Positions 1 through 64,000 of a DNA stretch of 64,000 nt are shown one piece after another. The stretch is from Limibacillus sp. Lineage in GTDB: Bacteria > Pseudomonadota > Alphaproteobacteria > Kiloniellales > CECT-8803. The stretch spans positions 1 through 64,000 of the forward strand of contig JARRJC010000013.1 of NCBI GenBank assembly GCA_037379885.1, read 5' to 3'. The translations under genes were made by a program, and so were the position numbers. Every line of letters begins with the position of its first letter. Within the stretch, counting starts at the first letter, position 1. The notes under the pieces are model-generated. The model saw only the letters and a program-made list of their open reading frames with translations. It did not search any database and had not been told where the DNA came from.

Positions 1-246
1 GATGTTCATGTGGTCTTTGGATCCTCGCAACAGCCCTCACATGTATTTGGTCTACCTAGCCACATTCATCTATTTCCTAGAGGGGATGATCCCGGCGCTG
101 CCGATTTTTTGGCATGTGATCACCGACGACGGTCACGGCATCTACACCGCGCCGGGATCATCCCCTCTAGGAAATAGATGAATGTGGCTAGGTAGACCAA
201 ATACATTTGAGGGCTTTTGCGAGGATCCAAAGACCACATGAACATC
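1..246. repeat. 98-bp near-perfect inverted repeat with 50-nt loop
   Basis: Positions 1-98 are the reverse complement of 149-246 with only two mismatches (31 against 216, 40 against 207). The 50-nt loop is 99-148. The repeat reaches exactly the first base of the window, so it may continue to the left. Each arm carries the same possible coding start (ATG TTC ATG TGG). Only the right arm has its upstream sequence in view, with an AGGTGAG just before the ATG. Such a structure can be a real cruciform-forming repeat, a terminal hairpin of a replicon, or a fold-back artefact at the end of an assembled contig. The sequence alone does not separate these, but the position at the window edge favours an artefact or a replicon end. 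Confidence 0.9.
2..181 (+). other. 59-codon open frame through left arm and loop, doubtful gene fragment
   Basis: A frame opens with ATG at 2 and runs through the left arm and the loop to a stop in the right arm. The translation contains a hydrophobic stretch (MYLVYLATFIYFLEGM) and continues plausibly into the loop as LPIFWHVITDDGHG. Read from the right arm on the minus strand (ATG at 246), the same N-terminus enters the loop as an arginine-rich tail and soon stops, which looks non-coding. This suggests that the true gene follows the left-arm orientation, or that the junction is chimeric. No family was recognised. Confidence 0.25.
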
Positions 247-298
247 TCACCTAAATGCTGTATCGATTTTTGCGTATACACTAAACCAATGGGGGTGC

Positions 299-324
299 CA
301 GGGGCGAGTAAATACCCGCCCCTG
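299..324 (-). terminator. GC-rich hairpin just past the orphan gene's stop
   Basis: CAGGGGCG (299-306) pairs with CGCCCCTG (317-324) around a 10-nt loop, 10 bases beyond the stop codon of the minus-strand gene ending at 334. There is no T-run on either side, so factor-independent termination is uncertain. It may simply protect the 3' end of the transcript. Confidence 0.4.
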
Positions 325-333
325 AGCCGCTTC

Positions 334-2673
334 TTACTTGAGTATTTCGTTGGTCGCGGCAGCCCCAGCCTCTTCGCTGAGAATCCGTAGAGCATTCCTA
401 GAGCCCTCAAAGCCCAATCGTTGCCCTACACGTCCAACAGAAAGCATATGCCCTGCTATTCGGCCCCAATCCTGTGCTCCGGCGATGGACGCCATGAGCG
501 TGGCTGCTGCTTCGGGATCCTCGCGAAGCATCTCCGGTAAACGCTTGAGTTCAACCTCACTAGCGGCTAGACGCCCAGCGACTGCTTCTCCGGCATTCCC
601 CAAGGCGCCGAGCACAGCAGTACCATGAATGGCAGCTGGGTTCATGGAGCGCACCGCAAAGGCTGCATTCACTACCGCCCCTTGCGCCGCAGATCCAACC
701 ACGTCGAATTCGTGGTCCCGTACCTCCTCCGCCCCGGCGATTTCCACGACGCGTGCCATGAAGACGGCGGTCTGGAGATGGGCGAGTTCCTCCGCCTGCT
801 CCTCGTAGGCCGCCAGGGTCGCCTGCGCCGCCTCGTACCGCTCGACATCCGTACCCCGGTGACCACGCGCAGCCTTGCGGCCCAGGCCCGGATTGGCCGC
901 GATGAATGCTTGGGCTTCTGATGCGTCCGGGGCCTTCGTCTCAAGCTCTTCAAGATTGCTCAAGACGCCGTTGAAGGCTGCGGCGTTCTCCACCCCCGGA
1001 GTTTCCATGAGACCATCGACAAGACTATTGGCCGCGCCGAAATTGGCCGGATCGGTGAGCGGTTGGGCGGCGGCGGTAGCCTGGTCCACGGCCCAGAGAT
1101 CGAAGGCCAAGGGGGTCGCCGAACCGCTGTCGTCGTAGAGGCGGTGGAGGTCACCCTCAATAATCTCCTCATGAGACAGGCGACCGGAGGCATACGCATT
1201 CAAGAGGCCGCTTCGGAGGTCACTGCCGGCGAAGGGCAAGTTCAGCGGCGCCTCAAGGTTCCCGCCAGATAGGCGGAAGCCGCCGTCCTCGCTCCGTTGC
1301 ACCGTGAAGACACCGGCGCTCTCAATAGCATCCAGATCGCGGCCCAAGCTCAGAATGGCGTCGAACTCGGCCTTGGCCTGCTCGAACTGCGCTAAATGGC
1401 CCTGACGCTGTGTGGCTGAACCCTCTAGAACGCCGCTTCGCAGGCCCTCCATCTCCTCAGCCAGAATGGAAAGGCGATCACGCTCGTCTGGGTGCAGGTG
1501 CACGGTCGCCCGCTCGCCCTTCTCAAGACTCTGCTCCACTTGCTGGCCGAGGTGGTAGTGCGTGCGCTCAACACTACCCTCCTCCGCCTCTGGATCGCCG
1601 GGGAGATCGGGCCGCAGGCCCTTGACGAAGAGGATCTGATCTTGCCGGTCGTTTTCCCGCGCCTGCGCGTCTGCCTGGCGGGCGGCAGCGCCTTGCGGGT
1701 CCAGGTTCTGAGCCTCCAGGTCCGTAGCGGCGGCTAGCGGGGCTTCTTTTGACGCTTGTGCATCGGCGAGGGTCTTGGTCGCCGTGGCGAGGGCGGCGGT
1801 GAGGACCTTCGGGTCCTTGGCCTTGTCACCCAGGCCTTCCAACAAGCTGGCAGCTTGAGCAGACGGCAGCTCCGCCAGCGGAACGCCCGCCGCGCCTTCG
1901 CGCGCGAACTGCGTCAAGCCGCTCTCCGGGTCGTAGGTCAGCTTGATCTCGCTTTCCCGGTTGTGGCGGCCCGCCACGCTCAAGGCCCGCTCGGCCTGGG
2001 CGCGCGCCTCTCCCTTGAGGCCGTGGCCATCCAGCAGGTCCTCGCGGCGGCGCTGAATCTCGCCCGCCTCGGCCTGCAACGCCTGACGATGCTTTTCCAG
2101 GCGGTCGGTCTCGGCCTGACGAATCACATGGTTCGAGGTGCCGGGGCGCGCCGCCTGGCCCGCGACCGAGGCGCTGTTGCGCCGCTCCTCGGCCCGCTTG
2201 GCCTGACGCGTCAGCCAGACTTCCCGCCTTGCGTCCTTCTCCAGGGTCACGGCGCTCTCCCCTGCATTGGGCCGGAAGTTGGGCTTAGGCTTGGGCTTGG
2301 GCTTGGGCGTGGGCTTGGCGCCGGTGGGTGACGGCGAGGCCTCGGACAAGGGCTGATCCGCGCCCTGCCCCGGCTGCTTTGATGGGGGCCGCGAAGAGGC
2401 TGGAGGTGCGACCGGCACCGGACCCGGGGGAAAGGCCGCCGGGGGAGAAGCAGGCGCGCCTGATCCGCGAATGGGCTTGGGCGCGGGCTTGGGGGCAGGT
2501 TTTGGCGCAGGCTGGGGCTGCGGCGTGCCGGAGGGAGGTTTGGCGGCGGTCATCGGTGGCTTGGTCTCAGGCCGCTTGGTCTTGAGCGGTTGAACCCCGG
2601 GCGCGGTCGCATGCGGCGGGGTATCGGGCAAGCGGCGCTTGCGGCGGGACTTCTCGTCGTCGAGAAAACTCAT
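334..2673 (-). CDS. Unrecognised 779-residue protein, Pro/Lys-rich N-terminus and charged helical body
   Basis: I do not recognise this protein. Residues 1-25 are basic (MSFLDDEKSRRKRR). About 30-160 are low-complexity proline/lysine/alanine, with runs such as KPAPKPAPKPAPKP and KPTPKPKPKPKP. The remainder is rich in Ala, Glu, Gln and Arg, looks mostly helical with likely coiled coil, and ends in an Ala/Gly-rich tail. No signal peptide and no clear catalytic motif were seen. The start at 2673 was chosen because AAAGGA lies 9 nt upstream; the frame stays open to 2871, but that extension overlaps the promoter and two terminator-like hairpins. The C-terminal coding part and the DNA beyond it look less GC-rich than the neighbourhood. 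Possible roles are a surface, phage- or conjugation-related, or secreted effector protein; these are guesses. Confidence 0.75.
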   Translation of the reverse strand: MSFLDDEKSRRKRRLPDTPPHATAPGVQPLKTKRPETKPPMTAAKPPSGTPQPQPAPKPAPKPAPKPIRGSGAPASPPAAFPPGPVPVAPPASSRPPSKQPGQGADQPLSEASPSPTGAKPTPKPKPKPKPNFRPNAGESAVTLEKDARREVWLTRQAKRAEERRNSASVAGQAARPGTSNHVIRQAETDRLEKHRQALQAEAGEIQRRREDLLDGHGLKGEARAQAERALSVAGRHNRESEIKLTYDPESGLTQFAREGAAGVPLAELPSAQAASLLEGLGDKAKDPKVLTAALATATKTLADAQASKEAPLAAATDLEAQNLDPQGAAARQADAQARENDRQDQILFVKGLRPDLPGDPEAEEGSVERTHYHLGQQVEQSLEKGERATVHLHPDERDRLSILAEEMEGLRSGVLEGSATQRQGHLAQFEQAKAEFDAILSLGRDLDAIESAGVFTVQRSEDGGFRLSGGNLEAPLNLPFAGSDLRSGLLNAYASGRLSHEEIIEGDLHRLYDDSGSATPLAFDLWAVDQATAAAQPLTDPANFGAANSLVDGLMETPGVENAAAFNGVLSNLEELETKAPDASEAQAFIAANPGLGRKAARGHRGTDVERYEAAQATLAAYEEQAEELAHLQTAVFMARVVEIAGAEEVRDHEFDVVGSAAQGAVVNAAFAVRSMNPAAIHGTAVLGALGNAGEAVAGRLAASEVELKRLPEMLREDPEAAATLMASIAGAQDWGRIAGHMLSVGRVGQRLGFEGSRNALRILSEEAGAAATNEILK

Positions 2674-2702
2674 GGCGGCGGTTCCTTTCGGTGCGGACAA
2701 AG

Positions 2703-2739
2703 AAAAAGCCCCGGCGCGGAATGCACTGGGGCTGGGGCT
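2703..2739 (-). terminator. Terminator-like hairpin 2 in the orphan gene's leader
   Basis: On the minus strand AGCCCC pairs with GGGGCT, followed directly by TTTTC. The T-run ends only about 30 nt before the ATG at 2673, so this hairpin lies inside the 5' leader of the orphan gene. It could act as an attenuator or end a small RNA. Confidence 0.6.
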
Positions 2740-2764
2740 ATGGCTGAAGCTGAGGCTAGACAGC

Positions 2765-2795
2765 AAAAAGCCGCCTCTCCGGCGGGAGGGCGGCT
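2765..2795 (-). terminator. Terminator-like hairpin 1 in the orphan gene's leader
   Basis: On the minus strand AGCCGCC (2795-2789) pairs with GGCGGCT (2775-2769), with an inner CTCC/GGAG pairing, followed by TTTTT. This is a strong intrinsic-terminator shape about 40 nt downstream of the predicted transcription start and upstream of the gene it would silence. Confidence 0.65.
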
Positions 2796-2836
2796 CGGCC
2801 CGATTTGGCCAGAATCTGGCCGCAGCTCGGGCAACG

Positions 2837-2887
2837 CGAACAACTATAGTCATATCAACAATATTTGTCAAGATTATTTGTTGTTCG
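2837..2887 (-). promoter_or_regulatory. Strong sigma-70 promoter flanked by an inverted repeat
   Basis: On the minus strand TTGACA (2871-2866) and TATAGT (2848-2843) are separated by exactly 17 nt. That is a near-consensus promoter driving the orphan gene, with transcription expected to start near 2836. The core promoter is bracketed by CGAACAAC (2837-2844) and GTTGTTCG (2880-2887), perfect inverted copies 35 bp apart. This placement is typical of a repressor operator, but the regulator is unknown and not evident in the window. The local AT-richness contrasts with the flanking sequence. Confidence 0.65.
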
Positions 2888-3043
2888 TAGGTTGCCCTGT
2901 AACCGGCCCATGTCGTAATCCGGAGTCCTCCTGTCGCAAATTGCCTGGAAGCTCGGCAGCGGATTCACGATTGTCTGAACCTGAAATCGCTTCGCCCTTG
3001 GGGAGCGCTGCTCCCCTCAAGAAACCTTTCGAGGAAGAGTCCC
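2888..3043 (+). other. Intergenic region before the flavoprotein gene, one perfect hairpin
   Basis: No gene is seen here. GGGGAGC (3000-3006) pairs perfectly with GCTCCCC (3010-3016) around a 3-nt loop, 27 nt ahead of the next start codon. It lacks a T-run, so it is more likely a 5' leader stem than a terminator. No clear promoter was found. Confidence 0.5.
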
Positions 3044-5488
3044 ATGAAGTCTCATGCGCGTGTTGTGGTCATCGGCGGTGGCGCGGTCGGCGTCTCCACC
3101 CTCTATCACCTGGCCAAGAAGGGCTGGAGCGACGTCGTCCTGGTCGAGCGCAAGGAACTGACGTCGGGCTCCACCTGGCACGCCGCGGGGCTGCTGCCGC
3201 TGTTCAACATGAGCTACTCGGTGGGCCAGATCCACAAGTACTCCGTCAAGTTCTACCAGGAGCTTGAGAAGGAGACCGGGCAGGACGTCGGCTTCTCGAA
3301 GTGCTCCAACATCCGCCTCGCCACGAACCAGGACCGCATGGACGAGTTCATGCAGTACAAGGGCGTGGCCGAGACCATCGGCATCGACGTGAAGGTGCTG
3401 ACCCCCGAAGAGGTGGTCGAGGTTTGGCCGCTGGCGGTCAAGGACGGCCTGATCGGCGCGATCCAGCACCCCGACGACGGCTACATCCAGCCCGCCGACC
3501 TGACCCAGGCGCTCGCCAAGGGCGCGCGTTCGCTCGGAGCGGAGATCTACCGCAACACCGCCGTCACCGGCATCAAGCGCAGCGACGCCGGCGAGTGGGT
3601 CGTCCAGACCGACAAGGGCGACATCACTTGCGAGCACGTCGTGACCTGCACTGGCAGCTTCGCCCGCCAGACCGGCAAGATGGTCGGGCTCGACATTCCC
3701 GTGATCCCGGTCGAGCACCAGTATATCGTCACCGAGCCGCACCCGGAGATCATGAAGCGCAAGGAGCAGGGCCTGCCGGAGATGGGCGTGCTGCGCGGCG
3801 CGGACGGCGCCTGGTACATGCGCGAGGAGCGCGGCGGCCTGATCCTCGGCCCCTATGAGCACGGCGCACCCGCCTGTTACGTGCGCGGCCCCAGCGAGGA
3901 CAGCGAGTACGAGCTGTTCCAGGAAGACCTCGACCGCCTGATGCCGCACATCGAGTCCGCCATCGAGCGCGTGCCCGCTTTCGGCGAAGTCGGCATCAAG
4001 AAGGTCTACAACGGCGCCATCGCCTACACCCCGGACGGCAACCCCATCGTGGGCCCGGCCTGGGACCTTCCGAACTTCTGGCTGAACGAGGGTCACTCCT
4101 TTGGCATCACGGCGGCCGGCGGGGCCGGCTGGCAGCTGGCCGAGTGGATCGTCGAGGGTGAGCCCACCATCGACATGCTGGGCGTGGACCCGCGCCGCTA
4201 CGGCGACTACTGCACCGAATCCTATCTGATCGAGAAGAACGAGGAGGCCTACGCCCACGTCTTCATCACCCACTTCCCCGACGAGGAGCGTCCGGCCGCC
4301 CGCCCGCTGCGTCGGGCCCCCTCCTACGAGCGCTTCAAGGACATGGGCGCGGTCTTCGGCCAGTCCTTCGGCTGGGAGCGGGCCAACTGGTTCGCGCCCG
4401 AGGGTGTGGAGCCCGTCGACGACTGGTCCTTCCGCCGCTCCAAGTACTTCGAGCATGTCGGCAACGAGTGCCGCAACGTCATGGAGAACGTCGGCCTTCT
4501 GGACCTCTCGGGCTTCGCCAAGGCGCGCATCTCCGGGCCGGGCGCCGAGGCCTTCCTCGACAATCTGGTGGCCAACAAGCTGCCCAAGAAGGTCGGCCGC
4601 ATCGCGCTGGCCCACGCGCTCAACACGCGTGGCGGCGTGCACTCCGAGTTCACGATCCTGCGCGAGGGCGAAAGCTCTTTCTACATGGTCTCCGCCGGCG
4701 GCTTCGAGCGGCTGGACCACGACTGGATCAAGAAGCACATGCCGACCGACGGCTCGGTGCGCTTCGACTACCTGACCACCTCCATGGGCGTGCTGATCGT
4801 GGCCGGGCCCAAGGCGCGCGAGCTGATGAAGCGTGTCTCCCCGCGCACGGATTTCTCGAACGCGGCCTTCCCCTGGCTGTCGGCGCAGGACATCGACGTC
4901 GGGCTCGCCCCGGCGCGCGCCATCCGCGTCAACTTCCTGGGCGAGTTGGGCTGGGAACTGCACCACCCCATCGAGTACCAGCTGCACATCTTCGACAAGC
5001 TGACCGCGGCGGGCGCCGATCTCGGCCTGAAGCCGCTGGGCCTGCGCGCAATGGACTCGCTGCGCCTGGAGAAGTCCTACCGCCTGCCGGGCCGTGAGCT
5101 CTCCATCGAATACGCCGCCTTCGAGTCCGGCCTGCAGCGCTTCGCCCATCCCAACAAGGGCGAGTTCATCGGGCGCGACGCGCTGGTGGAGTGGCAGCAG
5201 AAGGGCTTCGACTACGCCTTCACCACCCTGGAAGTGCACGACGTCACCGACGCCGACGCGCTGGGCAGCAACCCGATCTACCACCAGGGCGAGGTGGTCG
5301 GCCGCGCCACGTCCGGCGGCTATGGCTTCCGTATCGGCAAGTCCTTGATGCTCGCCATGGTAAAGCCGGACCTCTCGGTGCCGGGCACGGAGCTTGAAAC
5401 CGACATCCTGGGCACAAAGCATCGCTGCACGGTGCTGGAGGAGAGCCCCTACGACCCCAACAACGAGCGCTTGCGGGCGGATGGCTGA
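3044..5488 (+). CDS. FAD-dependent sarcosine/dimethylglycine dehydrogenase-like protein with GcvT domain
   Basis: Predicted cytoplasmic flavoenzyme that oxidatively demethylates an N-methylated amine or amino acid and passes the one-carbon unit to tetrahydrofolate. The N-terminal half (about 1-380) is a DAO-type FAD domain with the dinucleotide-binding motif VVIGGGAVGVST near residue 8. His46 in SGSTWHAAG sits where DMGDH and sarcosine dehydrogenase carry covalent FAD. A linker (FAO-M type) and the C-terminal aminomethyltransferase (GcvT) folate domain (about 440-800) follow. At 814 residues it has the usual length of this family. The start is supported by GAGGAAG 6 nt upstream. The downstream GFA gene overlaps by 8 nt, so the two are probably cotranscribed; a GFA-type protein would fit with handling formaldehyde-level carbon. 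The exact substrate (dimethylglycine, sarcosine or another methylamine) cannot be read from sequence. Confidence 0.9.
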   Translation: MKSHARVVVIGGGAVGVSTLYHLAKKGWSDVVLVERKELTSGSTWHAAGLLPLFNMSYSVGQIHKYSVKFYQELEKETGQDVGFSKCSNIRLATNQDRMDEFMQYKGVAETIGIDVKVLTPEEVVEVWPLAVKDGLIGAIQHPDDGYIQPADLTQALAKGARSLGAEIYRNTAVTGIKRSDAGEWVVQTDKGDITCEHVVTCTGSFARQTGKMVGLDIPVIPVEHQYIVTEPHPEIMKRKEQGLPEMGVLRGADGAWYMREERGGLILGPYEHGAPACYVRGPSEDSEYELFQEDLDRLMPHIESAIERVPAFGEVGIKKVYNGAIAYTPDGNPIVGPAWDLPNFWLNEGHSFGITAAGGAGWQLAEWIVEGEPTIDMLGVDPRRYGDYCTESYLIEKNEEAYAHVFITHFPDEERPAARPLRRAPSYERFKDMGAVFGQSFGWERANWFAPEGVEPVDDWSFRRSKYFEHVGNECRNVMENVGLLDLSGFAKARISGPGAEAFLDNLVANKLPKKVGRIALAHALNTRGGVHSEFTILREGESSFYMVSAGGFERLDHDWIKKHMPTDGSVRFDYLTTSMGVLIVAGPKARELMKRVSPRTDFSNAAFPWLSAQDIDVGLAPARAIRVNFLGELGWELHHPIEYQLHIFDKLTAAGADLGLKPLGLRAMDSLRLEKSYRLPGRELSIEYAAFESGLQRFAHPNKGEFIGRDALVEWQQKGFDYAFTTLEVHDVTDADALGSNPIYHQGEVVGRATSGGYGFRIGKSLMLAMVKPDLSVPGTELETDILGTKHRCTVLEESPYDPNNERLRADG

Positions 5489-5900
5489 CCCCGTCCCCTC
5501 GCCCGACGCCGAAGTCCGCGAGGGCGGCTGCCTCTGCGGCGCCGTGCGCTACCGCCTGACGGGTGCCTTGCGTCCCGTCTTCGGGTGCCACTGCAGCCAG
5601 TGCCGCAAGATCTCCGGACACTACGTGGCGGCCACCGCCGTGGACCGGGAGAGCTTTCAGATAATCTCGGGCGAGGAGACGCTCTCCTGGTTCGAGTCCT
5701 CGCCGGGGGTGCGTCGAGGCTTCTGTGCCTCCTGCGGCTCCAACCTCTTCTGGGACCGGGCGAGCCTGCCGGTGATCGCGGTCATGGCCGGCAGCATAGA
5801 CGAGCCCAGCGGACTGACGATGAAGAGCCACATGTTCGTCGCCTACAAGGGCGACTACTACGAACTCAATGACGGGTTGCCGCAGAAGCAGGAACGCTGA
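5481..5900 (+). CDS. GFA-family (glutathione-dependent formaldehyde-activating-like) zinc protein
   Basis: 139 residues with the GFA/CENP-V fold pattern: CLCGAVRY near the N-terminus, CHCSQCRK around residue 36 and CASCGSNLFW around 80. These cysteines form the zinc sites of this family. Some members were described as activating formaldehyde through S-hydroxymethylglutathione, although that activity is disputed for many homologues. The ATG at 5481 overlaps the end of the upstream demethylating flavoenzyme by 8 nt, which indicates translational coupling and supports a role next to a formaldehyde-producing reaction. A strong hairpin terminator lies just after the stop. Function beyond the family level is inference. 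Confidence 0.85.
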   Translation: MADPVPSPDAEVREGGCLCGAVRYRLTGALRPVFGCHCSQCRKISGHYVAATAVDRESFQIISGEETLSWFESSPGVRRGFCASCGSNLFWDRASLPVIAVMAGSIDEPSGLTMKSHMFVAYKGDYYELNDGLPQKQER

Positions 5901-5922
5901 AGCGGCCGCCGGACAAACGAAA

Positions 5923-5947
5923 AGGGCGCGCCGGATGGGCGCGCCCT
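5923..5947. terminator. Bidirectional terminator hairpin between convergent genes
   Basis: AGGGCGCGCC (5923-5932) pairs with GGCGCGCCCT (5938-5947), a perfect 10-bp stem. It lies between the plus-strand GFA gene and the convergent minus-strand gene ending at 5973. Pyrimidine-rich sequence follows on the plus strand and AC/TTTTCG-type sequence on the minus, so it can serve both transcripts. Confidence 0.75.
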
Positions 5948-5972
5948 CTCTCGTTCTTGTAAGGCGGGGCGG

Positions 5973-6848
5973 TCAGAAGGCCATCTTGACGGCGTGCTTC
6001 TGGCCCGCGCCGACGTTGAACTCCTTGCGGACTTCCTTGCCGCCCTGCTCGGCGATCACAAGGTAGCTGCCTTCGGGCAGCAGGAAGTTGTCGCCCACGG
6101 TCTGGCTGGTCACCAGAGGCTCCGACCCGGCGCCCGCGCCCTTCGCATAGATCTTCCAGAAGACCGTGACGTCCGTGTTGGCGCCCGCCGCCGGTTCCGC
6201 GAAGACCCGCATGGTGCCGGCGTTCAGGTTGATGGAATAGTTGTAGTTGTTGCCCGCCGTCACCTCGATGGTGTGCTTGGCCTCCACACCCTTGTGCTTC
6301 GCGGTCACGTAGTAGTAGCCCTCCGGCAGCATCAGGTGCGGGTTCGCGCCACGCACGCTGGCCACCTTCCAGCGGTTGCCCGAGGAGTCCCGCCCGAAGG
6401 TCCAGACGGTCCAATCGATTTCGTCCTTGACCTCGGGTGCGCCGAAGTAGGGCATCAGCGCCAAGGTGACGCCGCCCGCGTTCAGGACCGCCTGATGCGC
6501 AACCGGCGCGTCGGCGATGCTGACCTCGGAGCGGATGGTCGAAAGGCCGAAGACCGAGGTGACCCGGTAGCGCCCGGACGGCAGGTCGGCGACGAGCTGC
6601 GGGCCCGTCTGCGCGGCGACGACCTTGCCGCGGTCCTTCCCGTCGAGCGCCTCGACCGAATAGGCGATCTTTTCGTTCATCGGCGCGGCGCCGCGGACCG
6701 GCACGGCGGTGACGGTCAGACGCTGCGACTGCCCCTTGGAGGCGGACTGATTGCTTTGCGCTTCCGCGTTCGATGACATGAAGAAAAATGCACCCGTCAG
6801 AATCGAGACCGCAAGTGCGACGACTCCGAACTTACTCCGCTTCCCCAT
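5973..6848 (-). CDS. Secreted protein with three beta-rich LPxGxYxV repeats
   Basis: 291 residues from the ATG at 6848. A signal peptide is clear: a basic start, a hydrophobic core and a cleavage-like SNAEAQS near residue 31. The mature part contains three related modules, each ending in a similar motif: DLPSGRYRVTS, MLPEGYYYVTAKHKG and LLPEGSYLVIAEQGGK. This pattern resembles PEGA or carboxypeptidase-regulatory-like beta-sandwich repeats often found in periplasmic or surface proteins. The frame is open further upstream to 6992, but that extension lacks a signal-peptide start and crosses the promoter region. The gene stands alone, convergent to the GFA gene. I know of no assigned function; a periplasmic binding or scaffolding role is a guess. 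Confidence 0.8.
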   Translation of the reverse strand: MGKRSKFGVVALAVSILTGAFFFMSSNAEAQSNQSASKGQSQRLTVTAVPVRGAAPMNEKIAYSVEALDGKDRGKVVAAQTGPQLVADLPSGRYRVTSVFGLSTIRSEVSIADAPVAHQAVLNAGGVTLALMPYFGAPEVKDEIDWTVWTFGRDSSGNRWKVASVRGANPHLMLPEGYYYVTAKHKGVEAKHTIEVTAGNNYNYSINLNAGTMRVFAEPAAGANTDVTVFWKIYAKGAGAGSEPLVTSQTVGDNFLLPEGSYLVIAEQGGKEVRKEFNVGAGQKHAVKMAF

Positions 6849-7019
6849 GAGGGTTCGCTCCCATGCTGCTTTCCCGGTGGCTCGTTTTGCCAAGGTTCCC
6901 CTAACTTCGAACCGTGGCAGCAATCCTATTCGGGGATTTCTTAACGCCCCGTTTCGCGTCAGCAATCTACGCCAAAGCCATGAATCTGCCAAGTTTTTAG
7001 AAAAAGAAAGGTCGAATTG

Positions 7020-7901
7020 TCACAACCTTCGGCTTTCCGGCGGAACGCCCAGGATTTCCTCCCAGCGCGCCAGTTCGCGACGGATCAGCGCCAGGTTCGA
7101 ATCGCGTAGCGTCGGCAAGCTGTAGCGCGCCCGGCGCAGTTGGCCGTAGTCCAACTCGGCGGTGAACAGCCCCTCCTCCTCCCCTGCCTGGACCAGGGTC
7201 TCGCCCTCGGCATCCAGAATCCGGCTGCCGCCCCAGAAATTCAGGCCGTCGAACCGTCCCGTGTGATTGCAGAACAGGATCGGCATGCCGTAGACGAGGG
7301 AATAGAAATCCAGCGTCTTCTTCCAGCCGCCAGGATTGGAGAACTGGCCGCCGACCGCCTCGACGGCCGAGGCCACCGGGTTCAGCAGCAGGGTAGCGCC
7401 CTGCACCGCCGCCAGATGCACCAATGCCGGGTTCCAGGTGTCCGCGCAGATCAGCAGCCCGCAGCGCCAGCGCTCGTCCTCCAGCGCAAAGGATTCGACG
7501 AAACGCCCGCCCGCGAAGTGCTTGCCCTCTTCCAACTGCCCGTAGGTCGGCAGGTTCAGCTTGCGGTGCAGGAAGGATACGGCGCCCCGGTGCAGCACCG
7601 CCGCGGTATTGTGGAACTGGGCGGCCACGCCCTCCTCGACGAAACCGGCGACGACGCGCATCTCTCCCGCTTCGCGCGCCAAGGCCAGGAGCCGGGGATC
7701 GTCCCGCTCCATGGCGATATCGAGAACTTGGCCCGCCACTCCGTAGCCGCTCAGCGAGAGTTCCGGGAACATCAGGATGCTGCAATCTTCGCCCTGCGCG
7801 CGGCGCACCATCTCGTGATGCTTTTCGAGGTTGCCGTCCAGATCACCCGGCCGGCAGGCGATCTGCGCCACGCCGACCTTCAAACGCTCTGCCCGCGCCA
7901 T
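7020..7901 (-). CDS. Carbon-nitrogen hydrolase (nitrilase superfamily)
   Basis: 293 residues with the full nitrilase triad: Glu47 in FPELSLSGY, Lys114 in HRKLNLPTY and Cys152 in LLICADTWN. The fold is the alpha-beta-beta-alpha amidase type; substrates in the family include amides, N-carbamoyl compounds and nitriles. The start at 7901 (MARAERLKVGVAQ) is preferred over a longer frame to 7973, because GGGGGAG lies just ahead and the family core begins right after it. The gene is divergent from the DUF1194 gene with 95 nt between them. The absence of a neighbouring pathway leaves the substrate open; an aliphatic amidase or N-carbamoylputrescine-type amidohydrolase is possible. Confidence 0.88.
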   Translation of the reverse strand: MARAERLKVGVAQIACRPGDLDGNLEKHHEMVRRAQGEDCSILMFPELSLSGYGVAGQVLDIAMERDDPRLLALAREAGEMRVVAGFVEEGVAAQFHNTAAVLHRGAVSFLHRKLNLPTYGQLEEGKHFAGGRFVESFALEDERWRCGLLICADTWNPALVHLAAVQGATLLLNPVASAVEAVGGQFSNPGGWKKTLDFYSLVYGMPILFCNHTGRFDGLNFWGGSRILDAEGETLVQAGEEEGLFTAELDYGQLRRARYSLPTLRDSNLALIRRELARWEEILGVPPESRRL

Positions 7902-7983
7902 GCTCCCCCGCTCCTCCTCGGCAGTCGATTCCGGTAAAGCGCGAGGCTCGCACAGCTTACTTACGCCCGCCACCCCTGCTTGC

Positions 7984-7989
7984 TATAGT
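7984..7989 (+). promoter_or_regulatory. -10 element TATAGT close to the DUF1194 start codon
   Basis: TATAGT lies only 7 nt before the ATG at 7997, and no Shine-Dalgarno sequence is present. If this hexamer is used, transcription would begin at or next to the ATG, giving a leaderless message. The matching -35 (TTACGC, 17 nt upstream) is weak. Confidence 0.35.
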
Positions 7990-7996
7990 CCGCCGC

Positions 7997-8695
7997 ATGA
8001 TCAGCCTAAAACGCAGCCTGCTCTGCACCCTCCTGTTCCTGACCGGCCTGAACTTCTCCGCAAGCGCGCCAGCACAGGACAACCGGGTGGACCTGGAACT
8101 CGTACTCGCCATCGACAGCTCCAACTCCGTCGATGAGGAGGAGTACGCCCTGCAAATGGAGGGCTTCGCCAGCGCCTTCAATCACCCCTCGGTACTGGAC
8201 GCGATCCGCTCCTACAACGCCAACGGCATCGTGGTGACGCTGGTGCAGTGGGCGGGTGCCAAGTCGCATAAACAGGTCATTGACTGGACCCTGATCCGCA
8301 CCCCGGAAGACTCCCAGGCCTTCGCCCAGGCCCTGCTGAACGCCCCGCGCGTGGTTGAGGGCGCGACCGCGCCGGGCGACGCCATCACCTTCGCGACCGG
8401 CCTGTTGGAGTTCAACGCCTGGGACGGCAAGCGAAAGGTCATCGACGTATCCGGCGACGGCCGCCCGAACGAGGGGGAGCGCCCGCCCTACCCGCGCTCT
8501 CGCGCCCTGAAGCTGGGGGTGATCATCAACGGCCTGGTGATCATGAACGAGGAGGAGAACCTCGACCGCTACTACCGCTGGGGCATCATCGGCGGGCCCG
8601 GCGCCTTCCTGGAGGTCGCAGAAGACTTCACCGATTTCGAGCGGGCCATCCGCCGCAAGCTGCGCCAGGAGATATCAGGGGTCCCGATCTCCTAG
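7997..8695 (+). CDS. DUF1194 secreted von Willebrand factor A-like protein
   Basis: 232 residues. The N-terminus is a Sec signal peptide (MISLKRSLLCTLLFLTGL, with cleavage after SAPAQ). The mature protein begins with a VWA-type metal site, LAIDSSNSVD (DxSxS), and contains VIDVSGDGRPNEG, the characteristic region of DUF1194. This family is common in alphaproteobacteria, periplasmic, and of unknown role. VWA domains bind partner proteins through a divalent metal. It is convergent with the small membrane gene (stop codons 7 nt apart). Translation initiation is unusual, as no ribosome-binding site is visible. Confidence 0.85.
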   Translation: MISLKRSLLCTLLFLTGLNFSASAPAQDNRVDLELVLAIDSSNSVDEEEYALQMEGFASAFNHPSVLDAIRSYNANGIVVTLVQWAGAKSHKQVIDWTLIRTPEDSQAFAQALLNAPRVVEGATAPGDAITFATGLLEFNAWDGKRKVIDVSGDGRPNEGERPPYPRSRALKLGVIINGLVIMNEEENLDRYYRWGIIGGPGAFLEVAEDFTDFERAIRRKLRQEISGVPIS

Positions 8696-8701
8696 AAGCC
8701 C

Positions 8702-8863
8702 CTAGAAGTTGGCGTAGGCCAGGAAGGCGAGAAGGGCCAGCAGGACGATCATGCCCAAGATGCGCAGCGAGAAGAACTCGCGGCGCGCCTCCTTCTCCTC
8801 CTCTTCGGCCACATGCTCCATGCGCTCCAGGTCTTCGGGTTCCTGCTTGTCCGGGTCGCTCAT
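8702..8863 (-). CDS. 53-residue single-pass membrane microprotein
   Basis: A short frame with ATG at 8863 and AAGGAG 6-7 nt upstream. The first 30 residues are strongly acidic and charged (MSDPDKQEPEDLERMEHV, then a run of Glu); the last 22 form one hydrophobic segment (LGMIVLLALLAFLAYANF). It is a tail-anchored-type topology with a cytoplasmic charged head. It starts 11 nt after the stop of the isovaleryl-CoA dehydrogenase gene, so the two are almost surely cotranscribed. No family was recognised. The strong ribosome-binding site, sharp domain division and operon position make it a credible gene. Confidence 0.7.
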   Translation of the reverse strand: MSDPDKQEPEDLERMEHVAEEEEKEARREFFSLRILGMIVLLALLAFLAYANF

Positions 8864-8874
8864 GACGGTCTCCT

Positions 8875-10047
8875 TCACGCAGTCTGTTCAAAAAGTTCGC
8901 GGCCTATCAGCCAGCGGCGGATCTCGGAGGTGCCCGCGCCGATCTCGTAGAGCTTTGCGTCGCGCAGGAGCCGGCCCGTGGGATAATCGTTGATGTAGCC
9001 GTTGCCGCCCAGGCACTGGATCGCCTCCAGCGCCATCCAGGTCGCCTTCTCGGCGGCGTAGAGGATCGCACCGGCGGCATCGGCGCGGCTGGTCTCGCCC
9101 CGGTCACAGGCCTTCGCGACGGTATAAACGTAGGCCCGGCAGACATTCATGGTGGTGTACATGTCGGCGAGCTTTCCCTGCATCAACTGAAACTCGCCGA
9201 TGGGCTTGCCGAACTGCTTGCGCTCATGGAGGTAGGGCACCACCACGTCCATGCAGGCCTGCATGATGCCAAGGGGACCGGCAGCCAGCACCGCGCGCTC
9301 GTAGTCCAGGCCGCTCATCAGGACCCTCACGCCCTCTCCCACCTTGCCGAGGACGTTCTCCTCCGGCACCTCGCAGTCCTCGAAGACCAGTTCGCAGGTG
9401 GGCGAGCCGCGCATGCCGAGCTTGTCCAGTTTCTGCGCGATCGAGAAACCCTTGAAGTCCTTCTCGACCAGGAAGGCCGTGATGCCTTTCGGGCCCGCGT
9501 CGGGATCGGTCTTGGCGTAGATGACCAGCGTCTCGGCCTCGCTGGCGTTGGTGATCCACATCTTGGAGCCGTTCAGCACCCAGCGGTCGCCCTTCTTCTC
9601 AGCCCGCGTCTTCATGGAAACCACGTCGGAGCCCGCGCCCGGCTCGCTCATGGCCAGGGAGCCCACGTGCTCGCCCGAGATAAGCTTGGGCAGATAGCGT
9701 TGCTTCTGATCCTCGTTGCCGTTGCGGCGGATCTGATTGACGCAGAGGTTGGAATGCGCCCCGTAGGAAAGCCCGATCGAGGCCGAGGCGCGGCTGACCT
9801 CCTCCACCGCCACGACATGCTCGAGATAGCCCAGGCCCGAGCCGCCGTATTCTTCCTCAACCGTGATGCCATGGAGTCCGAGGTCGCCCATCTTGGGCCA
9901 GAGCTGACGGGGAAACTGGTCGGTCCGGTCGATCTCGTCGGCCAGGGGAGCGATCTCGTCGGCGGAGAAGGACATGACGCTGTCGCGCAGCATCTCCGCG
10001 GTGTCGCCGAGGTCGAAGTTCAGACTGGGCAGTTGATTGGGCAACAT
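8875..10047 (-). CDS. ivd: Isovaleryl-CoA dehydrogenase (acyl-CoA dehydrogenase)
   Basis: FAD enzyme that oxidises isovaleryl-CoA to 3-methylcrotonyl-CoA in leucine breakdown, passing electrons to ETF. 390 residues from the ATG at 10047, the usual length. The order is N-terminal helical domain, beta domain with [18 protein letters not shown] and [10 protein letters not shown] (FAD-binding), and C-terminal helical domain. The motif [13 protein letters not shown] places the catalytic Glu in the helix-G position typical of IVD rather than of short- or medium-chain enzymes, and [19 protein letters not shown] closes the protein. The frame extends to 10125, but GGGAGA ahead of 10047 and family alignment favour the shorter form. 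The usual partners (methylcrotonyl-CoA carboxylase, HMG-CoA lyase) are not in the window, so specificity for isovaleryl-CoA is by motif only. Confidence 0.85.
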
Positions 10048-10125
10048 GAAGCAGCTCTCCCGGTGGGCTGGATCGCGGTGTACAGGCTTGAAGGATAGGC
10101 CCTCCAAAGCGTCGAATGAAAGCAC

Positions 10126-10797
10126 CTACTGCGCGGCGCGCCCCTGATGCTCGGCATGAAGGGGCGCGATCGCCGGGCGGCTCAGCGTCGCCTCCATCAG
10201 GCGCGCGAGCTGGGGAATTCGGGGCCGAATCTTTTCCGGCTCCCAGTGCCAGGTCATCAGCATGGAGAGGTAGGGGTCAAGGACCGAAAAGCGCTCTCCG
10301 AAGAAGTAGGGGCCGGGGAGGTTCTCTCGCGCAATCTCGTTCTCGATCAGGATGAGACTGCTATCGAAGGCCTCCGCCGCTGCCTCGCGCACGCCCTTGG
10401 CGGCCGCCCTGCCCTCGGAGGAGAAGCGGTCCGCATAGTAGTAACGCAAATCGCTTTCATAGAGGTTGGCCGCGGCGAAGAAGAGCCAGCGCAGCAGACG
10501 GGCGCGTTCCGGCGATCCGAGAGGCGGCAAGAGCTCGCCTTCAGGGTGGCGCTCGGCCAGAGTGAAGATGATCGCCGCGCTCTCGGTCAGGGTCTCGCCC
10601 TGCGGGGTGATCACCGCGGGGACCTGACCGCGCGGGTTGACCGCCAGAAAGTCCGCTTGCTCGGAAATGGGCCTGTCCCGAGGCACCAGGATCCGCTCGA
10701 ACCCCAGGCCGAGTTCGGCCAGCACGGCCTCCACCACGAAGCTGCCGGTGTCCATGCGGCCGTAGACCTTATGCAGATCCGGCGCTGACTGGGTCAT
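10126..10797 (-). CDS. Glutathione S-transferase family protein
   Basis: 223 residues with a thioredoxin-like N-terminal domain (about 1-80), containing the glutathione-site pattern NPRGQVPAVITPQGETLTES (conserved cis-Pro and the Glu-Ser pair), and an all-helical C-terminal domain with SVLDPYLSML. It probably conjugates or reduces with glutathione in the cytosol; the substrate is not predictable. The start at 10797 was chosen over 10827 because MTQSAPDLHKVYG begins the fold. It lies 10 nt downstream of the thioesterase gene on the same strand and is likely part of one transcript with it and the cyclodeaminase-like gene. Confidence 0.85.
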   Translation of the reverse strand: MTQSAPDLHKVYGRMDTGSFVVEAVLAELGLGFERILVPRDRPISEQADFLAVNPRGQVPAVITPQGETLTESAAIIFTLAERHPEGELLPPLGSPERARLLRWLFFAAANLYESDLRYYYADRFSSEGRAAAKGVREAAAEAFDSSLILIENEIARENLPGPYFFGERFSVLDPYLSMLMTWHWEPEKIRPRIPQLARLMEATLSRPAIAPLHAEHQGRAAQ

Positions 10798-10807
10798 GGG
10801 GGCGTTC

Positions 10808-11251
10808 CTACTCTTCGATCTCAGCACCGTCGCGGCGGATCACGGTCTGCTGCATCTTCGCGCAGAGGCGTGTTTCCACCCCGGTGACGGCGTGCACCTC
10901 GACATCGCAGATCGAAAGCGTCTTGCCCGCGTTGATCACGGCCCCGATGGCGACCAGCTTGTCGCCCTTGGCCGGCGCCAGGAGGTTGATCTTGAACTCG
11001 ACCGTCAAGATGGCCGCGCCCGCCGGAAAGAGGCTGTAGGCCGCGTAGCCGCCGGCGCTGTCCGCGATGGTGCTGGTGACACCGGCGTGAAAGAAGCCGT
11101 GCTGCTGGCAGAGGTCCTTGCGGTACGGCAAGGTGATCTCCACCAAGCCGGCGTCGATGCGGGTCAGTTCCGCGCCGATCAATCCCATGATGGATTGCCG
11201 CTTGAAGGAATTGGTGACGCGCTGGCGGAACTCGGGATCTTGGGGCTTCAC
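10808..11251 (-). CDS. PaaI-type hotdog-fold thioesterase
   Basis: 147 residues spanning one hotdog domain. The segment QQHGFFHAGVTSTIADSAGG is the PaaI/4HBT signature: the HG and the acidic residue on the central helix form the active site that hydrolyses acyl-CoA thioesters. Its ATG overlaps the stop of the upstream ornithine cyclodeaminase-like gene (ATGA, 4 nt), so translation is coupled. The acyl chain is not predictable; the neighbourhood with an acyl-CoA dehydrogenase suggests turnover of a branched or aromatic acyl-CoA. Confidence 0.88.
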   Translation of the reverse strand: MKPQDPEFRQRVTNSFKRQSIMGLIGAELTRIDAGLVEITLPYRKDLCQQHGFFHAGVTSTIADSAGGYAAYSLFPAGAAILTVEFKINLLAPAKGDKLVAIGAVINAGKTLSICDVEVHAVTGVETRLCAKMQQTVIRRDGAEIEE

Positions 11252-12216
11252 AGGATACCCTCCTCTCTGGCGCGGTCGACGGCGTGACGCGCGGTCATCA
11301 GGTCAAGATGACCGCCGCCTCCGTTCTTGAAAATGGTGATCTCCTCTTCGCCACCACGGGCGGGACGGCTGCCTTCGCAGAGCTGGAACAGATCGCCGTG
11401 GATATCCTCTTCGGTGATCACACCGCTTTCCATGGGAATGATCAACTCGCCGATGTGCCCGACCGTGGTGGCGCGGGAATCCACGAAAAGGCGTCCGCGG
11501 CGCAGCGCCTCGTCATCGGCCTCGCGCATGCTGGGCGTATAGGCCCCTACGAGGTCCAGATGCGTGCCCGGCTGCAGCCAGGCCCCCTGGATGACCGGCG
11601 TCTCGCTCATGGTGGCGCAACAGATGACGGCTGCGTCTCCAGCCGCCGCTTCCAGGTCGCCCGCCAACTCGATACGGCGCTCGCCCAGCGTGCCCTTGAG
11701 CGAGGCGATCAACTCCTCCGCGCGCTCCCTGCTGCGGTTCCAGACCGTGACGCGCTCGATGGAGGGGCGGACGGAAAGATGGGCCCGGATAAGCTCGGGC
11801 GCCATCGCACCCGCCCCGACCATCAGCAGGCTATCCGCGTCCCGGCGCGCCAGGAAATCGGCCCCCAGCGCCGAATCCCCGGCCGTCTTCCGCCAGGTCA
11901 GAACCTTCGCCTCCATCACCGCCTGGGGATCACCGTGCGCGCCGCCAAACAAGACGTAGACGGCGTGGATCGAAGGCAACTGGGCGTCGCTCGAGGGGTT
12001 GTTGGGGAAGATGGTGGCCAGTTTGATGCCGATGCCTTCACCGCCGAACCAGGCGGCGCGGTTCAGAAGCCGGTCCACGCCACCCTCCTTGGCCGGCGCC
12101 TCCAACAGCATGTCCGCCTGATCGTCGGGACGCTTCAGGTGCATTTCCCGCAGCGCGGGCACCAGGCGCTCGTAGCTCAGGAGGCGGTCGATTGTCTCGT
12201 CGTCAAGTATGTGCAT
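11248..12216 (-). CDS. Ornithine cyclodeaminase / mu-crystallin family protein
   Basis: 322 residues. The N-terminal dimerisation part contains GIGIKLATIFPNN, where the Lys is the conserved active-site residue. The Rossmann domain has the nucleotide motif LLMVGAGAMAPELIRAH near residue 130, followed by VTVWNRSRERAEEL. Family members act as ornithine cyclodeaminase, alanine dehydrogenase or ketimine reductase, using NAD(P)H. The 4-nt overlap with the thioesterase gene and the 52-nt gap from mgtE place it at the head of a small operon. Which reaction it performs cannot be decided; proline or imine metabolism is the general expectation. Confidence 0.87.
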   Translation of the reverse strand: MHILDDETIDRLLSYERLVPALREMHLKRPDDQADMLLEAPAKEGGVDRLLNRAAWFGGEGIGIKLATIFPNNPSSDAQLPSIHAVYVLFGGAHGDPQAVMEAKVLTWRKTAGDSALGADFLARRDADSLLMVGAGAMAPELIRAHLSVRPSIERVTVWNRSRERAEELIASLKGTLGERRIELAGDLEAAAGDAAVICCATMSETPVIQGAWLQPGTHLDLVGAYTPSMREADDEALRRGRLFVDSRATTVGHIGELIIPMESGVITEEDIHGDLFQLCEGSRPARGGEEEITIFKNGGGGHLDLMTARHAVDRAREEGIL

Positions 12217-12268
12217 GCCGGTCCTTTCAAGCTTGGAGCGGAGGGTCTCACGGCTCGCCGGGGAAATG

Positions 12269-13702
12269 CTAGAGCAAGACCAGCGCGGCCAACCCCAGGA
12301 ATGCGAAGAAGCCGACCACGTCCGTCACGGTGGTCAAGAAGACCCCTGACGCTACCGCCGGGTCCACCTTGAAGCGTTCCAGCGTCAGGGGGATCAAGGT
12401 TCCGAAAGCCGCCGCCACGATCAGGTTCACGATCATGGCTATGCCGATGATCAAGCCGATCAGGTGATCGTCGAACCAAAGCCAGGCGATGGTCCCCATC
12501 AGAATCGCAAAGACGACGCCGTTGAAGCCGCCGACCAGCAGTTCCTTGCCAACGAACCGCAGCGCGTTCCAGGGACCGAGGTCCTTCATGGCCATGGCGC
12601 GCACGGCGACGGTCAGTGTCTGGGTGCCGGCGTTGCCCCCCATGGAGGCGACGATGGGCATCAGCACCGCCAGCGCCACCACCCGCTCGATCGTGGTCTC
12701 GAAGAGACCGATCACGAGCGAGGCGAGAATGGCAGTCCCAAGGTTCACGAAAAGCCAGGTAAAGCGCGACTTCGCCGTGTCGATGATTGCCTGGTAGAGG
12801 TCGGTCTCGCCGACACCGGCCATGCGCAGCATGTCCTCGTCGGCCTCTTCATGAATGACGTGCACGATGTCGTCCACCGTGATGGTGCCCACCAGACGCC
12901 CGGCATCGTCGACCACGGGGGCCGAGGCCAGGCCATACTGGCGGAAGAGGTAGGCCACCTCCTCCTGGTCCATGGTCAGGGGGACGGAGTGCATCTCCCC
13001 CTCTTCGATCAGTTCGTAGATCCGTTCGGGCCGCCTGGCGCCGATGGCGCGGCTCAGGGGCACCATCCCGAGCGGCTTGTGCTTTGGGTTAACCACATAG
13101 AGGTCGTAGAAGATGTCGGGCAGGTCCTCCGCGGCGCGCAGGTAGTCGATGGTTTGACCGATGGTCCAGGTCTGCGGCACGGCCACGAACTCGCGCGCCA
13201 TGAGGCGTCCGGCGGAGTCCTCGGGATAGCTGAGGCCCTCTTGCAGGATGTGCCGATAGGCGAAGGGCAGCTTGGCCAGAATGCGGCTCTGCGAGTCTTC
13301 TTCCAGGTCCTCGAAAATCTCGACCGCGTCGTCCGAATCCAGGTCCATGAGGACACGGGCGAGGTTCTCCGGCCCCAGCTGCTCGATCACCTCCTCGCGG
13401 ACGGTGGGCTCCAGGTGGCTGAGGATTTCCGGGTCGATGTGCGCACCCAGAATCTGCACCAGCAGCGCGCGCTCCTCGCCGACGCAGATTTCCAGAATAT
13501 CGGCGACGTCAGCGGGGTGAAGGACGGCAAGTAGCGACTCGACCTGGGGAACGTCGCCCTGGTCGAGCGCTTCGCGCACGGCCTCGATGGTCTCGTCGGG
13601 TAGGCCTGCGTCCTCGGGGTTGGGCGGCGGCGGATCTTCCTGCGCGTCAGCCGGCTTCTTCTCAGCCGCTTCCTGATCTCCCTCGGGAGGACGCTCAACC
13701 AT
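12269..13702 (-). CDS. mgtE: MgtE magnesium transporter
   Basis: 477 residues with the complete MgtE architecture: an acidic, proline-rich N-terminal extension, a helical N domain (about 55-160), two CBS domains (about 165-290) that sense Mg2+, and five hydrophobic segments from about 310 to the end. The transmembrane part includes PIVASMGGNAGTQTLTV, the conserved pore-region motif of the SLC41/MgtE family. It imports Mg2+ across the inner membrane and closes when cytosolic Mg2+ is high. It follows the malic enzyme gene on the same strand after 68 nt. Length and domains are normal. Confidence 0.95.
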   Translation of the reverse strand: MVERPPEGDQEAAEKKPADAQEDPPPPNPEDAGLPDETIEAVREALDQGDVPQVESLLAVLHPADVADILEICVGEERALLVQILGAHIDPEILSHLEPTVREEVIEQLGPENLARVLMDLDSDDAVEIFEDLEEDSQSRILAKLPFAYRHILQEGLSYPEDSAGRLMAREFVAVPQTWTIGQTIDYLRAAEDLPDIFYDLYVVNPKHKPLGMVPLSRAIGARRPERIYELIEEGEMHSVPLTMDQEEVAYLFRQYGLASAPVVDDAGRLVGTITVDDIVHVIHEEADEDMLRMAGVGETDLYQAIIDTAKSRFTWLFVNLGTAILASLVIGLFETTIERVVALAVLMPIVASMGGNAGTQTLTVAVRAMAMKDLGPWNALRFVGKELLVGGFNGVVFAILMGTIAWLWFDDHLIGLIIGIAMIVNLIVAAAFGTLIPLTLERFKVDPAVASGVFLTTVTDVVGFFAFLGLAALVLL

Positions 13703-13770
13703 CTATTCCTTCGCCTCCCTTGGTTCTTCGCCCTTGCCGGTGCCGCTCAGTTCCGCCATCGCGGCCGTTC

Positions 13771-16053
13771 TCAGTCCGCTGCCGCCTTGGCGCGTTCCTG
13801 CGCATCGACGCAGGCAACCGCCGTCATGTTGAGGACGCCGCGCGCCGTCACCGAAGCGGTCAAAACATGCGCCGGCATCGCAGTGCCCAGCATGATCGGG
13901 CCCACCGGAAGGCCGTCCCCCAACACCTTCAAGAGGTTAAAGGAGATGTTGGCGGCGTCCAAGGTCGGCATGATCAGCAGATTCGCCGAGCCCTTCAAGC
14001 GGGAGGACGGCAAGGCGCGTTGGCGCGTCGCCTCATCGATGGCGGAGTCGGCATGCATCTCGCCATCCACCTCCAATTCGGGATGCTCGGCGTGGAGCCG
14101 CGCCACAGCGGCGCGCATGCGCTTGGCCGTCTCGCTGGTGGATGACCCGAAGTTCGCGTGAGAGACTAGCGCCACCTTCGGCTCGATGCCGAAACGCCGG
14201 ACCGCTGCCGCCGCCATCAAGGTCATTTCCACCAGATCGTCGACGGAGTGTTCCTTGTTGACGTAGGTGTCGCAGAGGAAATAGGTGCCCTTGGCCAGGA
14301 TCAGCAGGCTCATGGCCGCGAAGTCCACCGCCTCCGGCGCCAGGCCGATGATCTGGCGGATGTGCTCCACGTGACGCGGGAAGCGGCCCTCAACGCCACA
14401 GATCATGGCGTCGGCGTCGCCGCGCCGCACGGCAATGCCCGCGATCACGCTGTTGCGCGTGCGCACCACGGTCCGGGCCACGTCGGGCGTGACGCCGCGC
14501 CGCTCCATGATCTCGTGGTAGGTGGTCCAGTATTCCTTGTAGCGGCGGTCGTTCTCGGGGTTGATCACCTCGACATCCTTGGAGAGGTCGAGGCGCAGCC
14601 CCAGACGTTCGACCCGGTTCTCGATGACCTCGGGCCGCCCGACCAGAATCGGCCGCGCGATGCCCTCGTCGAGCGCCGACTGCACGGCGCGCAGGACACG
14701 CTCGTCCTCGCCTTCGGCATAGATCACCCGCTTGGGGTCCTTGCGCGCCTGATCGAAGACCGGCTTCATCACCAGACCCGAGCGGAACACGAACTCGCTC
14801 AGCTTCTGGCGGTAGGCATCGAAATCCTCGATGGGGCGCGTCGCGACGCCGCTGTCCATGGCCGCCTTGGCGACGCAGGGCGCGAGTTCGACCAGGAGAC
14901 GCGGGTCGAAGGGCCGCGGGATCAGGTATTCCGGCCCGAAGCTCCTGGTCTCGCCGTAGGCGCGCACCACGACTTCCGAGGGCTCCGCCATGGCGAGGTC
15001 CGCCAGCGCCTTCACGCAGGCGAGCTTCATCTCCTCGTTGATGGTGGTGGCCCCGACATCGAGGGCGCCCCGGAAGATGAAGGGAAAACAGAGCACATTG
15101 TTGACCTGATTGGGATAGTCCGAGCGGCCGGAACAGATGATCGCGTCGGGGCGCACGGCCTTGGCTTCCTCGGGCAGGATTTCCGGCACCGGGTTGGCCA
15201 GCGCCATGATGATCGGCGCGGAGGCCATCTTCTGCACCATCTCGGGCTTCAACACGCCCGGCGCGGAGAGGCCGAGGAAGACATCCGCGCCCTCGATCAC
15301 CTCGCCCAGCGTGCGCTTGTCGCTCTTCTGGGCGTAGGCGCCCTTCCAGGGGTCCATCTGCTCTTCGCGGCCCTCATAGACCAGACCCACGATGTCCGTG
15401 ACCCAGATGTTCTCCCGCGAGATGCCCATGGCGACCATCAGGTTGAGGCAGGCGATGGCCGCCGCCCCGGCGCCGGAGGTCACCACCTTCACCTCGTTGG
15501 CGTTCTTGCCGACCATGCGAAGGCCGTTGTAGATCGCAGCCGCCACGATGATCGCCGTGCCGTGCTGATCGTCGTGGAACACCGGGATGTTCATGCGCTT
15601 GCGCAGCTTCTGCTCGATCTCGAAGCACTCAGGCGCCTTGATGTCTTCCAGGTTTATGCCGCCGAAGGTCGGCTCCAGCGCGGCCACGACATCGACGAAA
15701 CGCTCCGGGTCCAAGGCGTCCACTTCGATATCGAAGACGTCGATGTTGGCGAACTTCTTGAAGAGGACCGCCTTGCCCTCCATCACCGGCTTGGACGCCA
15801 GGGGCCCGATCGGGCCAAGGCCCAGCACCGCGGTGCCGTTGGTGATCACACCCACCAGATTGGCGCGCGCAGTCACGCTCGCGGCTTCCTGAGGATCTTG
15901 AACGATCAGGTTGCAGGCTTCGGCGACGCCAGGCGAATAGGCGAGCGCCAGATCGGACTGGTTGGCCAGCGGCTTGGTCGCGCTGATCTCCAGCTTTCCC
16001 GGTGTCGGATGCTGGTGATAGAAAAGCGCGGCTTCCCGGAAATCCTTTGGCAC
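13771..16053 (-). CDS. maeB: NADP-dependent malic enzyme with phosphotransacetylase-like domain
   Basis: Converts malate to pyruvate and CO2 with NADP+, supplying NADPH and pyruvate for gluconeogenic growth. The malic domain (about 1-420) has the N-terminal signature [13 protein letters not shown], the Tyr/Lys region [12 protein letters not shown] and the metal-binding [10 protein letters not shown]. The C-terminal PTA-like domain (about 430-760) is regulatory in MaeB enzymes. I place the start at the GTG at 16053: AGGGG lies 7 nt upstream and the resulting 760 residues match the known MaeB length. A GTG at 16092 in frame would add 13 residues. The transcript probably begins beyond the tRNA-Leu terminator. 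Confidence 0.92.
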
Positions 16054-16143
16054 TGTCTCGCCCCTCCCCTCGGGTTCTTCTTTTCTCGACACGCCCTATC
16101 TTGCCCGCTTCGCTAGTGAGGTCAAACGAAAGCCCCAAGACGC

Positions 16144-16183
16144 AAAAAGGGCCTGCCGCTTTCGAAGCCGGCAGGCCCTTTTT
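16144..16183 (-). terminator. Intrinsic terminator of tRNA-Leu
   Basis: A long stem (GGGCCTGCCG with CGGCAGGCCC) is flanked by A-run and T-run on opposite sides, so it can terminate in both directions. On the minus strand it lies 12 nt after the CCA end of the tRNA gene. Confidence 0.85.
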
Positions 16184-16195
16184 GAGAAAAGAATT

Positions 16196-16282
16196 TGGTG
16201 CGGTCGAGAAGACTCGAACTTCCACCCCATTTCTGGGACAGCGACCTCAACGCTGCGCGTCTACCAATTCCGCCACGACCGC
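16196..16282 (-). tRNA. tRNA-Leu (anticodon GAG)
   Basis: The minus strand folds into a class II tRNA of 87 nt including the encoded CCA. The acceptor stem is GCGGTCG paired with CGACCGC. The D-arm contains AATTGGTAGACGC. The anticodon stem CAGCG/CGCTG carries the loop TTGAGGT, hence anticodon GAG. A long variable arm and the T-loop GTTCGAGTC follow. The long variable arm is expected for leucine. No integrase or duplicated 3' end is nearby, so there is no sign that it serves as an attachment site here. Confidence 0.95.
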
Positions 16283-16367
16283 ATGGGGATGCTTGCCAAA
16301 GCAGGGGCAAGACTTATGGTGGGAGGGGAATAGCAAAAGCCCTTAGTGATTTCAAGCTGATCAGGGT

Positions 16368-17048
16368 ATGGCCGACACTTTATTTGAAAGCAAGCCGGAA
16401 GCCCCGGAATCGAGCGGTCTGAGCGCGGTCGAGTGGCGCTGGAGCGAGGGGCTTGTCGCCTACCCCGACGCGCTCGCCTTCATGGAGCGCCGCGTGGCGG
16501 AAATCCGCGAGGGTACGGCCCCGGAATGCGTCTGGCTGCTGGAGCACCCGCCGCTCTACACCGCCGGGACCTCGGCGCGGGCGGAAGACCTGCTGGACGC
16601 CCGCTTCCCGGTCTACGACGCCGGGCGCGGCGGGCAGTACACCTACCACGGGCCCGGCCAGCGCGTTGCCTATGTGATGCTGGACCTGAAGCGGCGCGAA
16701 CCCGATGTGCGGCGCTTCGTGCAGAACCTTGAAGAATGGGTCATCCGCGCCCTCGCCCGCTTCAACGTGGAGGGACAGCGGCGAGAGGGCCGCGTCGGCA
16801 TCTGGGTCGACCGGGGCGACGGGCGCGAGGACAAGATCGCGGCCATCGGCGTGCGCTTGCGCCGCTGGGTCAGCTTCCACGGCATCTCGATCAACCTGGA
16901 GCCGGACCTGAGCCACTTCGGCGGCATCGTGCCCTGCGGCATCAAGGAGCACGGGGTGACATCGCTCGTCGACCTGGGCCTGCCCGTGACGATGGCGGAT
17001 CTGGATCAGGCGCTCCAGCAGACCTTCGAGGAGGCCTTCGAGGCCTAA
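16368..17048 (+). CDS. lipB: Octanoyltransferase LipB
   Basis: Transfers the octanoyl group from acyl carrier protein to lipoyl domains of 2-oxoacid dehydrogenases and GcvH, the first step of lipoate synthesis. 226 residues with the LipB/BPL fold motifs in order: [35 protein letters not shown] (substrate tunnel), [18 protein letters not shown] (catalytic Lys) and GIVPCGI (catalytic Cys). The start at 16368 follows a weak CAGG. It is a single gene, divergent from tRNA-Leu and convergent with the YdcH-like gene 7 nt beyond its stop. Confidence 0.95.
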
Positions 17049-17055
17049 CCTATTC

Positions 17056-17295
17056 TCAGGCGCCCTGGAGCATCGCGAAGAGCTCGTCCTTCAGGCGCAG
17101 GCGCTTCTTCTTCAGGTCCTCGGCCACCTCATCCGACACGGCCTCGATCTCCGCCTCGATGCGGTGAATCTCCCGGTTCAGGCGGTGATACTCCTCGCTC
17201 AGCCGTTGAAAGTGGCTGTCGCTGCCTTTCAGTTCATGAATGCGGGCCCGGAACTCGGGAAACTCGTCCTGCAGCTCGTGCGGGGTGTGGGTCAT
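17056..17295 (-). CDS. YdcH/DUF465 family small coiled-coil protein
   Basis: 79 residues, almost entirely helical. The family pattern is a first helix (EFPEFRARIHELK), a turn, and a second helix with HRLNREIHRIEAEIE, ending in KKKRLRLKDELFAML. This matches DUF465 (YdcH), a short coiled-coil family widespread in proteobacteria with no settled function. GGAGGAG stands 9 nt before the ATG at 17295. The gene is probably monocistronic. Confidence 0.9.
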   Translation of the reverse strand: MTHTPHELQDEFPEFRARIHELKGSDSHFQRLSEEYHRLNREIHRIEAEIEAVSDEVAEDLKKKRLRLKDELFAMLQGA

Positions 17296-17372
17296 GGGGG
17301 CGCTCCTCCGGCTCTCCTCGTTTCGATCGAGAGGACCCTAGAGCGCCGCCGTCACGACCGCCTTGAGATGGA

Positions 17373-18989
17373 TCAAGCCGCCAGGCCCCCGCGCCGCGCG
17401 TCCTTCAGGATCGCCGCCGCCGCATGGTGGCCAGGAAGCCCGGACACCCCGCCGCCCGGATGAGCGCCGGAGCCGCAGAGATAGAGGCCCGGCAACGGCA
17501 TGCGGTAGTCGGCGTAGCCCGCCGCAGGACGCAGGCTGTAGATCTGGTCCAGATGCAGGGCGCCGTGGAAGATGTCTCCGCCGAGCAGCCCCAAGTCCCG
17601 CTCCAGGTCCAGCGGCGACTTCACCTGACGGCCCACCACCGCCTGCTTGAAGTTGGGCGCCACCTCGTTCACCCGGTCGATGATCAGGTCGGCCACCTCC
17701 TCCTTCACTTCATCCCAGGAACGTCCTCCGGGAAGCTCCGGATTGAAGTGCTGGCAGAAGAGGCTGGCGACATGCTGGCCCTCGGGCGCAAGGCTGTCGT
17801 CCAGGGTCGAGGGTATGCACATGGAGACGATGGGCCGCTTTGCCCATCCGGTCGTCCGGGCATCGTCGTAGGCCGCTTGAATGTAGTCGAGGGAGGGGCA
17901 GATGTTGATGGTGCCGCTGAGATAGGCCTGCGGCTTTTCCGCGCCCTCCAGCGAGGTGAAGCGCGGCATCTCGGAAAGCGCCACGTTCATCCGGAAACTG
18001 CCCGAGCGGTTGCGCCAGCCGCCGATGCGGCGCTTGAAGTCCGCGGGCAAGAGCGTCTCGTCCACCATGCCGGAGAAGAGCAGCTTGGGATTGAGGTTGG
18101 AGGCCACGGCCTTGGCGCGGATCGTCCGCCCGTCCTCCAGCACCACGCCGACCGCCCGGCCCTTTTCGGTCAGGACTTCGCGCACCGGCGCGTCGGTCTC
18201 GATCTCCACGTTGTAGGCCGCGCAGGAACGCTCCAGCGCCTTGGCGATCGAGCCCATCCCGCCGCGCGCGTGGCCCCATGCGCCGTCGCGCCCATGGGCC
18301 TGTCCGATGGAATGATGCAGCAGCACATAGGCCGAGCCCTGGGCGTAGGGCCCCACGAAATTGCCGATCACGCCCTCGAAACCAAAATCGCCCTTTATCG
18401 GGTCGCTCTCGAACCAGCGGTTCAGATAGTCGCCGATGGACATGGTCATGAGTTCGGCCAGCGCCGCCTGCTCCTTATCAGAGAGGTGACGCAGCCGGTT
18501 GCCGGTCTTCAGCGCGGTCCAGAGTTCCGGGAGACCGCCGCCGAGATTGGGCGGCGCTTCGTTGATCATGGCGCGCACGGCGAGGGAGAGCTTCTCCAGC
18601 AGATGTTCGAACTCGGGAAAAAGCTCCGCGTCCTTCTTGGAGAACTTGGCGATTTCCGCCTGAATCTCTTTTGGGTCGCGGCTCATGTAGAGGTGCTGGC
18701 CGTCCGGCAGGGCGTTGAAGGAGCCGCAGTGGCGATCCATTACTTCCAGCCCGTGGCGCTCCAACTCAAGGTCCTTGATGACCTTTGGGCTCAGCAGCGA
18801 GACCACGTAGGAGTAGACCGAATTGCGGAAGCCCGGATGGAACTCCTCCGTGCAGGCCGCGCCGCCCACCACCGGGCGCCGCTCCACGATCTTCACCTTA
18901 AGGCCGCCGCGCGCCAGATAGCCCGCGCAGGTCAGGCCGTTGTGGCCTCCGCCAATGATGACGACATCGGTCGTCTCGCTGCTGGTCAT
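17373..18989 (-). CDS. Phytoene desaturase-like FAD oxidoreductase (PYROXD2/CrtI family)
   Basis: 538 residues. The N-terminal FAD-binding motif is DVVIIGGGHNGLTCAGYLA, followed by VEIVERR-like KIVERRPVVGGAACTEE, typical of the CrtI/PYROXD2 group. The middle carries HARGGMGSIAKALERSC (substrate-domain signature), and the C-terminus has the second FAD contact (LPGLYLCGSGAHPGGGVSG). No carotenoid genes are nearby, and homologues close to human PYROXD2 are frequent in non-carotenogenic alphaproteobacteria, so a redox role outside carotenoid synthesis is more likely. GAGGGAAG precedes the ATG at 18989. The substrate is unknown. Confidence 0.87.
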   Translation of the reverse strand: MTSSETTDVVIIGGGHNGLTCAGYLARGGLKVKIVERRPVVGGAACTEEFHPGFRNSVYSYVVSLLSPKVIKDLELERHGLEVMDRHCGSFNALPDGQHLYMSRDPKEIQAEIAKFSKKDAELFPEFEHLLEKLSLAVRAMINEAPPNLGGGLPELWTALKTGNRLRHLSDKEQAALAELMTMSIGDYLNRWFESDPIKGDFGFEGVIGNFVGPYAQGSAYVLLHHSIGQAHGRDGAWGHARGGMGSIAKALERSCAAYNVEIETDAPVREVLTEKGRAVGVVLEDGRTIRAKAVASNLNPKLLFSGMVDETLLPADFKRRIGGWRNRSGSFRMNVALSEMPRFTSLEGAEKPQAYLSGTINICPSLDYIQAAYDDARTTGWAKRPIVSMCIPSTLDDSLAPEGQHVASLFCQHFNPELPGGRSWDEVKEEVADLIIDRVNEVAPNFKQAVVGRQVKSPLDLERDLGLLGGDIFHGALHLDQIYSLRPAAGYADYRMPLPGLYLCGSGAHPGGGVSGLPGHHAAAAILKDARRGGLAA

Positions 18990-19161
18990 GTTCTTCCCTC
19001 AGTTCGAAAATCCTCACACCGACGGTAGGGTTAGAACAAGACCGGCAAATCGGCAAGCGTCCGGCCCTTTTTGAGCGCCGCGGCCTTTGCCTGGGCCCCT
19101 CGCCCGCCCATATCCTTCTCCAGGAGACCTTCACTCGAACCCTGCGAGGGAGCTCAGCGCC

Positions 19162-20355
19162 TTGCCCGACGGACGCGAACGCGACGACGCCATCAAGCTG
19201 ACCGTGGCAAAGGGCATGGGCGATTTTCCTGCCGCCGAATGGGACGCTTGCGCTGGCGGCAACCCGACCCTCGCCCACGCCTTCCTCTCAGCCTTGGAAG
19301 ACAGCGGGTCCGTGACGGCGGAGACCGGCTGGATGCCCCGTCACCTCGCGATCTGGAGCGAGAGCGAGCCCGGCCGGCTGCTCGCCGCCGCCCCGCTTTA
19401 CGTAAAGAACCACTCCTACGGCGAGTACGTCTTCGACTGGGGCTGGGCCGACGCCTATGAAAGGGCCGGCGGGCGCTACTACCCGAAGCTCCAGTGCGCG
19501 GTGCCCTTCACGCCGGTGCCGGGCCGCCGCCTTCTGACCCGCGGCGACCTGAGGCCGGATGAGCCAAGCGTTCCAATCCTGGTGGATGCGCTCCTGGCCG
19601 GGATGGTTCAGCTCGGCGATCAGAACAAGCTCTCCTCTCTCCACGTCACCTTCTGCGGGCAGGAGGAATGGGAGATGGGCGGTGAGCTCGGCCTCTTGAA
19701 GCGCAAGGGCCTGCAGTACCACTGGCGGAACCAAGGCTATGGCAGCTTCGAGGATTTTCTGGCCGCCCTCGCCTCGCGCAAGCGCAAGAACCTCAAGAAG
19801 GAACGCGCCCGGGCGCTTTCAGGCGGGCTGGAGATCAGACGGCTGACCGGCGAGGACCTGAAGCCCGAACACTGGGACGCCTTTCACCGCTTCTACCTCT
19901 CGACCGTCGACAAGAAGTGGGCGCAGGCCTACCTGAACCGCGCCTTCTTCCAGCTCTTGGGGGAACGCATGGCCGACCGCGCTCTGCTGGTCATGGCCGA
20001 GATGGAGGGCCGGCCAGTGGCCGGTGCCCTCAACCTGATCGGCGAGGACGCCCTCTACGGACGCAACTGGGGGGCGCTGGCCGAGTTCGACAACCTGCAC
20101 TTCGAGTGCTGCTACTATCAGGCCATCGAGTTCGCCATCGAGCGCGGCCTCGCCCGCGTCGAAGCGGGCGCGCAGGGCGAACACAAGATCCGCCGCGGCT
20201 ACCTGCCGGTCGAGACCTACAGCCTGCATTGGATCGCCGACCCGGCCCTCGCCGAGCCCGTCGCCAATTTCGTCCGGCGTGAATCAGAGTCCATAGAAGA
20301 AGACGCCCGCCTGCTGATGGAGCACAGCCCCTACCGGCAGACGGGCGATTCTTGA
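19162..20355 (+). CDS. FemAB-like GNAT protein (DUF482/COG3146)
   Basis: 397 residues from a TTG at 19162, chosen because GAGGGAG lies 9 nt ahead; the frame stays open to an earlier TTG at 19087. Conserved DUF482 features are visible: PAAEWDACAGGNPTLAHAF at the start of the fold, ASRKRKNLKKERARA (a basic helix), the second acetyltransferase-like half with DKKWAQAYLN, and the late motif GRNWGALAEFDNLHFE, followed by VEAGAQGEHKIRRGY. The double-GNAT fold resembles FemAB aminoacyl transferases, and the family is annotated as possibly acting in peptidoglycan-related acyl or aminoacyl transfer, without proof. It is convergent with clpA, 25 nt away, with no obvious terminator between. Confidence 0.85.
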   Translation: MPDGRERDDAIKLTVAKGMGDFPAAEWDACAGGNPTLAHAFLSALEDSGSVTAETGWMPRHLAIWSESEPGRLLAAAPLYVKNHSYGEYVFDWGWADAYERAGGRYYPKLQCAVPFTPVPGRRLLTRGDLRPDEPSVPILVDALLAGMVQLGDQNKLSSLHVTFCGQEEWEMGGELGLLKRKGLQYHWRNQGYGSFEDFLAALASRKRKNLKKERARALSGGLEIRRLTGEDLKPEHWDAFHRFYLSTVDKKWAQAYLNRAFFQLLGERMADRALLVMAEMEGRPVAGALNLIGEDALYGRNWGALAEFDNLHFECCYYQAIEFAIERGLARVEAGAQGEHKIRRGYLPVETYSLHWIADPALAEPVANFVRRESESIEEDARLLMEHSPYRQTGDS

Positions 20356-20380
20356 TGACCCGATGACGCGCTGAAGTTCT

Positions 20381-22684
20381 TTAGCGCACCTCGACCTTTT
20401 CCTTCTTCTTGCGGGACGGGCCGGGCTGGTCCTCTTGCAGCGAGAAGGCGGGCTTGTCGTCTTCGATGGTGACCGAGACCACGCCGCCCTTGGTCAGCTT
20501 GCCGAACAGCAGCTCCTCGGCCAGGGGCTTCTTGATGTGCTCCTGGATGACACGGGCCAGGGGGCGCGCGCCGTAGAGTTTGTCGTAGCCCTTCTCGGCC
20601 AGCCACTTGCGCGCCTCCTCGGAGAGGCTGATGGTCACGCCGCGGTCGGCTAGTTGCGCCTCCAGTTGCAGCACGAACTTGTCCACCACCTGCTCGACGA
20701 TCTCGAGAGTGAGTCCGCCGAAGGGGATGACGGCGTCCAGGCGGTTGCGGAACTCCGGGGTGAACATGCGGTTGATGGCCTCTTCGTCCTCACCCTCGCG
20801 GTTCTCGCGGTTGAAGCCGATGGCCTTCTTGGTCATGTCCGACGCGCCGGCGTTGGTGGTCATGATCAGGATTACGTTGCGGAAGTCGACCGACTTGCCG
20901 TTGTGGTCCGTCAGCTTGCCGTAGTCCATGACCTGCAGCAGCACGTTGAAGAGGTCCGGATGGGCCTTCTCGATCTCGTCCAGCAGCAGCACGCAGTGCG
21001 GATGCTGATCGACGGCATCGGTCAGAAGACCGCCCTGATCGAATCCGACATAGCCCGGCGGCGCGCCGATCAGGCGCGAGATGGAGTGCCGCTCCATGTA
21101 CTCCGACATGTCGAAGCGGGTGATCTCGATGCCGAGCGACGCCGCCAACTGGCGCGCGACCTCCGTCTTGCCGACGCCCGTGGGGCCGGAGAAGAGGTAG
21201 GAGCCAATGGGCTTTTCGGGTTCGCGCAGACCGGCGCGGGCCAGCTTGATCGCGGCGGAGAGCGCCGTGATCGCCTTGTCCTGGCCGAAGACCATGGTCC
21301 GCAAGTCGCGTTCCAGGTTCTTGAGCGCGGTCTTGTCGTCGTTCGAGACGGACTTGGGCGGGATGCGGGCGATCTTGGCGATAACCGCCTCCACTTCCTT
21401 GACGCCGATGGTCTTGCGGCGCTTGGAGGGCGGGCGCAGCCACTGGGAGGCGCCGACCTCGTCGATCACGTCGATCGCCTTATCCGGCAGCTTGCGGTCG
21501 CCGATGTAGCGCGCCGAGAGCTCTACGGCGGAGCGCAGCGCCTCGGCCGTGTAGCGCACGCTGTGATGCTTCTCGTAGTAGGGCTTGAGCCCGCGCAGGA
21601 TCTTGACCGCGTCCTCGATGGAAGGCTCGACCACGTCGATCTTCTGGAAGCGCCGGACCAGGGCGCGGTCCTTCTCGAAGTAGTTGCGGTACTCCTTGTA
21701 GGTGGTCGACCCGATGCAGCGCAGCGAGCCGCTCTGCAAGGCGGGCTTCAAGAGGTTGGAGGCGTCCATGGCGCCGCCGGAGGTGGCGCCCGCCCCGATC
21801 ACGGTGTGGATCTCGTCGATGAAGAGCACCGCGCCCTCGATGGAGTCGAGCTCGCTCAGGACGGCCTTCAGCCGCTCCTCGAAGTCGCCGCGATAGCGGG
21901 TCCCGGCCAGCAGCGCGCCCATGTCGAGCGAGAAGATGGTCGCGTCCTTCAGGACGTCGGGCACGCTCTGGTCGACGATGCGCTTGGCGAGCCCCTCGGC
22001 GATGGCGGTCTTGCCCACACCGGGGTCGCCCACGTAGAGCGGGTTGTTCTTCGTGCGGCGGCAGAGCACCTGGATGGTGCGCTCGATCTCGTGGTCGCGG
22101 CCGATCAGGGGATCGATGCGCCCGTCCGCGGCCTTCTTGTTCAGATCCACGCAGTAGGCGTCCAGCGCCTCATGCCCCTGGCGCACGACCTTCTCGGCCT
22201 CGGCGTCCTCGTCCGCGCCGCTCGGAGTCGCGCGGGCCTGGTCGGCGTCGCCGGTCTTGGCGATGCCATGGCTGATGTAGTTGACCGCATCCAGGCGGGT
22301 CATGTCCTGTTCCTGCAGGTAGTAGACCGCCTGGCTCTCCCGCTCGGAGAAGATCGCAACCAGGACGTTGGCGCCGGTCACCTCCTCCCGGCCCGAGGAC
22401 TGGACATGAATGGCGGCGCGCTGCAAGACGCGGTGGAACCCGGCGGTCGGCTTGGGCTCGACCGCTTCCGGGGACACCAGCTTGGCGTGCTCGCTTTCGA
22501 TGAACTCGGCCAGGTCCTCTCGGAGCTGGGCCAGTTCGACCCCGCAGGCCCGCAGCACCGCGATGGCGTCGCTGTCGTCGGTCAGCGCCAGCAGCAGATG
22601 TTCGAGCGTCGCATATTCGTGCTGGCGCTCACTGGCGTAGGCCATGGCGCGGTGCAGGGTCTGTTCCAAATTTGCTGACAGCAT
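20381..22684 (-). CDS. clpA: ATP-dependent Clp protease ATP-binding subunit ClpA
   Basis: AAA+ unfoldase that feeds substrates to ClpP. 767 residues: an N domain (1-145, adaptor-binding), a first AAA+ module with GDPGVGKT at 219-226, and a second with GPTGVGKT at 500-507. The motif AIGFNREN near residue 625 is the IGF-type loop that docks onto ClpP, so it is a ClpP partner and not a ClpB-type disaggregase. The clpS adaptor gene lies 33 nt upstream on the same strand, the standard arrangement for N-end-rule degradation. clpP itself is not in the window. Confidence 0.97.
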
Positions 22685-22717
22685 CTTCTCCGCTTCTCCT
22701 TTAATGGCCCGCGCCGG

Positions 22718-23068
22718 TTAGTCTTTCTCTAGCGTACACTGCAAGGGGTGCTGGTGTCGCCTGGCATAGTCGATGACCTGGGTGACTTTCGTTTCCGCGA
22801 TCTCATAGGTGTAGACACCGCAGAGACCCACGCCGCGCCGGTGCACATGCAGCATGATCTGGGTCGCCTCTTCGCGTTGCTTGCCGAAGAAAGCCTCCAG
22901 CACGTGGACGACGAACTCCATGGGTGTGTAGTCGTCGTTCAGCATCAGGACCTTGTACATGGAAGGTTTTTTGGTCCTGGGCTTGGCCTTGATGACGACG
23001 CCGGTACCCGGCGAGCCGCCGGACCCCTTCTTGTCGTCGTCCTTGTCGCTCATCTTCACGTCGTTCAT
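22718..23068 (-). CDS. clpS: ClpS, adaptor of ClpAP
   Basis: Binds N-end-rule substrates and hands them to ClpA. The core has [20 protein letters not shown] (contains the Asn-Asp pair that contacts the substrate N-terminus), [19 protein letters not shown], and ends in [10 protein letters not shown]. The start is uncertain: ATG at 23068 (116 residues, annotated here), ATG at 23053 (111, closest to typical alphaproteobacterial ClpS), or ATG at 23116 (132). None has a clear Shine-Dalgarno sequence. The 23116 start lies just behind a TATACT box, which would suit leaderless translation. It is cotranscribed with clpA. Confidence 0.93.
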
Positions 23069-23125
23069 GGCCGCGCTTGTCTTGCCCGCTGGTTTGTTGG
23101 GTGCCGAGTCCCGCATATCGGTCAC

Positions 23126-23131
23126 AGTATA
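23126..23131 (-). promoter_or_regulatory. Possible -10 element (TATACT) of clpS-clpA
   Basis: On the minus strand TATACT lies 9 nt before the ATG at 23116. A good -35 at the proper distance is not visible. It is the best promoter candidate between the phasin terminator and clpS. Confidence 0.35.
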
Positions 23132-23239
23132 TCGGCTCAGTAATGATATTGGCATTAACGGCGCTGGGTGAAGCCCCCCTTCTTGGCAATTCGTGGGCAG
23201 GAGCGAGAAAACCGCCAGTCGGCCCCGAACCCCGAGCAC

Positions 23240-23272
23240 AAAAAAACGGCCCGGCGGAAATGCCGGACCGTT
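23240..23272 (-). terminator. Intrinsic terminator of the phasin gene
   Basis: On the minus strand ACGGTCCGGC pairs with GCCGGGCCGT (one mismatch) and is followed by a run of seven T. It lies 76 nt after the phasin stop codon and upstream of clpS, so it separates the two transcripts. Confidence 0.85.
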
Positions 23273-23347
23273 CTTTGTCGGTTGCGGGTGCGCTCTTCGA
23301 AGGGAGGGGAAGGAGAGCGCCCCGCTCTTGACGAAACTGGTTTCGCG

Positions 23348-23884
23348 TTACGCGGCGACCGGCTTCATCATCTTCTCGACCGTGGTGTTCATGCGGGCCT
23401 GCAGGGGCTCGTAAGCCTCGTTGGCGACCTTCACGGACATCTCGGTGATCTTGGCGCTCTCGGCCATGACCTTGTCGAACTGGGTCTTGGTCATCTCGCT
23501 CTGCAGGTCAATGACCTCGCGGAGGGACTTGGCACCCATGATGGCCTTGGCGGCGGCGACCTGAGCCTCGAAGGCGGACTGGGTGAAAGCAACCCACTCC
23601 TTGCCGACCTGCTCGTAGCCCTTGGCGAGCTTGGTGTTGAAAGCGACAACGGCGTCGACGTTCTCCTTGGAGATCTCGGTCATCTCGTCGTAGCTCTTGA
23701 ACATGGACTGAGAGGCCTTCTCGACCTGCTCCTTGGTCATGGCGACAGCCTGCTCATAGTTCTTGGTGGCGGCGTCGGTGCCAACCTTGACGAACTGCTC
23801 GACGGTCTCCTTACCGGCGGAAACAGCGTCCTCAACCGGCTTCATAACGTCGGCCTGCTTGGTGGTCTTTTTGGTCGTGGTCAT
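23348..23884 (-). CDS. Phasin family protein
   Basis: 178 residues, nearly all amphipathic helix, with the phasin_2 pattern: ETVEQFVKVGTDAATKNYEQ near the N-terminus, a central region with NTKLAKGYEQVGKEW, and SLREVIDLQSEMTKTQFD toward the C-terminus. Phasins coat polyhydroxyalkanoate granules and control their size. AAGGAG lies 7 nt before the ATG at 23884. The gene has its own strong promoter and terminator, consistent with the very high expression usual for phasins, and TTGTGCA-type palindromes at the promoter suggest control by PhaR. The codons are strongly biased toward C/G endings and repeat few choices, as expected for a highly expressed protein. Confidence 0.92.
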   Translation of the reverse strand: MTTTKKTTKQADVMKPVEDAVSAGKETVEQFVKVGTDAATKNYEQAVAMTKEQVEKASQSMFKSYDEMTEISKENVDAVVAFNTKLAKGYEQVGKEWVAFTQSAFEAQVAAAKAIMGAKSLREVIDLQSEMTKTQFDKVMAESAKITEMSVKVANEAYEPLQARMNTTVEKMMKPVAA

Positions 23885-23944
23885 GATCAAACTCCTTTGC
23901 CGATTGGACGGCTAGCTCTAACTGTTAGCGTATGCAGCATTCTT

Positions 23945-23959
23945 TTGTGCGCTGCAACA
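23945..23959 (-). promoter_or_regulatory. PhaR-like site at the phasin transcription start
   Basis: TTGTGCGCTGCAACA (plus strand) is an imperfect palindrome related to the perfect one at 24003-24017. It covers the expected transcription start of the phasin gene. A further TGCAGCAT lies at 23933-23940. Alphaproteobacterial PhaR recognises TGC/GCA-rich half-sites, so this is a plausible repressor site by analogy. Confidence 0.45.
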
Positions 23960-23966
23960 TGACCGG

Positions 23967-23995
23967 AATATATGAAGCTCGCCCTCGGGTGTCAA
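23967..23995 (-). promoter_or_regulatory. Phasin promoter, consensus -35 and near-consensus -10
   Basis: On the minus strand TTGACA (23995-23990) and TATATT (23972-23967) are spaced by 17 nt, giving a start near 23960 and a leader of about 75 nt. The 419-nt gap between the phasin and carboxypeptidase genes (23885-24303) holds this promoter, two PhaR-like palindromes and a plus-strand promoter at 24172-24200; I see no further gene in it. Confidence 0.75.
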
Positions 23996-24002
23996 TATAT
24001 TT

Positions 24003-24017
24003 TTGTGCACTGCACAA
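24003..24017. promoter_or_regulatory. Perfect 15-bp palindrome TTGTGCA-C-TGCACAA upstream of the phasin promoter
   Basis: Two 7-bp arms around one central base, ending 7 bp upstream of the phasin -35. The sequence resembles PhaR targets near phasin genes in other alphaproteobacteria. No phaR gene is present in the window, so the assignment rests on similarity and location. Confidence 0.5.
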
Positions 24018-24171
24018 TAAATTTTCCTGCGACGCGCCCGGAACCGGCCACCCTCACTGGAAACCTGCTTTTAACCTCTTGTCTTTACAGTTTTCTCATC
24101 CGAACAGCGAAACCCGGGGCACGGCGCTTGAATCCGCGTTCCGCAGCGGATAGCCGCACTGGATTGTTTAC

Positions 24172-24200
24172 TGGACAGCGATTCGTGCGATCTGTAGAAT
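24172..24200 (+). promoter_or_regulatory. Promoter of the D,D-carboxypeptidase gene
   Basis: TGGACA and TAGAAT are separated by 17 nt, each one base from consensus. Transcription would start near 24207, giving a leader of about 97 nt to the ATG at 24304. Confidence 0.6.
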
Positions 24201-24303
24201 CGTAGAAGATTCAAGGCCATTAGACGAAGAACTTAGGGGAACGCCTTTGCTGTGGCCGGGTAAGAAGCGGGATTTTGGGACCAAGGGGACACGCGGGGGA
24301 TCC

Positions 24304-25620
24304 ATGCAGAGCCGAACGCTTGCGCTCATCGCGGGATTGGTTTTCGCCGTTGCGCTGCTGGCAGCGCCGCAGACGGCGGATGCGCGCCGCTATGCAGCCA
24401 TCGTCATCGACGCTGAAACCGGGGAGGTGCTCCACGCGGCCAACCCCGACCGTCAGGCCTACCCCGCCTCCATGACCAAGATGATGACGCTCTACATGCT
24501 GTTCGAGGCGATTGAGCAGGGCCGCTACACGCTGGACAGCAAGCTGAAGGTTTCGGCCCGCGCCGCGGGGATGCCGCCCTCGAAGCTGGGGCTTCGCGCA
24601 GGCTCCACCATCCGGGTCAAGGATGCGATCGGCGCCCTCGTCACCAAGTCGGCGAACGACGTCGCCGTGGTGGTGGCCGAGGCAATCGCCGGCAGCGAGT
24701 ACAAGTTCGGCATCAAGGCGACAGAGAAGGCCCGCGAGCTGGGCATGAGCCGCACGGTGTTCCGAAACGCCTCGGGCCTGCCCGACCGCCATCAGCTCTC
24801 CACCGCGCGGGACATGGCGCGCCTGGGACAGGCGCTGATCCGTCATTATCCGCAGTACTACCACTTCTTCTCCCTCTCGCGGTTCAGCTACAACGGCAAT
24901 ACCTACCGCAACCACAACAAGCTGCTGGACAGCTATCCCGGCGTCGATGGCCTCAAGACGGGTTACATCCGCGCCTCCGGCTTCAACCTCGCAGCCTCCG
25001 CCGTGCGCAACGGCCGGCGTATCATCGCCGTGGTCTACGGCGGCAAGACCTCACGGTCGCGCAACGCCCACATGGTCGAGCTTTTGGACAGGGGCTTTTC
25101 CAAGATGGCCGTCGCCAAGCACATCCGCCCCGACGGACCGCCGCCTGAGAAGCCCCTGCTTCTGGCGTCGAACCAGATCCCGGCGGCCAGTCAGGCCGCC
25201 AGCCTCGGCACCAGCGACAGCGCGGCCAGCGAGCCCATGCCGATCAAGAAACCCGCCGTCCCGGCCGTGGTCCTCGACGGGGAGATCGTCTTGCCGCCCA
25301 TCAGGCCCGACGAGGTCATTGGCCAGGGCGATGCCGATATGGAGTTGAGCGAGAGCCACGGTATCCAGGTCGGCGCCTTCAGCGATCCGGTCCGCGCGCA
25401 GACTGCGGCGGAACAGGCGATCAAGGCCGCGCCGGCCTATCTGGTCGGGCAAGCCGTGCGGATCAGCCAGATTCCCGGCCAGAGCACGCCGCTCTACCGG
25501 GCCCGTCTGATCGGGATGCAGCAGAGCGAGGCGGAAGCCGTCTGCCGCCTCTTCCGCCAGCAGCAGCGCCCCTGCATCGTGGTCCGGGCCGACCGGCTCG
25601 ACCTCGCCTCTCTCAACTGA
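24304..25620 (+). CDS. dacA: D-alanyl-D-alanine carboxypeptidase with SPOR domain
   Basis: Low-molecular-weight penicillin-binding protein that removes the terminal D-Ala from peptidoglycan stem peptides in the periplasm. 438 residues: a signal peptide ending around ADARR (27), the S11 peptidase domain with Ser56-Met-Thr-Lys59, Ser116-Ala-Asn118 and Lys218-Thr-Gly220, a Pro/Ser-rich linker (about 275-345), and a C-terminal SPOR domain (about 360-435, starting at GIQVGAFSDPVRAQ). SPOR domains bind denuded septal glycan, so the enzyme is probably directed to the division site. That combination is common in alphaproteobacteria but differs from E. coli DacA, which has an amphipathic anchor. It is followed after 16 nt by a GNAT gene. 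Confidence 0.93.
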   Translation: MQSRTLALIAGLVFAVALLAAPQTADARRYAAIVIDAETGEVLHAANPDRQAYPASMTKMMTLYMLFEAIEQGRYTLDSKLKVSARAAGMPPSKLGLRAGSTIRVKDAIGALVTKSANDVAVVVAEAIAGSEYKFGIKATEKARELGMSRTVFRNASGLPDRHQLSTARDMARLGQALIRHYPQYYHFFSLSRFSYNGNTYRNHNKLLDSYPGVDGLKTGYIRASGFNLAASAVRNGRRIIAVVYGGKTSRSRNAHMVELLDRGFSKMAVAKHIRPDGPPPEKPLLLASNQIPAASQAASLGTSDSAASEPMPIKKPAVPAVVLDGEIVLPPIRPDEVIGQGDADMELSESHGIQVGAFSDPVRAQTAAEQAIKAAPAYLVGQAVRISQIPGQSTPLYRARLIGMQQSEAEAVCRLFRQQQRPCIVVRADRLDLASLN

Positions 25621-25636
25621 TCACAAGTTCGTCCGC

Positions 25637-26116
25637 GTGACCGGTGGCGACACCCTCTCCTTCCGCTATGCAGGGGAAGAGGACATTCCGGCAATCGTGA
25701 AACTGCTTGCAGACGACGGCCTCGGCAAGACCCGCGAGCGGCCGGGCGAACCTCTGGACCCGAAGTACCTCGAAGGCTTCCGCGCCATGACCGCCCAGGG
25801 CGGCAATCAGACCTTGCTGGCGATAAAGGACCGAGAGGTCGTCGGCTGCCTGCAACTGACCTTCATCGCTGGCCTCTCGCGCCTCGGCACGCTGCGCGCC
25901 CAGATCGAAGCGGTCAGGGTTCGCGGCGACCAGCGCGGCAGCGGGGTCGGCAGGCTCTTGATGGAAGAGGCTTTGAAGCGCGCCCGCGAGGCCGGGTGCA
26001 GCCTCGTTCAACTGACCACCGACAAGCAGCGCGGCGACGCGCATCGCTTCTACGAGTCGCTCGGTTTCAAGGCCAGCCACATCGGCATGAAGCTGGAGTT
26101 GAAGTCTGAAGACTAG
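25637..26116 (+). CDS. GNAT family N-acetyltransferase
   Basis: 159 residues from a GTG at 25637. The acetyl-CoA binding motif A is visible as VRVRGDQRGSGVGRLLMEEAL (Q/RxxGxG/A type), and the C-terminal RFYESLGFKASHIGMK is typical of small-molecule GNATs. The nearest named relatives would be PhnO- or antibiotic-type acetyltransferases, but the substrate is unknown. It lies 16 nt behind the carboxypeptidase gene and is probably cotranscribed, and its stop is 11 nt from the convergent phosphomannomutase gene. Confidence 0.87.
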   Translation: MTGGDTLSFRYAGEEDIPAIVKLLADDGLGKTRERPGEPLDPKYLEGFRAMTAQGGNQTLLAIKDREVVGCLQLTFIAGLSRLGTLRAQIEAVRVRGDQRGSGVGRLLMEEALKRAREAGCSLVQLTTDKQRGDAHRFYESLGFKASHIGMKLELKSED

Positions 26117-26127
26117 AAATCGGGCTC

Positions 26128-27510
26128 CTAGAAGTCCGGCGGCGTGACCCCGACCTGATTCAAGGTCTGGCGGACCGTTTCCTTAAGCGCCTCGAGCCCT
26201 TCCGCGCTTTCCGATTCGCAGCGCACCACCAGTACATCCTGCGTGTTCGAGGCGCGCAGCAGCCACCAGCCCTGTTCGGTCATGACCCTTACGCCGTCGA
26301 TGTCCACCACCTCGGCCCCTGCCGCCTTCAGCTTCGCGGCGACCTCCTCCACGGCGGCGAACTTCCGCTCCTCGTTGCAGGGCACGCGCACCTCCGGCGT
26401 GTTGTGCAGCTTCGGCAGGCTCTCCCGGTACTCCTTGAGGCTCAGGCCGAGGTGCTTAAGGGCGCCGAGCAGGCGGATCGCCGCATAGAGCCCGTCGTCG
26501 AATCCGTAGAAGTGGTCGTTGAAGAAGAGATGGGCGCTCATCTCACCGGCGAAGGGCGAGCCCTCCTCCAGCATCTTCGACTTGATGACCGAATGGCCGG
26601 TCTTCCACATGATGGGGCGTCCGCCCGCCGCCTCGATGCCGTCGAACAGCACCTGGCTCGACTTCACGTCGGCGATGATCGGCGCGCCGGGATGATCGCG
26701 CAGCACGTCGCGCGCCAGCAGCAGCATCAACTGATCGCCCCAGATGATCTCCCCGTTCCGGTCCACGGCCCCGACCCGGTCGCCGTCACCGTCAAAGGCG
26801 ATGCCGAGGTCGCAGCCCTCACCGGCAACCGCTTCTTGAAGCTGGATCAGGTTCTCGGCCACCGTGGGGTCCGGATGGTGATTGGGGAAGGTGCCGTCTA
26901 TTTCTTCGTTCAGAAGGATGTGGCGGCCTGGCAGACGGTCGGTGACGCGCTTCATGGCCTCGCCCATCGCGCCGTTTCCGGCGTCCCAGGCGATGGTCAG
27001 GTCTTCCGGCCCGTCGAAGTCCTGAAGCAGCCGCTCGACATAGGCCTCCAGCACCGGCGTCTCGCTCTGCCTGCCCTCACCGCTTTCCAGGTCGCCCTCA
27101 GCGGAGAGGCGCCCCAGCTCCTGGATCTCCTCGCCGTACACTGACTTCTTCTGAAACAGCATTTTGAAGCCGTTGTAGTCCGGCGGATTGTGGGAGCCCG
27201 TCACCATGATCCCACCGTCGACCGGCAGGGTGAAGGCGGCGAAGTAGAGCATCGGCGTCGGGCCGCACTCGATCCGCACCACGTCGATGCCCGCTGCGCG
27301 CAAGCCTTCACTCAGGGCGTTGGCGAGACTGGGCGAGGAGAGGCGCCCGTCGTAGCCCACCGCAATGGCGCGGCCGCCCTTGCGGCGCGCCATGGAGCCG
27401 AAGGCGCGGCCCAGCGCCCGGGCGTCGGCCTCTGAGAGGGTTTTGCCGACCTGGCCCCGGATATCGTACTCGCGGAGGATCGTCGGGTTGAAACGGTAAG
27501 GTTCGCTCAT
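26128..27510 (-). CDS. Phosphomannomutase/phosphoglucomutase
   Basis: Interconverts hexose 1- and 6-phosphates for nucleotide-sugar and exopolysaccharide synthesis. 460 residues with the four-domain alpha-D-phosphohexomutase layout: phosphoserine Ser106 in MVTGSHNPPD, the Mg2+ loop FDGDGDRVGAVD near 245, the sugar loop GEMSAHLFFND near 325, and the phosphate loop RASNTQDVLVVR near 425. It closes the galU-ugd-pgm operon (39 nt after ugd). The specificity for mannose or glucose phosphates is usually dual in this group (AlgC/PmmPgm type). Confidence 0.93.
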   Translation of the reverse strand: MSEPYRFNPTILREYDIRGQVGKTLSEADARALGRAFGSMARRKGGRAIAVGYDGRLSSPSLANALSEGLRAAGIDVVRIECGPTPMLYFAAFTLPVDGGIMVTGSHNPPDYNGFKMLFQKKSVYGEEIQELGRLSAEGDLESGEGRQSETPVLEAYVERLLQDFDGPEDLTIAWDAGNGAMGEAMKRVTDRLPGRHILLNEEIDGTFPNHHPDPTVAENLIQLQEAVAGEGCDLGIAFDGDGDRVGAVDRNGEIIWGDQLMLLLARDVLRDHPGAPIIADVKSSQVLFDGIEAAGGRPIMWKTGHSVIKSKMLEEGSPFAGEMSAHLFFNDHFYGFDDGLYAAIRLLGALKHLGLSLKEYRESLPKLHNTPEVRVPCNEERKFAAVEEVAAKLKAAGAEVVDIDGVRVMTEQGWWLLRASNTQDVLVVRCESESAEGLEALKETVRQTLNQVGVTPPDF

Positions 27511-27549
27511 GATTGCTCAGGCTCTCCGGTCTGCCGTTTGGTTTCTCAT

Positions 27550-28875
27550 TCAGTCTTTTGTTCCGTCTGGCACGGGGCGTCCGATGGAGCTGTAACGGAA
27601 TCCCGCCTCCAGCATGCTCGCCGTGTCATAGACGTTGCGCAGGTCGACGAAAACGGGCTCGCTCAGAAGCTTCTTGACCCGACCGAGATCCAAATTCCGG
27701 AAGGCGTTCCATTCGGTCACGATCGCCAGCGCGTCGGCGCCCTCCATCGCTTCATAGGCGTCCTCGCAGTAGGTGACGCCCTCCAGCAGCTTCGCGGCCT
27801 CCTCCATGCCCTCCGGATCGAACGCCCGGACCTTGGCGCCCGCCGCCTGCAAGGCCGGGACGATCTCCAGGCTGGGCGCTTCGCGCATGTCGTCGGTGTT
27901 GGGCTTGAAGGTGAGGCCCAGCAAAGCGATGGTCTTGCCCTCGACCGATCCGCCGCAGGCTTCGACGATCCGGCGGGCCATCTGCTTCTTGCGGCGGTCG
28001 TTGACCGCGACCGTGGTCTCCACCAAGTCGATCGGCGCGCCGAAATCCTGAGCCGTCTTGACCAGGGCAAGGGTGTCCTTGGGGAAGCAGGAGCCACCAT
28101 ACCCCGGCCCGGCGTGCAGGAACTTGCGCCCGATGCGCCCGTCGAGGCCGATGCCCTTGGCGACGTCCTGGACGTTCGCGCCCACCTGTTCGCAAAGATC
28201 GGCGATCTCGTTGATGAAGGTGATCTTCATGGCGAGAAAGGCGTTGGCGGCGTACTTGGTCAGCTCCGCGGTTTCCAGCGAGGTATGCAGGATCGGCTTT
28301 TCGATCAGATAGAGAGGCCGGTAGAGCTGGGACATGGCCTCGGCGGCGCGTTCGGAGTCGGACCCGATGACGACGCGGTCCGGGCGCATGAAGTCACCGA
28401 TCGCCGACCCCTCGCGCAGGAACTCCGGGTTGGAGACCACGTCGAAGCTGCCCTCCGGCGCGACCTCGCTCAGAATGTCGTGGACCTTGCGACCGGTCCC
28501 GACCGGCACGGTCGACTTGGTGACCACGACGGTATAACCGCTCATGGCGCGGCCGATCTCCCGCGCGGCCTCATAGACATAGGTCAGGTCGGCATGGCCG
28601 TCGCCGCGTCTGCTCGGCGTGCCAACGGCGATGAAGACGATGTCGGCGGCTGCGACCGCCGATGCCAGATCAGTGGTGAAGGTCAGCCGCCCGGCGCTCG
28701 CGTTGGTCTGCACGAGGTTCTCCAATCCCGGTTCGAAGATTGGGATCTCGCCTTTCTCCAGCCGCGCGATCTTGCCCGCGTCCTTGTCGACGCAGGTCAC
28801 CTGGGTGCCGAATTCCGAAAAGCAGGCGCCGGACACGAGCCCGACATACCCTGTGCCGATCATGGCGACGCGCAT
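27550..28875 (-). CDS. UDP-glucose 6-dehydrogenase
   Basis: Oxidises UDP-glucose to UDP-glucuronate with two NAD+. 441 residues: an N-terminal Rossmann domain starting MRVAMIGTGYVGLVSGACF, a central dimerisation helix, and the catalytic Cys263 in GPGYGGSCFPKDTLA, then the UDP-binding C-terminal domain. It lies 36 nt behind galU, which makes its substrate, and ahead of the phosphohexomutase. Together the three genes would lead from glucose-6-phosphate to UDP-glucuronate for capsule, exopolysaccharide or lipid modification. Confidence 0.95.
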   Translation of the reverse strand: MRVAMIGTGYVGLVSGACFSEFGTQVTCVDKDAGKIARLEKGEIPIFEPGLENLVQTNASAGRLTFTTDLASAVAAADIVFIAVGTPSRRGDGHADLTYVYEAAREIGRAMSGYTVVVTKSTVPVGTGRKVHDILSEVAPEGSFDVVSNPEFLREGSAIGDFMRPDRVVIGSDSERAAEAMSQLYRPLYLIEKPILHTSLETAELTKYAANAFLAMKITFINEIADLCEQVGANVQDVAKGIGLDGRIGRKFLHAGPGYGGSCFPKDTLALVKTAQDFGAPIDLVETTVAVNDRRKKQMARRIVEACGGSVEGKTIALLGLTFKPNTDDMREAPSLEIVPALQAAGAKVRAFDPEGMEEAAKLLEGVTYCEDAYEAMEGADALAIVTEWNAFRNLDLGRVKKLLSEPVFVDLRNVYDTASMLEAGFRYSSIGRPVPDGTKD

Positions 28876-28911
28876 CTATACCCCCTTCGCTTCCCGCGAC
28901 CCGGTCAGGTG

Positions 28912-29787
28912 CTATGCGCCGGTGACACGGGACAGGATCCCGGGCAGCGCATCGCGGATTTCCTCATGCTCGCTGGCGTAGGCCAGGGTGGCCTCCACGA
29001 AACCGGCCTTGGAGCCACAGTCATACCGAGTTCCTTCGAAGCGGTAGCCGTTGAAAGCCACGCGGTCCAGCGTGCGAGCCATGGCGTCGGTCAATTGGAT
29101 TTCGCCGCCGGCGCCCGCCTCCTGCGAGCCGAGTTCTTTCATCACGGCGGGCTGCAGGATGTAACGCCCGATGATCGAGAGCGTGGAGGGCGCATCCTCC
29201 GGCTTTGGTTTTTCCACCAGGCCCTTTGCGCGGGCCAGACGCCCGTCGTCCTCGACCACGTCCAGGATGCCGTAGCGCGAGGTATGTTCGCGCGGCACTT
29301 CCATCGCGGCGACGAGGTTCCCGCCAACCTCGCCCCAGAGATCGACCATCTGCTTCAGGCAGGGCGTGTCCGATTTCACCAGGTCGTCAGCCAGGAGCAC
29401 CGCGAAGGGCTCGTCGCCAATCACGTTGCGTGCGCACCAGACGGCGTGGCCCAGGCCCAACGGCTCTTGCTGGCGGATGTAGGCCACCTGCCCCGGCTCC
29501 AACAGCATCTCCTTGGTCAGCGCCAACATTTCGTGCTTGCCGCGCTCGGCCAGGGTCTCCTGGAGTTCGTATGAGTGGTCGAAGTGATCCTCGATCGCCC
29601 CCTTGCCTCGGCCCGTGATGAAGATGAACTCCTCAATGCCCGCGGCCTTGGCCTCTTCAACCGCGTACTGGATCAGCGGCTTGTCGACGATGGGCAGCAT
29701 TTCCTTGGGCATGGATTTGGTGGCGGGCAGGAAACGGGTGCCGAGGCCGCCGACGGGAAAGATGGCTTTGCGGAGGGCTTTTGTCAT
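28912..29787 (-). CDS. galU: UTP--glucose-1-phosphate uridylyltransferase
   Basis: Makes UDP-glucose from glucose-1-phosphate and UTP. 291 residues; the nucleotide-binding motif FPVGGLGTRFLPATK begins near residue 9 and PKEMLPIVDKP follows, both diagnostic of GalU. Start at 29787 (MTKALRK) with GAAGGA upstream; the frame continues to 29829 without better support. It is the first gene of the galU-ugd-phosphohexomutase operon. Confidence 0.95.
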   Translation of the reverse strand: MTKALRKAIFPVGGLGTRFLPATKSMPKEMLPIVDKPLIQYAVEEAKAAGIEEFIFITGRGKGAIEDHFDHSYELQETLAERGKHEMLALTKEMLLEPGQVAYIRQQEPLGLGHAVWCARNVIGDEPFAVLLADDLVKSDTPCLKQMVDLWGEVGGNLVAAMEVPREHTSRYGILDVVEDDGRLARAKGLVEKPKPEDAPSTLSIIGRYILQPAVMKELGSQEAGAGGEIQLTDAMARTLDRVAFNGYRFEGTRYDCGSKAGFVEATLAYASEHEEIRDALPGILSRVTGA

Positions 29788-29897
29788 TTTTCCTTCATTT
29801 CTGCCGTTTTGCGGGGGCCTAGCTTGCACCCTATTGGCTTAGAGAGGCCGCCCGCAAAATGCAAGCACGCCGGGCGGCGTTGCTCCGGGCGGCGTTT

Positions 29898-30653
29898 CTA
29901 ATGACCCAGCAGCACCGCCTTGGCTTCGTTGATGCGCGCGGCCAGGTAGTCGGATCCGCCATGATCGGGATGGACCTGGCGCATCAGCCGCCGGTGAGCA
30001 GCCTTGATGTCGGACTCAGTTGCGCCCTCGGAAAGCCCCAGCACGGCCAGCGCCTCTTCACGGTCCATCGTGCCTGAGCTCCTCGCTGCGCCGCCACCCG
30101 ATTCGCTCCCCTGGCGCCCGCGGCGCTCCCGGCTCGCGACTTCGTCCTCGGCGTCTAGACGCGCGCGCCAATCCTCCTCGCGTGTGCGGTCGAGGTAGGC
30201 TTCGAGGACGGCGAGCGAATCCGCATCGGCCTCTGCGCAGTAGCGCCAGAGCTCCAATAATTCGGCCAGGGAAAGCTCGCTCAGCACGCGGCCCTCGTAG
30301 GGACCCTCCAGCACCTCGCCTTCCATAAGGCCGCTGTCATGATCCAGGGTCATGCGGAGGACCCGGGTGTTGACGCTGGAACTCTGACCTTTGGAGCCGC
30401 CGCGCGCGGCTTTATAGCGCCGCCAGAAGGACGGCGCCTGTAGCAGGAAGGGAAGAAGCAAGGGCGCGAAGTAGAGGGCGAGTTGGTAGCGCTTCAGGAA
30501 GACCATCACCAGCACGCCGCAGAGCGCGATGATGCCGATGGTCCAGAGCAGAGTCTTCTTGATCGTCCCCGGGGGAGCCTGGGCGAACCAGCGGAGCAGC
30601 AGCGCCCCGCCCACCAAAAGGCAGATCGCGAGGAAGACGTACGCCAGAACCAT
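29898..30653 (-). CDS. Membrane-anchored J-domain protein (TIM14/DjlA-like)
   Basis: 251 residues. Residues 1-75 contain two or three hydrophobic segments (LAYVFLAICLLVGGALLL, then IGIIALCGVLVMVFL and a weaker one). A middle cytoplasmic region carries SLAELLELWRYC. The C-terminal 60 residues are a J domain: ALAVLGLSEGATESDIKAAH, then QVHPDHGGSDYLAARINEAK with the HPD motif intact, ending a few residues later. J domain at the very C-terminus after membrane segments resembles mitochondrial TIM14/Pam18 and bacterial DjlC-like proteins, so it should recruit DnaK to the inner membrane. It follows the VWA gene after 25 nt and ends a mipZ-VWA-J gene row. Confidence 0.87.
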   Translation of the reverse strand: MVLAYVFLAICLLVGGALLLRWFAQAPPGTIKKTLLWTIGIIALCGVLVMVFLKRYQLALYFAPLLLPFLLQAPSFWRRYKAARGGSKGQSSSVNTRVLRMTLDHDSGLMEGEVLEGPYEGRVLSELSLAELLELWRYCAEADADSLAVLEAYLDRTREEDWRARLDAEDEVASRERRGRQGSESGGGAARSSGTMDREEALAVLGLSEGATESDIKAAHRRLMRQVHPDHGGSDYLAARINEAKAVLLGH

Positions 30654-30678
30654 ACTCTTGTCCCCTGCCCCGGTCCGT

Positions 30679-31389
30679 TTAGGAACGCATCTGGTGGGTC
30701 AGCTTCAGCACCGCCCCGCCGCGCTCGTTCGAGAAATCGCTGAGCGCCCGCCTGCCGCCCGCGGCGTAGACCGCGACGGCGGAAAGCAGGTCGCGCAGCT
30801 CCTTGGCGCTGCGCGCGTCGAAGCTGCAACAGGCGCCGCCGGAAAGGCGGGCGATCTGCTGAAAGGCGCCTTGAGCGACCGGGTCGGCGCCCTCGTGAAA
30901 CAGGAAGCACGGCAGGCCCTTCAGCCCCAGCTTGCCCGCCAGATGGCCGAGCCGGTCGATGTCCTCCTCCATGGCGTCGCCGATGAACACCAGCGCGCCC
31001 ACGCGTTTCTTGTCGGTCTCCTTGAGGGCGTGGTTCAGGAGCTTTGCGATCTGAGTGCGCCCGGCCAGGCAGTGCACCGCCGTCATGCGGCGCAGCAGTC
31101 CTTTGCCGTCCTTCTCCCACCCGCTGGCCTTGAACTCGCCAAAGCCGCGGTAGTAGGCGAGTTGCACTTCCAGCCCGCCAAGCTTGGAGGTGGCGTCGAA
31201 CATCTCGGCCTGAATGTTCATGGCGCTGTCCCAGGAATGCTGGCGGGACGCCGTGGCGTCGAGCGCGAAGATCAGACGTCCGCGCCCCTGACCCTCGCCA
31301 CGCGGCGCCAGGGTTTGCACCTTGGTCAGGAATTCAGAGACCTCCGACTTGCTGGAAGCGCCTTCCGGCAGCTTTGACTTTCCGCTCAT
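30679..31389 (-). CDS. Von Willebrand factor A-like protein
   Basis: 236 residues, no signal peptide, hence cytoplasmic. The first strand and metal site read LIFALDATASRQHSWD, where a DxTxS pattern replaces the classical DxSxS. GALVFIGDAMEEDIDRL supplies the later metal-coordinating loop. The family is found in alphaproteobacteria next to mipZ or J-domain genes, with unknown role; VWA domains usually mediate protein assembly. GGGAGAGC stands ahead of the ATG at 31389. It lies between mipZ (65 nt upstream) and the J-domain gene (25 nt downstream). Confidence 0.85.
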   Translation of the reverse strand: MSGKSKLPEGASSKSEVSEFLTKVQTLAPRGEGQGRGRLIFALDATASRQHSWDSAMNIQAEMFDATSKLGGLEVQLAYYRGFGEFKASGWEKDGKGLLRRMTAVHCLAGRTQIAKLLNHALKETDKKRVGALVFIGDAMEEDIDRLGHLAGKLGLKGLPCFLFHEGADPVAQGAFQQIARLSGGACCSFDARSAKELRDLLSAVAVYAAGGRRALSDFSNERGGAVLKLTHQMRS

Positions 31390-31454
31390 GCTCTCCCTTT
31401 AAGCGCCTCTAAGTCCGGCGCTTTCCATTACCCCTAGAGAGATAGTGTAGCGGG

Positions 31455-32312
31455 TCAGCCGGTTCCAGTCTGTGGCTCCAGCTCACGCTCGGCCAGACCG
31501 AGTTCGTCCAGGAGCAGCCGCACCTCCTGACGGGCGGCCAGATGGCTCATGGTCAGGTTCACGCCCGCCCCATTCTCGCGCAGGTCCAGAAGGGTCAGGC
31601 CCTTGGGGAAAAGCTCGCGGAAGATCACGCGCTCGCCGAAGCCCGGCATCAAACGGAAACCGATTCGGCGGGAGAGTTCGCCCAGCAGGCGGCCCACGGT
31701 GCGCTTGTTGCGCGCGTCCAGGTGCGCCAGGCGGTTGCGCATCACGATCCAGTCAACCGGGGGAAGGTTCATGCGTGCGCGCATCTGCCGCTGCTCCCAG
31801 ACCATCTGGCTGTAAACGCTGGGGCCCAGGATCCGCTTTCCCTCCCGGTCGATCTTGGCGAGCACGTCGAGGTCGAGGAAGGAGTCGTTGAGCGGCGTGA
31901 TCAGGATGTCCGCATGCATGTGGCCGAGCCGCGAGAGGTAGGAGTCGCTGCCGGGCGTGTCGATGATGATGGCGTCGCTACCGGCCATGGACTGCATGAC
32001 CTGCTCCATCACCTGACGCTCTTCGGCCTCCGCATCGTCGCGGTTGGGCAACTGCGAGCGGTAGACCCGCGCATGGCGCGGCAAGGGCAGGCGAAGGCCG
32101 GTTTCCTTGACGAAGGCCTCCCGGTTCTCGACCAGCCGCGACAGCGTGCCCTGCCGGGCGTCGAGATCGATGGTGCCCACCTTGCGGCCCTGGCGCAGCA
32201 GGGCTACGGCGAGGTGAATGGCGGTCGTCGACTTGCCCGACCCGCCCTTCTCGTTGCCTAGGACGAAAATCTGCGGACCGCCCGCCTTCTTCGTCATGGC
32301 CGCTTCGTCCAT
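31455..32312 (-). CDS. mipZ: MipZ, ParA-like division-site regulator
   Basis: 285 residues. The deviant Walker A motif LGNEKGGSGKST (18-29) with the signature lysine marks the ParA/MinD group; IIIDTPGSDS is the Walker B region, and the long C-terminal part with DWIVMRNRLAHLDARNKR matches MipZ rather than plasmid ParA. In Caulobacter MipZ forms a gradient from the ParB-bound poles and inhibits FtsZ away from midcell. The gene stands alone from parAB, as in Caulobacter. The alternative start at 32297 (MTKK) would remove five residues. Confidence 0.92.
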   Translation of the reverse strand: MDEAAMTKKAGGPQIFVLGNEKGGSGKSTTAIHLAVALLRQGRKVGTIDLDARQGTLSRLVENREAFVKETGLRLPLPRHARVYRSQLPNRDDAEAEERQVMEQVMQSMAGSDAIIIDTPGSDSYLSRLGHMHADILITPLNDSFLDLDVLAKIDREGKRILGPSVYSQMVWEQRQMRARMNLPPVDWIVMRNRLAHLDARNKRTVGRLLGELSRRIGFRLMPGFGERVIFRELFPKGLTLLDLRENGAGVNLTMSHLAARQEVRLLLDELGLAERELEPQTGTG

Positions 32313-32468
32313 TCCCGCTTTCTCCCTCGGCGAAGGCCGCGCAGCGCCTATCGCGCGTCTTCGACCCTGTTTTGCGACTCGAACCTCTCCAGAAGAGTCT
32401 ACGCGAGGCGCGCTAGGCTAGCACCCCCTTTGCTGCGGGGTATCTTCCGCATCCGACAGAGCCCGGCG

Positions 32469-33239
32469 CTAGCCTTCGTATTCCTTGCGGATGCGCTCCA
32501 GCGCGGCGCGCCAGGGGTCGAAGGCCCTGCCGTCGCGCAGGGTTTCCAGCCCCTTGAGCGTAAAGCTGCCCGGCGAGGCGATCTCCTCGTAGATGTCCTG
32601 CACTGAGCGGGTGCCGTCTTCCAGCGCCGTGGTGCCCGCGGCCCGGAAGGTCTGGGCGACGTGGCGGCGGGCGACCTCCGGGGGCAGCCCGACCTCCTCG
32701 CTCCACTTGGCGATCTCGTCGACCAGGGCGATCAGCCATCCGTAGGTGCAGCCATGGACCGCCAGGCGGTCGAAGACGCTCTCCTCCTCGACCACGGAAA
32801 CGCTGCCGAGGGGGGCGAGGAGTGCCTCCGCCTCGCCGTCCGGCGGGAAGAGCCCCACCGGGCTCTCCGCGAAGGCGCAGGCGGTCACCGGCATGCAGCG
32901 CACGACCCGCGCCGGGGCGACCAGCGCCGAGAGCGCCTCCATACCGACCCCCGCGATGACGGAAATCGCGAGCTGCCCCTCGCGCCAGGGCAGGCCCTTG
33001 TAGGCCTCCTCGACCTGTCCGGGCCGCACGCCGAGCAGGACCACGTCGCTGTCGCGCACGACCGTTTCGTTTTTGTCCATGATCTCCGCGCCGCAGGTAT
33101 CGGCGAGGCGCGCTGCGACCTTGGCGCCGCGGGGAGACAGCAGGAAGCGTGGCCGCGCGCCCTCCGGCAGACGCGCCCAGCCTTCGACCATGGCCCCTGT
33201 CATGTGTCCGACGCCGACAACCCCCAAGTTCGTCACCAC
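32469..33239 (-). CDS. Pyrroline-5-carboxylate reductase family protein
   Basis: 256 residues from a GTG at 33239 (a second in-frame GTG is at 33236), with AGGAGG 5-8 nt upstream. The N-terminal Rossmann motif is LGVVGVGHMTGAMVEGW, and the C-terminal helical dimerisation domain contains VAQTFRAAGTTAL and EEIASPGSFTLKGLETL, where ProC has the conserved SPGGTT-type proline/Ser motif. It probably reduces 1-pyrroline-5-carboxylate or a related imine with NAD(P)H. Since many alphaproteobacteria carry more than one ProC paralogue, this may be the secondary copy. A longer frame reaches 33296 but lacks support. Confidence 0.82.
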   Translation of the reverse strand: MVTNLGVVGVGHMTGAMVEGWARLPEGARPRFLLSPRGAKVAARLADTCGAEIMDKNETVVRDSDVVLLGVRPGQVEEAYKGLPWREGQLAISVIAGVGMEALSALVAPARVVRCMPVTACAFAESPVGLFPPDGEAEALLAPLGSVSVVEEESVFDRLAVHGCTYGWLIALVDEIAKWSEEVGLPPEVARRHVAQTFRAAGTTALEDGTRSVQDIYEEIASPGSFTLKGLETLRDGRAFDPWRAALERIRKEYEG

Positions 33240-33367
33240 CTTTGCCTCCTGTCTGTTCACTCGTTGGGAAAGCTGGGAAAAATCCCCTGCCTCCACCGCA
33301 TCCTTCGCGTTACCCTACGGGCCGCAGGACGCTATCACAGCAGAATACCGGGAGGAAAAGAGACGAA

Positions 33368-33976
33368 ATGGCCAAGACCGTGGACTACTATCTCTCGCTG
33401 GTGTCGCCCTGGACCTACCTGGGCAGCAAGCGCCTGAAGCAGATCGTGGACGCCAAGGGCGCCACCCTGCGGGTCAAGCCGGTGAGCCTCGCCATGATCT
33501 TTCCGGAATCGGGTGGCCTCCCGCTGCCCAAGCGGGCCCCGCAGCGCCAGGCCTACCGCCTGGTGGAGCTGGAGCGCTGGTCGAAGTTCTTGAACGAGCC
33601 GATCGCGATCCATCCCGCGTACTTCCCGGCCGACGAGCGCTTGGCCGCCTACTGCGTCATCGCGACAGCCGACGCGAGCGAAGGCGGAGAGGCCAGCGAG
33701 GCCTGTTATCAGCTTTCCCACGCCATCCTGCGCGCCGTCTGGGCCGAAGAACGCAACATCGCCGATGAGGACACCCTCGCCGCCATTCTCGGCGACTGCG
33801 GGCTGGATGCCTCCGCCATCCTTACCGCGGCAAAGCAGCCTGAGATGGAGGAGCGCTACAAGGCGCTCAGCAAGGAAGCGCTGGAGGCCGGCGTGTTCGG
33901 ATCGCCCTCTTATGTCGTGGAGGGAGAGATCTTCTGGGGTCAGGACCGCCTGGATTTCCTGGAACGCGCGCTCTGA
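33368..33976 (+). CDS. DsbA-fold 2-hydroxychromene-2-carboxylate isomerase-like protein
   Basis: 202 residues of the kappa-GST/DsbA fold. The N-terminus reads VDYYLSLVSPWTYLGSKRL, where the Ser in SPW replaces the thioredoxin Cys pair, as in HCCA isomerase. The C-terminal motif is EAGVFGSPSYVVEGEIFWGQDRL with the conserved cis-proline. Members use glutathione to isomerise aromatic intermediates; the true substrate is unknown here. GGAGGAAAAG precedes the ATG. It is divergent from the ProC-like gene and is followed after 100 nt by an alcohol dehydrogenase gene on the same strand. Confidence 0.87.
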   Translation: MAKTVDYYLSLVSPWTYLGSKRLKQIVDAKGATLRVKPVSLAMIFPESGGLPLPKRAPQRQAYRLVELERWSKFLNEPIAIHPAYFPADERLAAYCVIATADASEGGEASEACYQLSHAILRAVWAEERNIADEDTLAAILGDCGLDASAILTAAKQPEMEERYKALSKEALEAGVFGSPSYVVEGEIFWGQDRLDFLERAL

Positions 33977-34076
33977 TACGCAAGACGCCTTGCGCGGCGG
34001 CGCGAGCGGTGCCAAGAAATGCGGGCCTGAAAACACGTCACATGATCCCGCCCGCCTGCCAAGGAGCCGCCGCGCC

Positions 34077-35258
34077 ATGAGCTTCGATCCTCAGAGCCTG
34101 ACCGCCAACTGGAGCTATCCGACCCAAATCCGCTTTGGCGTGGGGCGCATCGCGGAACTGCCGCGCGCGCTCGCCAGCCTCGGCGTGAAGCGCCCGCTGC
34201 TGGTTACCGACCCCGGGCTTGCGGAGCTGCCGATGGTTCGCGACGCGCTGGCGCTCTGCGAGGATGACGGCTGCTCGGCCGTGCTCTTCGCGCACATCAA
34301 GCCGAACCCAACGGGCACGAACCTGGAAGACGGCCTCGCCGTGTACCGCGAGAACGGCTGCGACGGCGTGATCGCCTTTGGCGGCGGGTCGGGGATCGAC
34401 GCCGCCAAGGCAATCGCCTTCATGTCCGGCCAGACCCGTTCGGTCTGGGAGTTCGAGGACCGCGGCTCCAACTGGAAGGCGGCGGACCCTGAGGGTATCG
34501 CCCCCATCGTGGCGGTGCCCACGACCGCCGGGACCGGCTCGGAAGTCGGCCGCGCCTCCGTCCTGGTGGATGAGAGCGACCACACCAAGAAGATCATCTT
34601 CCATCCGAAGATGCTGCCCTCCATCGTGATCTCGGACCCGGCCCTGACCCTGGGTCTGCCGCCCAAGCTGACGGCGGCGACCGGCATGGACGCTTTGGCC
34701 CACTGCCTGGAGGGCTATTGCTCGCCCTTCTTCCATCCACTGTCCGAGGGCATCGCCGTTGAGGGCACGCGGCTGGTGAAGGAGTTCCTGCCCCGCGCCA
34801 CCGCCGACGGTCAGGACATCGAAGCGCGCGCGCACATGCTGATCGCGGCCTCCATGGGCGCCACAGCATTCCAGAAGGGCCTGGGCGCGGTGCACGCGCT
34901 CAGCCATCCGGTGGGCGCGCTCTACGACACCCACCACGGCCTGACCAACGCCGTCTTCATGCCCTATGTCCTGGCCTTCAACCGGAAGGCCATCGAACCC
35001 AAGCTGGAGCGCCTGGCGGCCTTCATCGGCCTCGACCAGCCGACCTTCGGCGGCTTCATGGACTGGATGCTGTCCCTGCGAGAGCAGCTCGGCATCCCCC
35101 ACCGCCTCGGCGATATCGGCGTCGACGACGCGCGCCTCGACGAGATCGCGGCCATGGCCGTGGTCGATCCCTCAGCGGGCGGCAATCCCATTCCGCTGGA
35201 CGAGCAGAACTGCCGCGAAATGCTGGAAGCTTCGCTTGAAGGCCGGGTGGGCTTCTGA
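34077..35258 (+). CDS. Iron-containing alcohol dehydrogenase
   Basis: 393 residues of the group III (Fe-ADH) family. NAD(P) binding is at GVIAFGGGSGIDAAKAIA near residue 100, PTTAGTGSEVGRASV follows, and the metal ligands lie in TAATGMDALAHCLEGYC and GAVHALSHPVGALYDTHHG (three His and an Asp). It should oxidise a primary alcohol or reduce an aldehyde in the cytosol. AAGGAG is 10 nt upstream. A hairpin after the stop suggests termination, so it is probably transcribed alone or with the preceding DsbA-fold gene. Confidence 0.93.
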   Translation: MSFDPQSLTANWSYPTQIRFGVGRIAELPRALASLGVKRPLLVTDPGLAELPMVRDALALCEDDGCSAVLFAHIKPNPTGTNLEDGLAVYRENGCDGVIAFGGGSGIDAAKAIAFMSGQTRSVWEFEDRGSNWKAADPEGIAPIVAVPTTAGTGSEVGRASVLVDESDHTKKIIFHPKMLPSIVISDPALTLGLPPKLTAATGMDALAHCLEGYCSPFFHPLSEGIAVEGTRLVKEFLPRATADGQDIEARAHMLIAASMGATAFQKGLGAVHALSHPVGALYDTHHGLTNAVFMPYVLAFNRKAIEPKLERLAAFIGLDQPTFGGFMDWMLSLREQLGIPHRLGDIGVDDARLDEIAAMAVVDPSAGGNPIPLDEQNCREMLEASLEGRVGF

Positions 35259-35285
35259 CCGCCGGATAAGTTTCTGTCGTTTGAG

Positions 35286-35316
35286 GCGGGCTTTTCGAAG
35301 CATTCGAGAAGCCCGC
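35286..35316 (+). terminator. Hairpin after the alcohol dehydrogenase gene
   Basis: GCGGGCTT (35286-35293) pairs with AAGCCCGC (35309-35316), with an inner TCGA pairing. Only a mixed AACTCTTT follows, so it is a moderate terminator. Confidence 0.6.
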
Positions 35317-35347
35317 AACTCTTTGATAACGCTTCCTTTCTTTCTTG

Positions 35348-35373
35348 GCGCACTCATCATTTTGTGATTGCGC
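35348..35373. promoter_or_regulatory. Composite inverted repeat upstream of the amino-acid dehydrogenase
   Basis: GCGCA-ctc-ATCA faces TGAT-TGCGC across TTTTG. Its place about 100 nt before the start codon suits an operator, but no regulator is known. Confidence 0.3.
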
Positions 35374-35402
35374 GCTCGCCTCCTGAGCACCGATCTTTTA
35401 CA

Positions 35403-35433
35403 GCAGATGGTCTGCTTTCCAGACCGAAAGCAG
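35403..35433 (+). promoter_or_regulatory. Three overlapping palindromes in the amino-acid dehydrogenase leader
   Basis: Within 31 bp lie GCAGA-tgg-TCTGC (35403-35415), GGTCTG-ctttc-CAGACC (35409-35425) and CTGCTTT-n8-AAAGCAG (35412-35433). All three are perfect and mutually exclusive as RNA hairpins. They end 37 nt before the ATG at 35471. This arrangement fits either an operator or a switching leader RNA. Confidence 0.45.
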
Positions 35434-35470
35434 CGCTCATCTCTTGTTTAGATACGGAGGGACGAAAGGC

Positions 35471-36538
35471 ATGTCAGTCTTCACGCATCCGGAATTCGAC
35501 GCTCATGAAGAGCTGGTCTTCTGCCGGGACGCGGCCAGCGGCCTTTCCGCCATCATCGCGATTCACAACAGTTCGCGCGGGCCCGCCCTGGGCGGCTGCC
35601 GCATGTGGCCCTACGCCTCGGAAGGCGAGGCGCTGGGCGACGTGCTGCGCCTGTCGCGCGGCATGACCTACAAGTCGGCTTTGGCCGGTCTGCCCTTTGG
35701 CGGCGGCAAGTCGGTGGTGATCGGCGATCCCCGCAGCGGCAAGTCGCCCGCGCTGTTCGAGGCGCTGGGCGGTTTCGTAGAGAGCCTGGGCGGGCGCTAT
35801 GTGGTGGCCGAGGACGTCGGCATCTCCGTGCCCGATGTCGAGACCATGGGCAAGCGCACCAGCCATGTCGCGGGCGTCTCCGCCGGCGGCTCCGGCGATC
35901 CTTCGCCCGCCACTGCATATGGCGTCTTCCACGGCATCAAGGCGGCTGTCACCCACCGTCTGGGCGCCAGCGACCTGAAGGGCGTCCGCGTCGCCGTGCA
36001 GGGCCTGGGCCACGTCGGTTTCGAGCTCTGCCGCCTGCTGCACGAAGCGGGCGCGGAGCTGATCGTCACCGACCTGAACCAGGAACAGGTAACGCTGGCC
36101 AAGGAGCGTTTCGGCGCGGCCACCGCCGCCCCCGACGCCATCGTCTCGGCCGAGGCGGAAGTCTATGCGCCCTGCGCACTGGGCGCGACCTTGAACGACG
36201 AGAGCATCCCGGCCCTGAAGGCCAGCGTCGTCGCGGGCTCGGCCAACAACCAGCTGGCCCGGCGCGAGCACGGCTTCATGCTGAAGGAGCGCGGCATCCT
36301 CTATGCGCCCGACTACGTCATTAACGCCGGGGGCGTGATCAACATCAGCTACGAGACCCGGCCCGGCCAGGACAAGCGCTACGACAAGGAGGCCGCCTTC
36401 GCCCACATCGCGGGCATCGGCGGGACGCTGCGCGAGATATTCACCTTCGCGCAGCAGCAGGATATCGCGACCTCCGAGGCTGCCGACCGCTTGGCCGAAC
36501 AGCGCTTCACGCCGGCCGGAGCCAAAAAGGCCGCTTGA
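35471..36538 (+). CDS. Leucine/phenylalanine-type amino-acid dehydrogenase
   Basis: Oxidative deaminase of the Glu/Leu/Phe/Val dehydrogenase family, 355 residues, NAD+-dependent. The N-terminal domain has RGPALGGCRMWPY and SRGMTYKSALAGLPFGGGKS, in which the two lysines are the substrate and catalytic residues; the Gly-rich LPFGGGKS is diagnostic. The Rossmann domain has VAVQGLGHVGFELCRLL. The length suits leucine dehydrogenase rather than glutamate dehydrogenase. The ATG at 35471 follows GGAGGG. The leader is palindrome-rich (see separate entry). marC follows after 31 nt. With isovaleryl-CoA dehydrogenase elsewhere in the window, a role in branched-chain amino-acid catabolism is plausible but unproven. 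Confidence 0.9.
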   Translation: MSVFTHPEFDAHEELVFCRDAASGLSAIIAIHNSSRGPALGGCRMWPYASEGEALGDVLRLSRGMTYKSALAGLPFGGGKSVVIGDPRSGKSPALFEALGGFVESLGGRYVVAEDVGISVPDVETMGKRTSHVAGVSAGGSGDPSPATAYGVFHGIKAAVTHRLGASDLKGVRVAVQGLGHVGFELCRLLHEAGAELIVTDLNQEQVTLAKERFGAATAAPDAIVSAEAEVYAPCALGATLNDESIPALKASVVAGSANNQLARREHGFMLKERGILYAPDYVINAGGVINISYETRPGQDKRYDKEAAFAHIAGIGGTLREIFTFAQQQDIATSEAADRLAEQRFTPAGAKKAA

Positions 36539-36569
36539 TCGCCGGACAGGGCGGGTCTAGAGAAGGCGG

Positions 36570-37199
36570 ATGATCGAAACCCTGATCGCCACCTTCATCA
36601 CCTTTTTCGTGGTCATCGACCCGGTCGGCAACGCGCCGATCTTCGCGGGACTGACCCCGGACGCAACGGCGGCTGAGCGCCGTCGGCTGGCGCTGCGCGG
36701 TGTCTTCATCGGCACCTTGATCCTGCTGGTCTTCGGGATCGTCGGCCAATACCTCTTCGAGGCCATGGGCATCAGCATCGCGGCCTTCCGCATCGCTGGC
36801 GGCATCCTGCTGCTGCTCCTGTCCATCGACATGGTCATGGCCCGTCAGTCCGGCCTGCGCTCCACCACGCCGGGTGAGGACGAGGAGAGCGGCCATCGCA
36901 ACGACATCTCGGTCTTCCCCCTGGCGATCCCACTGATCGCCGGGCCCGGCTCCTTGACCTCGGTCGTGCTGATGGTGACGCGCGCCAGCGGCGACCTGGT
37001 GATGCAGGCCGCGATCCTGGGCGTCATGCTGGCGGTGCTTCTGACGCTGCTGGTGACCCTGCTGCTCTCGGTCCAGATCATGAAGCTCCTGGGGATGACG
37101 GGGATCAACGTAATCAGCCGCGTGGCCGGGGTGATCCTGGCGGCGCTGGCGCTTCAGTTCATCATCGACGGCGCGACCAGCCTCTATCCGCCGAGCTGA
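36570..37199 (+). CDS. MarC family integral membrane protein
   Basis: 209 residues with six hydrophobic segments. The first helix region (LIATFITFFVVIDPVGNAPIF) and the second half (ISVFPLAIPLIAGPGSLTSV) carry the two NPxG/AGPG-like motifs that define the MarC/UPF0056 inverted repeat. The family is multi-pass in the inner membrane with no proven transport substrate; the old link to multiple antibiotic resistance was withdrawn. It overlaps the convergent recO gene by 16 nt at the 3' ends. Confidence 0.9.
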   Translation: MIETLIATFITFFVVIDPVGNAPIFAGLTPDATAAERRRLALRGVFIGTLILLVFGIVGQYLFEAMGISIAAFRIAGGILLLLLSIDMVMARQSGLRSTTPGEDEESGHRNDISVFPLAIPLIAGPGSLTSVVLMVTRASGDLVMQAAILGVMLAVLLTLLVTLLLSVQIMKLLGMTGINVISRVAGVILAALALQFIIDGATSLYPPS

Positions 37200-37936
37200 T
37201 CGTCTCCCCTTTCGACTTCATTCAGCGGGAAGCGCGCCGCCAGACGCTGGCGCGCCGCCGGCAGCGGCCTGTCCTGCGGGTGGAAGATGTTCTGTTCCAG
37301 AAAGAAGCCGCTCAGCGCCAGGCCCTCGGCGATCTCCTGCGCCCCTCCTCCGCCGCGCCCGGCGAGAAAACCCGGCAGGGGCAGGAGCCGCTCCTTATAG
37401 GGGCCGGCCGCCTCGCGAGTCACCGCCCGGCCGGAACGCGGGCTGACGAAGGCCAGGTTCTCGGTTTCCCCGGTGACGGCGCAGGAGGTCAGGTCGAGAC
37501 CGAAGCCAAGGTCCGCCAGGACCGCCAGCTCCCAATGAACGTAGACTTCTGCCCAGTGGTCGCCTTCGAGCGCCTCCAGCAGCACCTCGAATCCCGAGAA
37601 ACACTTGGGATGGGCTTCGCGCTCGGGCAGCGCCTGCTCGATCACGGCGCAGGCCGCGCTTAGGGCCGCCAGACGGTCCGGTGCGCTCAGGAACCGGGCG
37701 GCGTTCGCCTGCTGCAACTCCACCTGAAAACTGCCGAGCTGGTCGGCCAGCCGCGCCTTCCAGCTCGCCTGAAGGCGATTGCCGAGTTGCAGCACGCCGG
37801 AGAGGCGGCGTCCCTGTCCACCCCGCACCAAGCCCGCAACGCGACCGCGACTCTCGGTCAGCACCTGAATGATCGCCGCATCCTCGCCATGCGGGCGCAG
37901 CGCCACCAGATAGCCCTCCTCGCTCCACTCGATCAT
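37184..37936 (-). CDS. recO: DNA repair protein RecO
   Basis: 250 residues: an N-terminal OB fold (MIEWSEEGYLVALRPHGEDA, with the typical RGG at about 38), then an all-helical domain. The zinc-binding cysteines of the E. coli type are incomplete here (only CAVTGE-like remains), as in many alphaproteobacteria. RecO loads RecA with RecR on SSB-coated gaps. It ends the era-rnc-lepB-acpS-pdxJ block, 12 nt behind era. Confidence 0.93.
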   Translation of the reverse strand: MIEWSEEGYLVALRPHGEDAAIIQVLTESRGRVAGLVRGGQGRRLSGVLQLGNRLQASWKARLADQLGSFQVELQQANAARFLSAPDRLAALSAACAVIEQALPEREAHPKCFSGFEVLLEALEGDHWAEVYVHWELAVLADLGFGLDLTSCAVTGETENLAFVSPRSGRAVTREAAGPYKERLLPLPGFLAGRGGGGAQEIAEGLALSGFFLEQNIFHPQDRPLPAARQRLAARFPLNEVERGDDQLGG

Positions 37937-37948
37937 GGGGCTATTGGA

Positions 37949-38842
37949 TCACGATTTGAACTCTAGGCCGAGGTCGCGGTAGCGCTCGGGGTCTTCGATC
38001 CAGTTCTCGCGCACCTTGACGAAGAGGAAGAGGTGGATGGGCCGCTCCAGAAGCGCCTGCATCTCCTGCTGGGCGTCTTCGCGCACCTTGCGGATGCGCG
38101 CACCCCCCTTCCCGATCACGATGGGCTTCTGGTTCTCCCGCCCGATGTAGATCGTCTGCTGGATCTTGGCGCTGCCGTCCTTGAAGTCTTCCCAGTTGTC
38201 GGTCTCGACCGTCAGGTTGTAGGGCAGTTCCTCATGAAGCTGCAGGAAGAGCTTCTCGCGCGTGATCTCCGAGGCCAGCAGCCTGAGCGGCATGTCCGCG
38301 GCCTGATCCTCGGGGAAGAGCCAGGGCCCCTCGCGCATGCGCCCGGCGAGGTAGCGCCGCAGATCGTCGAGGCCGTCACCGGTCGCCGCGGAGATCATGA
38401 AGATGTCCTCAAAGCATCCCTCGGCGTCGAAGAGGGCCGCGAGCTCCAGCAGCTTGTCCCGCCGGATCAGATCGACCTTGTTGAGCGCCAGCACCACCTT
38501 GCGTCCGCTCTTCTTGATCTGATCGACGATGCGCCGGGTGTCGGCGTCCAGCTTCTTGCGCGCCGCGTCGTAGACCAGCATCACAACGTCCGCGTCCTCG
38601 GCCCCGGCCCAGGCCGCGCGCACCATGGCGCGCTCCAGGCGGCGCTTGGGCTCGAAGATGCCAGGCGTGTCCACAAGCACGATCTGCGCATCGCCCTCCA
38701 TGACGATGCCGCGCACCTGATTGCGCGTGGTCTGAACCTTGTGGGTGACGATGGAGACCTTGGAGCCCACCAGGGCGTTGACCAGGGTCGACTTGCCGGC
38801 GTTGGGCGCGCCGATCACAGCGACGAAGCCGCAGTGGGTCAT
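37949..38842 (-). CDS. era: GTPase Era
   Basis: Essential 30S-assembly GTPase. 297 residues: G domain with G1 GAPNAGKST (11-19), G3 DTPGIF, G4 NKVD, and the C-terminal KH domain with VIGKGGARIRKV that binds 16S rRNA near its 3' end. Its ATG overlaps the stop of rnc by 4 nt (ATGA), so the pair is translationally coupled; both act on rRNA maturation. Length and motifs are complete. Confidence 0.97.
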   Translation of the reverse strand: MTHCGFVAVIGAPNAGKSTLVNALVGSKVSIVTHKVQTTRNQVRGIVMEGDAQIVLVDTPGIFEPKRRLERAMVRAAWAGAEDADVVMLVYDAARKKLDADTRRIVDQIKKSGRKVVLALNKVDLIRRDKLLELAALFDAEGCFEDIFMISAATGDGLDDLRRYLAGRMREGPWLFPEDQAADMPLRLLASEITREKLFLQLHEELPYNLTVETDNWEDFKDGSAKIQQTIYIGRENQKPIVIGKGGARIRKVREDAQQEMQALLERPIHLFLFVKVRENWIEDPERYRDLGLEFKS

Positions 38843-39564
38843 CGCGCCTGCTCCTTTTCTAGCTGCTCCAGCAGAGCGCTGGCCGCCGCCTGCTCCGCCA
38901 TGCGCTTGGAGCGGCCTTCACCCTCGCCGGAAAGGGTGCCGCCCTTGCGCTCGATCACCACGCGGATCGAAAAGCGCGGGTCGTGCGCCGGGCCGTCCCG
39001 TCCAACCTCCTCATAACGCGGCAGCGGGAGCCCCTGCCCCTGGGCCCATTCCTGAAGCGCCGTCTTGGGCTCGCGGGGCGGCTTCAAGTCCGCTTCCACC
39101 AGGGGGCGCCACTGCGGCTCGATGAAGCCCCGCGCGGCCTCCAAACCGCCGTCACGGTAGAGCGCGGCGATCACCGCCTCCATGACATCGGCGAGGATGG
39201 CCGGGTTCTCGCTGCCACCCGCGTCCGCCTCGCCGCGCGAAAAGGCGATGAACTCGCCAAGACCGATATCGCGCGCCACTTGGGAGAGAATCTCCCCGCT
39301 GACCAGATAGGCGAAGCGCTTGGCGAGCGACCCTTCGCTTTCCTCGGGAAAGCGGCGCAACAGCAGGTCGGCCACCACAAGGCCCAAGACCCGGTCGCCC
39401 AGAAACTCCAAGCGCTCGTAGCTGCCTTGCGCGCCAGCAGCCCCAGAGGCGCTGGAGTGCGTCAAGGCGCGCTGGAGGGATCTGCTGTCGGTGAAGCGAT
39501 GGCCCAGCTTCTCCGCCAGACCGTCCAGCGCCGCGCCGCTCTTATCGGTGCTATTGGATGCCAT
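38839..39564 (-). CDS. rnc: Ribonuclease III
   Basis: Cuts double-stranded RNA, notably the rRNA precursor. 241 residues: the RNase III domain with the signature ERLEFLGDRVLGLVVADLL near residue 50 and EAVIAALYRDGG (second metal-ligand region), then a double-stranded-RNA-binding domain from KTALQEWAQGQGLPLP to the end. The start at 39564 overlaps the lepB stop by 14 nt. It is coupled to era downstream. Confidence 0.97.
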   Translation of the reverse strand: MASNSTDKSGAALDGLAEKLGHRFTDSRSLQRALTHSSASGAAGAQGSYERLEFLGDRVLGLVVADLLLRRFPEESEGSLAKRFAYLVSGEILSQVARDIGLGEFIAFSRGEADAGGSENPAILADVMEAVIAALYRDGGLEAARGFIEPQWRPLVEADLKPPREPKTALQEWAQGQGLPLPRYEEVGRDGPAHDPRFSIRVVIERKGGTLSGEGEGRSKRMAEQAAASALLEQLEKEQAR

Positions 39565-40357
39565 CGAAGATGCGTCCCCAGCGGATGGACTCCGGCCAGT
39601 CCCAAACGGCCAGAATCGACTTGTCCTCCTGCTTGGAGAAGAAGAGGACCTCCGCCCGGCCGACAAGATTTTCCATCGGCACGTAACCGACCGCGCTCAG
39701 AACGCGGCTGTCTTGGGAGGAATCGCGGTTGTCACCCATGGCGAAGAAATGCCCCTCGGGCACCACGTAGACCTGTGTGTTGTCCAGCGAGCCGTTGTCG
39801 GAGCGCTCCCAGATCTTGTGCTTGCGGCCCCCCGGCAAGGTCTCGATGTACTCCGTGACGCGCTCGCTGTAGCCCGAGCCGCGCGTCACAAGCACTTCAC
39901 CCAGGGATTCGCGCTCGACAAGTTGATCGTTGATATAGAGGCGGCCTTCGGAGACCTGAACGCGGTCGCCCGGCAGCCCGATCACACGTTTGATGTAGTC
40001 GGTCTTGCCGTCACGCGGCAATTTGAAGACCACCACGTCGCCGCGCTCGGGCTCGCTGCCCAGAATCCGTCCTTCGAAGAGGTTTGGACTCATCGGCAGG
40101 GCATGCCGGCTGTAGCCATAACTGAACTTGGAGACGAAGAGGTAATCCCCGATCAGAAGCGTCGGCAGCATGGAGCCGGACGGAATCGTAAAGGGCTCAT
40201 AGGCGAAGGTCCGCACGAGAAGCGCGATCAGGACCGCATAGACGATCGTCTTCAAGGTCTCGACGAAGCCGCCCCTCTTGTGAGCACTGCTCCGCTGCGC
40301 GCTTTGTTGCGCGGTCTGCTTCTCGCTCTCGCCGTCGTTTTCTTCGGCCATGCTCAT
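39551..40357 (-). CDS. lepB: Signal peptidase I
   Basis: Removes signal peptides from exported proteins on the periplasmic side of the inner membrane. 268 residues: an N-terminal charged tail, one transmembrane helix (about 34-50), the nucleophile Ser62 in PSGSMLPTL, the general base Lys123 in DYIKRVIGLPGD, and the late box GDNRDSSQDSR. GAGG lies before the ATG at 40357; MAEE at 40351 is an alternative. It overlaps rnc by 14 nt. A 108-nt gap without a recognisable gene separates it from acpS. Confidence 0.96.
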   Translation of the reverse strand: MSMAEENDGESEKQTAQQSAQRSSAHKRGGFVETLKTIVYAVLIALLVRTFAYEPFTIPSGSMLPTLLIGDYLFVSKFSYGYSRHALPMSPNLFEGRILGSEPERGDVVVFKLPRDGKTDYIKRVIGLPGDRVQVSEGRLYINDQLVERESLGEVLVTRGSGYSERVTEYIETLPGGRKHKIWERSDNGSLDNTQVYVVPEGHFFAMGDNRDSSQDSRVLSAVGYVPMENLVGRAEVLFFSKQEDKSILAVWDWPESIRWGRIFDGIQ

Positions 40358-40465
40358 TCGCCTCAATCTTTGTGGGGCGCTTCAGGGAGCGCCGTACAGT
40401 CAAGGGCGCGCAGAAGCGGAATTCGCGTCTTTCTAGCGGCCCGCGCCAGATGCGTCCAGCGCCGC

Positions 40466-40882
40466 CTAGTCCTCGCCTTCCGGCAAAGGCACGGCTGAGA
40501 TGATGACGAAGGCCTGCGCGAGAGGATAATCGTCGGTGATGGTGACATCGATCTGCGCTTTCATGCCGCTGGGCAGCAACTCAGCCAGGCGGCGCTCGGC
40601 CCCCTCGATCAGGGCCATCGTCGGCTTGCCGCCCGGAAGGTTGACCACCCCCATGTGCTGCCAGTGCACGCCGCGACGCGGCACGCCGGTGCCCAGCGCC
40701 TTCGCGCAGGCCTCCTTGGCTGCGAACCGCTTGGCGTAGCTCGCGGCGCGTTCCTTGCGGCGATCGGACTTCTGGCGCTCCACCTCGGTGAAGACTCGCT
40801 GGGTAAAGCGGTCACCGAAACGCTCCAGCGTCTTTTCCACCCGGCGTATGTCGATCAGGTCGTTGCCGATGCCAAGGATCAT
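40466..40882 (-). CDS. acpS: Holo-[acyl-carrier-protein] synthase
   Basis: Transfers 4'-phosphopantetheine from CoA to ACP. 138 residues: the N-terminal [17 protein letters not shown] with the Mg2+-binding Asp, [15 protein letters not shown] with the second acidic ligand, then [13 protein letters not shown]. The length suits the AcpS trimer type. It sits 15 nt behind pdxJ, a standard neighbour. Confidence 0.96.
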
Positions 40883-40897
40883 CTCGCTTGAACTCCG

Positions 40898-41674
40898 TTA
40901 CTGCGCGGCGGCCCCGCTCCGCGCGGCGTCCATGAGCTGGCGCATGCGGCGGATCGAGGCTTCCAGGCCGATGAAGATCGCCTCGCCGATCAGGAAGTGT
41001 CCGATATTGAGCTCCATCAGGCCAGGGATCGCCGCCACAGGGGTCACGCTATCGAAGGTTATGCCGTGACCGGCGTGGCATTCGATGCCCAGTTGCTGGG
41101 CCAGGAGAGCGCCCTCGCGAAGCCGCGCCAGCTCGGCTTTCGCCGCCTCCCCCTCAGGGTCTTCCTGGAAGGCCTCGCAGAAGGAGCCGGTGTGAAGCTC
41201 CACCACGGGCACGCCCATGTGGTTCGCCGCCTCCAACTGCCGCTCGTCGGGATCGATGAAGAGCGAGACCCGGATGCCCGCGCCGCCGAGCGCCGAGACG
41301 AAGGGGGTCAGCTGCTTTGCGCTCCCGGCGGCATCGAGGCCGCCCTCGGTCGTCACCTCCTCGCGCTTTTCGGGCACGATGCAGGCGGCGTGCGGTTTGT
41401 GGCGCAGCGCGATCTTCAGCATCTCGTCGGTCGCCGCCATCTCCAGATTGAGCGGTAGGTCGATCTCTTCACTGAGCCGCGCGATGTCGTAGTCGGAGAT
41501 GTGGCGACGGTCCTCGCGCAGGTGCGCGGTGATGCCATCGGCCCCCGCCGCCGCGGCCAGGGCCGCCGCCCGCAGAGGGTCCGGATGCAGGCCCCCGCGC
41601 GCGTTGCGGATGGTGGCCACGTGATCGATGTTGACGCCGAGGCGCAGGTCGCCCGGCTTGCTTGCTGTGTTCAT
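40898..41674 (-). CDS. pdxJ: Pyridoxine 5'-phosphate synthase
   Basis: Condenses 1-deoxyxylulose 5-phosphate with amino-acetone phosphate to pyridoxine phosphate (DXP-dependent B6 synthesis). 258 residues with GVNIDHVATIRNARGG near the N-terminus, GADGITAHLREDRRHISD, and CHAGHGITFDSVTPVA (catalytic and phosphate-binding His/Glu set). Its start overlaps the DUF2062 stop by 4 nt. Confidence 0.96.
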   Translation of the reverse strand: MNTASKPGDLRLGVNIDHVATIRNARGGLHPDPLRAAALAAAAGADGITAHLREDRRHISDYDIARLSEEIDLPLNLEMAATDEMLKIALRHKPHAACIVPEKREEVTTEGGLDAAGSAKQLTPFVSALGGAGIRVSLFIDPDERQLEAANHMGVPVVELHTGSFCEAFQEDPEGEAAKAELARLREGALLAQQLGIECHAGHGITFDSVTPVAAIPGLMELNIGHFLIGEAIFIGLEASIRRMRQLMDAARSGAAAQ

Positions 41675-42330
41675 GGCTTGCTTTCCATATCGGCGGTTTC
41701 GCTGCTGCGGGCAGCTTCGCGCTTGGCGCGCTCCTTCAGCTTTTCCCTGACCTTCTGGGCGCGGCGCTTGAAGCGCGGGTTCTCCAGCCGGGCGCGCCGG
41801 GCCTTCTGATAGGAGGCCACCGCCCCCTTGATCGGCCAGTAGAACAGGAACCAGGCGAGCACCGCCGTCGGCAGGCCGCCAATGGTCAAGGGAATACCCA
41901 GGATCAAGATGTTGTCCCGAAGGTACTCCGTCGTGAAGGGCGAGCCCTCCAGGTTGGAGAAGGAGAGGGAATCATGGACGCAGGCCTGATGCTCGGTCCC
42001 CAGCACCAGACAACCCAGCGCGTAGGACCAAGCCCAGATGAAAGGGAAGGTCCAGGGGTTGCCGACCACGGTCCCGATCGCAGAGGCGAGCAGCGATCCC
42101 CGCAGGAGCAGCGCCAGGAGAGCGGCCGAGACGAAGTGCAAACCCAGAAAGGGCGTGAAGGAGACGGCGGCGCCGCAGGCGAAACCGGCCGCGATGTGCG
42201 ACGGGGAGCCCGGCAGACGCCGCACCCTGTGCGATACGTAGATGGCCGCACGCCGCCACCCCGCGCGTGGCCAGACCATGTGGCGCAGTTTGGAGAAGAC
42301 CGGCAAGGGTGAACGGCGGCGAAACAGCAT
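41671..42330 (-). CDS. DUF2062 membrane protein
   Basis: 219 residues. After a basic N-terminus there are hydrophobic stretches including HIAAGFACGAAVSFTPFLGL and GTVVGNPWTFPFIWAWSY, the two conserved motifs of DUF2062, and a last pair near 150-180 before a basic C-terminal tail. Between rsh and pdxJ this family is a regular guest in alphaproteobacteria. Function unknown. It overlaps pdxJ by 4 nt and follows rsh after 69 nt. Confidence 0.88.
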   Translation of the reverse strand: MLFRRRSPLPVFSKLRHMVWPRAGWRRAAIYVSHRVRRLPGSPSHIAAGFACGAAVSFTPFLGLHFVSAALLALLLRGSLLASAIGTVVGNPWTFPFIWAWSYALGCLVLGTEHQACVHDSLSFSNLEGSPFTTEYLRDNILILGIPLTIGGLPTAVLAWFLFYWPIKGAVASYQKARRARLENPRFKRRAQKVREKLKERAKREAARSSETADMESKP

Positions 42331-42399
42331 GCCCTGTTATCTCTGCAAAAACCTGGCGAAGGCAAGGGCCCAGCGCCTCTTCCGCCGACGGAAACGCTG

Positions 42400-44568
42400 C
42401 TACCCGCGCTGCCGCTCCACCATGGAGACGGCGGGCGTGGCGCGCAGCGCGGCGATGATGTCGACCAGATGCTTGGCGTCGTGAACCTCGACATCCACCA
42501 ACATCTCGAAGAAATCGGGCTTGCGGTTGGTGAACTTCAGGTTGGAGATGTTGCCGCCGTGCTTGCCGATGACGGTCGAGAGGTTGCCGAGCCCGCCGGG
42601 CTCATTGGCGACCACGAGATGCAGGCGGCCCATCTGAAGGTCGTCGCCCGCGACGCTGTCGGACCAGGAGAGGTCGATCCAGCGCTCCGGCATGTCCTGG
42701 AAGGCCTCCAGCGTGTCGCAGTCGATGGTGTGGACGGTCACGCCCTTGCCGGTGTTGACGATCCCGACGATACGGTCGCCGCGCAAGGGGTGACAGCACT
42801 GGGCGTAGTGCACGGCCATGCCGGGAATGAGGCCTTCGATCGGAATGCCGTTCCCGTACTTGTGCTTTTCGGAACGCTTGGTCTTGGGCCCCTCCTTGGG
42901 CTCCTGCTTCAGCTTGCGCTGCTTTTCCTTCAGGCCGGGAAAGACCGCCAGCATGACTTCCCGTCCGGTGAGGTTCCCGGCCCCCACCTCGGCGTAGAGA
43001 TCCTCCAACTGATCGAGGCGGAACTTCGAGAGCACGCCGGCCAGCCCCTTCTCGGTGGCTTCCAGCCCCTCCTCCTTGAACTTGCGGTGCAGGACTTCGC
43101 GGCCCAGCTCCATATACTCGCCGCGCTTCTTCTGCCGGATGAAGCGGCGGATGCGCGCACGTGCCTTGCCGGTGACGCAGAACTTCTCCCAGTCCGGCGA
43201 GGGCGTCTGCGCGCGCGAGGTCATGACCTCGACCTGATCGCCGTTCTGAAGCTGATAGCGAAGCGGCACGACGCGTCCGTTCACCTTGGCCCCGACGCAG
43301 GTGTCGCCAAGGTCGGAGTGAACCGCATAGGCGAAGTCCACCGGACAGGCCCCACGAGGCAGCGCGATGATCTCGCCGCGCGGCGTGAAGCAGAAGACCT
43401 GGTCGTGGAACATCTCCAGCTTGGTGTGCTCCAGGAACTCCTCCGGATCGGAGGCATGCTCCAGGATGTCCAGCAGCTCGCGCACCCAGCGGTACTGCTT
43501 GCCGTCGACGTTGGGGACGCCTTCCTTGTAGGCCCAGTGGGCGGCGACGCCGAGTTCGGCGTACTCGTGCATCTCGCGGGTGCGGATCTGCACCTCGATG
43601 CGCTGCTGCTCCGGGCCGATCAGGCCGGTGTGGAGCGACTTGTAGCCGTTTGGCTTGGGTGTCGAGATGTAGTCCTTGAAGCGCCCCGGCACGACGGGAT
43701 AGCGGCTGTGCAGGACGCCCAGCACCTGGTAGGCGTCGGCCACGGACTTGACCACGATCCTGAAGGCCATGATGTCCGAGAGCTGCTCGAAGGTGACGTT
43801 GCGGCGCTGCATCTTCAGCCAGATCGAATAAGCCGACTTGATGCGCCCGGAGACCCAGGCCTCGATGCCCTCCTCGGCGACATCGCGCTGCAGCCTGTCG
43901 ATGACGCGCAGGGTCAGGTCGCCGCCCTTCTCCTTCAGGAAGCCCAGACGGGTCAGGATGGAGTCCCGCGCATCGGGATTGAGCTGGCTGAACGCCAGAT
44001 CCTCGAGTTCTTCCTTGAAGCGGTGCAGGCCGATGCGCTCGGCCAGGGGCACGTAGATCTCCATGGTCTCTTTGGCGATCCGGCGGCGCTTCTCCTCCGA
44101 CTCGATGAAGTGCAGCGTGCGCATGTTGTGCAAACGGTCTGCCAGCTTGACCACCAGGACTCGGATGTCCTGGGACATGGCCATGAAGAGCTTGCGGAAG
44201 TTCTCGGCCTGCTTGCTGCGCTCCGACTTCAGTTCCAGCTGAGACAGCTTGGTGACGCCGTCGACCAACCGGGCGACCTTCGGACCGAAGAGCTCTTCGA
44301 TCTCCGAGACCGGCGTATTGGTGTCCTCGACGATGTCATGCAGCAGGGCGGTCAGAATGGTCGCCTCGTCGAGCTTCAGCTCGGTCAGGATTCCGGCCAC
44401 CTCGATAGGGTGCGAATAGTAGGGATCGCCCGAGGCGCGGCGCTGGTGCCCATGGGCGTTGGTCACGAAGACGTAGGCGCGGTTGAGCGCGTCCTCGTCG
44501 ACGTCCGGGTCATAGGATTTGACCCGCTCGACCAGTTCCACCTGCCGCATGATGTTTTGACGCGCCAT
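42400..44568 (-). CDS. rsh: Bifunctional (p)ppGpp synthetase/hydrolase (Rsh)
   Basis: 722 residues with the complete SpoT layout: an HD hydrolase domain (HPIEVAGIL, LLHDIVEDT), the synthetase domain (with DIMAFRIVVKSVADAYQVLG and YKSLHTGLIGPEQ), a TGS domain (FTPRGEIIALPRGACPVDFA), a zinc-finger/CC region (AQCCHPLRGDRIVG) and an ACT domain at the end. The intact HD motif indicates it can both make and destroy the alarmone, as in the single Rsh of other alphaproteobacteria. Start at 44568 with TGAGG ahead. It is separated from rpoZ by that gene's terminator, so it has its own promoter. Confidence 0.96.
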   Translation of the reverse strand: MARQNIMRQVELVERVKSYDPDVDEDALNRAYVFVTNAHGHQRRASGDPYYSHPIEVAGILTELKLDEATILTALLHDIVEDTNTPVSEIEELFGPKVARLVDGVTKLSQLELKSERSKQAENFRKLFMAMSQDIRVLVVKLADRLHNMRTLHFIESEEKRRRIAKETMEIYVPLAERIGLHRFKEELEDLAFSQLNPDARDSILTRLGFLKEKGGDLTLRVIDRLQRDVAEEGIEAWVSGRIKSAYSIWLKMQRRNVTFEQLSDIMAFRIVVKSVADAYQVLGVLHSRYPVVPGRFKDYISTPKPNGYKSLHTGLIGPEQQRIEVQIRTREMHEYAELGVAAHWAYKEGVPNVDGKQYRWVRELLDILEHASDPEEFLEHTKLEMFHDQVFCFTPRGEIIALPRGACPVDFAYAVHSDLGDTCVGAKVNGRVVPLRYQLQNGDQVEVMTSRAQTPSPDWEKFCVTGKARARIRRFIRQKKRGEYMELGREVLHRKFKEEGLEATEKGLAGVLSKFRLDQLEDLYAEVGAGNLTGREVMLAVFPGLKEKQRKLKQEPKEGPKTKRSEKHKYGNGIPIEGLIPGMAVHYAQCCHPLRGDRIVGIVNTGKGVTVHTIDCDTLEAFQDMPERWIDLSWSDSVAGDDLQMGRLHLVVANEPGGLGNLSTVIGKHGGNISNLKFTNRKPDFFEMLVDVEVHDAKHLVDIIAALRATPAVSMVERQRG

Positions 44569-44654
44569 GGACCTCAAATCACTGAGACATCTCGTATTCT
44601 AGATGTAAGCCTAGCGCAGCGCGGACACCAGCCCCAAGCAGCGCTTTTCGGCGC

Positions 44655-44692
44655 AAAGAAAAAGGCGCGGCGGAGAAATCTCCACCGCGCCC
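44655..44692 (-). terminator. Intrinsic terminator of rpoZ
   Basis: On the minus strand GGCGCGGTGGAGA pairs with TCTCCGCCGCGCC (one mismatch), followed by TTTTTCTTT. It separates rpoZ from rsh. Confidence 0.88.
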
Positions 44693-44728
44693 CTGTTCCG
44701 GGCCGCAAAGTAGCCGGGATTACCGCGA

Positions 44729-45127
44729 TCAGTCCTCGCGCTTTTCCAGGTCCTCGGCCGTGATGTCTTCGAAGATCATGCCGAGAGCCGCTGCGGGATC
44801 GTCTTCGGCCGCAGCGCTCGCCTCATCGCTTTCGGCGACGGGGCTTTCCTCGCCGGCTGCTTCGCTCTCGGCTGCGACTTCCTCTTCAGGCTCGTCGCGC
44901 TCGTTGTGCTTTTGAAGACCGCTGACGATGCTCTCCTCCAGGGTCTCCAGGCTCACCGTCTCCTCGGCGATCTCGCGCAGCGCGACGACCGGGTTCTTAT
45001 CGCGGTCGCGGTCGATGGTGAGCGGCGCGCCGGCGGAAATCTCGCGGGCGCGCTGACCGGCCAGCAGAACCAGATCGAAACGGTTGGGAACCTTGGTTAC
45101 GCAATCTTCGACGGTAACGCGTGCCAT
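44729..45127 (-). CDS. rpoZ: RNA polymerase omega subunit
   Basis: 132 residues. The N-terminal 65 hold the omega fold: [29 protein letters not shown] and [15 protein letters not shown], which stabilises the beta-prime subunit. The remaining half is an acidic Glu/Ala/Ser-rich tail, usual in alphaproteobacterial omega. It is next to rsh, the common rpoZ-spoT neighbourhood, but with a terminator between them. Confidence 0.96.
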
Positions 45128-45263
45128 GGGTTCTAAAGCTCCTTTAAGCTGAGGGATCGCGGCAGCGGCAAAGCCGGTGCGGACCGCCTGAAATCAAGGT
45201 CGCGGACTATAAGCGGCGTTCAGGGGGCATGCAAGCCCGCTTTGTCATGCTTTAGCCCCGCTT

Positions 45264-45770
45264 TCAACCCGGCTCTTTCTCCAGGAGTGAGATGCTGTCG
45301 TCCTTGGGCAGAGCGCGCGCCATCTCCGCCACGCTGGCCCCGGTCACCGGGTGACGCCAGCCGGGCGCCACTTCCATCAAGGGCAGCAGCACGAAGGCGC
45401 GCTCGGCCAGACGCGGGTGCGGCAGTTGCAGCCCGTCGCGTCCGTCCCGCTGTTCCTGATGATACGCGAGGAGGTCCAGGTCCAGGACGCGGGCCGCATT
45501 GGTCTCTGCCCGGCGGCGCCCGAACCCGGCCTCAACCTCATGCAACAGCCCCAGGGTCTCTTCGGGCGAAAGGTCGCAGGTGACCTGTACCGCGCCGTTC
45601 ACGTAGTCCGGCTGATCGGACGGGGGCCAGGCGGGGCTGCGATACCAGCGAGAACGCTGCAGTATGACGACGCCCCGCTCTTCCAGCGCGCGCAGCGCGG
45701 CCTCCAGCGTCTCCCTGGGGGCGCCGTAGCGCGGGTGTGGCAGATTGGCTCCTAACGCTATAAGTATCAT
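45264..45770 (-). CDS. folK: HPPK, 6-hydroxymethyl-7,8-dihydropterin pyrophosphokinase
   Basis: Transfers pyrophosphate from ATP to 6-hydroxymethyl-dihydropterin in folate synthesis. 168 residues: MILIALGANLPHPRYG, then WYRSPAWPPSDQPDYVNGAV and the signature RVLDLDLLAYHQEQ followed by LPHPRLAERAFVLLPL, all in the proper order. It is a single gene, 136 nt upstream of rpoZ on the same strand, and divergent from the NYN gene across 183 AT-richer nt. Confidence 0.95.
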   Translation of the reverse strand: MILIALGANLPHPRYGAPRETLEAALRALEERGVVILQRSRWYRSPAWPPSDQPDYVNGAVQVTCDLSPEETLGLLHEVEAGFGRRRAETNAARVLDLDLLAYHQEQRDGRDGLQLPHPRLAERAFVLLPLMEVAPGWRHPVTGASVAEMARALPKDDSISLLEKEPG

Positions 45771-45953
45771 GCTCCTAATATAAGCCGTTGATCCGGCAGC
45801 TAATTTGCTACAGATTAATTGTGTGCCATCAAAGGCGTGATTTCAACGAAAACCGCAGAATATTTCGTTTGATTTCAATAAGATAATTAATCGGCTTAGC
45901 ATCTTTCTTTCAAGGTGCGGCCCGCGAAACTTTGATAAAGGGATTTGGCAGGT

Positions 45954-46506
45954 ATGTCCTTGCAGTTTTACCCGCATGAGAAAGTCGCGCTCTTCATTGA
46001 CGGCGCGAATCTCTATGGGACTTCGAAGTCCTTGGGCTTCGACATTGATTACAAGCGTCTGATGACCTTCTTCGGGGAAAAGGCGCATCTGATCCGCGCC
46101 TTCTACTACACGGCGCTGATCGAGGATCAGGAGTACTCCCCGATCCGCCCGCTGGTCGATTGGCTCGACTACAACGGCTACACCATGGTGACCAAGCCGA
46201 CCAAGGAGTTCACCGACGCCTCGGGCCGAGCACCTGGATCATATCGTCCTCTTCTCCGGCGACGGCGACTTCCGCCGCCTGGTCGAGGCGGTGCAGCGCA
46301 AGGGCGTCAAGGTGACGGTCATCTCCACGATCCAGACCCAGCCGCCCATGATCGCCGACGAGTTGCGCCGCCAGGCCGACCGCTTCGTCGACCTGAACGG
46401 GCTGACCGAGGAGATCGCACGCAGCGGCGGGGACGGCGGCCAGCGCAGGCCGCGCATGACGCCGGCGGACGACTACCAGGAGGACGACGAGATCTACGAC
46501 GATTGA
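45954..46506 (+). pseudogene. NYN-domain (LabA-like) nuclease gene, broken by an internal deletion with frameshift
   Basis: The ATG at 45954 opens a normal NYN protein (VALFIDGANLYGTSKSLGFD, then YYTALIEDQEYSPIRPLVDW and TKEFTDASG). At GGCC (46224-46227) the reading frame fails: the family sequence resumes in the +1 frame as AEHLDHIVLFSGDGDFRRL and runs to a proper end at 46506. The family segment normally found between ASGR and AEHLDH, which carries one of the catalytic acidic clusters, is absent. I infer a loss of about 55-60 nt between two GGCC copies. As given, the original frame would read through into the downstream glycosylase frame. Either this is a true pseudogene or an assembly/sequencing collapse. 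The intact protein would be a PIN-like RNase of about 200 residues. Confidence 0.8.
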
Positions 46507-46517
46507 GGGCTGGCGTC

Positions 46518-47189
46518 ATGGCCCGGAGAACCGCAATCCGATCTGAGAACACACCTTCCGGCGAACCGGATGGCGATTGCCGGATCTGTCCGCGCCTCGC
46601 GGCCTTCCGGGATGAGAACCGCGCGCGCCACCGGGATTTCTTCAATGCCCCCGTGCCGAGCTTCGGCGAACCCCTGCCCCGCCTGCTGATCGTCGGGTTG
46701 GCGCCCGGCCTGAAGGGGGCCAACCGGACGGGGCGCCCCTTCACCGGCGACTATGCGGGCGATCTTCTCTACCCGACGCTCATCAAGTTCGGCTGGGCGC
46801 ACGGTCGCTACGGCTCCCATCCCGAAGACGGCCTGACGCTGCGGGACTGCCGCATCACCAACGCCGTGCGCTGCGTGCCACCCGAGAACAAGCCCACCAC
46901 AGCGGAGATCCGAAGCTGCAATAGCTATCTGCGGTCGGAAATCGAGCGGCTGCGCCCGGCCTTGCACGCCATCGTCGCGCTGGGCGGGGTGGCGCATGGA
47001 GCGGTGCTGACGGCGCTCGGCCAGAAGAAGAGCGCCTACAAGTTCGCGCACGGCGCTCAGCACCGCCTTCCGGGTGGGATCCTGCTGGCCGACAGCTATC
47101 ACTGCTCGCGCTACAACACGAACACCGGACGGCTGACGCCGGAGATGTTTGAGGCGGTTTTCGAAGCCCTGAAGGAGGGACGGCGTTAG
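46518..47189 (+). CDS. Uracil-DNA glycosylase, family 5 (UdgB-like)
   Basis: 223 residues from the ATG at 46518. The first motif is [20 protein letters not shown], the family-5 form, which lacks the catalytic Asn/Asp of family 1. CRICPRL near residue 21 and the later [12 protein letters not shown] contain cysteines expected for the 4Fe-4S cluster. The last motif [19 protein letters not shown] corresponds to the HPSxxNxxTGRLT loop, here with YHCSR in place of HPSR. It removes uracil or hypoxanthine from DNA. It lies 11 nt behind the NYN gene and overlaps the convergent smpB by 4 nt. Because the NYN frame is lost, the two can be misread as one protein. Confidence 0.88.
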
Positions 47190-47650
47190 CTGTACTCGCG
47201 GATCACGCGGGCCTTTTGACGCTCCCAATCGCGCTTCTTTTCGGTCTCGCGCTTGTCGGCCTTCTTCTTGCCGCGCGCCAGACCCAGTTCCAACTTCACG
47301 ATCCCGCGCTCGTTGAAATAGAGCGAGAGCGGCACCAGCGTCACGCCCTTCTCACGCAGCTGGCCCAGGAGCTTGTTGCGCTCACGCTTATGGAGCAGCA
47401 GCTTGCGCGGGCGGCGCGGCTCATGGTTGCTGCGCGACGCCGGCGCGTATTCGGAGAAGTGAGCGTTGATCAGATAGATCTCGCCAGACATCTCCGCGGC
47501 ATGGGCCTCCTTGATGGAGCCGTGGCCTTCGCGCAGCGCCTTTACCTCCGTGCCCAGCAGAACCAGGCCGGCCTCGAAGGTCTCCTCGATGAAATATTCG
47601 TAGCGCGCCCTGCGGTTGACCGCGATGGGGCGCGATGCCTTGCCCGCCAT
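47186..47650 (-). CDS. smpB: SsrA-binding protein SmpB
   Basis: Partner of tmRNA in trans-translation. 154 residues: [57 protein letters not shown], and the basic tail with the [14 protein letters not shown] stretch that inserts into the mRNA channel. The tmRNA gene is not in the window. It is 46 nt downstream of dapA on the same strand. Confidence 0.97.
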
Positions 47651-47696
47651 CTCTTGTCTCCCGCTTCTATTCGATACCTATACCTTGCCCGCTCCG

Positions 47697-48587
47697 TTAG
47701 CCGTTGAGCAGACCGGCGTGGATCATGGCCTCGCGGACCAGGGTCCTGGCGTTCTCGCTGGCCGGCGCCAGCGGCAGACGCACGCGGTGATTCGACTGAC
47801 CCAGCAACTCTGCGCCGAACTTGACCGGCGCCGGGCTGGTCTCGCAGAAGAGCGCCCGGTTGAGCGGCATCAGGCGGTCGTTGATCGCCAGCGCGCCCTT
47901 CGGGTCGCCCGCCGCCCAGGCGTCGTGCATGGCCCGGCAGAGCCGGGGCGCCACGTTGGAGGTGACCGAGATGCAGCCGTGACCGCCGGCTCCCAGGAAC
48001 GGCACGATGGTGCCGTCCTCGCCGGAGAGCTGGCAGAAATCCGGGCCACAGGCCAGACGCGTATTGATCGGGCGGGTCAGGTCGTTGCTCGCGTCCTTGA
48101 CGCCGACGATGCGCGGCAACTCCGACAGACGCTTCATGGTCTCGACCGTCATGTCGATCACCGAGCGCCCCGGGATGTTGTAGATGATGATCGGCAGATC
48201 GACCGCATCGTGGATCGCCTTGTAGTGCAGGTAGAGCCCTTCCTGAGACGGCTTATTGTAGTAAGGCGTCACCACCAGGGCCGCATCGGCGCGCGACTCC
48301 TTGGCCGACTGGGTCAGCTCGATGCACTCCACCGTCGAATTGGAGCCGGTGCCCGCGATCACGGGCACGCGGCCGCTCGCGGCCTCCACGCAAAGGTCCA
48401 CGACGCGTTTGTGCTCTTCATGGCTGAGGGTGGGCGACTCGCCCGTCGTGCCGCAAGGCACAAGGGCCTGCGTACCCTCTTCGATCTGCCACTCCACGAA
48501 GGACTGGAAGGCGCTCTCATCGACACCGTCTTCGGTGAAGGGAGTTATGAGCGCGGTGATCGAACCGCGAAACATGGGACCGGACAT
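47697..48587 (-). CDS. dapA: 4-hydroxy-tetrahydrodipicolinate synthase
   Basis: Condenses pyruvate with aspartate semialdehyde, the first committed step to lysine and meso-diaminopimelate. 296 residues: PCGTTGESPTL, VVTPYYNKPSQEG (Tyr relay), Tyr136 in IIIYNIPGRS, and Lys164 in RIVGVKDAS, which forms the Schiff base with pyruvate. All key residues are in place. The leader contains a terminator-like hairpin (see separate entry). It is likely cotranscribed with smpB. Confidence 0.97.
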   Translation of the reverse strand: MSGPMFRGSITALITPFTEDGVDESAFQSFVEWQIEEGTQALVPCGTTGESPTLSHEEHKRVVDLCVEAASGRVPVIAGTGSNSTVECIELTQSAKESRADAALVVTPYYNKPSQEGLYLHYKAIHDAVDLPIIIYNIPGRSVIDMTVETMKRLSELPRIVGVKDASNDLTRPINTRLACGPDFCQLSGEDGTIVPFLGAGGHGCISVTSNVAPRLCRAMHDAWAAGDPKGALAINDRLMPLNRALFCETSPAPVKFGAELLGQSNHRVRLPLAPASENARTLVREAMIHAGLLNG

Positions 48588-48615
48588 GGCTTCTTCATTC
48601 CTGCTAGAGAACCTT

Positions 48616-48650
48616 AAAAAACGCCCGTCGCATCGGCGGGATGCGGCGCT
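48616..48650 (-). terminator. Terminator-like hairpin in the dapA leader
   Basis: On the minus strand GCGCCGCATC can pair with GATGCGACGGGCG around a short CCGCC loop and is followed by six T. It lies 29-63 nt before the dapA start codon, between the promoter region and the gene, as in transcription attenuation. An independent short RNA ending there is the alternative. Confidence 0.5.
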
Positions 48651-48800
48651 TTTGAGGGGCGCACCATAATCTTAAGGTCTTGCCGCCGCAAGCCGCCCCA
48701 AAAATGTAACGCAAGAGTGAGCGGCGGCGCGTTGTCCGGACTCCAGCGGGCCTTTAGGATGGTGCTTCCGGCTAGGTCCGGTCAGGAGACCCATGACGTG

Positions 48801-50837
48801 ATGCGCACCCGCCCTCTCGAACTTCTCACCGCCTGCCTTCTCGCCAGCGTCCTGCTTGGCGGAGGGGCGCTTTCCCAGCCGGGCCAACTCCGGGCCGAGA
48901 ACAATATGGAGAAGGCGGGCCCAACCCTCGCCGCCTCGGCGGTGGTGCAGGCCGCCCTTGATCTCGCCGATGAAGGCAAGCTCCGCGATGCCCAGGTTTT
49001 GCTGGGGCCGCTGAACGAGCCCTTGCTGGAGAGCTACCTGCTCTGGCGTGCGGCCGTCGCCGACAGCGAAGAGCCGAGCTTTTCCGAACTCTCCGCCTTT
49101 CTCGCCCGGCATCCCGGCTGGCCCTATGAAAGCTCGCTCGTCGCCGAGGCCGAGAAGCGCCTTCACGAGGGCTCAGCGATCCTGGACGATGCCGGTCTCG
49201 CTGGCTGGTTCCAGGCGCATCCGCCGGTCAGCACCGAAGGCGCGCTTCTGGCCCTGGAACTCCATCAGCGCCGCGGCGAGACGGACGCCCTGAAGACGCG
49301 CCTGGTTCAGACATGGCGGTCCCACTCGCTCGACGCGGAGCAGGAACGCCTGCTGCTCAGCCGCTACGGCAACCTGCTGACCCGGGACGACAATCTGGCG
49401 CGCCTGGAAACGCTCCTCTGGCGGCGCGATCAGGCCGGGGCCAAACGTCAGGCGAACCGTCTCGGCAGCGGCTATCCCGAGTTGGCCGAGGCGCGGCTGC
49501 GGCTCGCCTTGAATCAGGTCGGCGTGGACGCAGCCATTCGCGCCGTTCCGGAGAGCCTCCAGAACGACCCCGGCCTGCTCTACGAGCGGGCGGACTGGCG
49601 CTTGCGGCGCAACCGCGTGGAGGGGGTGGTGGAGATTCTCGATCCCCCGCCCGCCGACCTCGGCGATGCGGAGCGCTGGTGGCGCATGCGCCACTGGGCC
49701 GCGCGCGAAGCTCTCGACGAGGGGCGCATCGACCTCGCCTACCGCCTCTCGATCAACCATGGGATGGACCGGGGTCTCGGCTTCGCTCAGGGCGAGTGGC
49801 TGGCCGGCTGGCTGGCGCTGCGCTATCAGGACAAGCCCGCTCTCGCGCTGAGCCACTTCGAGACGCTCTATGAGAACGTCGGCACACCCATCAGCCTGGG
49901 CCGCGCCGCCTACTGGGCCGGGCGGGCCGCCGCGGCGGCGGGAGATGCCGAAAAGGCGAAAGCCTGGTATCTGAAGGCAGCCGAGCAGACCACAACCTTC
50001 TACGGGCAGTTGGGCGCCGCGGAGGCGGGCATCCGGCAGCTCCGGGTCTGGCCCGTGACGGCCGAAGCGCCGGGCGCCACGGCGGAAGGCCGCAGCGCCT
50101 TCGAGGCGACCGACCGAGTGCAGCTTATCCGCAGCCTCGCCCGCTACCAGGAGAACGACCGGATCAATGCCTTCCTGGTCGGACTGCGCGACGAGGCGAA
50201 GACGCCCGAGGCCTATCGCATGGTGGCCGAACTGGCCCTGGACGCGGAGCGTCCCGACCTGGCGCTGCTGACCGCCAAGACGGCCCAGACCGAGAACATC
50301 TATCTGGCCGATTTCCTTTACCCGACCCCGCCGGTGGCCCCGGTCGACATGACCAGCCTCGCCGGAACGCCTGAGCCCGCTCTGGTGCTGGGCCTGATCC
50401 GGCAGGAGAGTCTCTTCAACAAGAAAGCGGTAAGCCGGGTCGGCGCGCGCGGCCTGATGCAGTTGATGCCCGGCACCGCCAAGCGGACCGCGCCCAAGGC
50501 GGGGCTGCGCTACGACTCCGCACGGCTGACCGAGGACCCCGACTACAACGTCGCCCTCGGGCGGCACTATCTGGCCGAGATGCTGGAGCGCTACGACGGT
50601 CAGCACATTCTGGCGATCGCCGCCTACAACGCCGGACCGGGCCGGGTCGACGAATGGCTGGAGCGTTTCGGCGCGCCGCCCTCCGACCCTTACGGGGCCA
50701 TCGACTGGATCGAGCGCATCCCGTTCTATGAGACCCGAAACTACGTTCAGCGCGTGTTGGAGGCCATGGTGGTCTATCGCCAGCGCCTTCAGCCTGGCGA
50801 GCAATACGCCCTGTTGTTGCCCGACGCGCTTCGATAA
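48801..50837 (+). CDS. Soluble lytic murein transglycosylase (SLT)
   Basis: 678 residues. A signal peptide covers about 1-30 (MRTRPLELLTACLLASVLLG). A long helical superhelical U/L region (about 45-520) follows, and the C-terminal SLT domain has LVLGLIRQESLFNKKAVSRV with the catalytic Glu near residue 535, ARGLMQLMPGTAKRTA and AIAAYNAGPGRVDEWL. It cleaves glycan strands to 1,6-anhydroMurNAc in the periplasm. The ATG at 48801 was chosen on the basis of the signal peptide; GTG at 48798 is possible. It is the head of a plus-strand run toward the HAD gene. Confidence 0.92.
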   Translation: MRTRPLELLTACLLASVLLGGGALSQPGQLRAENNMEKAGPTLAASAVVQAALDLADEGKLRDAQVLLGPLNEPLLESYLLWRAAVADSEEPSFSELSAFLARHPGWPYESSLVAEAEKRLHEGSAILDDAGLAGWFQAHPPVSTEGALLALELHQRRGETDALKTRLVQTWRSHSLDAEQERLLLSRYGNLLTRDDNLARLETLLWRRDQAGAKRQANRLGSGYPELAEARLRLALNQVGVDAAIRAVPESLQNDPGLLYERADWRLRRNRVEGVVEILDPPPADLGDAERWWRMRHWAAREALDEGRIDLAYRLSINHGMDRGLGFAQGEWLAGWLALRYQDKPALALSHFETLYENVGTPISLGRAAYWAGRAAAAAGDAEKAKAWYLKAAEQTTTFYGQLGAAEAGIRQLRVWPVTAEAPGATAEGRSAFEATDRVQLIRSLARYQENDRINAFLVGLRDEAKTPEAYRMVAELALDAERPDLALLTAKTAQTENIYLADFLYPTPPVAPVDMTSLAGTPEPALVLGLIRQESLFNKKAVSRVGARGLMQLMPGTAKRTAPKAGLRYDSARLTEDPDYNVALGRHYLAEMLERYDGQHILAIAAYNAGPGRVDEWLERFGAPPSDPYGAIDWIERIPFYETRNYVQRVLEAMVVYRQRLQPGEQYALLLPDALR

Positions 50838-50849
50838 CCTTTCGTCCTA

Positions 50850-50879
50850 AGCTGTGACGACAGCTCAGCTGTGACGACA
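50850..50879 (+). repeat. Short tandem repeat AGCTGTGACGACA, 17-bp period
   Basis: Two identical 13-bp copies at 50850-50862 and 50867-50879, spaced by GCTC. The first copy with its spacer also forms the perfect palindrome AGCTGT-gacg-ACAGCT (50850-50865). It lies 17-47 nt before the HAD gene start, in a place fitting a small operator or a recent duplication. Confidence 0.7.
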
Positions 50880-50896
50880 CCTCTGGGAGCCGAGCC

Positions 50897-51595
50897 ATGA
50901 GCGATGAGTCCTGGGCCGACAAGAAGGCCTGTGTTTTTGATGCCTACGGCACCTTGTTCGACGTGCACTCCGCGGCCTCCAAGCTCGCCGAGCGCATCGG
51001 CACCAACAGCGAGGCGCTCTCCAACCTCTGGCGTCAGAAGCAGCTGGAGTACACCTGGCTGCGCGCGCTGATGCCCGCTCATGTCGATTTCTGGAAGGTG
51101 ACCGGCGATGCCCTGGACTTCGCCATGGAAGCCTACGGCCTGACCAGCCAGGAGCTGCGGGACGACCTCATGGAGCTCTATCTCCGGCTCGACGCCTATC
51201 CCGAGGTGCCGGACTGCCTGAAGCGGCTGAAAGAGGCCGGGATCAAGACCGCGATCCTTTCCAACGGAGAGCCGCGCATGTTGAGCTCCGCGGTGGACTC
51301 CGCGGGCCTGGCGTCCCTGCTGGACGAGAACCTCTCCGTCGAGGAAGTCGGGGTCTTCAAGCCCCATCCCAAGGTCTACCAACTGGCCGTCGACAGGCTG
51401 GGGGTGAAACCCTCTGAGATTTGCTTTGTCTCCTCCAACGCCTGGGATGCAGCCGGGGCCGCGCATTTCGGCTTTTCCGTCTGCTGGCTCAACCGTTTCG
51501 CCAAGCAGTGGGAGAAGCTGCCCGGCGAGCCCAAGGCCGTGATCCACACGCTGGACGAACTGCCCCTGCCGCTGCGCGAAGAGAACGGGGACTGA
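50897..51595 (+). CDS. Haloacid dehalogenase, type II
   Basis: 232 residues of the HAD superfamily, L-2-haloacid dehalogenase group. Nucleophile Asp in CVFDAYGTLFD (about residue 15), ILSNGEPRML with the conserved SNG, and FKPHPKVYQLA plus FVSSNAWDAAGA, which are the Lys and the SSNxWD motif specific to 2-haloacid dehalogenases, followed by CWLNR. The motif set favours dehalogenation over phosphatase activity, but physiological substrates in such bacteria are often unclear. It starts an operon with the hydrolase (3-nt gap) and the dehydratase. Confidence 0.88.
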   Translation: MSDESWADKKACVFDAYGTLFDVHSAASKLAERIGTNSEALSNLWRQKQLEYTWLRALMPAHVDFWKVTGDALDFAMEAYGLTSQELRDDLMELYLRLDAYPEVPDCLKRLKEAGIKTAILSNGEPRMLSSAVDSAGLASLLDENLSVEEVGVFKPHPKVYQLAVDRLGVKPSEICFVSSNAWDAAGAAHFGFSVCWLNRFAKQWEKLPGEPKAVIHTLDELPLPLREENGD

Positions 51596-51598
51596 GAC

Positions 51599-52516
51599 TT
51601 GTCGGGTCCGGAAGGCGCGCTGGAGATACCCGAGGGCCCGAAGGTCTGGCGCATAGCCATGCGCGACGGCCTCACCCTCCATGTCGAGGAGTGGGGCTCC
51701 CGCCGGGCCGAAGGAACGCCTCTGCTCTGCCTCAGCGGTCTGACCCGCAACGCCTGGGACTTCGAGACGCTGGCGCGCCGTCATTCCGGCAAGCGGCGCG
51801 TGGTGACCTTCGATTTCCGGGGCCGGGGCCGCTCGGATTTCGATCCCGAGCCGCTCAACTACAATCCCCGGCAGTACCTGGAGGATATCCAGCAGGTTTG
51901 CGCGGCGCTCTGCCTGCACGGCTTCGTGGCGGTCGGCACCTCCATGGGGGGGCTGCTGACCTTCGGCCTGGGCGTGGTCATGCCCTCCGCCCTGCGCGGC
52001 GCGGTGATCAACGACATCGGCCCGGTCTACGAGTCCAGCGGCTTGCAGCGCATTCTCGACTACGTCGGCAGCGATCACCCAGTGGAGACCTGGGACGAAG
52101 CCCTGCGGACCCTAGAGGAGACCTTTCCCGAGGGCAGTTACCCGCGCGCCGACCGCGCGACCTGGAACAAGATCGCCAAGACCTCCTTCAAGCGCGGCGG
52201 GGATGGGAAGCTCCATGCCTCCTGGGATGTGCGGATCGCCCAGGCGCTTACCGGGCAGGACGAGGGGGAGTTCGACCTTTGGGCCTTGTTCGAAAGCCTG
52301 AAGCCTCATCCGCTCCTGCTACTGCGCGGCGAGACCTCGGACCTCCTGAGCGAGGAGACCGCGGAAGAGATGGGCGAGCGGCACGGTAAGATGTCACTGG
52401 TCACTGTCGCCGGAACGCCGCATGCTCCTACCCTGGACGAGAGCGAAGCAATAAAGGCGATCGATGACTTCCTTGATGAATGCGACAGAGCTGAGCGTCA
52501 CCCTGACCGACATTGA
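51599..52516 (+). CDS. Alpha/beta hydrolase
   Basis: 305 residues starting from a TTG at 51599, 3 nt behind the HAD gene. The nucleophile elbow is GTSMGGLLTF, the oxyanion strand region has LCLSGLTRNAWDFE, and the C-terminal His follows VAGTPHAPTLDESEA. The cap region (about 170-220) is of helical type. It could be an esterase, haloperoxidase-like or C-C hydrolase; the sequence does not decide. The last 53 nt overlap the start of the dehydratase gene. Confidence 0.85.
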   Translation: MSGPEGALEIPEGPKVWRIAMRDGLTLHVEEWGSRRAEGTPLLCLSGLTRNAWDFETLARRHSGKRRVVTFDFRGRGRSDFDPEPLNYNPRQYLEDIQQVCAALCLHGFVAVGTSMGGLLTFGLGVVMPSALRGAVINDIGPVYESSGLQRILDYVGSDHPVETWDEALRTLEETFPEGSYPRADRATWNKIAKTSFKRGGDGKLHASWDVRIAQALTGQDEGEFDLWALFESLKPHPLLLLRGETSDLLSEETAEEMGERHGKMSLVTVAGTPHAPTLDESEAIKAIDDFLDECDRAERHPDRH

Positions 52517-53471
52517 AGAAGCGGCGCGGCGGCTCGACGGCGTCGCGATCAGGACGCCACTTCTGAACTTCGCGGCCCTGGACGAGCGGGTCGGCGGGCG
52601 CGTCCTCATCAAGCCGGAGATCCTGCAGCGCACCGGCTCTTTCAAGTTCAGAGGCGCCTACAACGCGCTCTCCCATCTTCCCGAAGACGCCCGGACGCGG
52701 GGAGTGGTCGCTTATTCCTCGGGCAACCACGCACAGGGGGTCTCCCTCGCCGCCAAGCTTCTGGGTATACCGGCCACCATCATCATGCCCGGCGACTCAC
52801 CAGAGATTAAAGTCGCGAACACAAAGGGTTATGGCGCGGAGGTCATCCACTACGACCGCTTCAACGAGTCGCGCGACATCATCGCCGAGAGGATTCAGCG
52901 CGAGCGAGGAAGCTACTTGATCCGCCCCTACGACGATCCCCGGATCATCGCGGGCCAAGGCACCTGTGGCCTGGAACTTGTGGACCAGGCGAAGGAGCGC
53001 GGCATCGGGCTCGACGCCGTTTTGACCTGCTGCGGCGGGGGCGGGCTGACGGCGGGCGTGGCGATCGCCGTCAAGTCGCAGCTCCCGGGCGTGGAGATGC
53101 ATCTGGTCGAGCCGGCGGAGTTCGACGACACCGGGCGCTCGCTGAAGAGCGGCCAGGCGGAGCGGAACGATCCCGCCGCCCGCTCGATCTGCGATGCGCT
53201 GCTCTCTCCGACTCCGGGTGAGATCACCCTGCCGATCAATCTTCAGATGGTGGACAGCGGCCTGGGCGTCACGGACGACGAGGTACGCAGCGCCATGGCT
53301 TATGCCTACCGGGTCTTGAAGCTGGTGGTGGAGCCCGGCGGCGCCGTGACCTTGGCCGCGCTCCTGGCGGGGCGGCTGCCGACCCGCGACCGCACGCTCG
53401 CGATCGTGCTTTCAGGGGGCAACGTCGACTGGCAGATGACGCAAGAAGCCCTCCAGCGCAGCAGCCTCTAA
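52464..53471 (+). CDS. Threonine/serine dehydratase, short PLP form
   Basis: 335 residues of fold-type II PLP enzymes. The PLP lysine is in RTGSFKFRGAYNAL (near residue 60), the phosphate loop is CCGGGGLTAGV, and SGGNVDW ends the catalytic core. There is no ACT regulatory domain, so it belongs to the catabolic threonine dehydratase, serine racemase or EutB-like groups, not to biosynthetic IlvA. The ATG at 52464 lies inside the previous gene; the alternative ATG at 52476 would shorten the overlap to 41 nt. AAAGGCG precedes the first. Confidence 0.9.
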   Translation: MTSLMNATELSVTLTDIEEAARRLDGVAIRTPLLNFAALDERVGGRVLIKPEILQRTGSFKFRGAYNALSHLPEDARTRGVVAYSSGNHAQGVSLAAKLLGIPATIIMPGDSPEIKVANTKGYGAEVIHYDRFNESRDIIAERIQRERGSYLIRPYDDPRIIAGQGTCGLELVDQAKERGIGLDAVLTCCGGGGLTAGVAIAVKSQLPGVEMHLVEPAEFDDTGRSLKSGQAERNDPAARSICDALLSPTPGEITLPINLQMVDSGLGVTDDEVRSAMAYAYRVLKLVVEPGGAVTLAALLAGRLPTRDRTLAIVLSGGNVDWQMTQEALQRSSL

Positions 53472-53534
53472 AGAGGCCAGCGCCGAAGGGCTTTCTAGGA
53501 TCGAACGCCGGCGGCGTGAGCCGCCCGCCTGGAA

Positions 53535-54185
53535 TCAGGGCTTGCCGCTCAGACCCAGATCGCCAGAGGCCGGCTTATCGGTCTTGGTGTCCGCAGGCTT
53601 GGCGCTGCTGTCCGCGCCGTTGCCGGCAGGCTTGTCGGAAGAGACCCCAGACGACGCTGACGCCGAAGACGTTGGGGCCGAACTGCCACTGGACGCCGAA
53701 CTGGACGCCGAACTTGAAGCAGAAGCCGAGGGCGCGGCGGCGGTTGCCTTGGGCTCTTCGATGCGGCGGCAAAGACCGTCGATGTAGGCGCCGGAGTCGA
53801 TGGACAGGGACTTGTGCAGGACGTCGCCGTTCACCTTCGCAGTGGAGGTGATGGAGACGTTGGCCGCGTGGACCTCACCTTCCAGGTTGCCGGCGATCTT
53901 CACCTCGTCCGCGCGCACCGTTCCCTTCACCTTGGCGCCCTGCCCAATGGTGAGGCTGCGGCTCAATACATCGCCGGTCACCTGACCGTCGATCTGGATA
54001 TCGCCGTCGGAATGGAGGTTGCCCGAGATTGTCAGGTCAGCCGAAATGATGGAGGGCACGCCGCCGATCGAAGCGCGCGGCCGCTCGCCCGATGCGGGGC
54101 GGACGCCCTGTGACGCGGCGCTGCTGGAAGAAGAGCTGGAGGCGGGCGTTTCCGGACCGCCCGTGCCTTTGCCTTTGGAAAACAT
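53535..54185 (-). CDS. Bactofilin
   Basis: 216 residues. A short Ser/Pro-rich head (about 1-40) leads to the bactofilin beta-helix (about 45-145), seen as repeating hydrophobic/Gly steps (IISADLTISGNLHSDGDIQI, VTGDVLSRSLTIG, GNLEGEVHAANVSI). The C-terminal 70 residues are low-complexity Ser/Ala/Lys. Bactofilins polymerise without nucleotide and localise cell-wall enzymes. The gene lies 255 nt downstream of an M23 endopeptidase-like gene on the same strand, the arrangement known from cell-shape modules. The leader has a large hairpin (54250-54298). Confidence 0.93.
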   Translation of the reverse strand: MFSKGKGTGGPETPASSSSSSSAASQGVRPASGERPRASIGGVPSIISADLTISGNLHSDGDIQIDGQVTGDVLSRSLTIGQGAKVKGTVRADEVKIAGNLEGEVHAANVSITSTAKVNGDVLHKSLSIDSGAYIDGLCRRIEEPKATAAAPSASASSSASSSASSGSSAPTSSASASSGVSSDKPAGNGADSSAKPADTKTDKPASGDLGLSGKP

Positions 54186-54249
54186 GATCTCACTACCTCA
54201 ATGCTGCTGCGGATGTCTTTGCCTTTGGCCCGCTAGCCCGTTCTTATAT

Positions 54250-54298
54250 GGAAGCCCTCCGCCTGTTCGGCCCGGCATCCGCCGGAGAGGAGGCTTCC
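54250..54298 (-). promoter_or_regulatory. Large hairpin in the bactofilin leader
   Basis: GGAAGCCCTCC (54250-54260) pairs with GGAGGCTTCC (54289-54298) with one bulge, and an inner CCGGC/GCCGG stem forms between them. It lies 65-113 nt before the bactofilin start. No T-run follows on the minus strand. The function is unknown; it could stabilise the mRNA. Confidence 0.45.
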
Positions 54299-54440
54299 TT
54301 ATTGCTCAAGAATGATAACAGAGCCCTTGCCCATCTGTGCAGTGGAGTCTGCCGTCCATCAGAACTTTTTTGCGAAAGAACTGCATCAAGGCAAAGCGAC
54401 TAAATTTATATTCTTCAGTTAGTTGAACGTAATTCTTCCA

Positions 54441-56045
54441 CTAACCTTTGAAAAGGTGCCGTCCCGCTTCCAGGAAATTGTCGGGGTTCAGCGGCCGGCC
54501 GTCCAACCGCACTTCGTAGTGCAGGTGAGGACCGGTGCTGCGGCCCGAGGAGCCTACGGTCCCGATGACCTGACGGAACCCGATCTTGTCGCCCTTCTCC
54601 ACCGAAATCTTCCTCAAGTGGCCGTAGCGGGTGACGATGCCAAACCCATGGTCGATCTCGATGAAGCGGCCATAGCCGCCGTTCCAGTTCGCGAAGGTGA
54701 CCACGCCGGGGGCCGGCGCCAGGATCTCGGTCCCGGTCGGCGCGCCCATGTCGAGGCCCTCGTGATGAGAGCGGGCGTTCTTGACCGGATCGATGCGCGG
54801 ACCGAAGGTCGAGTTCACCTTGTAAGCATTCAGCGGCGGCGCGAGCGGCAGCACGGTCGCCAGATGGCGCAGCGTCTCCCAACGGCGCAGGTGAAGGTCC
54901 AGCAGGGAGAGCGCGGCGTCGAAGGTCTCGTCGCTGTGCGGGTCCATCTCCTCGTAGGGGATGAAGGGACCGCCCGTACCGGAGAGGTCGCCATCGGCGA
55001 CGCGGTCGACCAACTTGTCGATCTTGATGCCGGTCAGCTTCATGGCCCGCTCGAAATCGCCGATCGAGCTCAAGGTGCGCTCGGTCATCTTGGCGACGAG
55101 GTCGAGCTGGCGCTGTTCATAAGAAGAAAGCTTGGTCTCCAGCGAGACCACCTTGTACTGCAGGGCGTCCCGCTCTTCCGCGAGGCGGCGCCGCGCCTGA
55201 CGGGAGTCGTCATGAACCCGCTGCAGGCGCGCCACAACTTCGTTCAGCTCCACGATACGCTGGTCGGCATTGGCCTGATGCTTCTCGAGCCCTGCGATTT
55301 CCTCTTGAAGGCGGCTGCGCTCCTCGACGAGAGCGACACGCTCCGCGTCCGTCTGCTGCAGGTCTTCGGAGAGTTCGCCCAGTTCGTTCTGCAGCGCCTT
55401 CTTGCCTTCGACGGTCGAGGCCAACTCGGCTTCGATCTCGTCCATGCGCCGCACCAGCTTGCTGCGGGCGTCGTCCAGTTCCGCGCGCTCGGCCTTGGTG
55501 TCTTCCAAGAGCAGCTTCATGGAGGTGACCTGGGTCTCCAGCATGGCGTTCTGCTCGGCCACCTCGATGAGTTCGTCGCCGAAGCTGCTCAGCCGCTGCT
55601 TCAGGGCGTCGCGCGCGAGCATCATGCGGGCACGCTCGGTCTCGGTGAGGTTCAGGCCGTCGCCAACCGTGTCGAGCGATCCGGCGTCTTTCGTGCCGCC
55701 CTCTTCCAGCATTGCCAGCAGCACGGTCTGGTTCTGCTCCAGTCCCTCAACGATGCGATCGTATTGCTGCTGGTACTCGCCGACCTCGGCCAGCAGGTTC
55801 ACGTATTCCCGCTGATGGCGCTCAATCTCCTCCTCGCGCTCGGCCAGCAGAGTGCTGGAGAGCAGCGTGACGCCGGTGGTCGAGAGCCCCCAGATGAACA
55901 GGGCGCTCAGAACCGCCACGCCCTGAAGCTGGCGCTTCTGGCTGACGCGGAGAAAGGTTACCTGACCGTTGGAACGGAAATAGACTTCCCTGTCGGGAAA
56001 GAGGCGGTCGACCCAGTCACGTACGCGGCTGAGAGTGTCCCTCAT
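54441..56045 (-). CDS. M23 family metallopeptidase with long coiled coil
   Basis: 534 residues, start at 56045 with AAGGA. One transmembrane segment (about 42-65, VAVLSALFIWGLSTTGVTLL) anchors it in the inner membrane. A long coiled-coil region (about 75-340, with repeated Glu/Arg/Leu heptads) reaches into the periplasm. The C-terminal M23 domain contains HHEGLDMGAPTGTEI (zinc His and Asp) and GPHLHYEVRLDG (HxH), so the endopeptidase site is intact, unlike in EnvC-type activators. It would cut peptidoglycan cross-links. It neighbours a bactofilin gene, which in other bacteria positions such a peptidase to bend or constrict the cell. Confidence 0.92.
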   Translation of the reverse strand: MRDTLSRVRDWVDRLFPDREVYFRSNGQVTFLRVSQKRQLQGVAVLSALFIWGLSTTGVTLLSSTLLAEREEEIERHQREYVNLLAEVGEYQQQYDRIVEGLEQNQTVLLAMLEEGGTKDAGSLDTVGDGLNLTETERARMMLARDALKQRLSSFGDELIEVAEQNAMLETQVTSMKLLLEDTKAERAELDDARSKLVRRMDEIEAELASTVEGKKALQNELGELSEDLQQTDAERVALVEERSRLQEEIAGLEKHQANADQRIVELNEVVARLQRVHDDSRQARRRLAEERDALQYKVVSLETKLSSYEQRQLDLVAKMTERTLSSIGDFERAMKLTGIKIDKLVDRVADGDLSGTGGPFIPYEEMDPHSDETFDAALSLLDLHLRRWETLRHLATVLPLAPPLNAYKVNSTFGPRIDPVKNARSHHEGLDMGAPTGTEILAPAPGVVTFANWNGGYGRFIEIDHGFGIVTRYGHLRKISVEKGDKIGFRQVIGTVGSSGRSTGPHLHYEVRLDGRPLNPDNFLEAGRHLFKG

Positions 56046-56323
56046 GCATTCCTTTCGGCAGCTCGCCAACGCTTTACTTGCGCCGCGGCGCCATCCCTCT
56101 TCTGTTTAACCTTCGGGGACGCGATAAGAGCTTGTCGCCCTCTTGTCCCGACCGTATTGATCGTGTTCTTCGATCTTCGCTTCCCCGCCGCACGCCCGTT
56201 GATTCTTTTTTTCGGCGTCGGTGCCGTGGTGAACCCACGTATGATGACGGCGCGAAGTTAACGATTTCTGATGCGCCGTTCAAGGGGTAAGAACATTGGC
56301 TCAGACCAGGGGTCGTAAAGCCC

Positions 56324-59300
56324 TCAATGGAAATCGCGGGAGCGGTAAAGCTTTTCCTTGCGGGGGGCTGTGCGGGGGGCTGTGTCGCGCTGATCCCGGG
56401 TCGGCCGGCGCACCTCGTCCGCCCGCGCCAAGGCGCCCTTCATAGTCTTGCCGGAGGCCGCGACTCCGCCCTCTTCCTCCAGACGCCGGAGCCGGGGCGA
56501 GAGGTCGTAAAGGCGTTCCGCGACCAGATGGATCACCAGACCCTCCTTCTGCACCCGGCCGCTGACACCCAAGAGGCTCGCCTTCAGCACGGTGGCGCGG
56601 TTGGCCTCGAAGACGCGCGGCCAGACCACGATGTTGGCCACGCCCCGCTCGTCCTCCAGCGTGGCGAAGATCACGCCGCTGGCGGTGCCGGGGCGCTGGC
56701 GCACCAGCACCAGGCCGCAGAGCTTGAGGCGCGCGCCGTCCTTCACCTCCCGCAGCGCGCTGCTGTCGCGCCAGCCCTCGGCGCTCAAGGCCTCACGGAG
56801 GAAGCTCATGGGATGGGCGCGCAGGGAAAGCCGCAAGCTGGCGTAGTCCTCCACCACCTCCTGGCCCGCTGCCAGATCGGGCAGCGCGACGGCCGGCTCT
56901 TCGCCCCGGTCCTCCTCGCCCGCCGCGGCAAAAAGCGGCAGGGGCCGGGCATCGGGCAATCCCTTGATCTGCCAGAGCGCCTGACGCCGCCCGATCCCCA
57001 GGGAAGCGAAAGCATCGGCGCGGGCCAGGGCGTCGAGCGCGCGGGCGCCCAGCCCGGCGCGCCGCCAGAGCCCCTGGATGTCCGCATAGCCGTTCTCCCG
57101 CGCGGCCACCAGCCGGCGCGCTTCCGCCTCGGGCAGCCCCTTCACCTGCCGCAGGCCCAGACGCAACGCGAGCCCGGATTCCCCGCCAGGCTCCAGCGTG
57201 CAGTCCCAGGCGCTGGCGTTGACGTCCACAGCCCGCACCGCCACGCCATGTTCACGGGCGTCGCGCACGATCTGCGCGGGGGCGTAGAAGCCCATGGGCT
57301 GGCTGTTCAGCAGCGCGGCGGCGAAAACCTCGGGATGGTGGTGCTTCATCCAGGCCGAGACATAGACCAGCAGCGCGAAGGAAGCCGCGTGGCTCTCCGG
57401 AAAGCCATAGGTGCCGAAGCCCTCTATCTGCTTGAAGCAGCGCTCGGCGAACGCCTCTTCGTAGCCGCGCTCGACCATGCCCCGGACCAGCTTCTCGCCG
57501 AAGGTGTGAATCGTGCCGACCCGCTTGAAGGTCGCCATGGCCCGGCGCAACTGATCGGCTTCCGAGGGGGTGAATCCGGCGGCAACGATGGCGATTTTCA
57601 TGGCCTGCTCCTGGAACAAGGGCACGCCCAGCGTCTTACCCAGCACTTCGCGCAACTCCTCGGAGGGGAAGGATACCTCCTCCTCCCCACGGCGGCGGCG
57701 CAGGTAAGGATGCACCATGTCGCCCTGGATCGGCCCGGGCCTGACGATCGCGACCTCGATCACCAGATCATAGAAGCTGCGGGGCTTGAGGCGGGGCAGC
57801 ATGGTCATCTGCGCCCGGCTCTCGACCTGGAACACGCCCAGGCTGTCGGCGCGGCAAAGCATGTCGTAGACCGCCGGGTCCTCCGCCGGCACGCTGGCCA
57901 GGCCGTAGCGCCGCCCCTTGTGCTCGGCCAGCATCGCAAAGCCGCGCTTCAGACAGGTCAGCATGCCCAGCGCCAGCACGTCGATCTTCAGGATGCCGAG
58001 CGCATCCAGGTCGTCCTTGTCCCACTCGATCACCGTGCGGTTCTCCATGGCCGCGTTCTCGATGGGCACCAGTTGGCGAAGGGGCCCTTTCGTGATGACG
58101 AAGCCGCCGACATGCTGGGACAGGTGGCGCGGAAAGCCGATCAGCGCGCGCACCAGCGCCAGGGTCTGCCGGATGCGCGGAGCCTGCGGATCTAGGCCGA
58201 CCTCGGCCAGGCCCTCCTCACCCACGCCCTCCTTGCTCCAGCCCCAGACGCTCTCGGCCAGCGCCGCAATGCTGTCGGCGGAAAGCCCCATGACCTTGCC
58301 TACCTCTCGCAGCGCGCCGCGCGTGCGGTAGCAGATCACGGTCGCGGCAAGCCCGGCCCGGTCGCGGCCATAGGTCTCGTAGATGTACTGGATCACCTCC
58401 TCGCGCCGCTCGTGTTCGAAGTCCACGTCGATGTCGGGCGGTTCGTCGCGTTCCTTGCTGACGAAACGCTCGAAGAGCAGGTTCATGCGCGCGGGATCGA
58501 CCGCCGTGATGCCCAGGCAATAGCAGACCGCGGAGTTCGCGGCGGAGCCCCGGCCCTGGCAGAGGATGCCGCGCGAGCGGGCGAAGGCGACGATGTCGCG
58601 CACGGTCAGGAAGTAGGGCTCATAAGCAAGCTCACCGATCAAGGTCAGCTCGTAGTCGAGTTGCTTGCGGACCTTGTCCGGCAGCCCACCGGGATAGCGC
58701 TCCGCCGCCCCCGCCCAGGTCAGGCGGGCCAGACGCTCCGCGGCCGAGGTGCCGTCGGGGGCCACCTCGTCTGGATACTCATAACGCAGTTGTTCTAAAT
58801 TAAAATCAATGAGTTCAGGTATTTTCTTCGCATTTTGGATCGCCTCTGGGAAGGCTGCGAAAAGCCGCTCCATCTCCTCCGGCGGCTTCAAGTGCCGCTC
58901 GGCGTTGGCTGAGAGACGGAAGCCCGCCTCCTCCAGCCGGCAGCCCTCGCGGATACAGGTCACCACGTCCAGCAGCGGCTTGCGTTCAGGCGCGTGCAGG
59001 CGCGCGTCGTTGCTGGCGAGAAGCCCCGCCCCGCAGCCAGCCGCGAGCTGAGCCAGCGCAGCAAGGCGCCGCTGGTCGCCCGGCTCGTAGAGCAGGCTGG
59101 CGGTCAGGAAGACCTCACCGGGCCGGGCCGCCGCCAAGCCGCCAAGGAAGCTGACGAAGTCCACATCGCCGTCATCCGGCGGCTGAACCAATAGCACCTG
59201 CCTTTCGCCAAGCGTCTCCAGGTCCGCCCGCCAGAGCAGGCAGCCGCCCTTCTCCGCCCGCCGCTTGCCCAGGGTTAGCAGGTCGCAGAGACGCCCATAG

Positions 59301-59554
59301 GCATCCCGGTCACGCGGGTAGCAGACGATCTCCAGCCCGTCCTGCAGCACCAGCCGCGCGCCCACCAGCAACTTCACCTTCGTGCCACGCGCGGCGACCT
59401 GCGCGCGCACCACGCCGGCGAGAGAGTTGCGGTCGGCCACGCCCAGCGCCGGATAGCCCAGCGCCGCGGCGGCGGTGACGAACTCATCGGGATGCGAACC
59501 GCTGCGCAGGAAAGAGTAGTTGGTCGTGACCTGGAGCTCGGAGAAACCGCTCAT
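56324..59554 (-). CDS. dnaE2: Error-prone DNA polymerase III alpha subunit DnaE2 (ImuC)
   Basis: The polymerase of the SOS mutasome. 1076 residues: an N-terminal PHP domain (ELQVTTNYSFLRSGSHPDEF, GVADRNSLAGVVRAQ), the palm with the catalytic site PPDIDVDFEHERREEVIQYI near residue 370, a helix-hairpin-helix region, and an OB fold near 960. The PHP acidic/His set looks degenerate compared with DnaE1, as in other DnaE2. The start at 59554 follows GAGAGG. It is the third gene of the imuA-imuB-dnaE2 cassette, 25 nt after imuB. Confidence 0.95.
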   Translation of the reverse strand: MSGFSELQVTTNYSFLRSGSHPDEFVTAAAALGYPALGVADRNSLAGVVRAQVAARGTKVKLLVGARLVLQDGLEIVCYPRDRDAYGRLCDLLTLGKRRAEKGGCLLWRADLETLGERQVLLVQPPDDGDVDFVSFLGGLAAARPGEVFLTASLLYEPGDQRRLAALAQLAAGCGAGLLASNDARLHAPERKPLLDVVTCIREGCRLEEAGFRLSANAERHLKPPEEMERLFAAFPEAIQNAKKIPELIDFNLEQLRYEYPDEVAPDGTSAAERLARLTWAGAAERYPGGLPDKVRKQLDYELTLIGELAYEPYFLTVRDIVAFARSRGILCQGRGSAANSAVCYCLGITAVDPARMNLLFERFVSKERDEPPDIDVDFEHERREEVIQYIYETYGRDRAGLAATVICYRTRGALREVGKVMGLSADSIAALAESVWGWSKEGVGEEGLAEVGLDPQAPRIRQTLALVRALIGFPRHLSQHVGGFVITKGPLRQLVPIENAAMENRTVIEWDKDDLDALGILKIDVLALGMLTCLKRGFAMLAEHKGRRYGLASVPAEDPAVYDMLCRADSLGVFQVESRAQMTMLPRLKPRSFYDLVIEVAIVRPGPIQGDMVHPYLRRRRGEEEVSFPSEELREVLGKTLGVPLFQEQAMKIAIVAAGFTPSEADQLRRAMATFKRVGTIHTFGEKLVRGMVERGYEEAFAERCFKQIEGFGTYGFPESHAASFALLVYVSAWMKHHHPEVFAAALLNSQPMGFYAPAQIVRDAREHGVAVRAVDVNASAWDCTLEPGGESGLALRLGLRQVKGLPEAEARRLVAARENGYADIQGLWRRAGLGARALDALARADAFASLGIGRRQALWQIKGLPDARPLPLFAAAGEEDRGEEPAVALPDLAAGQEVVEDYASLRLSLRAHPMSFLREALSAEGWRDSSALREVKDGARLKLCGLVLVRQRPGTASGVIFATLEDERGVANIVVWPRVFEANRATVLKASLLGVSGRVQKEGLVIHLVAERLYDLSPRLRRLEEEGGVAASGKTMKGALARADEVRRPTRDQRDTAPRTAPRKEKLYRSRDFH

Positions 59555-59579
59555 GCCTCTCTCACCCGAAGAGGCCCCC

Positions 59580-61145
59580 TCACCCGAAGAGTCCGTGGAG
59601 GTACCAGCGGCCCTCGACGCGGAACAGCCAGAAGCGCCGCCCTTGCGCATCCTCCACCCGGAAGTAGTCGCGCGCGGAAAGGCCCTGCTCACCCTCCGGC
59701 AGGGACCACCACTCCGGCAGAATGCGCTCAGGGCCTTCGGCGCGCGTCACTTGATGCTGCTGGCGGCGCCAGAGGAAGCGCGCGGGCGCGCTGTCAGGCA
59801 GGAGGGCCAGCGCCTCGATCGGCTCGGGGTTGGGCAGAAGCCGCAAGGGACGGCTGCGCGCGCGCCAGGGCGCCCAGTTCTCGTTGGAGGCCCGGCGCTC
59901 CGGCAAAGGAGGGCTCTTCTTCTGGGCCGCCTCAGGCCAGTGGCTCTCGCGCGGCGTCACGCGGAAGACCCGCCCTTCCCCCAAGCGGCCCGCGAGCCGG
60001 TCGACCAGGGCCGCAGCGTCCTTGGCCGCCTCTGCGCTGGAGAGGCTCAGCTGCCGGTCGCCGAGCGGCTCGGCCCGCTCGGCCTCCAGGCTCAGGACTT
60101 CGACGCCGAAACCGGGGTCCAAACCCTCCAGATGCTGGGCGAGCAGGCGGCGAAGGTGGTCGCTGTCGCGCGTCGCGCGGCTGACGCCCAGCGCCAGGGC
60201 ATCGCAGCTTCCGTCGACCCGGTGAGCGGTGAGGCGCAGGCGGCGCAGCCCCTGCCCGGCCGCGCGCAGCCGGCGGCAGAGGGCCAGGATAAGCCGCTCA
60301 ACGCCACGCTCGATATCCTCGGCGGAGGCGATGGGTTCGCCGAAAACCAACCGCTCCTCGAAGGGCGCTTGCGGGCGTCTGGGCGAGAGCGGCTCGTCGA
60401 GACCGCCCAGCGCCTGCTCAAGACGGCGCTTCAAGGCCCGGCCGAGCCGCGGCTCCAGTCCGGCGGGCGGCAAGCCGTAGAGCGCCCCGACGCGGATCAA
60501 CCCGAAGCGCGCGAGCAACTCCTCCTGCCAGTCCTCCAGCCGCAGAGCGGCGACCGGCAGACCGGCCAGCGCCGCACGCTGGCCGCCGGGCTCCAGGCTC
60601 TTGGCCTGCTGCTTCGCGCCGGTCAGGAAGCGCGCCGCCGCCCAGGCCGCGCCGGGCGTGTCGGCCAGACCGGCGCGGGCGGTGAGGCCCCGTTCCGAGA
60701 GGCGGCCCAGCAGGGCGTCGAGCAACGCCTCCTCCCCGCCGAAGAGATGCGCGCAACCGGTGATGTCGAGCCAAAGGCCAGCCGCGCCCCCATCGCAAGG
60801 ACCGTTCTCGCCAGGCAGGGCCTCGTAAGCGACCCAGGGGCTGAAGCGCTGCGCCCAATCGCAGAGCCGCTCCAACGCGCGGCGTTCGAACAGCGGGTCA
60901 CGCTCCCGGCTGCGCAAGGCGGGCAGAAGCGCGCGCGCCTCGGCGAGCGGCAGGCCGGGGGTGAGCCCCGCCGCCTCCGCCGGCCCATTGAGCGCGGCCA
61001 GACGAAGCTGCTGGCCCTCCCGCGCGACCAGCGCCAGGGGCTGCTCATCCTGCGCCGAGGGCTCGCAGCGCCAGGCCTGCGCCCTCATCAGCAGCCGGCA
61101 CTCGGTCGCAAAACGGGGCAGCCATAACGAAACGACCCGTCGCAT
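59580..61145 (-). CDS. imuB: ImuB, Y-family-like mutasome protein
   Basis: 521 residues. The fold resembles DNA polymerase IV/V, but the first acidic motif is replaced by VVSLWLPRFATECR, so the catalytic carboxylates are absent, as is known for ImuB. LWLDITGCAHLFGGEEALLD is the diagnostic motif. ImuB bridges ImuA and DnaE2 and binds the beta clamp. The gene begins with ATG at 61145, inside imuA (101-nt overlap), and ends 25 nt before dnaE2. The imuB frame is open far upstream through imuA, but family alignment starts at MRRVVSLW. Confidence 0.94.
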   Translation of the reverse strand: MRRVVSLWLPRFATECRLLMRAQAWRCEPSAQDEQPLALVAREGQQLRLAALNGPAEAAGLTPGLPLAEARALLPALRSRERDPLFERRALERLCDWAQRFSPWVAYEALPGENGPCDGGAAGLWLDITGCAHLFGGEEALLDALLGRLSERGLTARAGLADTPGAAWAAARFLTGAKQQAKSLEPGGQRAALAGLPVAALRLEDWQEELLARFGLIRVGALYGLPPAGLEPRLGRALKRRLEQALGGLDEPLSPRRPQAPFEERLVFGEPIASAEDIERGVERLILALCRRLRAAGQGLRRLRLTAHRVDGSCDALALGVSRATRDSDHLRRLLAQHLEGLDPGFGVEVLSLEAERAEPLGDRQLSLSSAEAAKDAAALVDRLAGRLGEGRVFRVTPRESHWPEAAQKKSPPLPERRASNENWAPWRARSRPLRLLPNPEPIEALALLPDSAPARFLWRRQQHQVTRAEGPERILPEWWSLPEGEQGLSARDYFRVEDAQGRRFWLFRVEGRWYLHGLFG

Positions 61146-61644
61146 TCTCCCACTCCAAAACAAAGGCCCCCGGCCGGCCGCCACGGCAACGCAGCAGCTC
61201 GACCCGCCAGGCAGGCGGACCCGGCAAACGCTCTTCTCCTCTTTCCAAGGCACCACCCGGCGCCGGGGCGATGCGCCAATGACTGGCCGCCCCGCCCGGC
61301 CTTTCCGGCGAGAGCCCGAAATTGAGGAGACCGGGGCCATAGAGGTCCGCGTGCCGTGTGATCCAGAGCAACGGGCCGGGCCGGACAGCCTCCGGCGCGG
61401 TGGCTTCCATGAGTTGCCGCAGCAAGGCGGCGAGGAAACCGGCTGCCAGGCCGTCGTCCCACTCCAGCCGGGCGGGCTCCACCAGATGCAGGGCCGGCAG
61501 CGGTAGACCGCCCTCCGGCAGCAGCGCGTCGAGCGCCGGCAGACCGAAGCGCAGACGGGCCCGGGTCTCGGCCAGATCGTAGCCTTCCAGCTTGCGGATC
61601 TCTGCGCGCAGGCTCGCCAATCTTTCCTGCTTGCCGCCGGGCAT
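61045..61644 (-). CDS. imuA: ImuA, mutasome RecA-like protein, apparently shortened
   Basis: 199 residues from the ATG at 61644 (GGAG 6 nt ahead; a GTG at 61656 would add four). It starts as a normal ImuA (RAEIRKLEGYD, FGLPALDALLPEGGLPLPAL, GPLLWITRHADLYGPGLLNFGL) and ends normally (WRVELLRCRGGRPGAF, then RFVMAAPFCDRVP). Between FGLSPER and GGAASHWRIAP, I miss the segment of about 65-75 residues in the family that holds the LTASRRL-type helix. The deletion keeps the frame. The last 101 nt overlap imuB in another frame. The gene is driven from the SOS-box promoter. Confidence 0.82.
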   Translation of the reverse strand: MPGGKQERLASLRAEIRKLEGYDLAETRARLRFGLPALDALLPEGGLPLPALHLVEPARLEWDDGLAAGFLAALLRQLMEATAPEAVRPGPLLWITRHADLYGPGLLNFGLSPERPGGAASHWRIAPAPGGALERGEERLPGPPAWRVELLRCRGGRPGAFVLEWENATGRFVMAAPFCDRVPAADEGAGLALRALGAG

Positions 61645-61665
61645 CGGGTCTCCCACTCCACGAAT

Positions 61666-61680
61666 GTTCTTGTTATGTTC
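61666..61680. promoter_or_regulatory. LexA (SOS) box GTTC-N7-GTTC
   Basis: GTTC at 61666-61669 and 61677-61680, exactly 7 nt apart, the direct-repeat LexA target of alphaproteobacteria. It lies 22-36 nt upstream of the imuA start, overlapping the expected promoter (a possible TTCTAC -35 lies just upstream on the minus strand). LexA should repress the imuA-imuB-dnaE2 transcript until DNA damage. Confidence 0.9.
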
Positions 61681-61746
61681 TTATTTGTAGAACGCCCAGG
61701 CGGGAGGGTCAAGACAGGCAGGGTGGGCTGGCGGCTGAATCAGCCT

Positions 61747-64000
61747 CTATTCGGGCCGCTTGCCGCCCTGTGGCGTTTTGAGAATCTCGGTGTCCATCTT
61801 GCCGTCATCGTCCCCTTCCCCCGGCACACCGAAGAGGTTTCTCAAAAAGCCCGGCGCCAAGACCGAGAGCGGATTGACGCTGACGTCCGGCTCCTCCACC
61901 GGTCCGCTGATCCCGTAGGTGACGGCGAAGACGCCCTCGCCCTCCCCGCCGGTCAGGATCGTGCCCAGGAGCGGAATGGCGCCCAGCACGCGGTTGACCG
62001 AATAGGCCGGGACGACCGTTCCGTTCAACTTGATCTGGTCCTGGTCGAGATCGATGAAGCCTTCCGCCGTAAGGCCGATGGCCGGGCCGAAGGCGCGCAT
62101 CAACTCCGTGGACAGGCGGCCCCGCGTGGCGCTGAAGTCGCCGCTGATCTCCTGAAAGGTGATCCCGTCTCCACCCAGCACGTTCAAGATGCCGGTCAGA
62201 GAGGCGAGCGTCAGGATGCGCGCCAGAACCGGCGCCTCAACCAGCTTGAACTCCTCGATCAAGAGAGAGCCGTTCAGGGGCGTGGCCCAGGAACGATCGC
62301 TCCGCCGCGCCGAGATGGAGAGCGCGCCGCCCTGCATGGTGTCGAAGAGGTTCACCGCCCTGAACAAGCCGCCCGCATCGCCCGAGGTCACCGACAGGAC
62401 CTGTCCTCCGCCTTCGCCGGCAGGGCCGTAGTCGATCTCGATCCGCTCGCCGGCGGCCTCATCACTCCTGAGCGGCGCCGGGATTCGCCCGCCGACCCGC
62501 ACCCGCAGCCACCCGTCAGGCACACGCTCCAGCACCAGAGAGGCCTGTTCCAGATAGCGCCCTTGCGCAAAGCGCACCTGCTCCAGATCCTTCACCTCGA
62601 TCCGGAAGTTGCTGTCGTCCTCGTCGGGCGGCGCCTCCTGCTCGGAGGATGCTTCCTGATCGAGCGCCAGGAACGGACCCAAATCGAGGATGCCTCCCTC
62701 GGCCAGCATCTCGAAGCGCGAGGCCCGCTGCAGCAGGGTCACCCCCCATAGCGACTGGTCGCCGAACGCGACCTTGGAGAGCTGCGCGCGCTCAATGGTC
62801 GATCCGACGTCATCGAAGAAGGCTTCGCCCAGCAGCGTCAGGGACCCCGCCTTAATATCGAGCCCCTTGATGGCGACCGGCCGGAAGTCCTGCAACTCCA
62901 GCACCAAGGCCGCCCGACCAGGCTCCCCGACCGGCTTCTCCCAATCCAGCAGCACGGGAACCGACAGCTCCGCACGCTCAAGGTCCAGGTCCAACCCAAC
63001 CTGGGAGAAGCCGTCGTCGGTCTCCTCGTAAGAGAAATCGGCGGCGACCGGCCCACGAAGATAGGGATCGCTGTCGAGACCGAGCTTTGCGACGCCTGTC
63101 TCGTCAATGCTGGGAACGGAGCCCTCGACCTGCCGGACCAGACCGTTGGCCGGCTCGAAATACTCGTGCCAATCGAAGCTGGCGGGGATGCCGCCCAAAG
63201 CGCCGTCGCCCGAGAGCCGCATGTCGCTCAATGTCACGGCCAGCTTCATGTTTCCTTGACTGAGGTCCTGGCCCAGCACGACCTGATCAAGCGCCGCCCC
63301 GGTGAGGTCCGCATCGGCGCGCAGTTCCAGCTCCTCAAGCGAGAGGTCGTTGATCAGGGGAAAGCGGAAGAAGAGAAGCCCTTCCGCCTGCCCCGCCGCC
63401 CCCACCTTGGAAAGACCAAGGCGGCTGATCAGCCCAAGACGGGGATGATCGAGCAGTTCCAGGATGCCCGGCACAGCCCCCTGCGCCCGGTGCTCGATGG
63501 TGATGTAATGGTCGACCTCCTGCAGTCCGGTGATGTCGATGCTGCCCTGACTGACGCCGATGCCATCCAATTCTCCGCCTTCCGCGCTGAGGCGCAGGCT
63601 TTCCGGCGTGAAGCTGGCGCTGCCGGAGATGCCCTTTACCGGCGGCATTGGCCGCAGATAGTGGACCTCCAAACCCTCATAGGAGAAACCGCCACTGAGA
63701 TCGGTCAGCGCCAGGGCGTCCAGATCGCCATCCGGCGCTTCCAGCCGGAGCGTTCCGGAAAGATCGCGCGCTTCGCCCGCCGTGATGTTCTCCACCACCC
63801 AGGCGCGCCCCCCGTCGACAAGCGGCGGCGGCCAGTAGCGGGCGAGATCGGGCACCGCCAAACGGTCGAGCCCGAAGGAAAGTTCGGCAACGAGGTCATC
63901 AGGGTCCGGCCTGAAGATATTCTGGCTGAGACCGCTCAGGCTGCCGGACGCCGCGATGACGGGGCCGCCCTCCTCCTTACCCATACGCAGTTCGAACGTG
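61747..64000 (-). CDS. AsmA-like/DUF3971 large envelope protein, 5' end outside the window
   Basis: A partial gene: 750 codons to the right edge, still open, so the N-terminus (probably with a transmembrane anchor) is missing. The visible part is a long repetitive beta-rich protein with many DLDLERA, GLDIKAGSLTL and GGNLE-like units, matching DUF3971 with the AsmA-like C-terminal region (GEGVFAVTYGISGPVEEPDVSVNPLSVLAPG). The family (TamB/YhdP-like) is thought to form long hydrophobic channels for lipid transport between the membranes. YhdP-like proteins have over 1000 residues, so a few hundred are missing. It is upstream of the mutasome cassette on the same strand but separated by the SOS promoter. 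Confidence 0.85.
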   Translation of the reverse strand, partial: TFELRMGKEEGGPVIAASGSLSGLSQNIFRPDPDDLVAELSFGLDRLAVPDLARYWPPPLVDGGRAWVVENITAGEARDLSGTLRLEAPDGDLDALALTDLSGGFSYEGLEVHYLRPMPPVKGISGSASFTPESLRLSAEGGELDGIGVSQGSIDITGLQEVDHYITIEHRAQGAVPGILELLDHPRLGLISRLGLSKVGAAGQAEGLLFFRFPLINDLSLEELELRADADLTGAALDQVVLGQDLSQGNMKLAVTLSDMRLSGDGALGGIPASFDWHEYFEPANGLVRQVEGSVPSIDETGVAKLGLDSDPYLRGPVAADFSYEETDDGFSQVGLDLDLERAELSVPVLLDWEKPVGEPGRAALVLELQDFRPVAIKGLDIKAGSLTLLGEAFFDDVGSTIERAQLSKVAFGDQSLWGVTLLQRASRFEMLAEGGILDLGPFLALDQEASSEQEAPPDEDDSNFRIEVKDLEQVRFAQGRYLEQASLVLERVPDGWLRVRVGGRIPAPLRSDEAAGERIEIDYGPAGEGGGQVLSVTSGDAGGLFRAVNLFDTMQGGALSISARRSDRSWATPLNGSLLIEEFKLVEAPVLARILTLASLTGILNVLGGDGITFQEISGDFSATRGRLSTELMRAFGPAIGLTAEGFIDLDQDQIKLNGTVVPAYSVNRVLGAIPLLGTILTGGEGEGVFAVTYGISGPVEEPDVSVNPLSVLAPGFLRNLFGVPGEGDDDGKMDTEILKTPQGGKRPE

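Follow-up and report, generated by a model that had tools for sequence, protein, structure and literature searches.

Near the start of the window (the whole 64,000-nt stretch of DNA that was analysed) the minus strand carries a gene for a 779-aa protein, followed by the start of a gene for a membrane-anchored partner. Ahead of the 779-aa gene, on the minus strand of 2674-2887, CGAACAAC, TTGACA, a 17-nt spacer, TATAGT overlapping GTTGTTCG, a two-tier hairpin, a terminator (T1), a 30-nt linker, a second terminator (T2), AAAGGAA and the ATG follow one another in this order (Table 1); the original prediction had placed its elements correctly.

Table 1. Positions of the leader elements and of the genes behind them in the window.
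Feature	Position	Strand	Basis
Gene for 779-aa protein, lineage-specific multi-copy family	334..2673	-	family searches, alignment
Start of gene for membrane-anchored partner, cut by contig end	149..246	-	partner profile match
Distal arm CGAACAAC	2880..2887	-	sequence
-35 hexamer TTGACA	2866..2871	-	sequence, promoter scan, genome pattern search
-10 hexamer TATAGT, 17-nt spacer	2843..2848	-	sequence, promoter scan, genome pattern search
Proximal arm GTTGTTCG, 2-nt overlap with -10	2837..2844	-	sequence
Approximate transcription start (predicted)	2836	-	promoter position, 7 nt after -10
Two-tier 5' hairpin GCCCGA/TCGGGC with inner GGCCAG/CTGGCC	2798..2832	-	folding; alone -21.2 kcal/mol in nascent chain
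Terminator T1: hairpin 2795-2769 (-20.2 kcal/mol) and TTTTT 2769-2765	2765..2795	-	terminator scans, folding
Loose hexamer repeat AGCCTC/AGCTTC/AGCCAT/AGCCCC between terminators	2735..2760	-	sequence; under TRF threshold
Terminator T2: hairpin 2733-2707 (-17.5 kcal/mol) and TTTTTCTTT 2707-2699	2699..2733	-	terminator scans, folding
Ribosome-binding site AAAGGAA, 8 nt before ATG 2673	2682..2688	-	sequence

The start codon ATG 2673 is backed by the ribosome-binding site, by the family alignment and by the in-frame upstream extension, which does not show the codon bias of the gene: its GC contents at the three codon positions are 0.57/0.74/0.67 as compared to 0.74/0.52/0.73 in the gene. Two in-frame starts further upstream, TTG 2871 and ATG 2853, were ruled out, as they lie inside the promoter and have no ribosome-binding site. 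The 779-aa protein belongs to no Pfam or NCBIfam family, and searches of named genome contigs, phages, plasmids and viral contigs yielded no relatives of the gene. Nevertheless, the gene is not the orphan it had been taken for, since a search of relatives with the C-terminal part of the protein revealed paralogues in the sister genus (G001, the one further genus of its family that was compared), which has about six family copies. Most of these are adjoined by a gene for the membrane-anchored partner, one such locus also containing a DUF6973 protein. Other families of the order have distant relatives of the partner, whose resemblance to DUF2927 stays under the Pfam cut-off. The GC3 of the gene (0.73) is low next to that of its neighbour (0.93) and the window median (0.85), which suggests a recent arrival or relaxed constraint; it matches the GC3 of the G001 genes. 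The gene is fast-evolving and poorly conserved.

The G001 loci L008, L009 and L021-L024 are variable multi-copy loci of two or three genes, combining a large low-complexity protein with a conserved membrane-anchored partner. L022 and L024 have the N-terminus in common and differ in the C-terminus, and we liken them to polymorphic toxin-like families. The start of the contig (C13, window 1-246) consists of a 98-nt inverted repeat with a 50-nt loop and two facing starts of the partner gene; it has the look of an assembly artefact that folds back at a repeat common to contig C24, and the folded-back copy at G000:C13:50-154 is recognised by the partner profile (E 8e-4).

The promoter TTGACA-17-TATAGT (2871-2843, minus strand) matches the consensus at 11 of 12 positions and lies in a region (2837-2890) with a GC content of 29.6%, as compared to 65.6% for the window. 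Two sites of this quality (11/12) were found in the window and none in ten shuffled windows (one strand each). All genome-wide statements made here refer to pattern searches, in which TTGACA-N16-18-TATADT returned five sites from the whole 3.1-Mb genome and 0 in the reversed control, so that the consensus promoter of the original prediction is present beyond chance. The remaining four sites precede genes which we take to be rplU (MYAVIKTGGKQYKV), rpsM (VARIAGVNIPTNKRVHIAL), rpsD and a phasin-like gene starting at 23884 (minus strand), named by reading the protein sequences and not by family search. As ribosomal-protein and phasin genes are typically highly expressed, the promoter of the 779-aa gene looks like a member of the strongest class in the genome.

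Downstream of the promoter a small GGCCA/TGGCC stem had been described, which is present but does not form a separate element: GGCCAG/CTGGCC (2821-2816/2812-2807, minus strand) is the inner tier of the larger hairpin 2832-2798. Stepwise folding predicted that the 5' hairpin, T1 and T2 each form once transcribed, the 5' hairpin being first, and gave predicted pairing probabilities of 0.97 for T1 and 0.88 for T2. The stem ends of T1 and T2 are located 96 and 34 nt ahead of the start codon.

A simple consensus scan of 1-8000 returned 5 terminator-like sites where shuffles gave 5.5, and hence no enrichment. The evidence for T1 and T2 comes instead from a stricter energy scan of the 64-kb window for hairpins with T-runs on both strands, which resulted in 16 matches that were ranked by a d'Aubenton-Carafa-type score (d). 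Six matches exceed d = 30, namely those after rpoZ (44729-45127), after the gene 5973-6848, after tRNA-Leu and after the phasin gene as well as T1 and T2, and the location of the first four at gene 3' ends supports the scan. T1 (d = 35.1) and T2 (d = 36.4; 42-43 for the two when the stem ends are set slightly differently) score within the range of the same-window terminators after rpoZ, tRNA-Leu and phasin, i.e. beyond chance, confirming that two full terminator hairpins with T-runs lie ahead of the start codon. They form the only strong tandem pair in the scan, and no other match among the top six lies away from a gene 3' end. Because the chance that two of the nine positive minus-strand matches fall within 70 nt is about 8%, the pairing alone is modest evidence; what is notable is its combination with the promoter and the position in the leader.

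The leader DNA is absent from 57 related genomes and has no match in plasmids and viral contigs. A 34-nt match among the 57 relatives, located in a coding sequence resembling a C-terminal-processing protease, was judged to be due to chance, and a phage match (35 nt, 88.6%, E 5e-3) covers the AT-rich promoter only and is at chance level. Among the paralogue leaders, four were readable (L008, L022, L024 and the degraded L021); a strong promoter combined with tandem terminators occurs in none of these, indicating that the leader is specific to this copy. The L008 leader contains a single terminator, which is best assigned to the soxG-like gene upstream. The comparison genomes include no close relative, and the leader structure is therefore without comparative support. 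In L008 (4100-4131) a ribosome-binding site, AAAGGAG, directly ahead of the ATG is flanked by two complementary arms, AAGGGAAA and TTTCCCTT. On the far side of the promoter, the window (2908-3043) shares with G001 (L008 10081-10190) the conserved blocks GTCGCAAATTGCCTGGA and CGATTGTCTG upstream of a dimethylglycine-dehydrogenase-like gene, a possible regulator site, and the palindrome GGGGAGCGCTGCTCCCC is found at 3000-3016 in the leader of the divergent gene.

Two sequence features of a premature-termination leader or a 5'UTR-derived RNA are present, a promoter upstream and an intrinsic terminator before the downstream start codon. We lean towards a model of strong initiation and double termination in which the gene is reached only by read-through. 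The strong housekeeping-type promoter would initiate at about 2836, and the nascent RNA would fold into the stable 5' hairpin before encountering two strong intrinsic terminators one after the other. Termination at T1 and T2 would release short structured RNAs with predicted lengths of about 72 and 138 nt, respectively. Expression of the 779-aa gene and its partner would depend entirely on the small fraction of polymerases passing both terminators, making the leader a constitutive throttle and also a source of short RNA. The promoter probably yields mainly short RNAs, with little transcription reaching the gene; we infer start site, termination efficiency, read-through and RNA stability from the sequence. 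A promoter scan, which found no promoter-like site between T1 and ATG 2673, supports this model. Points against it are the short U-tract of T1 (five), a conceivable non-sigma-70 promoter nearer to the gene, and the absence of the leader from the 57 related genomes and of tandem terminators from the four paralogue leaders.

The main rival, possible if on the unlikely side, holds that promoter, 5' hairpin and T1 constitute a stand-alone gene for a trans-acting sRNA, with T2 as a back-up insulating the 779-aa gene, which would be silent or served by an unseen promoter. A promoter in the class of ribosomal-protein and phasin promoters, a compact hairpin-plus-terminator RNA of T1 length and the doubling of the terminators are what such a gene might look like, but the element is single copy, has no Rfam match and is found neither in the 57 relatives nor, beyond chance-level promoter matches, in the phage, plasmid and viral collections, and no other promoter for the 779-aa gene was found. 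Both readings are compatible, as a stand-alone sRNA and read-through into the gene do not exclude each other.

Rather unlikely is a regulated attenuator, in which a protein, a ribosome, an sRNA or a ligand blocks T1/T2 under some condition and thereby turns the operon on. Leader terminators are a common regulatory layout, Alphaproteobacteria included (PMC12218461, PMC9373788), but here forbidding T1 changed the folding energy from -43.3 to -21.2 kcal/mol (a cost of 22) without any substitute structure taking its place, and forbidding T2 (-68.3 to -49.6 kcal/mol) likewise produced none. Secondary-structure prediction found no competing antiterminator fold in the leader, so no built-in switch is visible to this method and a classical attenuator or riboswitch is unsupported. 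No ligand-binding RNA class was matched in Rfam at gathering or relaxed thresholds (best sub-threshold E 0.17), and serial terminators would require processive antitermination. All leader frames are devoid of a ribosome-binding site, the in-register frame is not coding-like, the TTG ORF 2843-2670 has no family match, and none of them makes a convincing leader peptide; a frame encoding RCPSCGQILAKSG was dropped, as it has no start codon and zinc-finger matches below threshold only. Of the original proposal of attenuation or a leaky short leader RNA, the switchable attenuator is hence unsupported. With two full terminators separating a strong promoter from the start codon, however, one would expect either short leader RNAs and leaky read-through or attenuation of some form.

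Control by a dimeric repressor that binds CGAACAAC/GTTGTTCG across the promoter, the hairpins being incidental, is very improbable. The 8-bp arms are perfect, as had been noted, but the promoter does not lie strictly between them because the proximal arm overlaps the -10 hexamer by two bases. The pair CGAACAAC-N20-50-GTTGTTCG occurs once in the genome, at the promoter; the search for the same operator elsewhere, which the original prediction had recommended, gave no second copy. Such a pair is contained in 2.7-4.3% of the region's shuffles (roughly 3-4%), so that the repeat exceeds chance only weakly, and no regulator gene is adjacent, leaving the operator reading weak. The spacer 15-mer TTGTTGATRTGACNA occurs with zero mismatches once in the genome and three times in G001, always upstream of the same gene family, but the three G001 sites represent one duplicated block and the similarity to the paralogue upstream region was reached by 17 of 300 shuffled pairs; the common motif is suggestive, a lead only. 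That the hairpins arose by chance and have no effect is next to negligible, for although GC-rich sequence readily folds and the simple consensus scan revealed no excess of terminators, none of 200 dinucleotide shuffles folds as stably as the leader (z = -3.74) and T1/T2 score like terminators at gene 3' ends.

The read-through model has counterparts among known systems. As in the E. coli 5'UTR-derived small RNAs ChiZ and IspZ, which arise by premature termination (PMC7815308), the short RNA would share the promoter of the downstream gene and be released in the leader, the difference being that two intrinsic terminators are arranged in series here. The Listeria Rli51-mpl leader (PMC11394854) likewise gives a short terminated RNA (121 nt) with the gene reached by read-through, but in Rli51 an antiterminator of greater stability is predicted and an sRNA serves as partner, neither of which was found for our leader. 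The alphaproteobacterial leaders of Sinorhizobium meliloti, the SAM-II metZ leader with the RZ sRNA and the DUF1127 uORF attenuator (PMC9373788, PMC12218461), also terminate prematurely, yet they contain either a fold that binds a ligand or a uORF that is translated, and no sign of these was detected here. Finally, the type III toxin-antitoxin system ToxIN (PMC8860590) shows the same order of promoter, non-coding RNA, terminator and protein gene; in contrast to ToxIN, no tandem array of RNA repeats exists at 2600-2950, and the 779-aa protein has no notable Pfam, NCBIfam or PADLOC match that would make it a ToxN-type endoribonuclease.

In summary, the leader is a real, well-formed case of a strong promoter followed by a double terminator, for which a regulatory reading is plausible. 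It is highly unlikely, though it would be an RNA control module not yet described for the family, that the short RNA is abundant and serves as a species-specific regulator, both throttling a variable, toxin-like operon of two genes and acting on it. The principle is already known and the leader is a fresh instance of it; with its top-consensus promoter and two terminators it would provide a clear example, open to testing, in which termination and not a weak promoter keeps the expression of a gene low, as well as a concrete short-RNA prediction for a little-studied genome.
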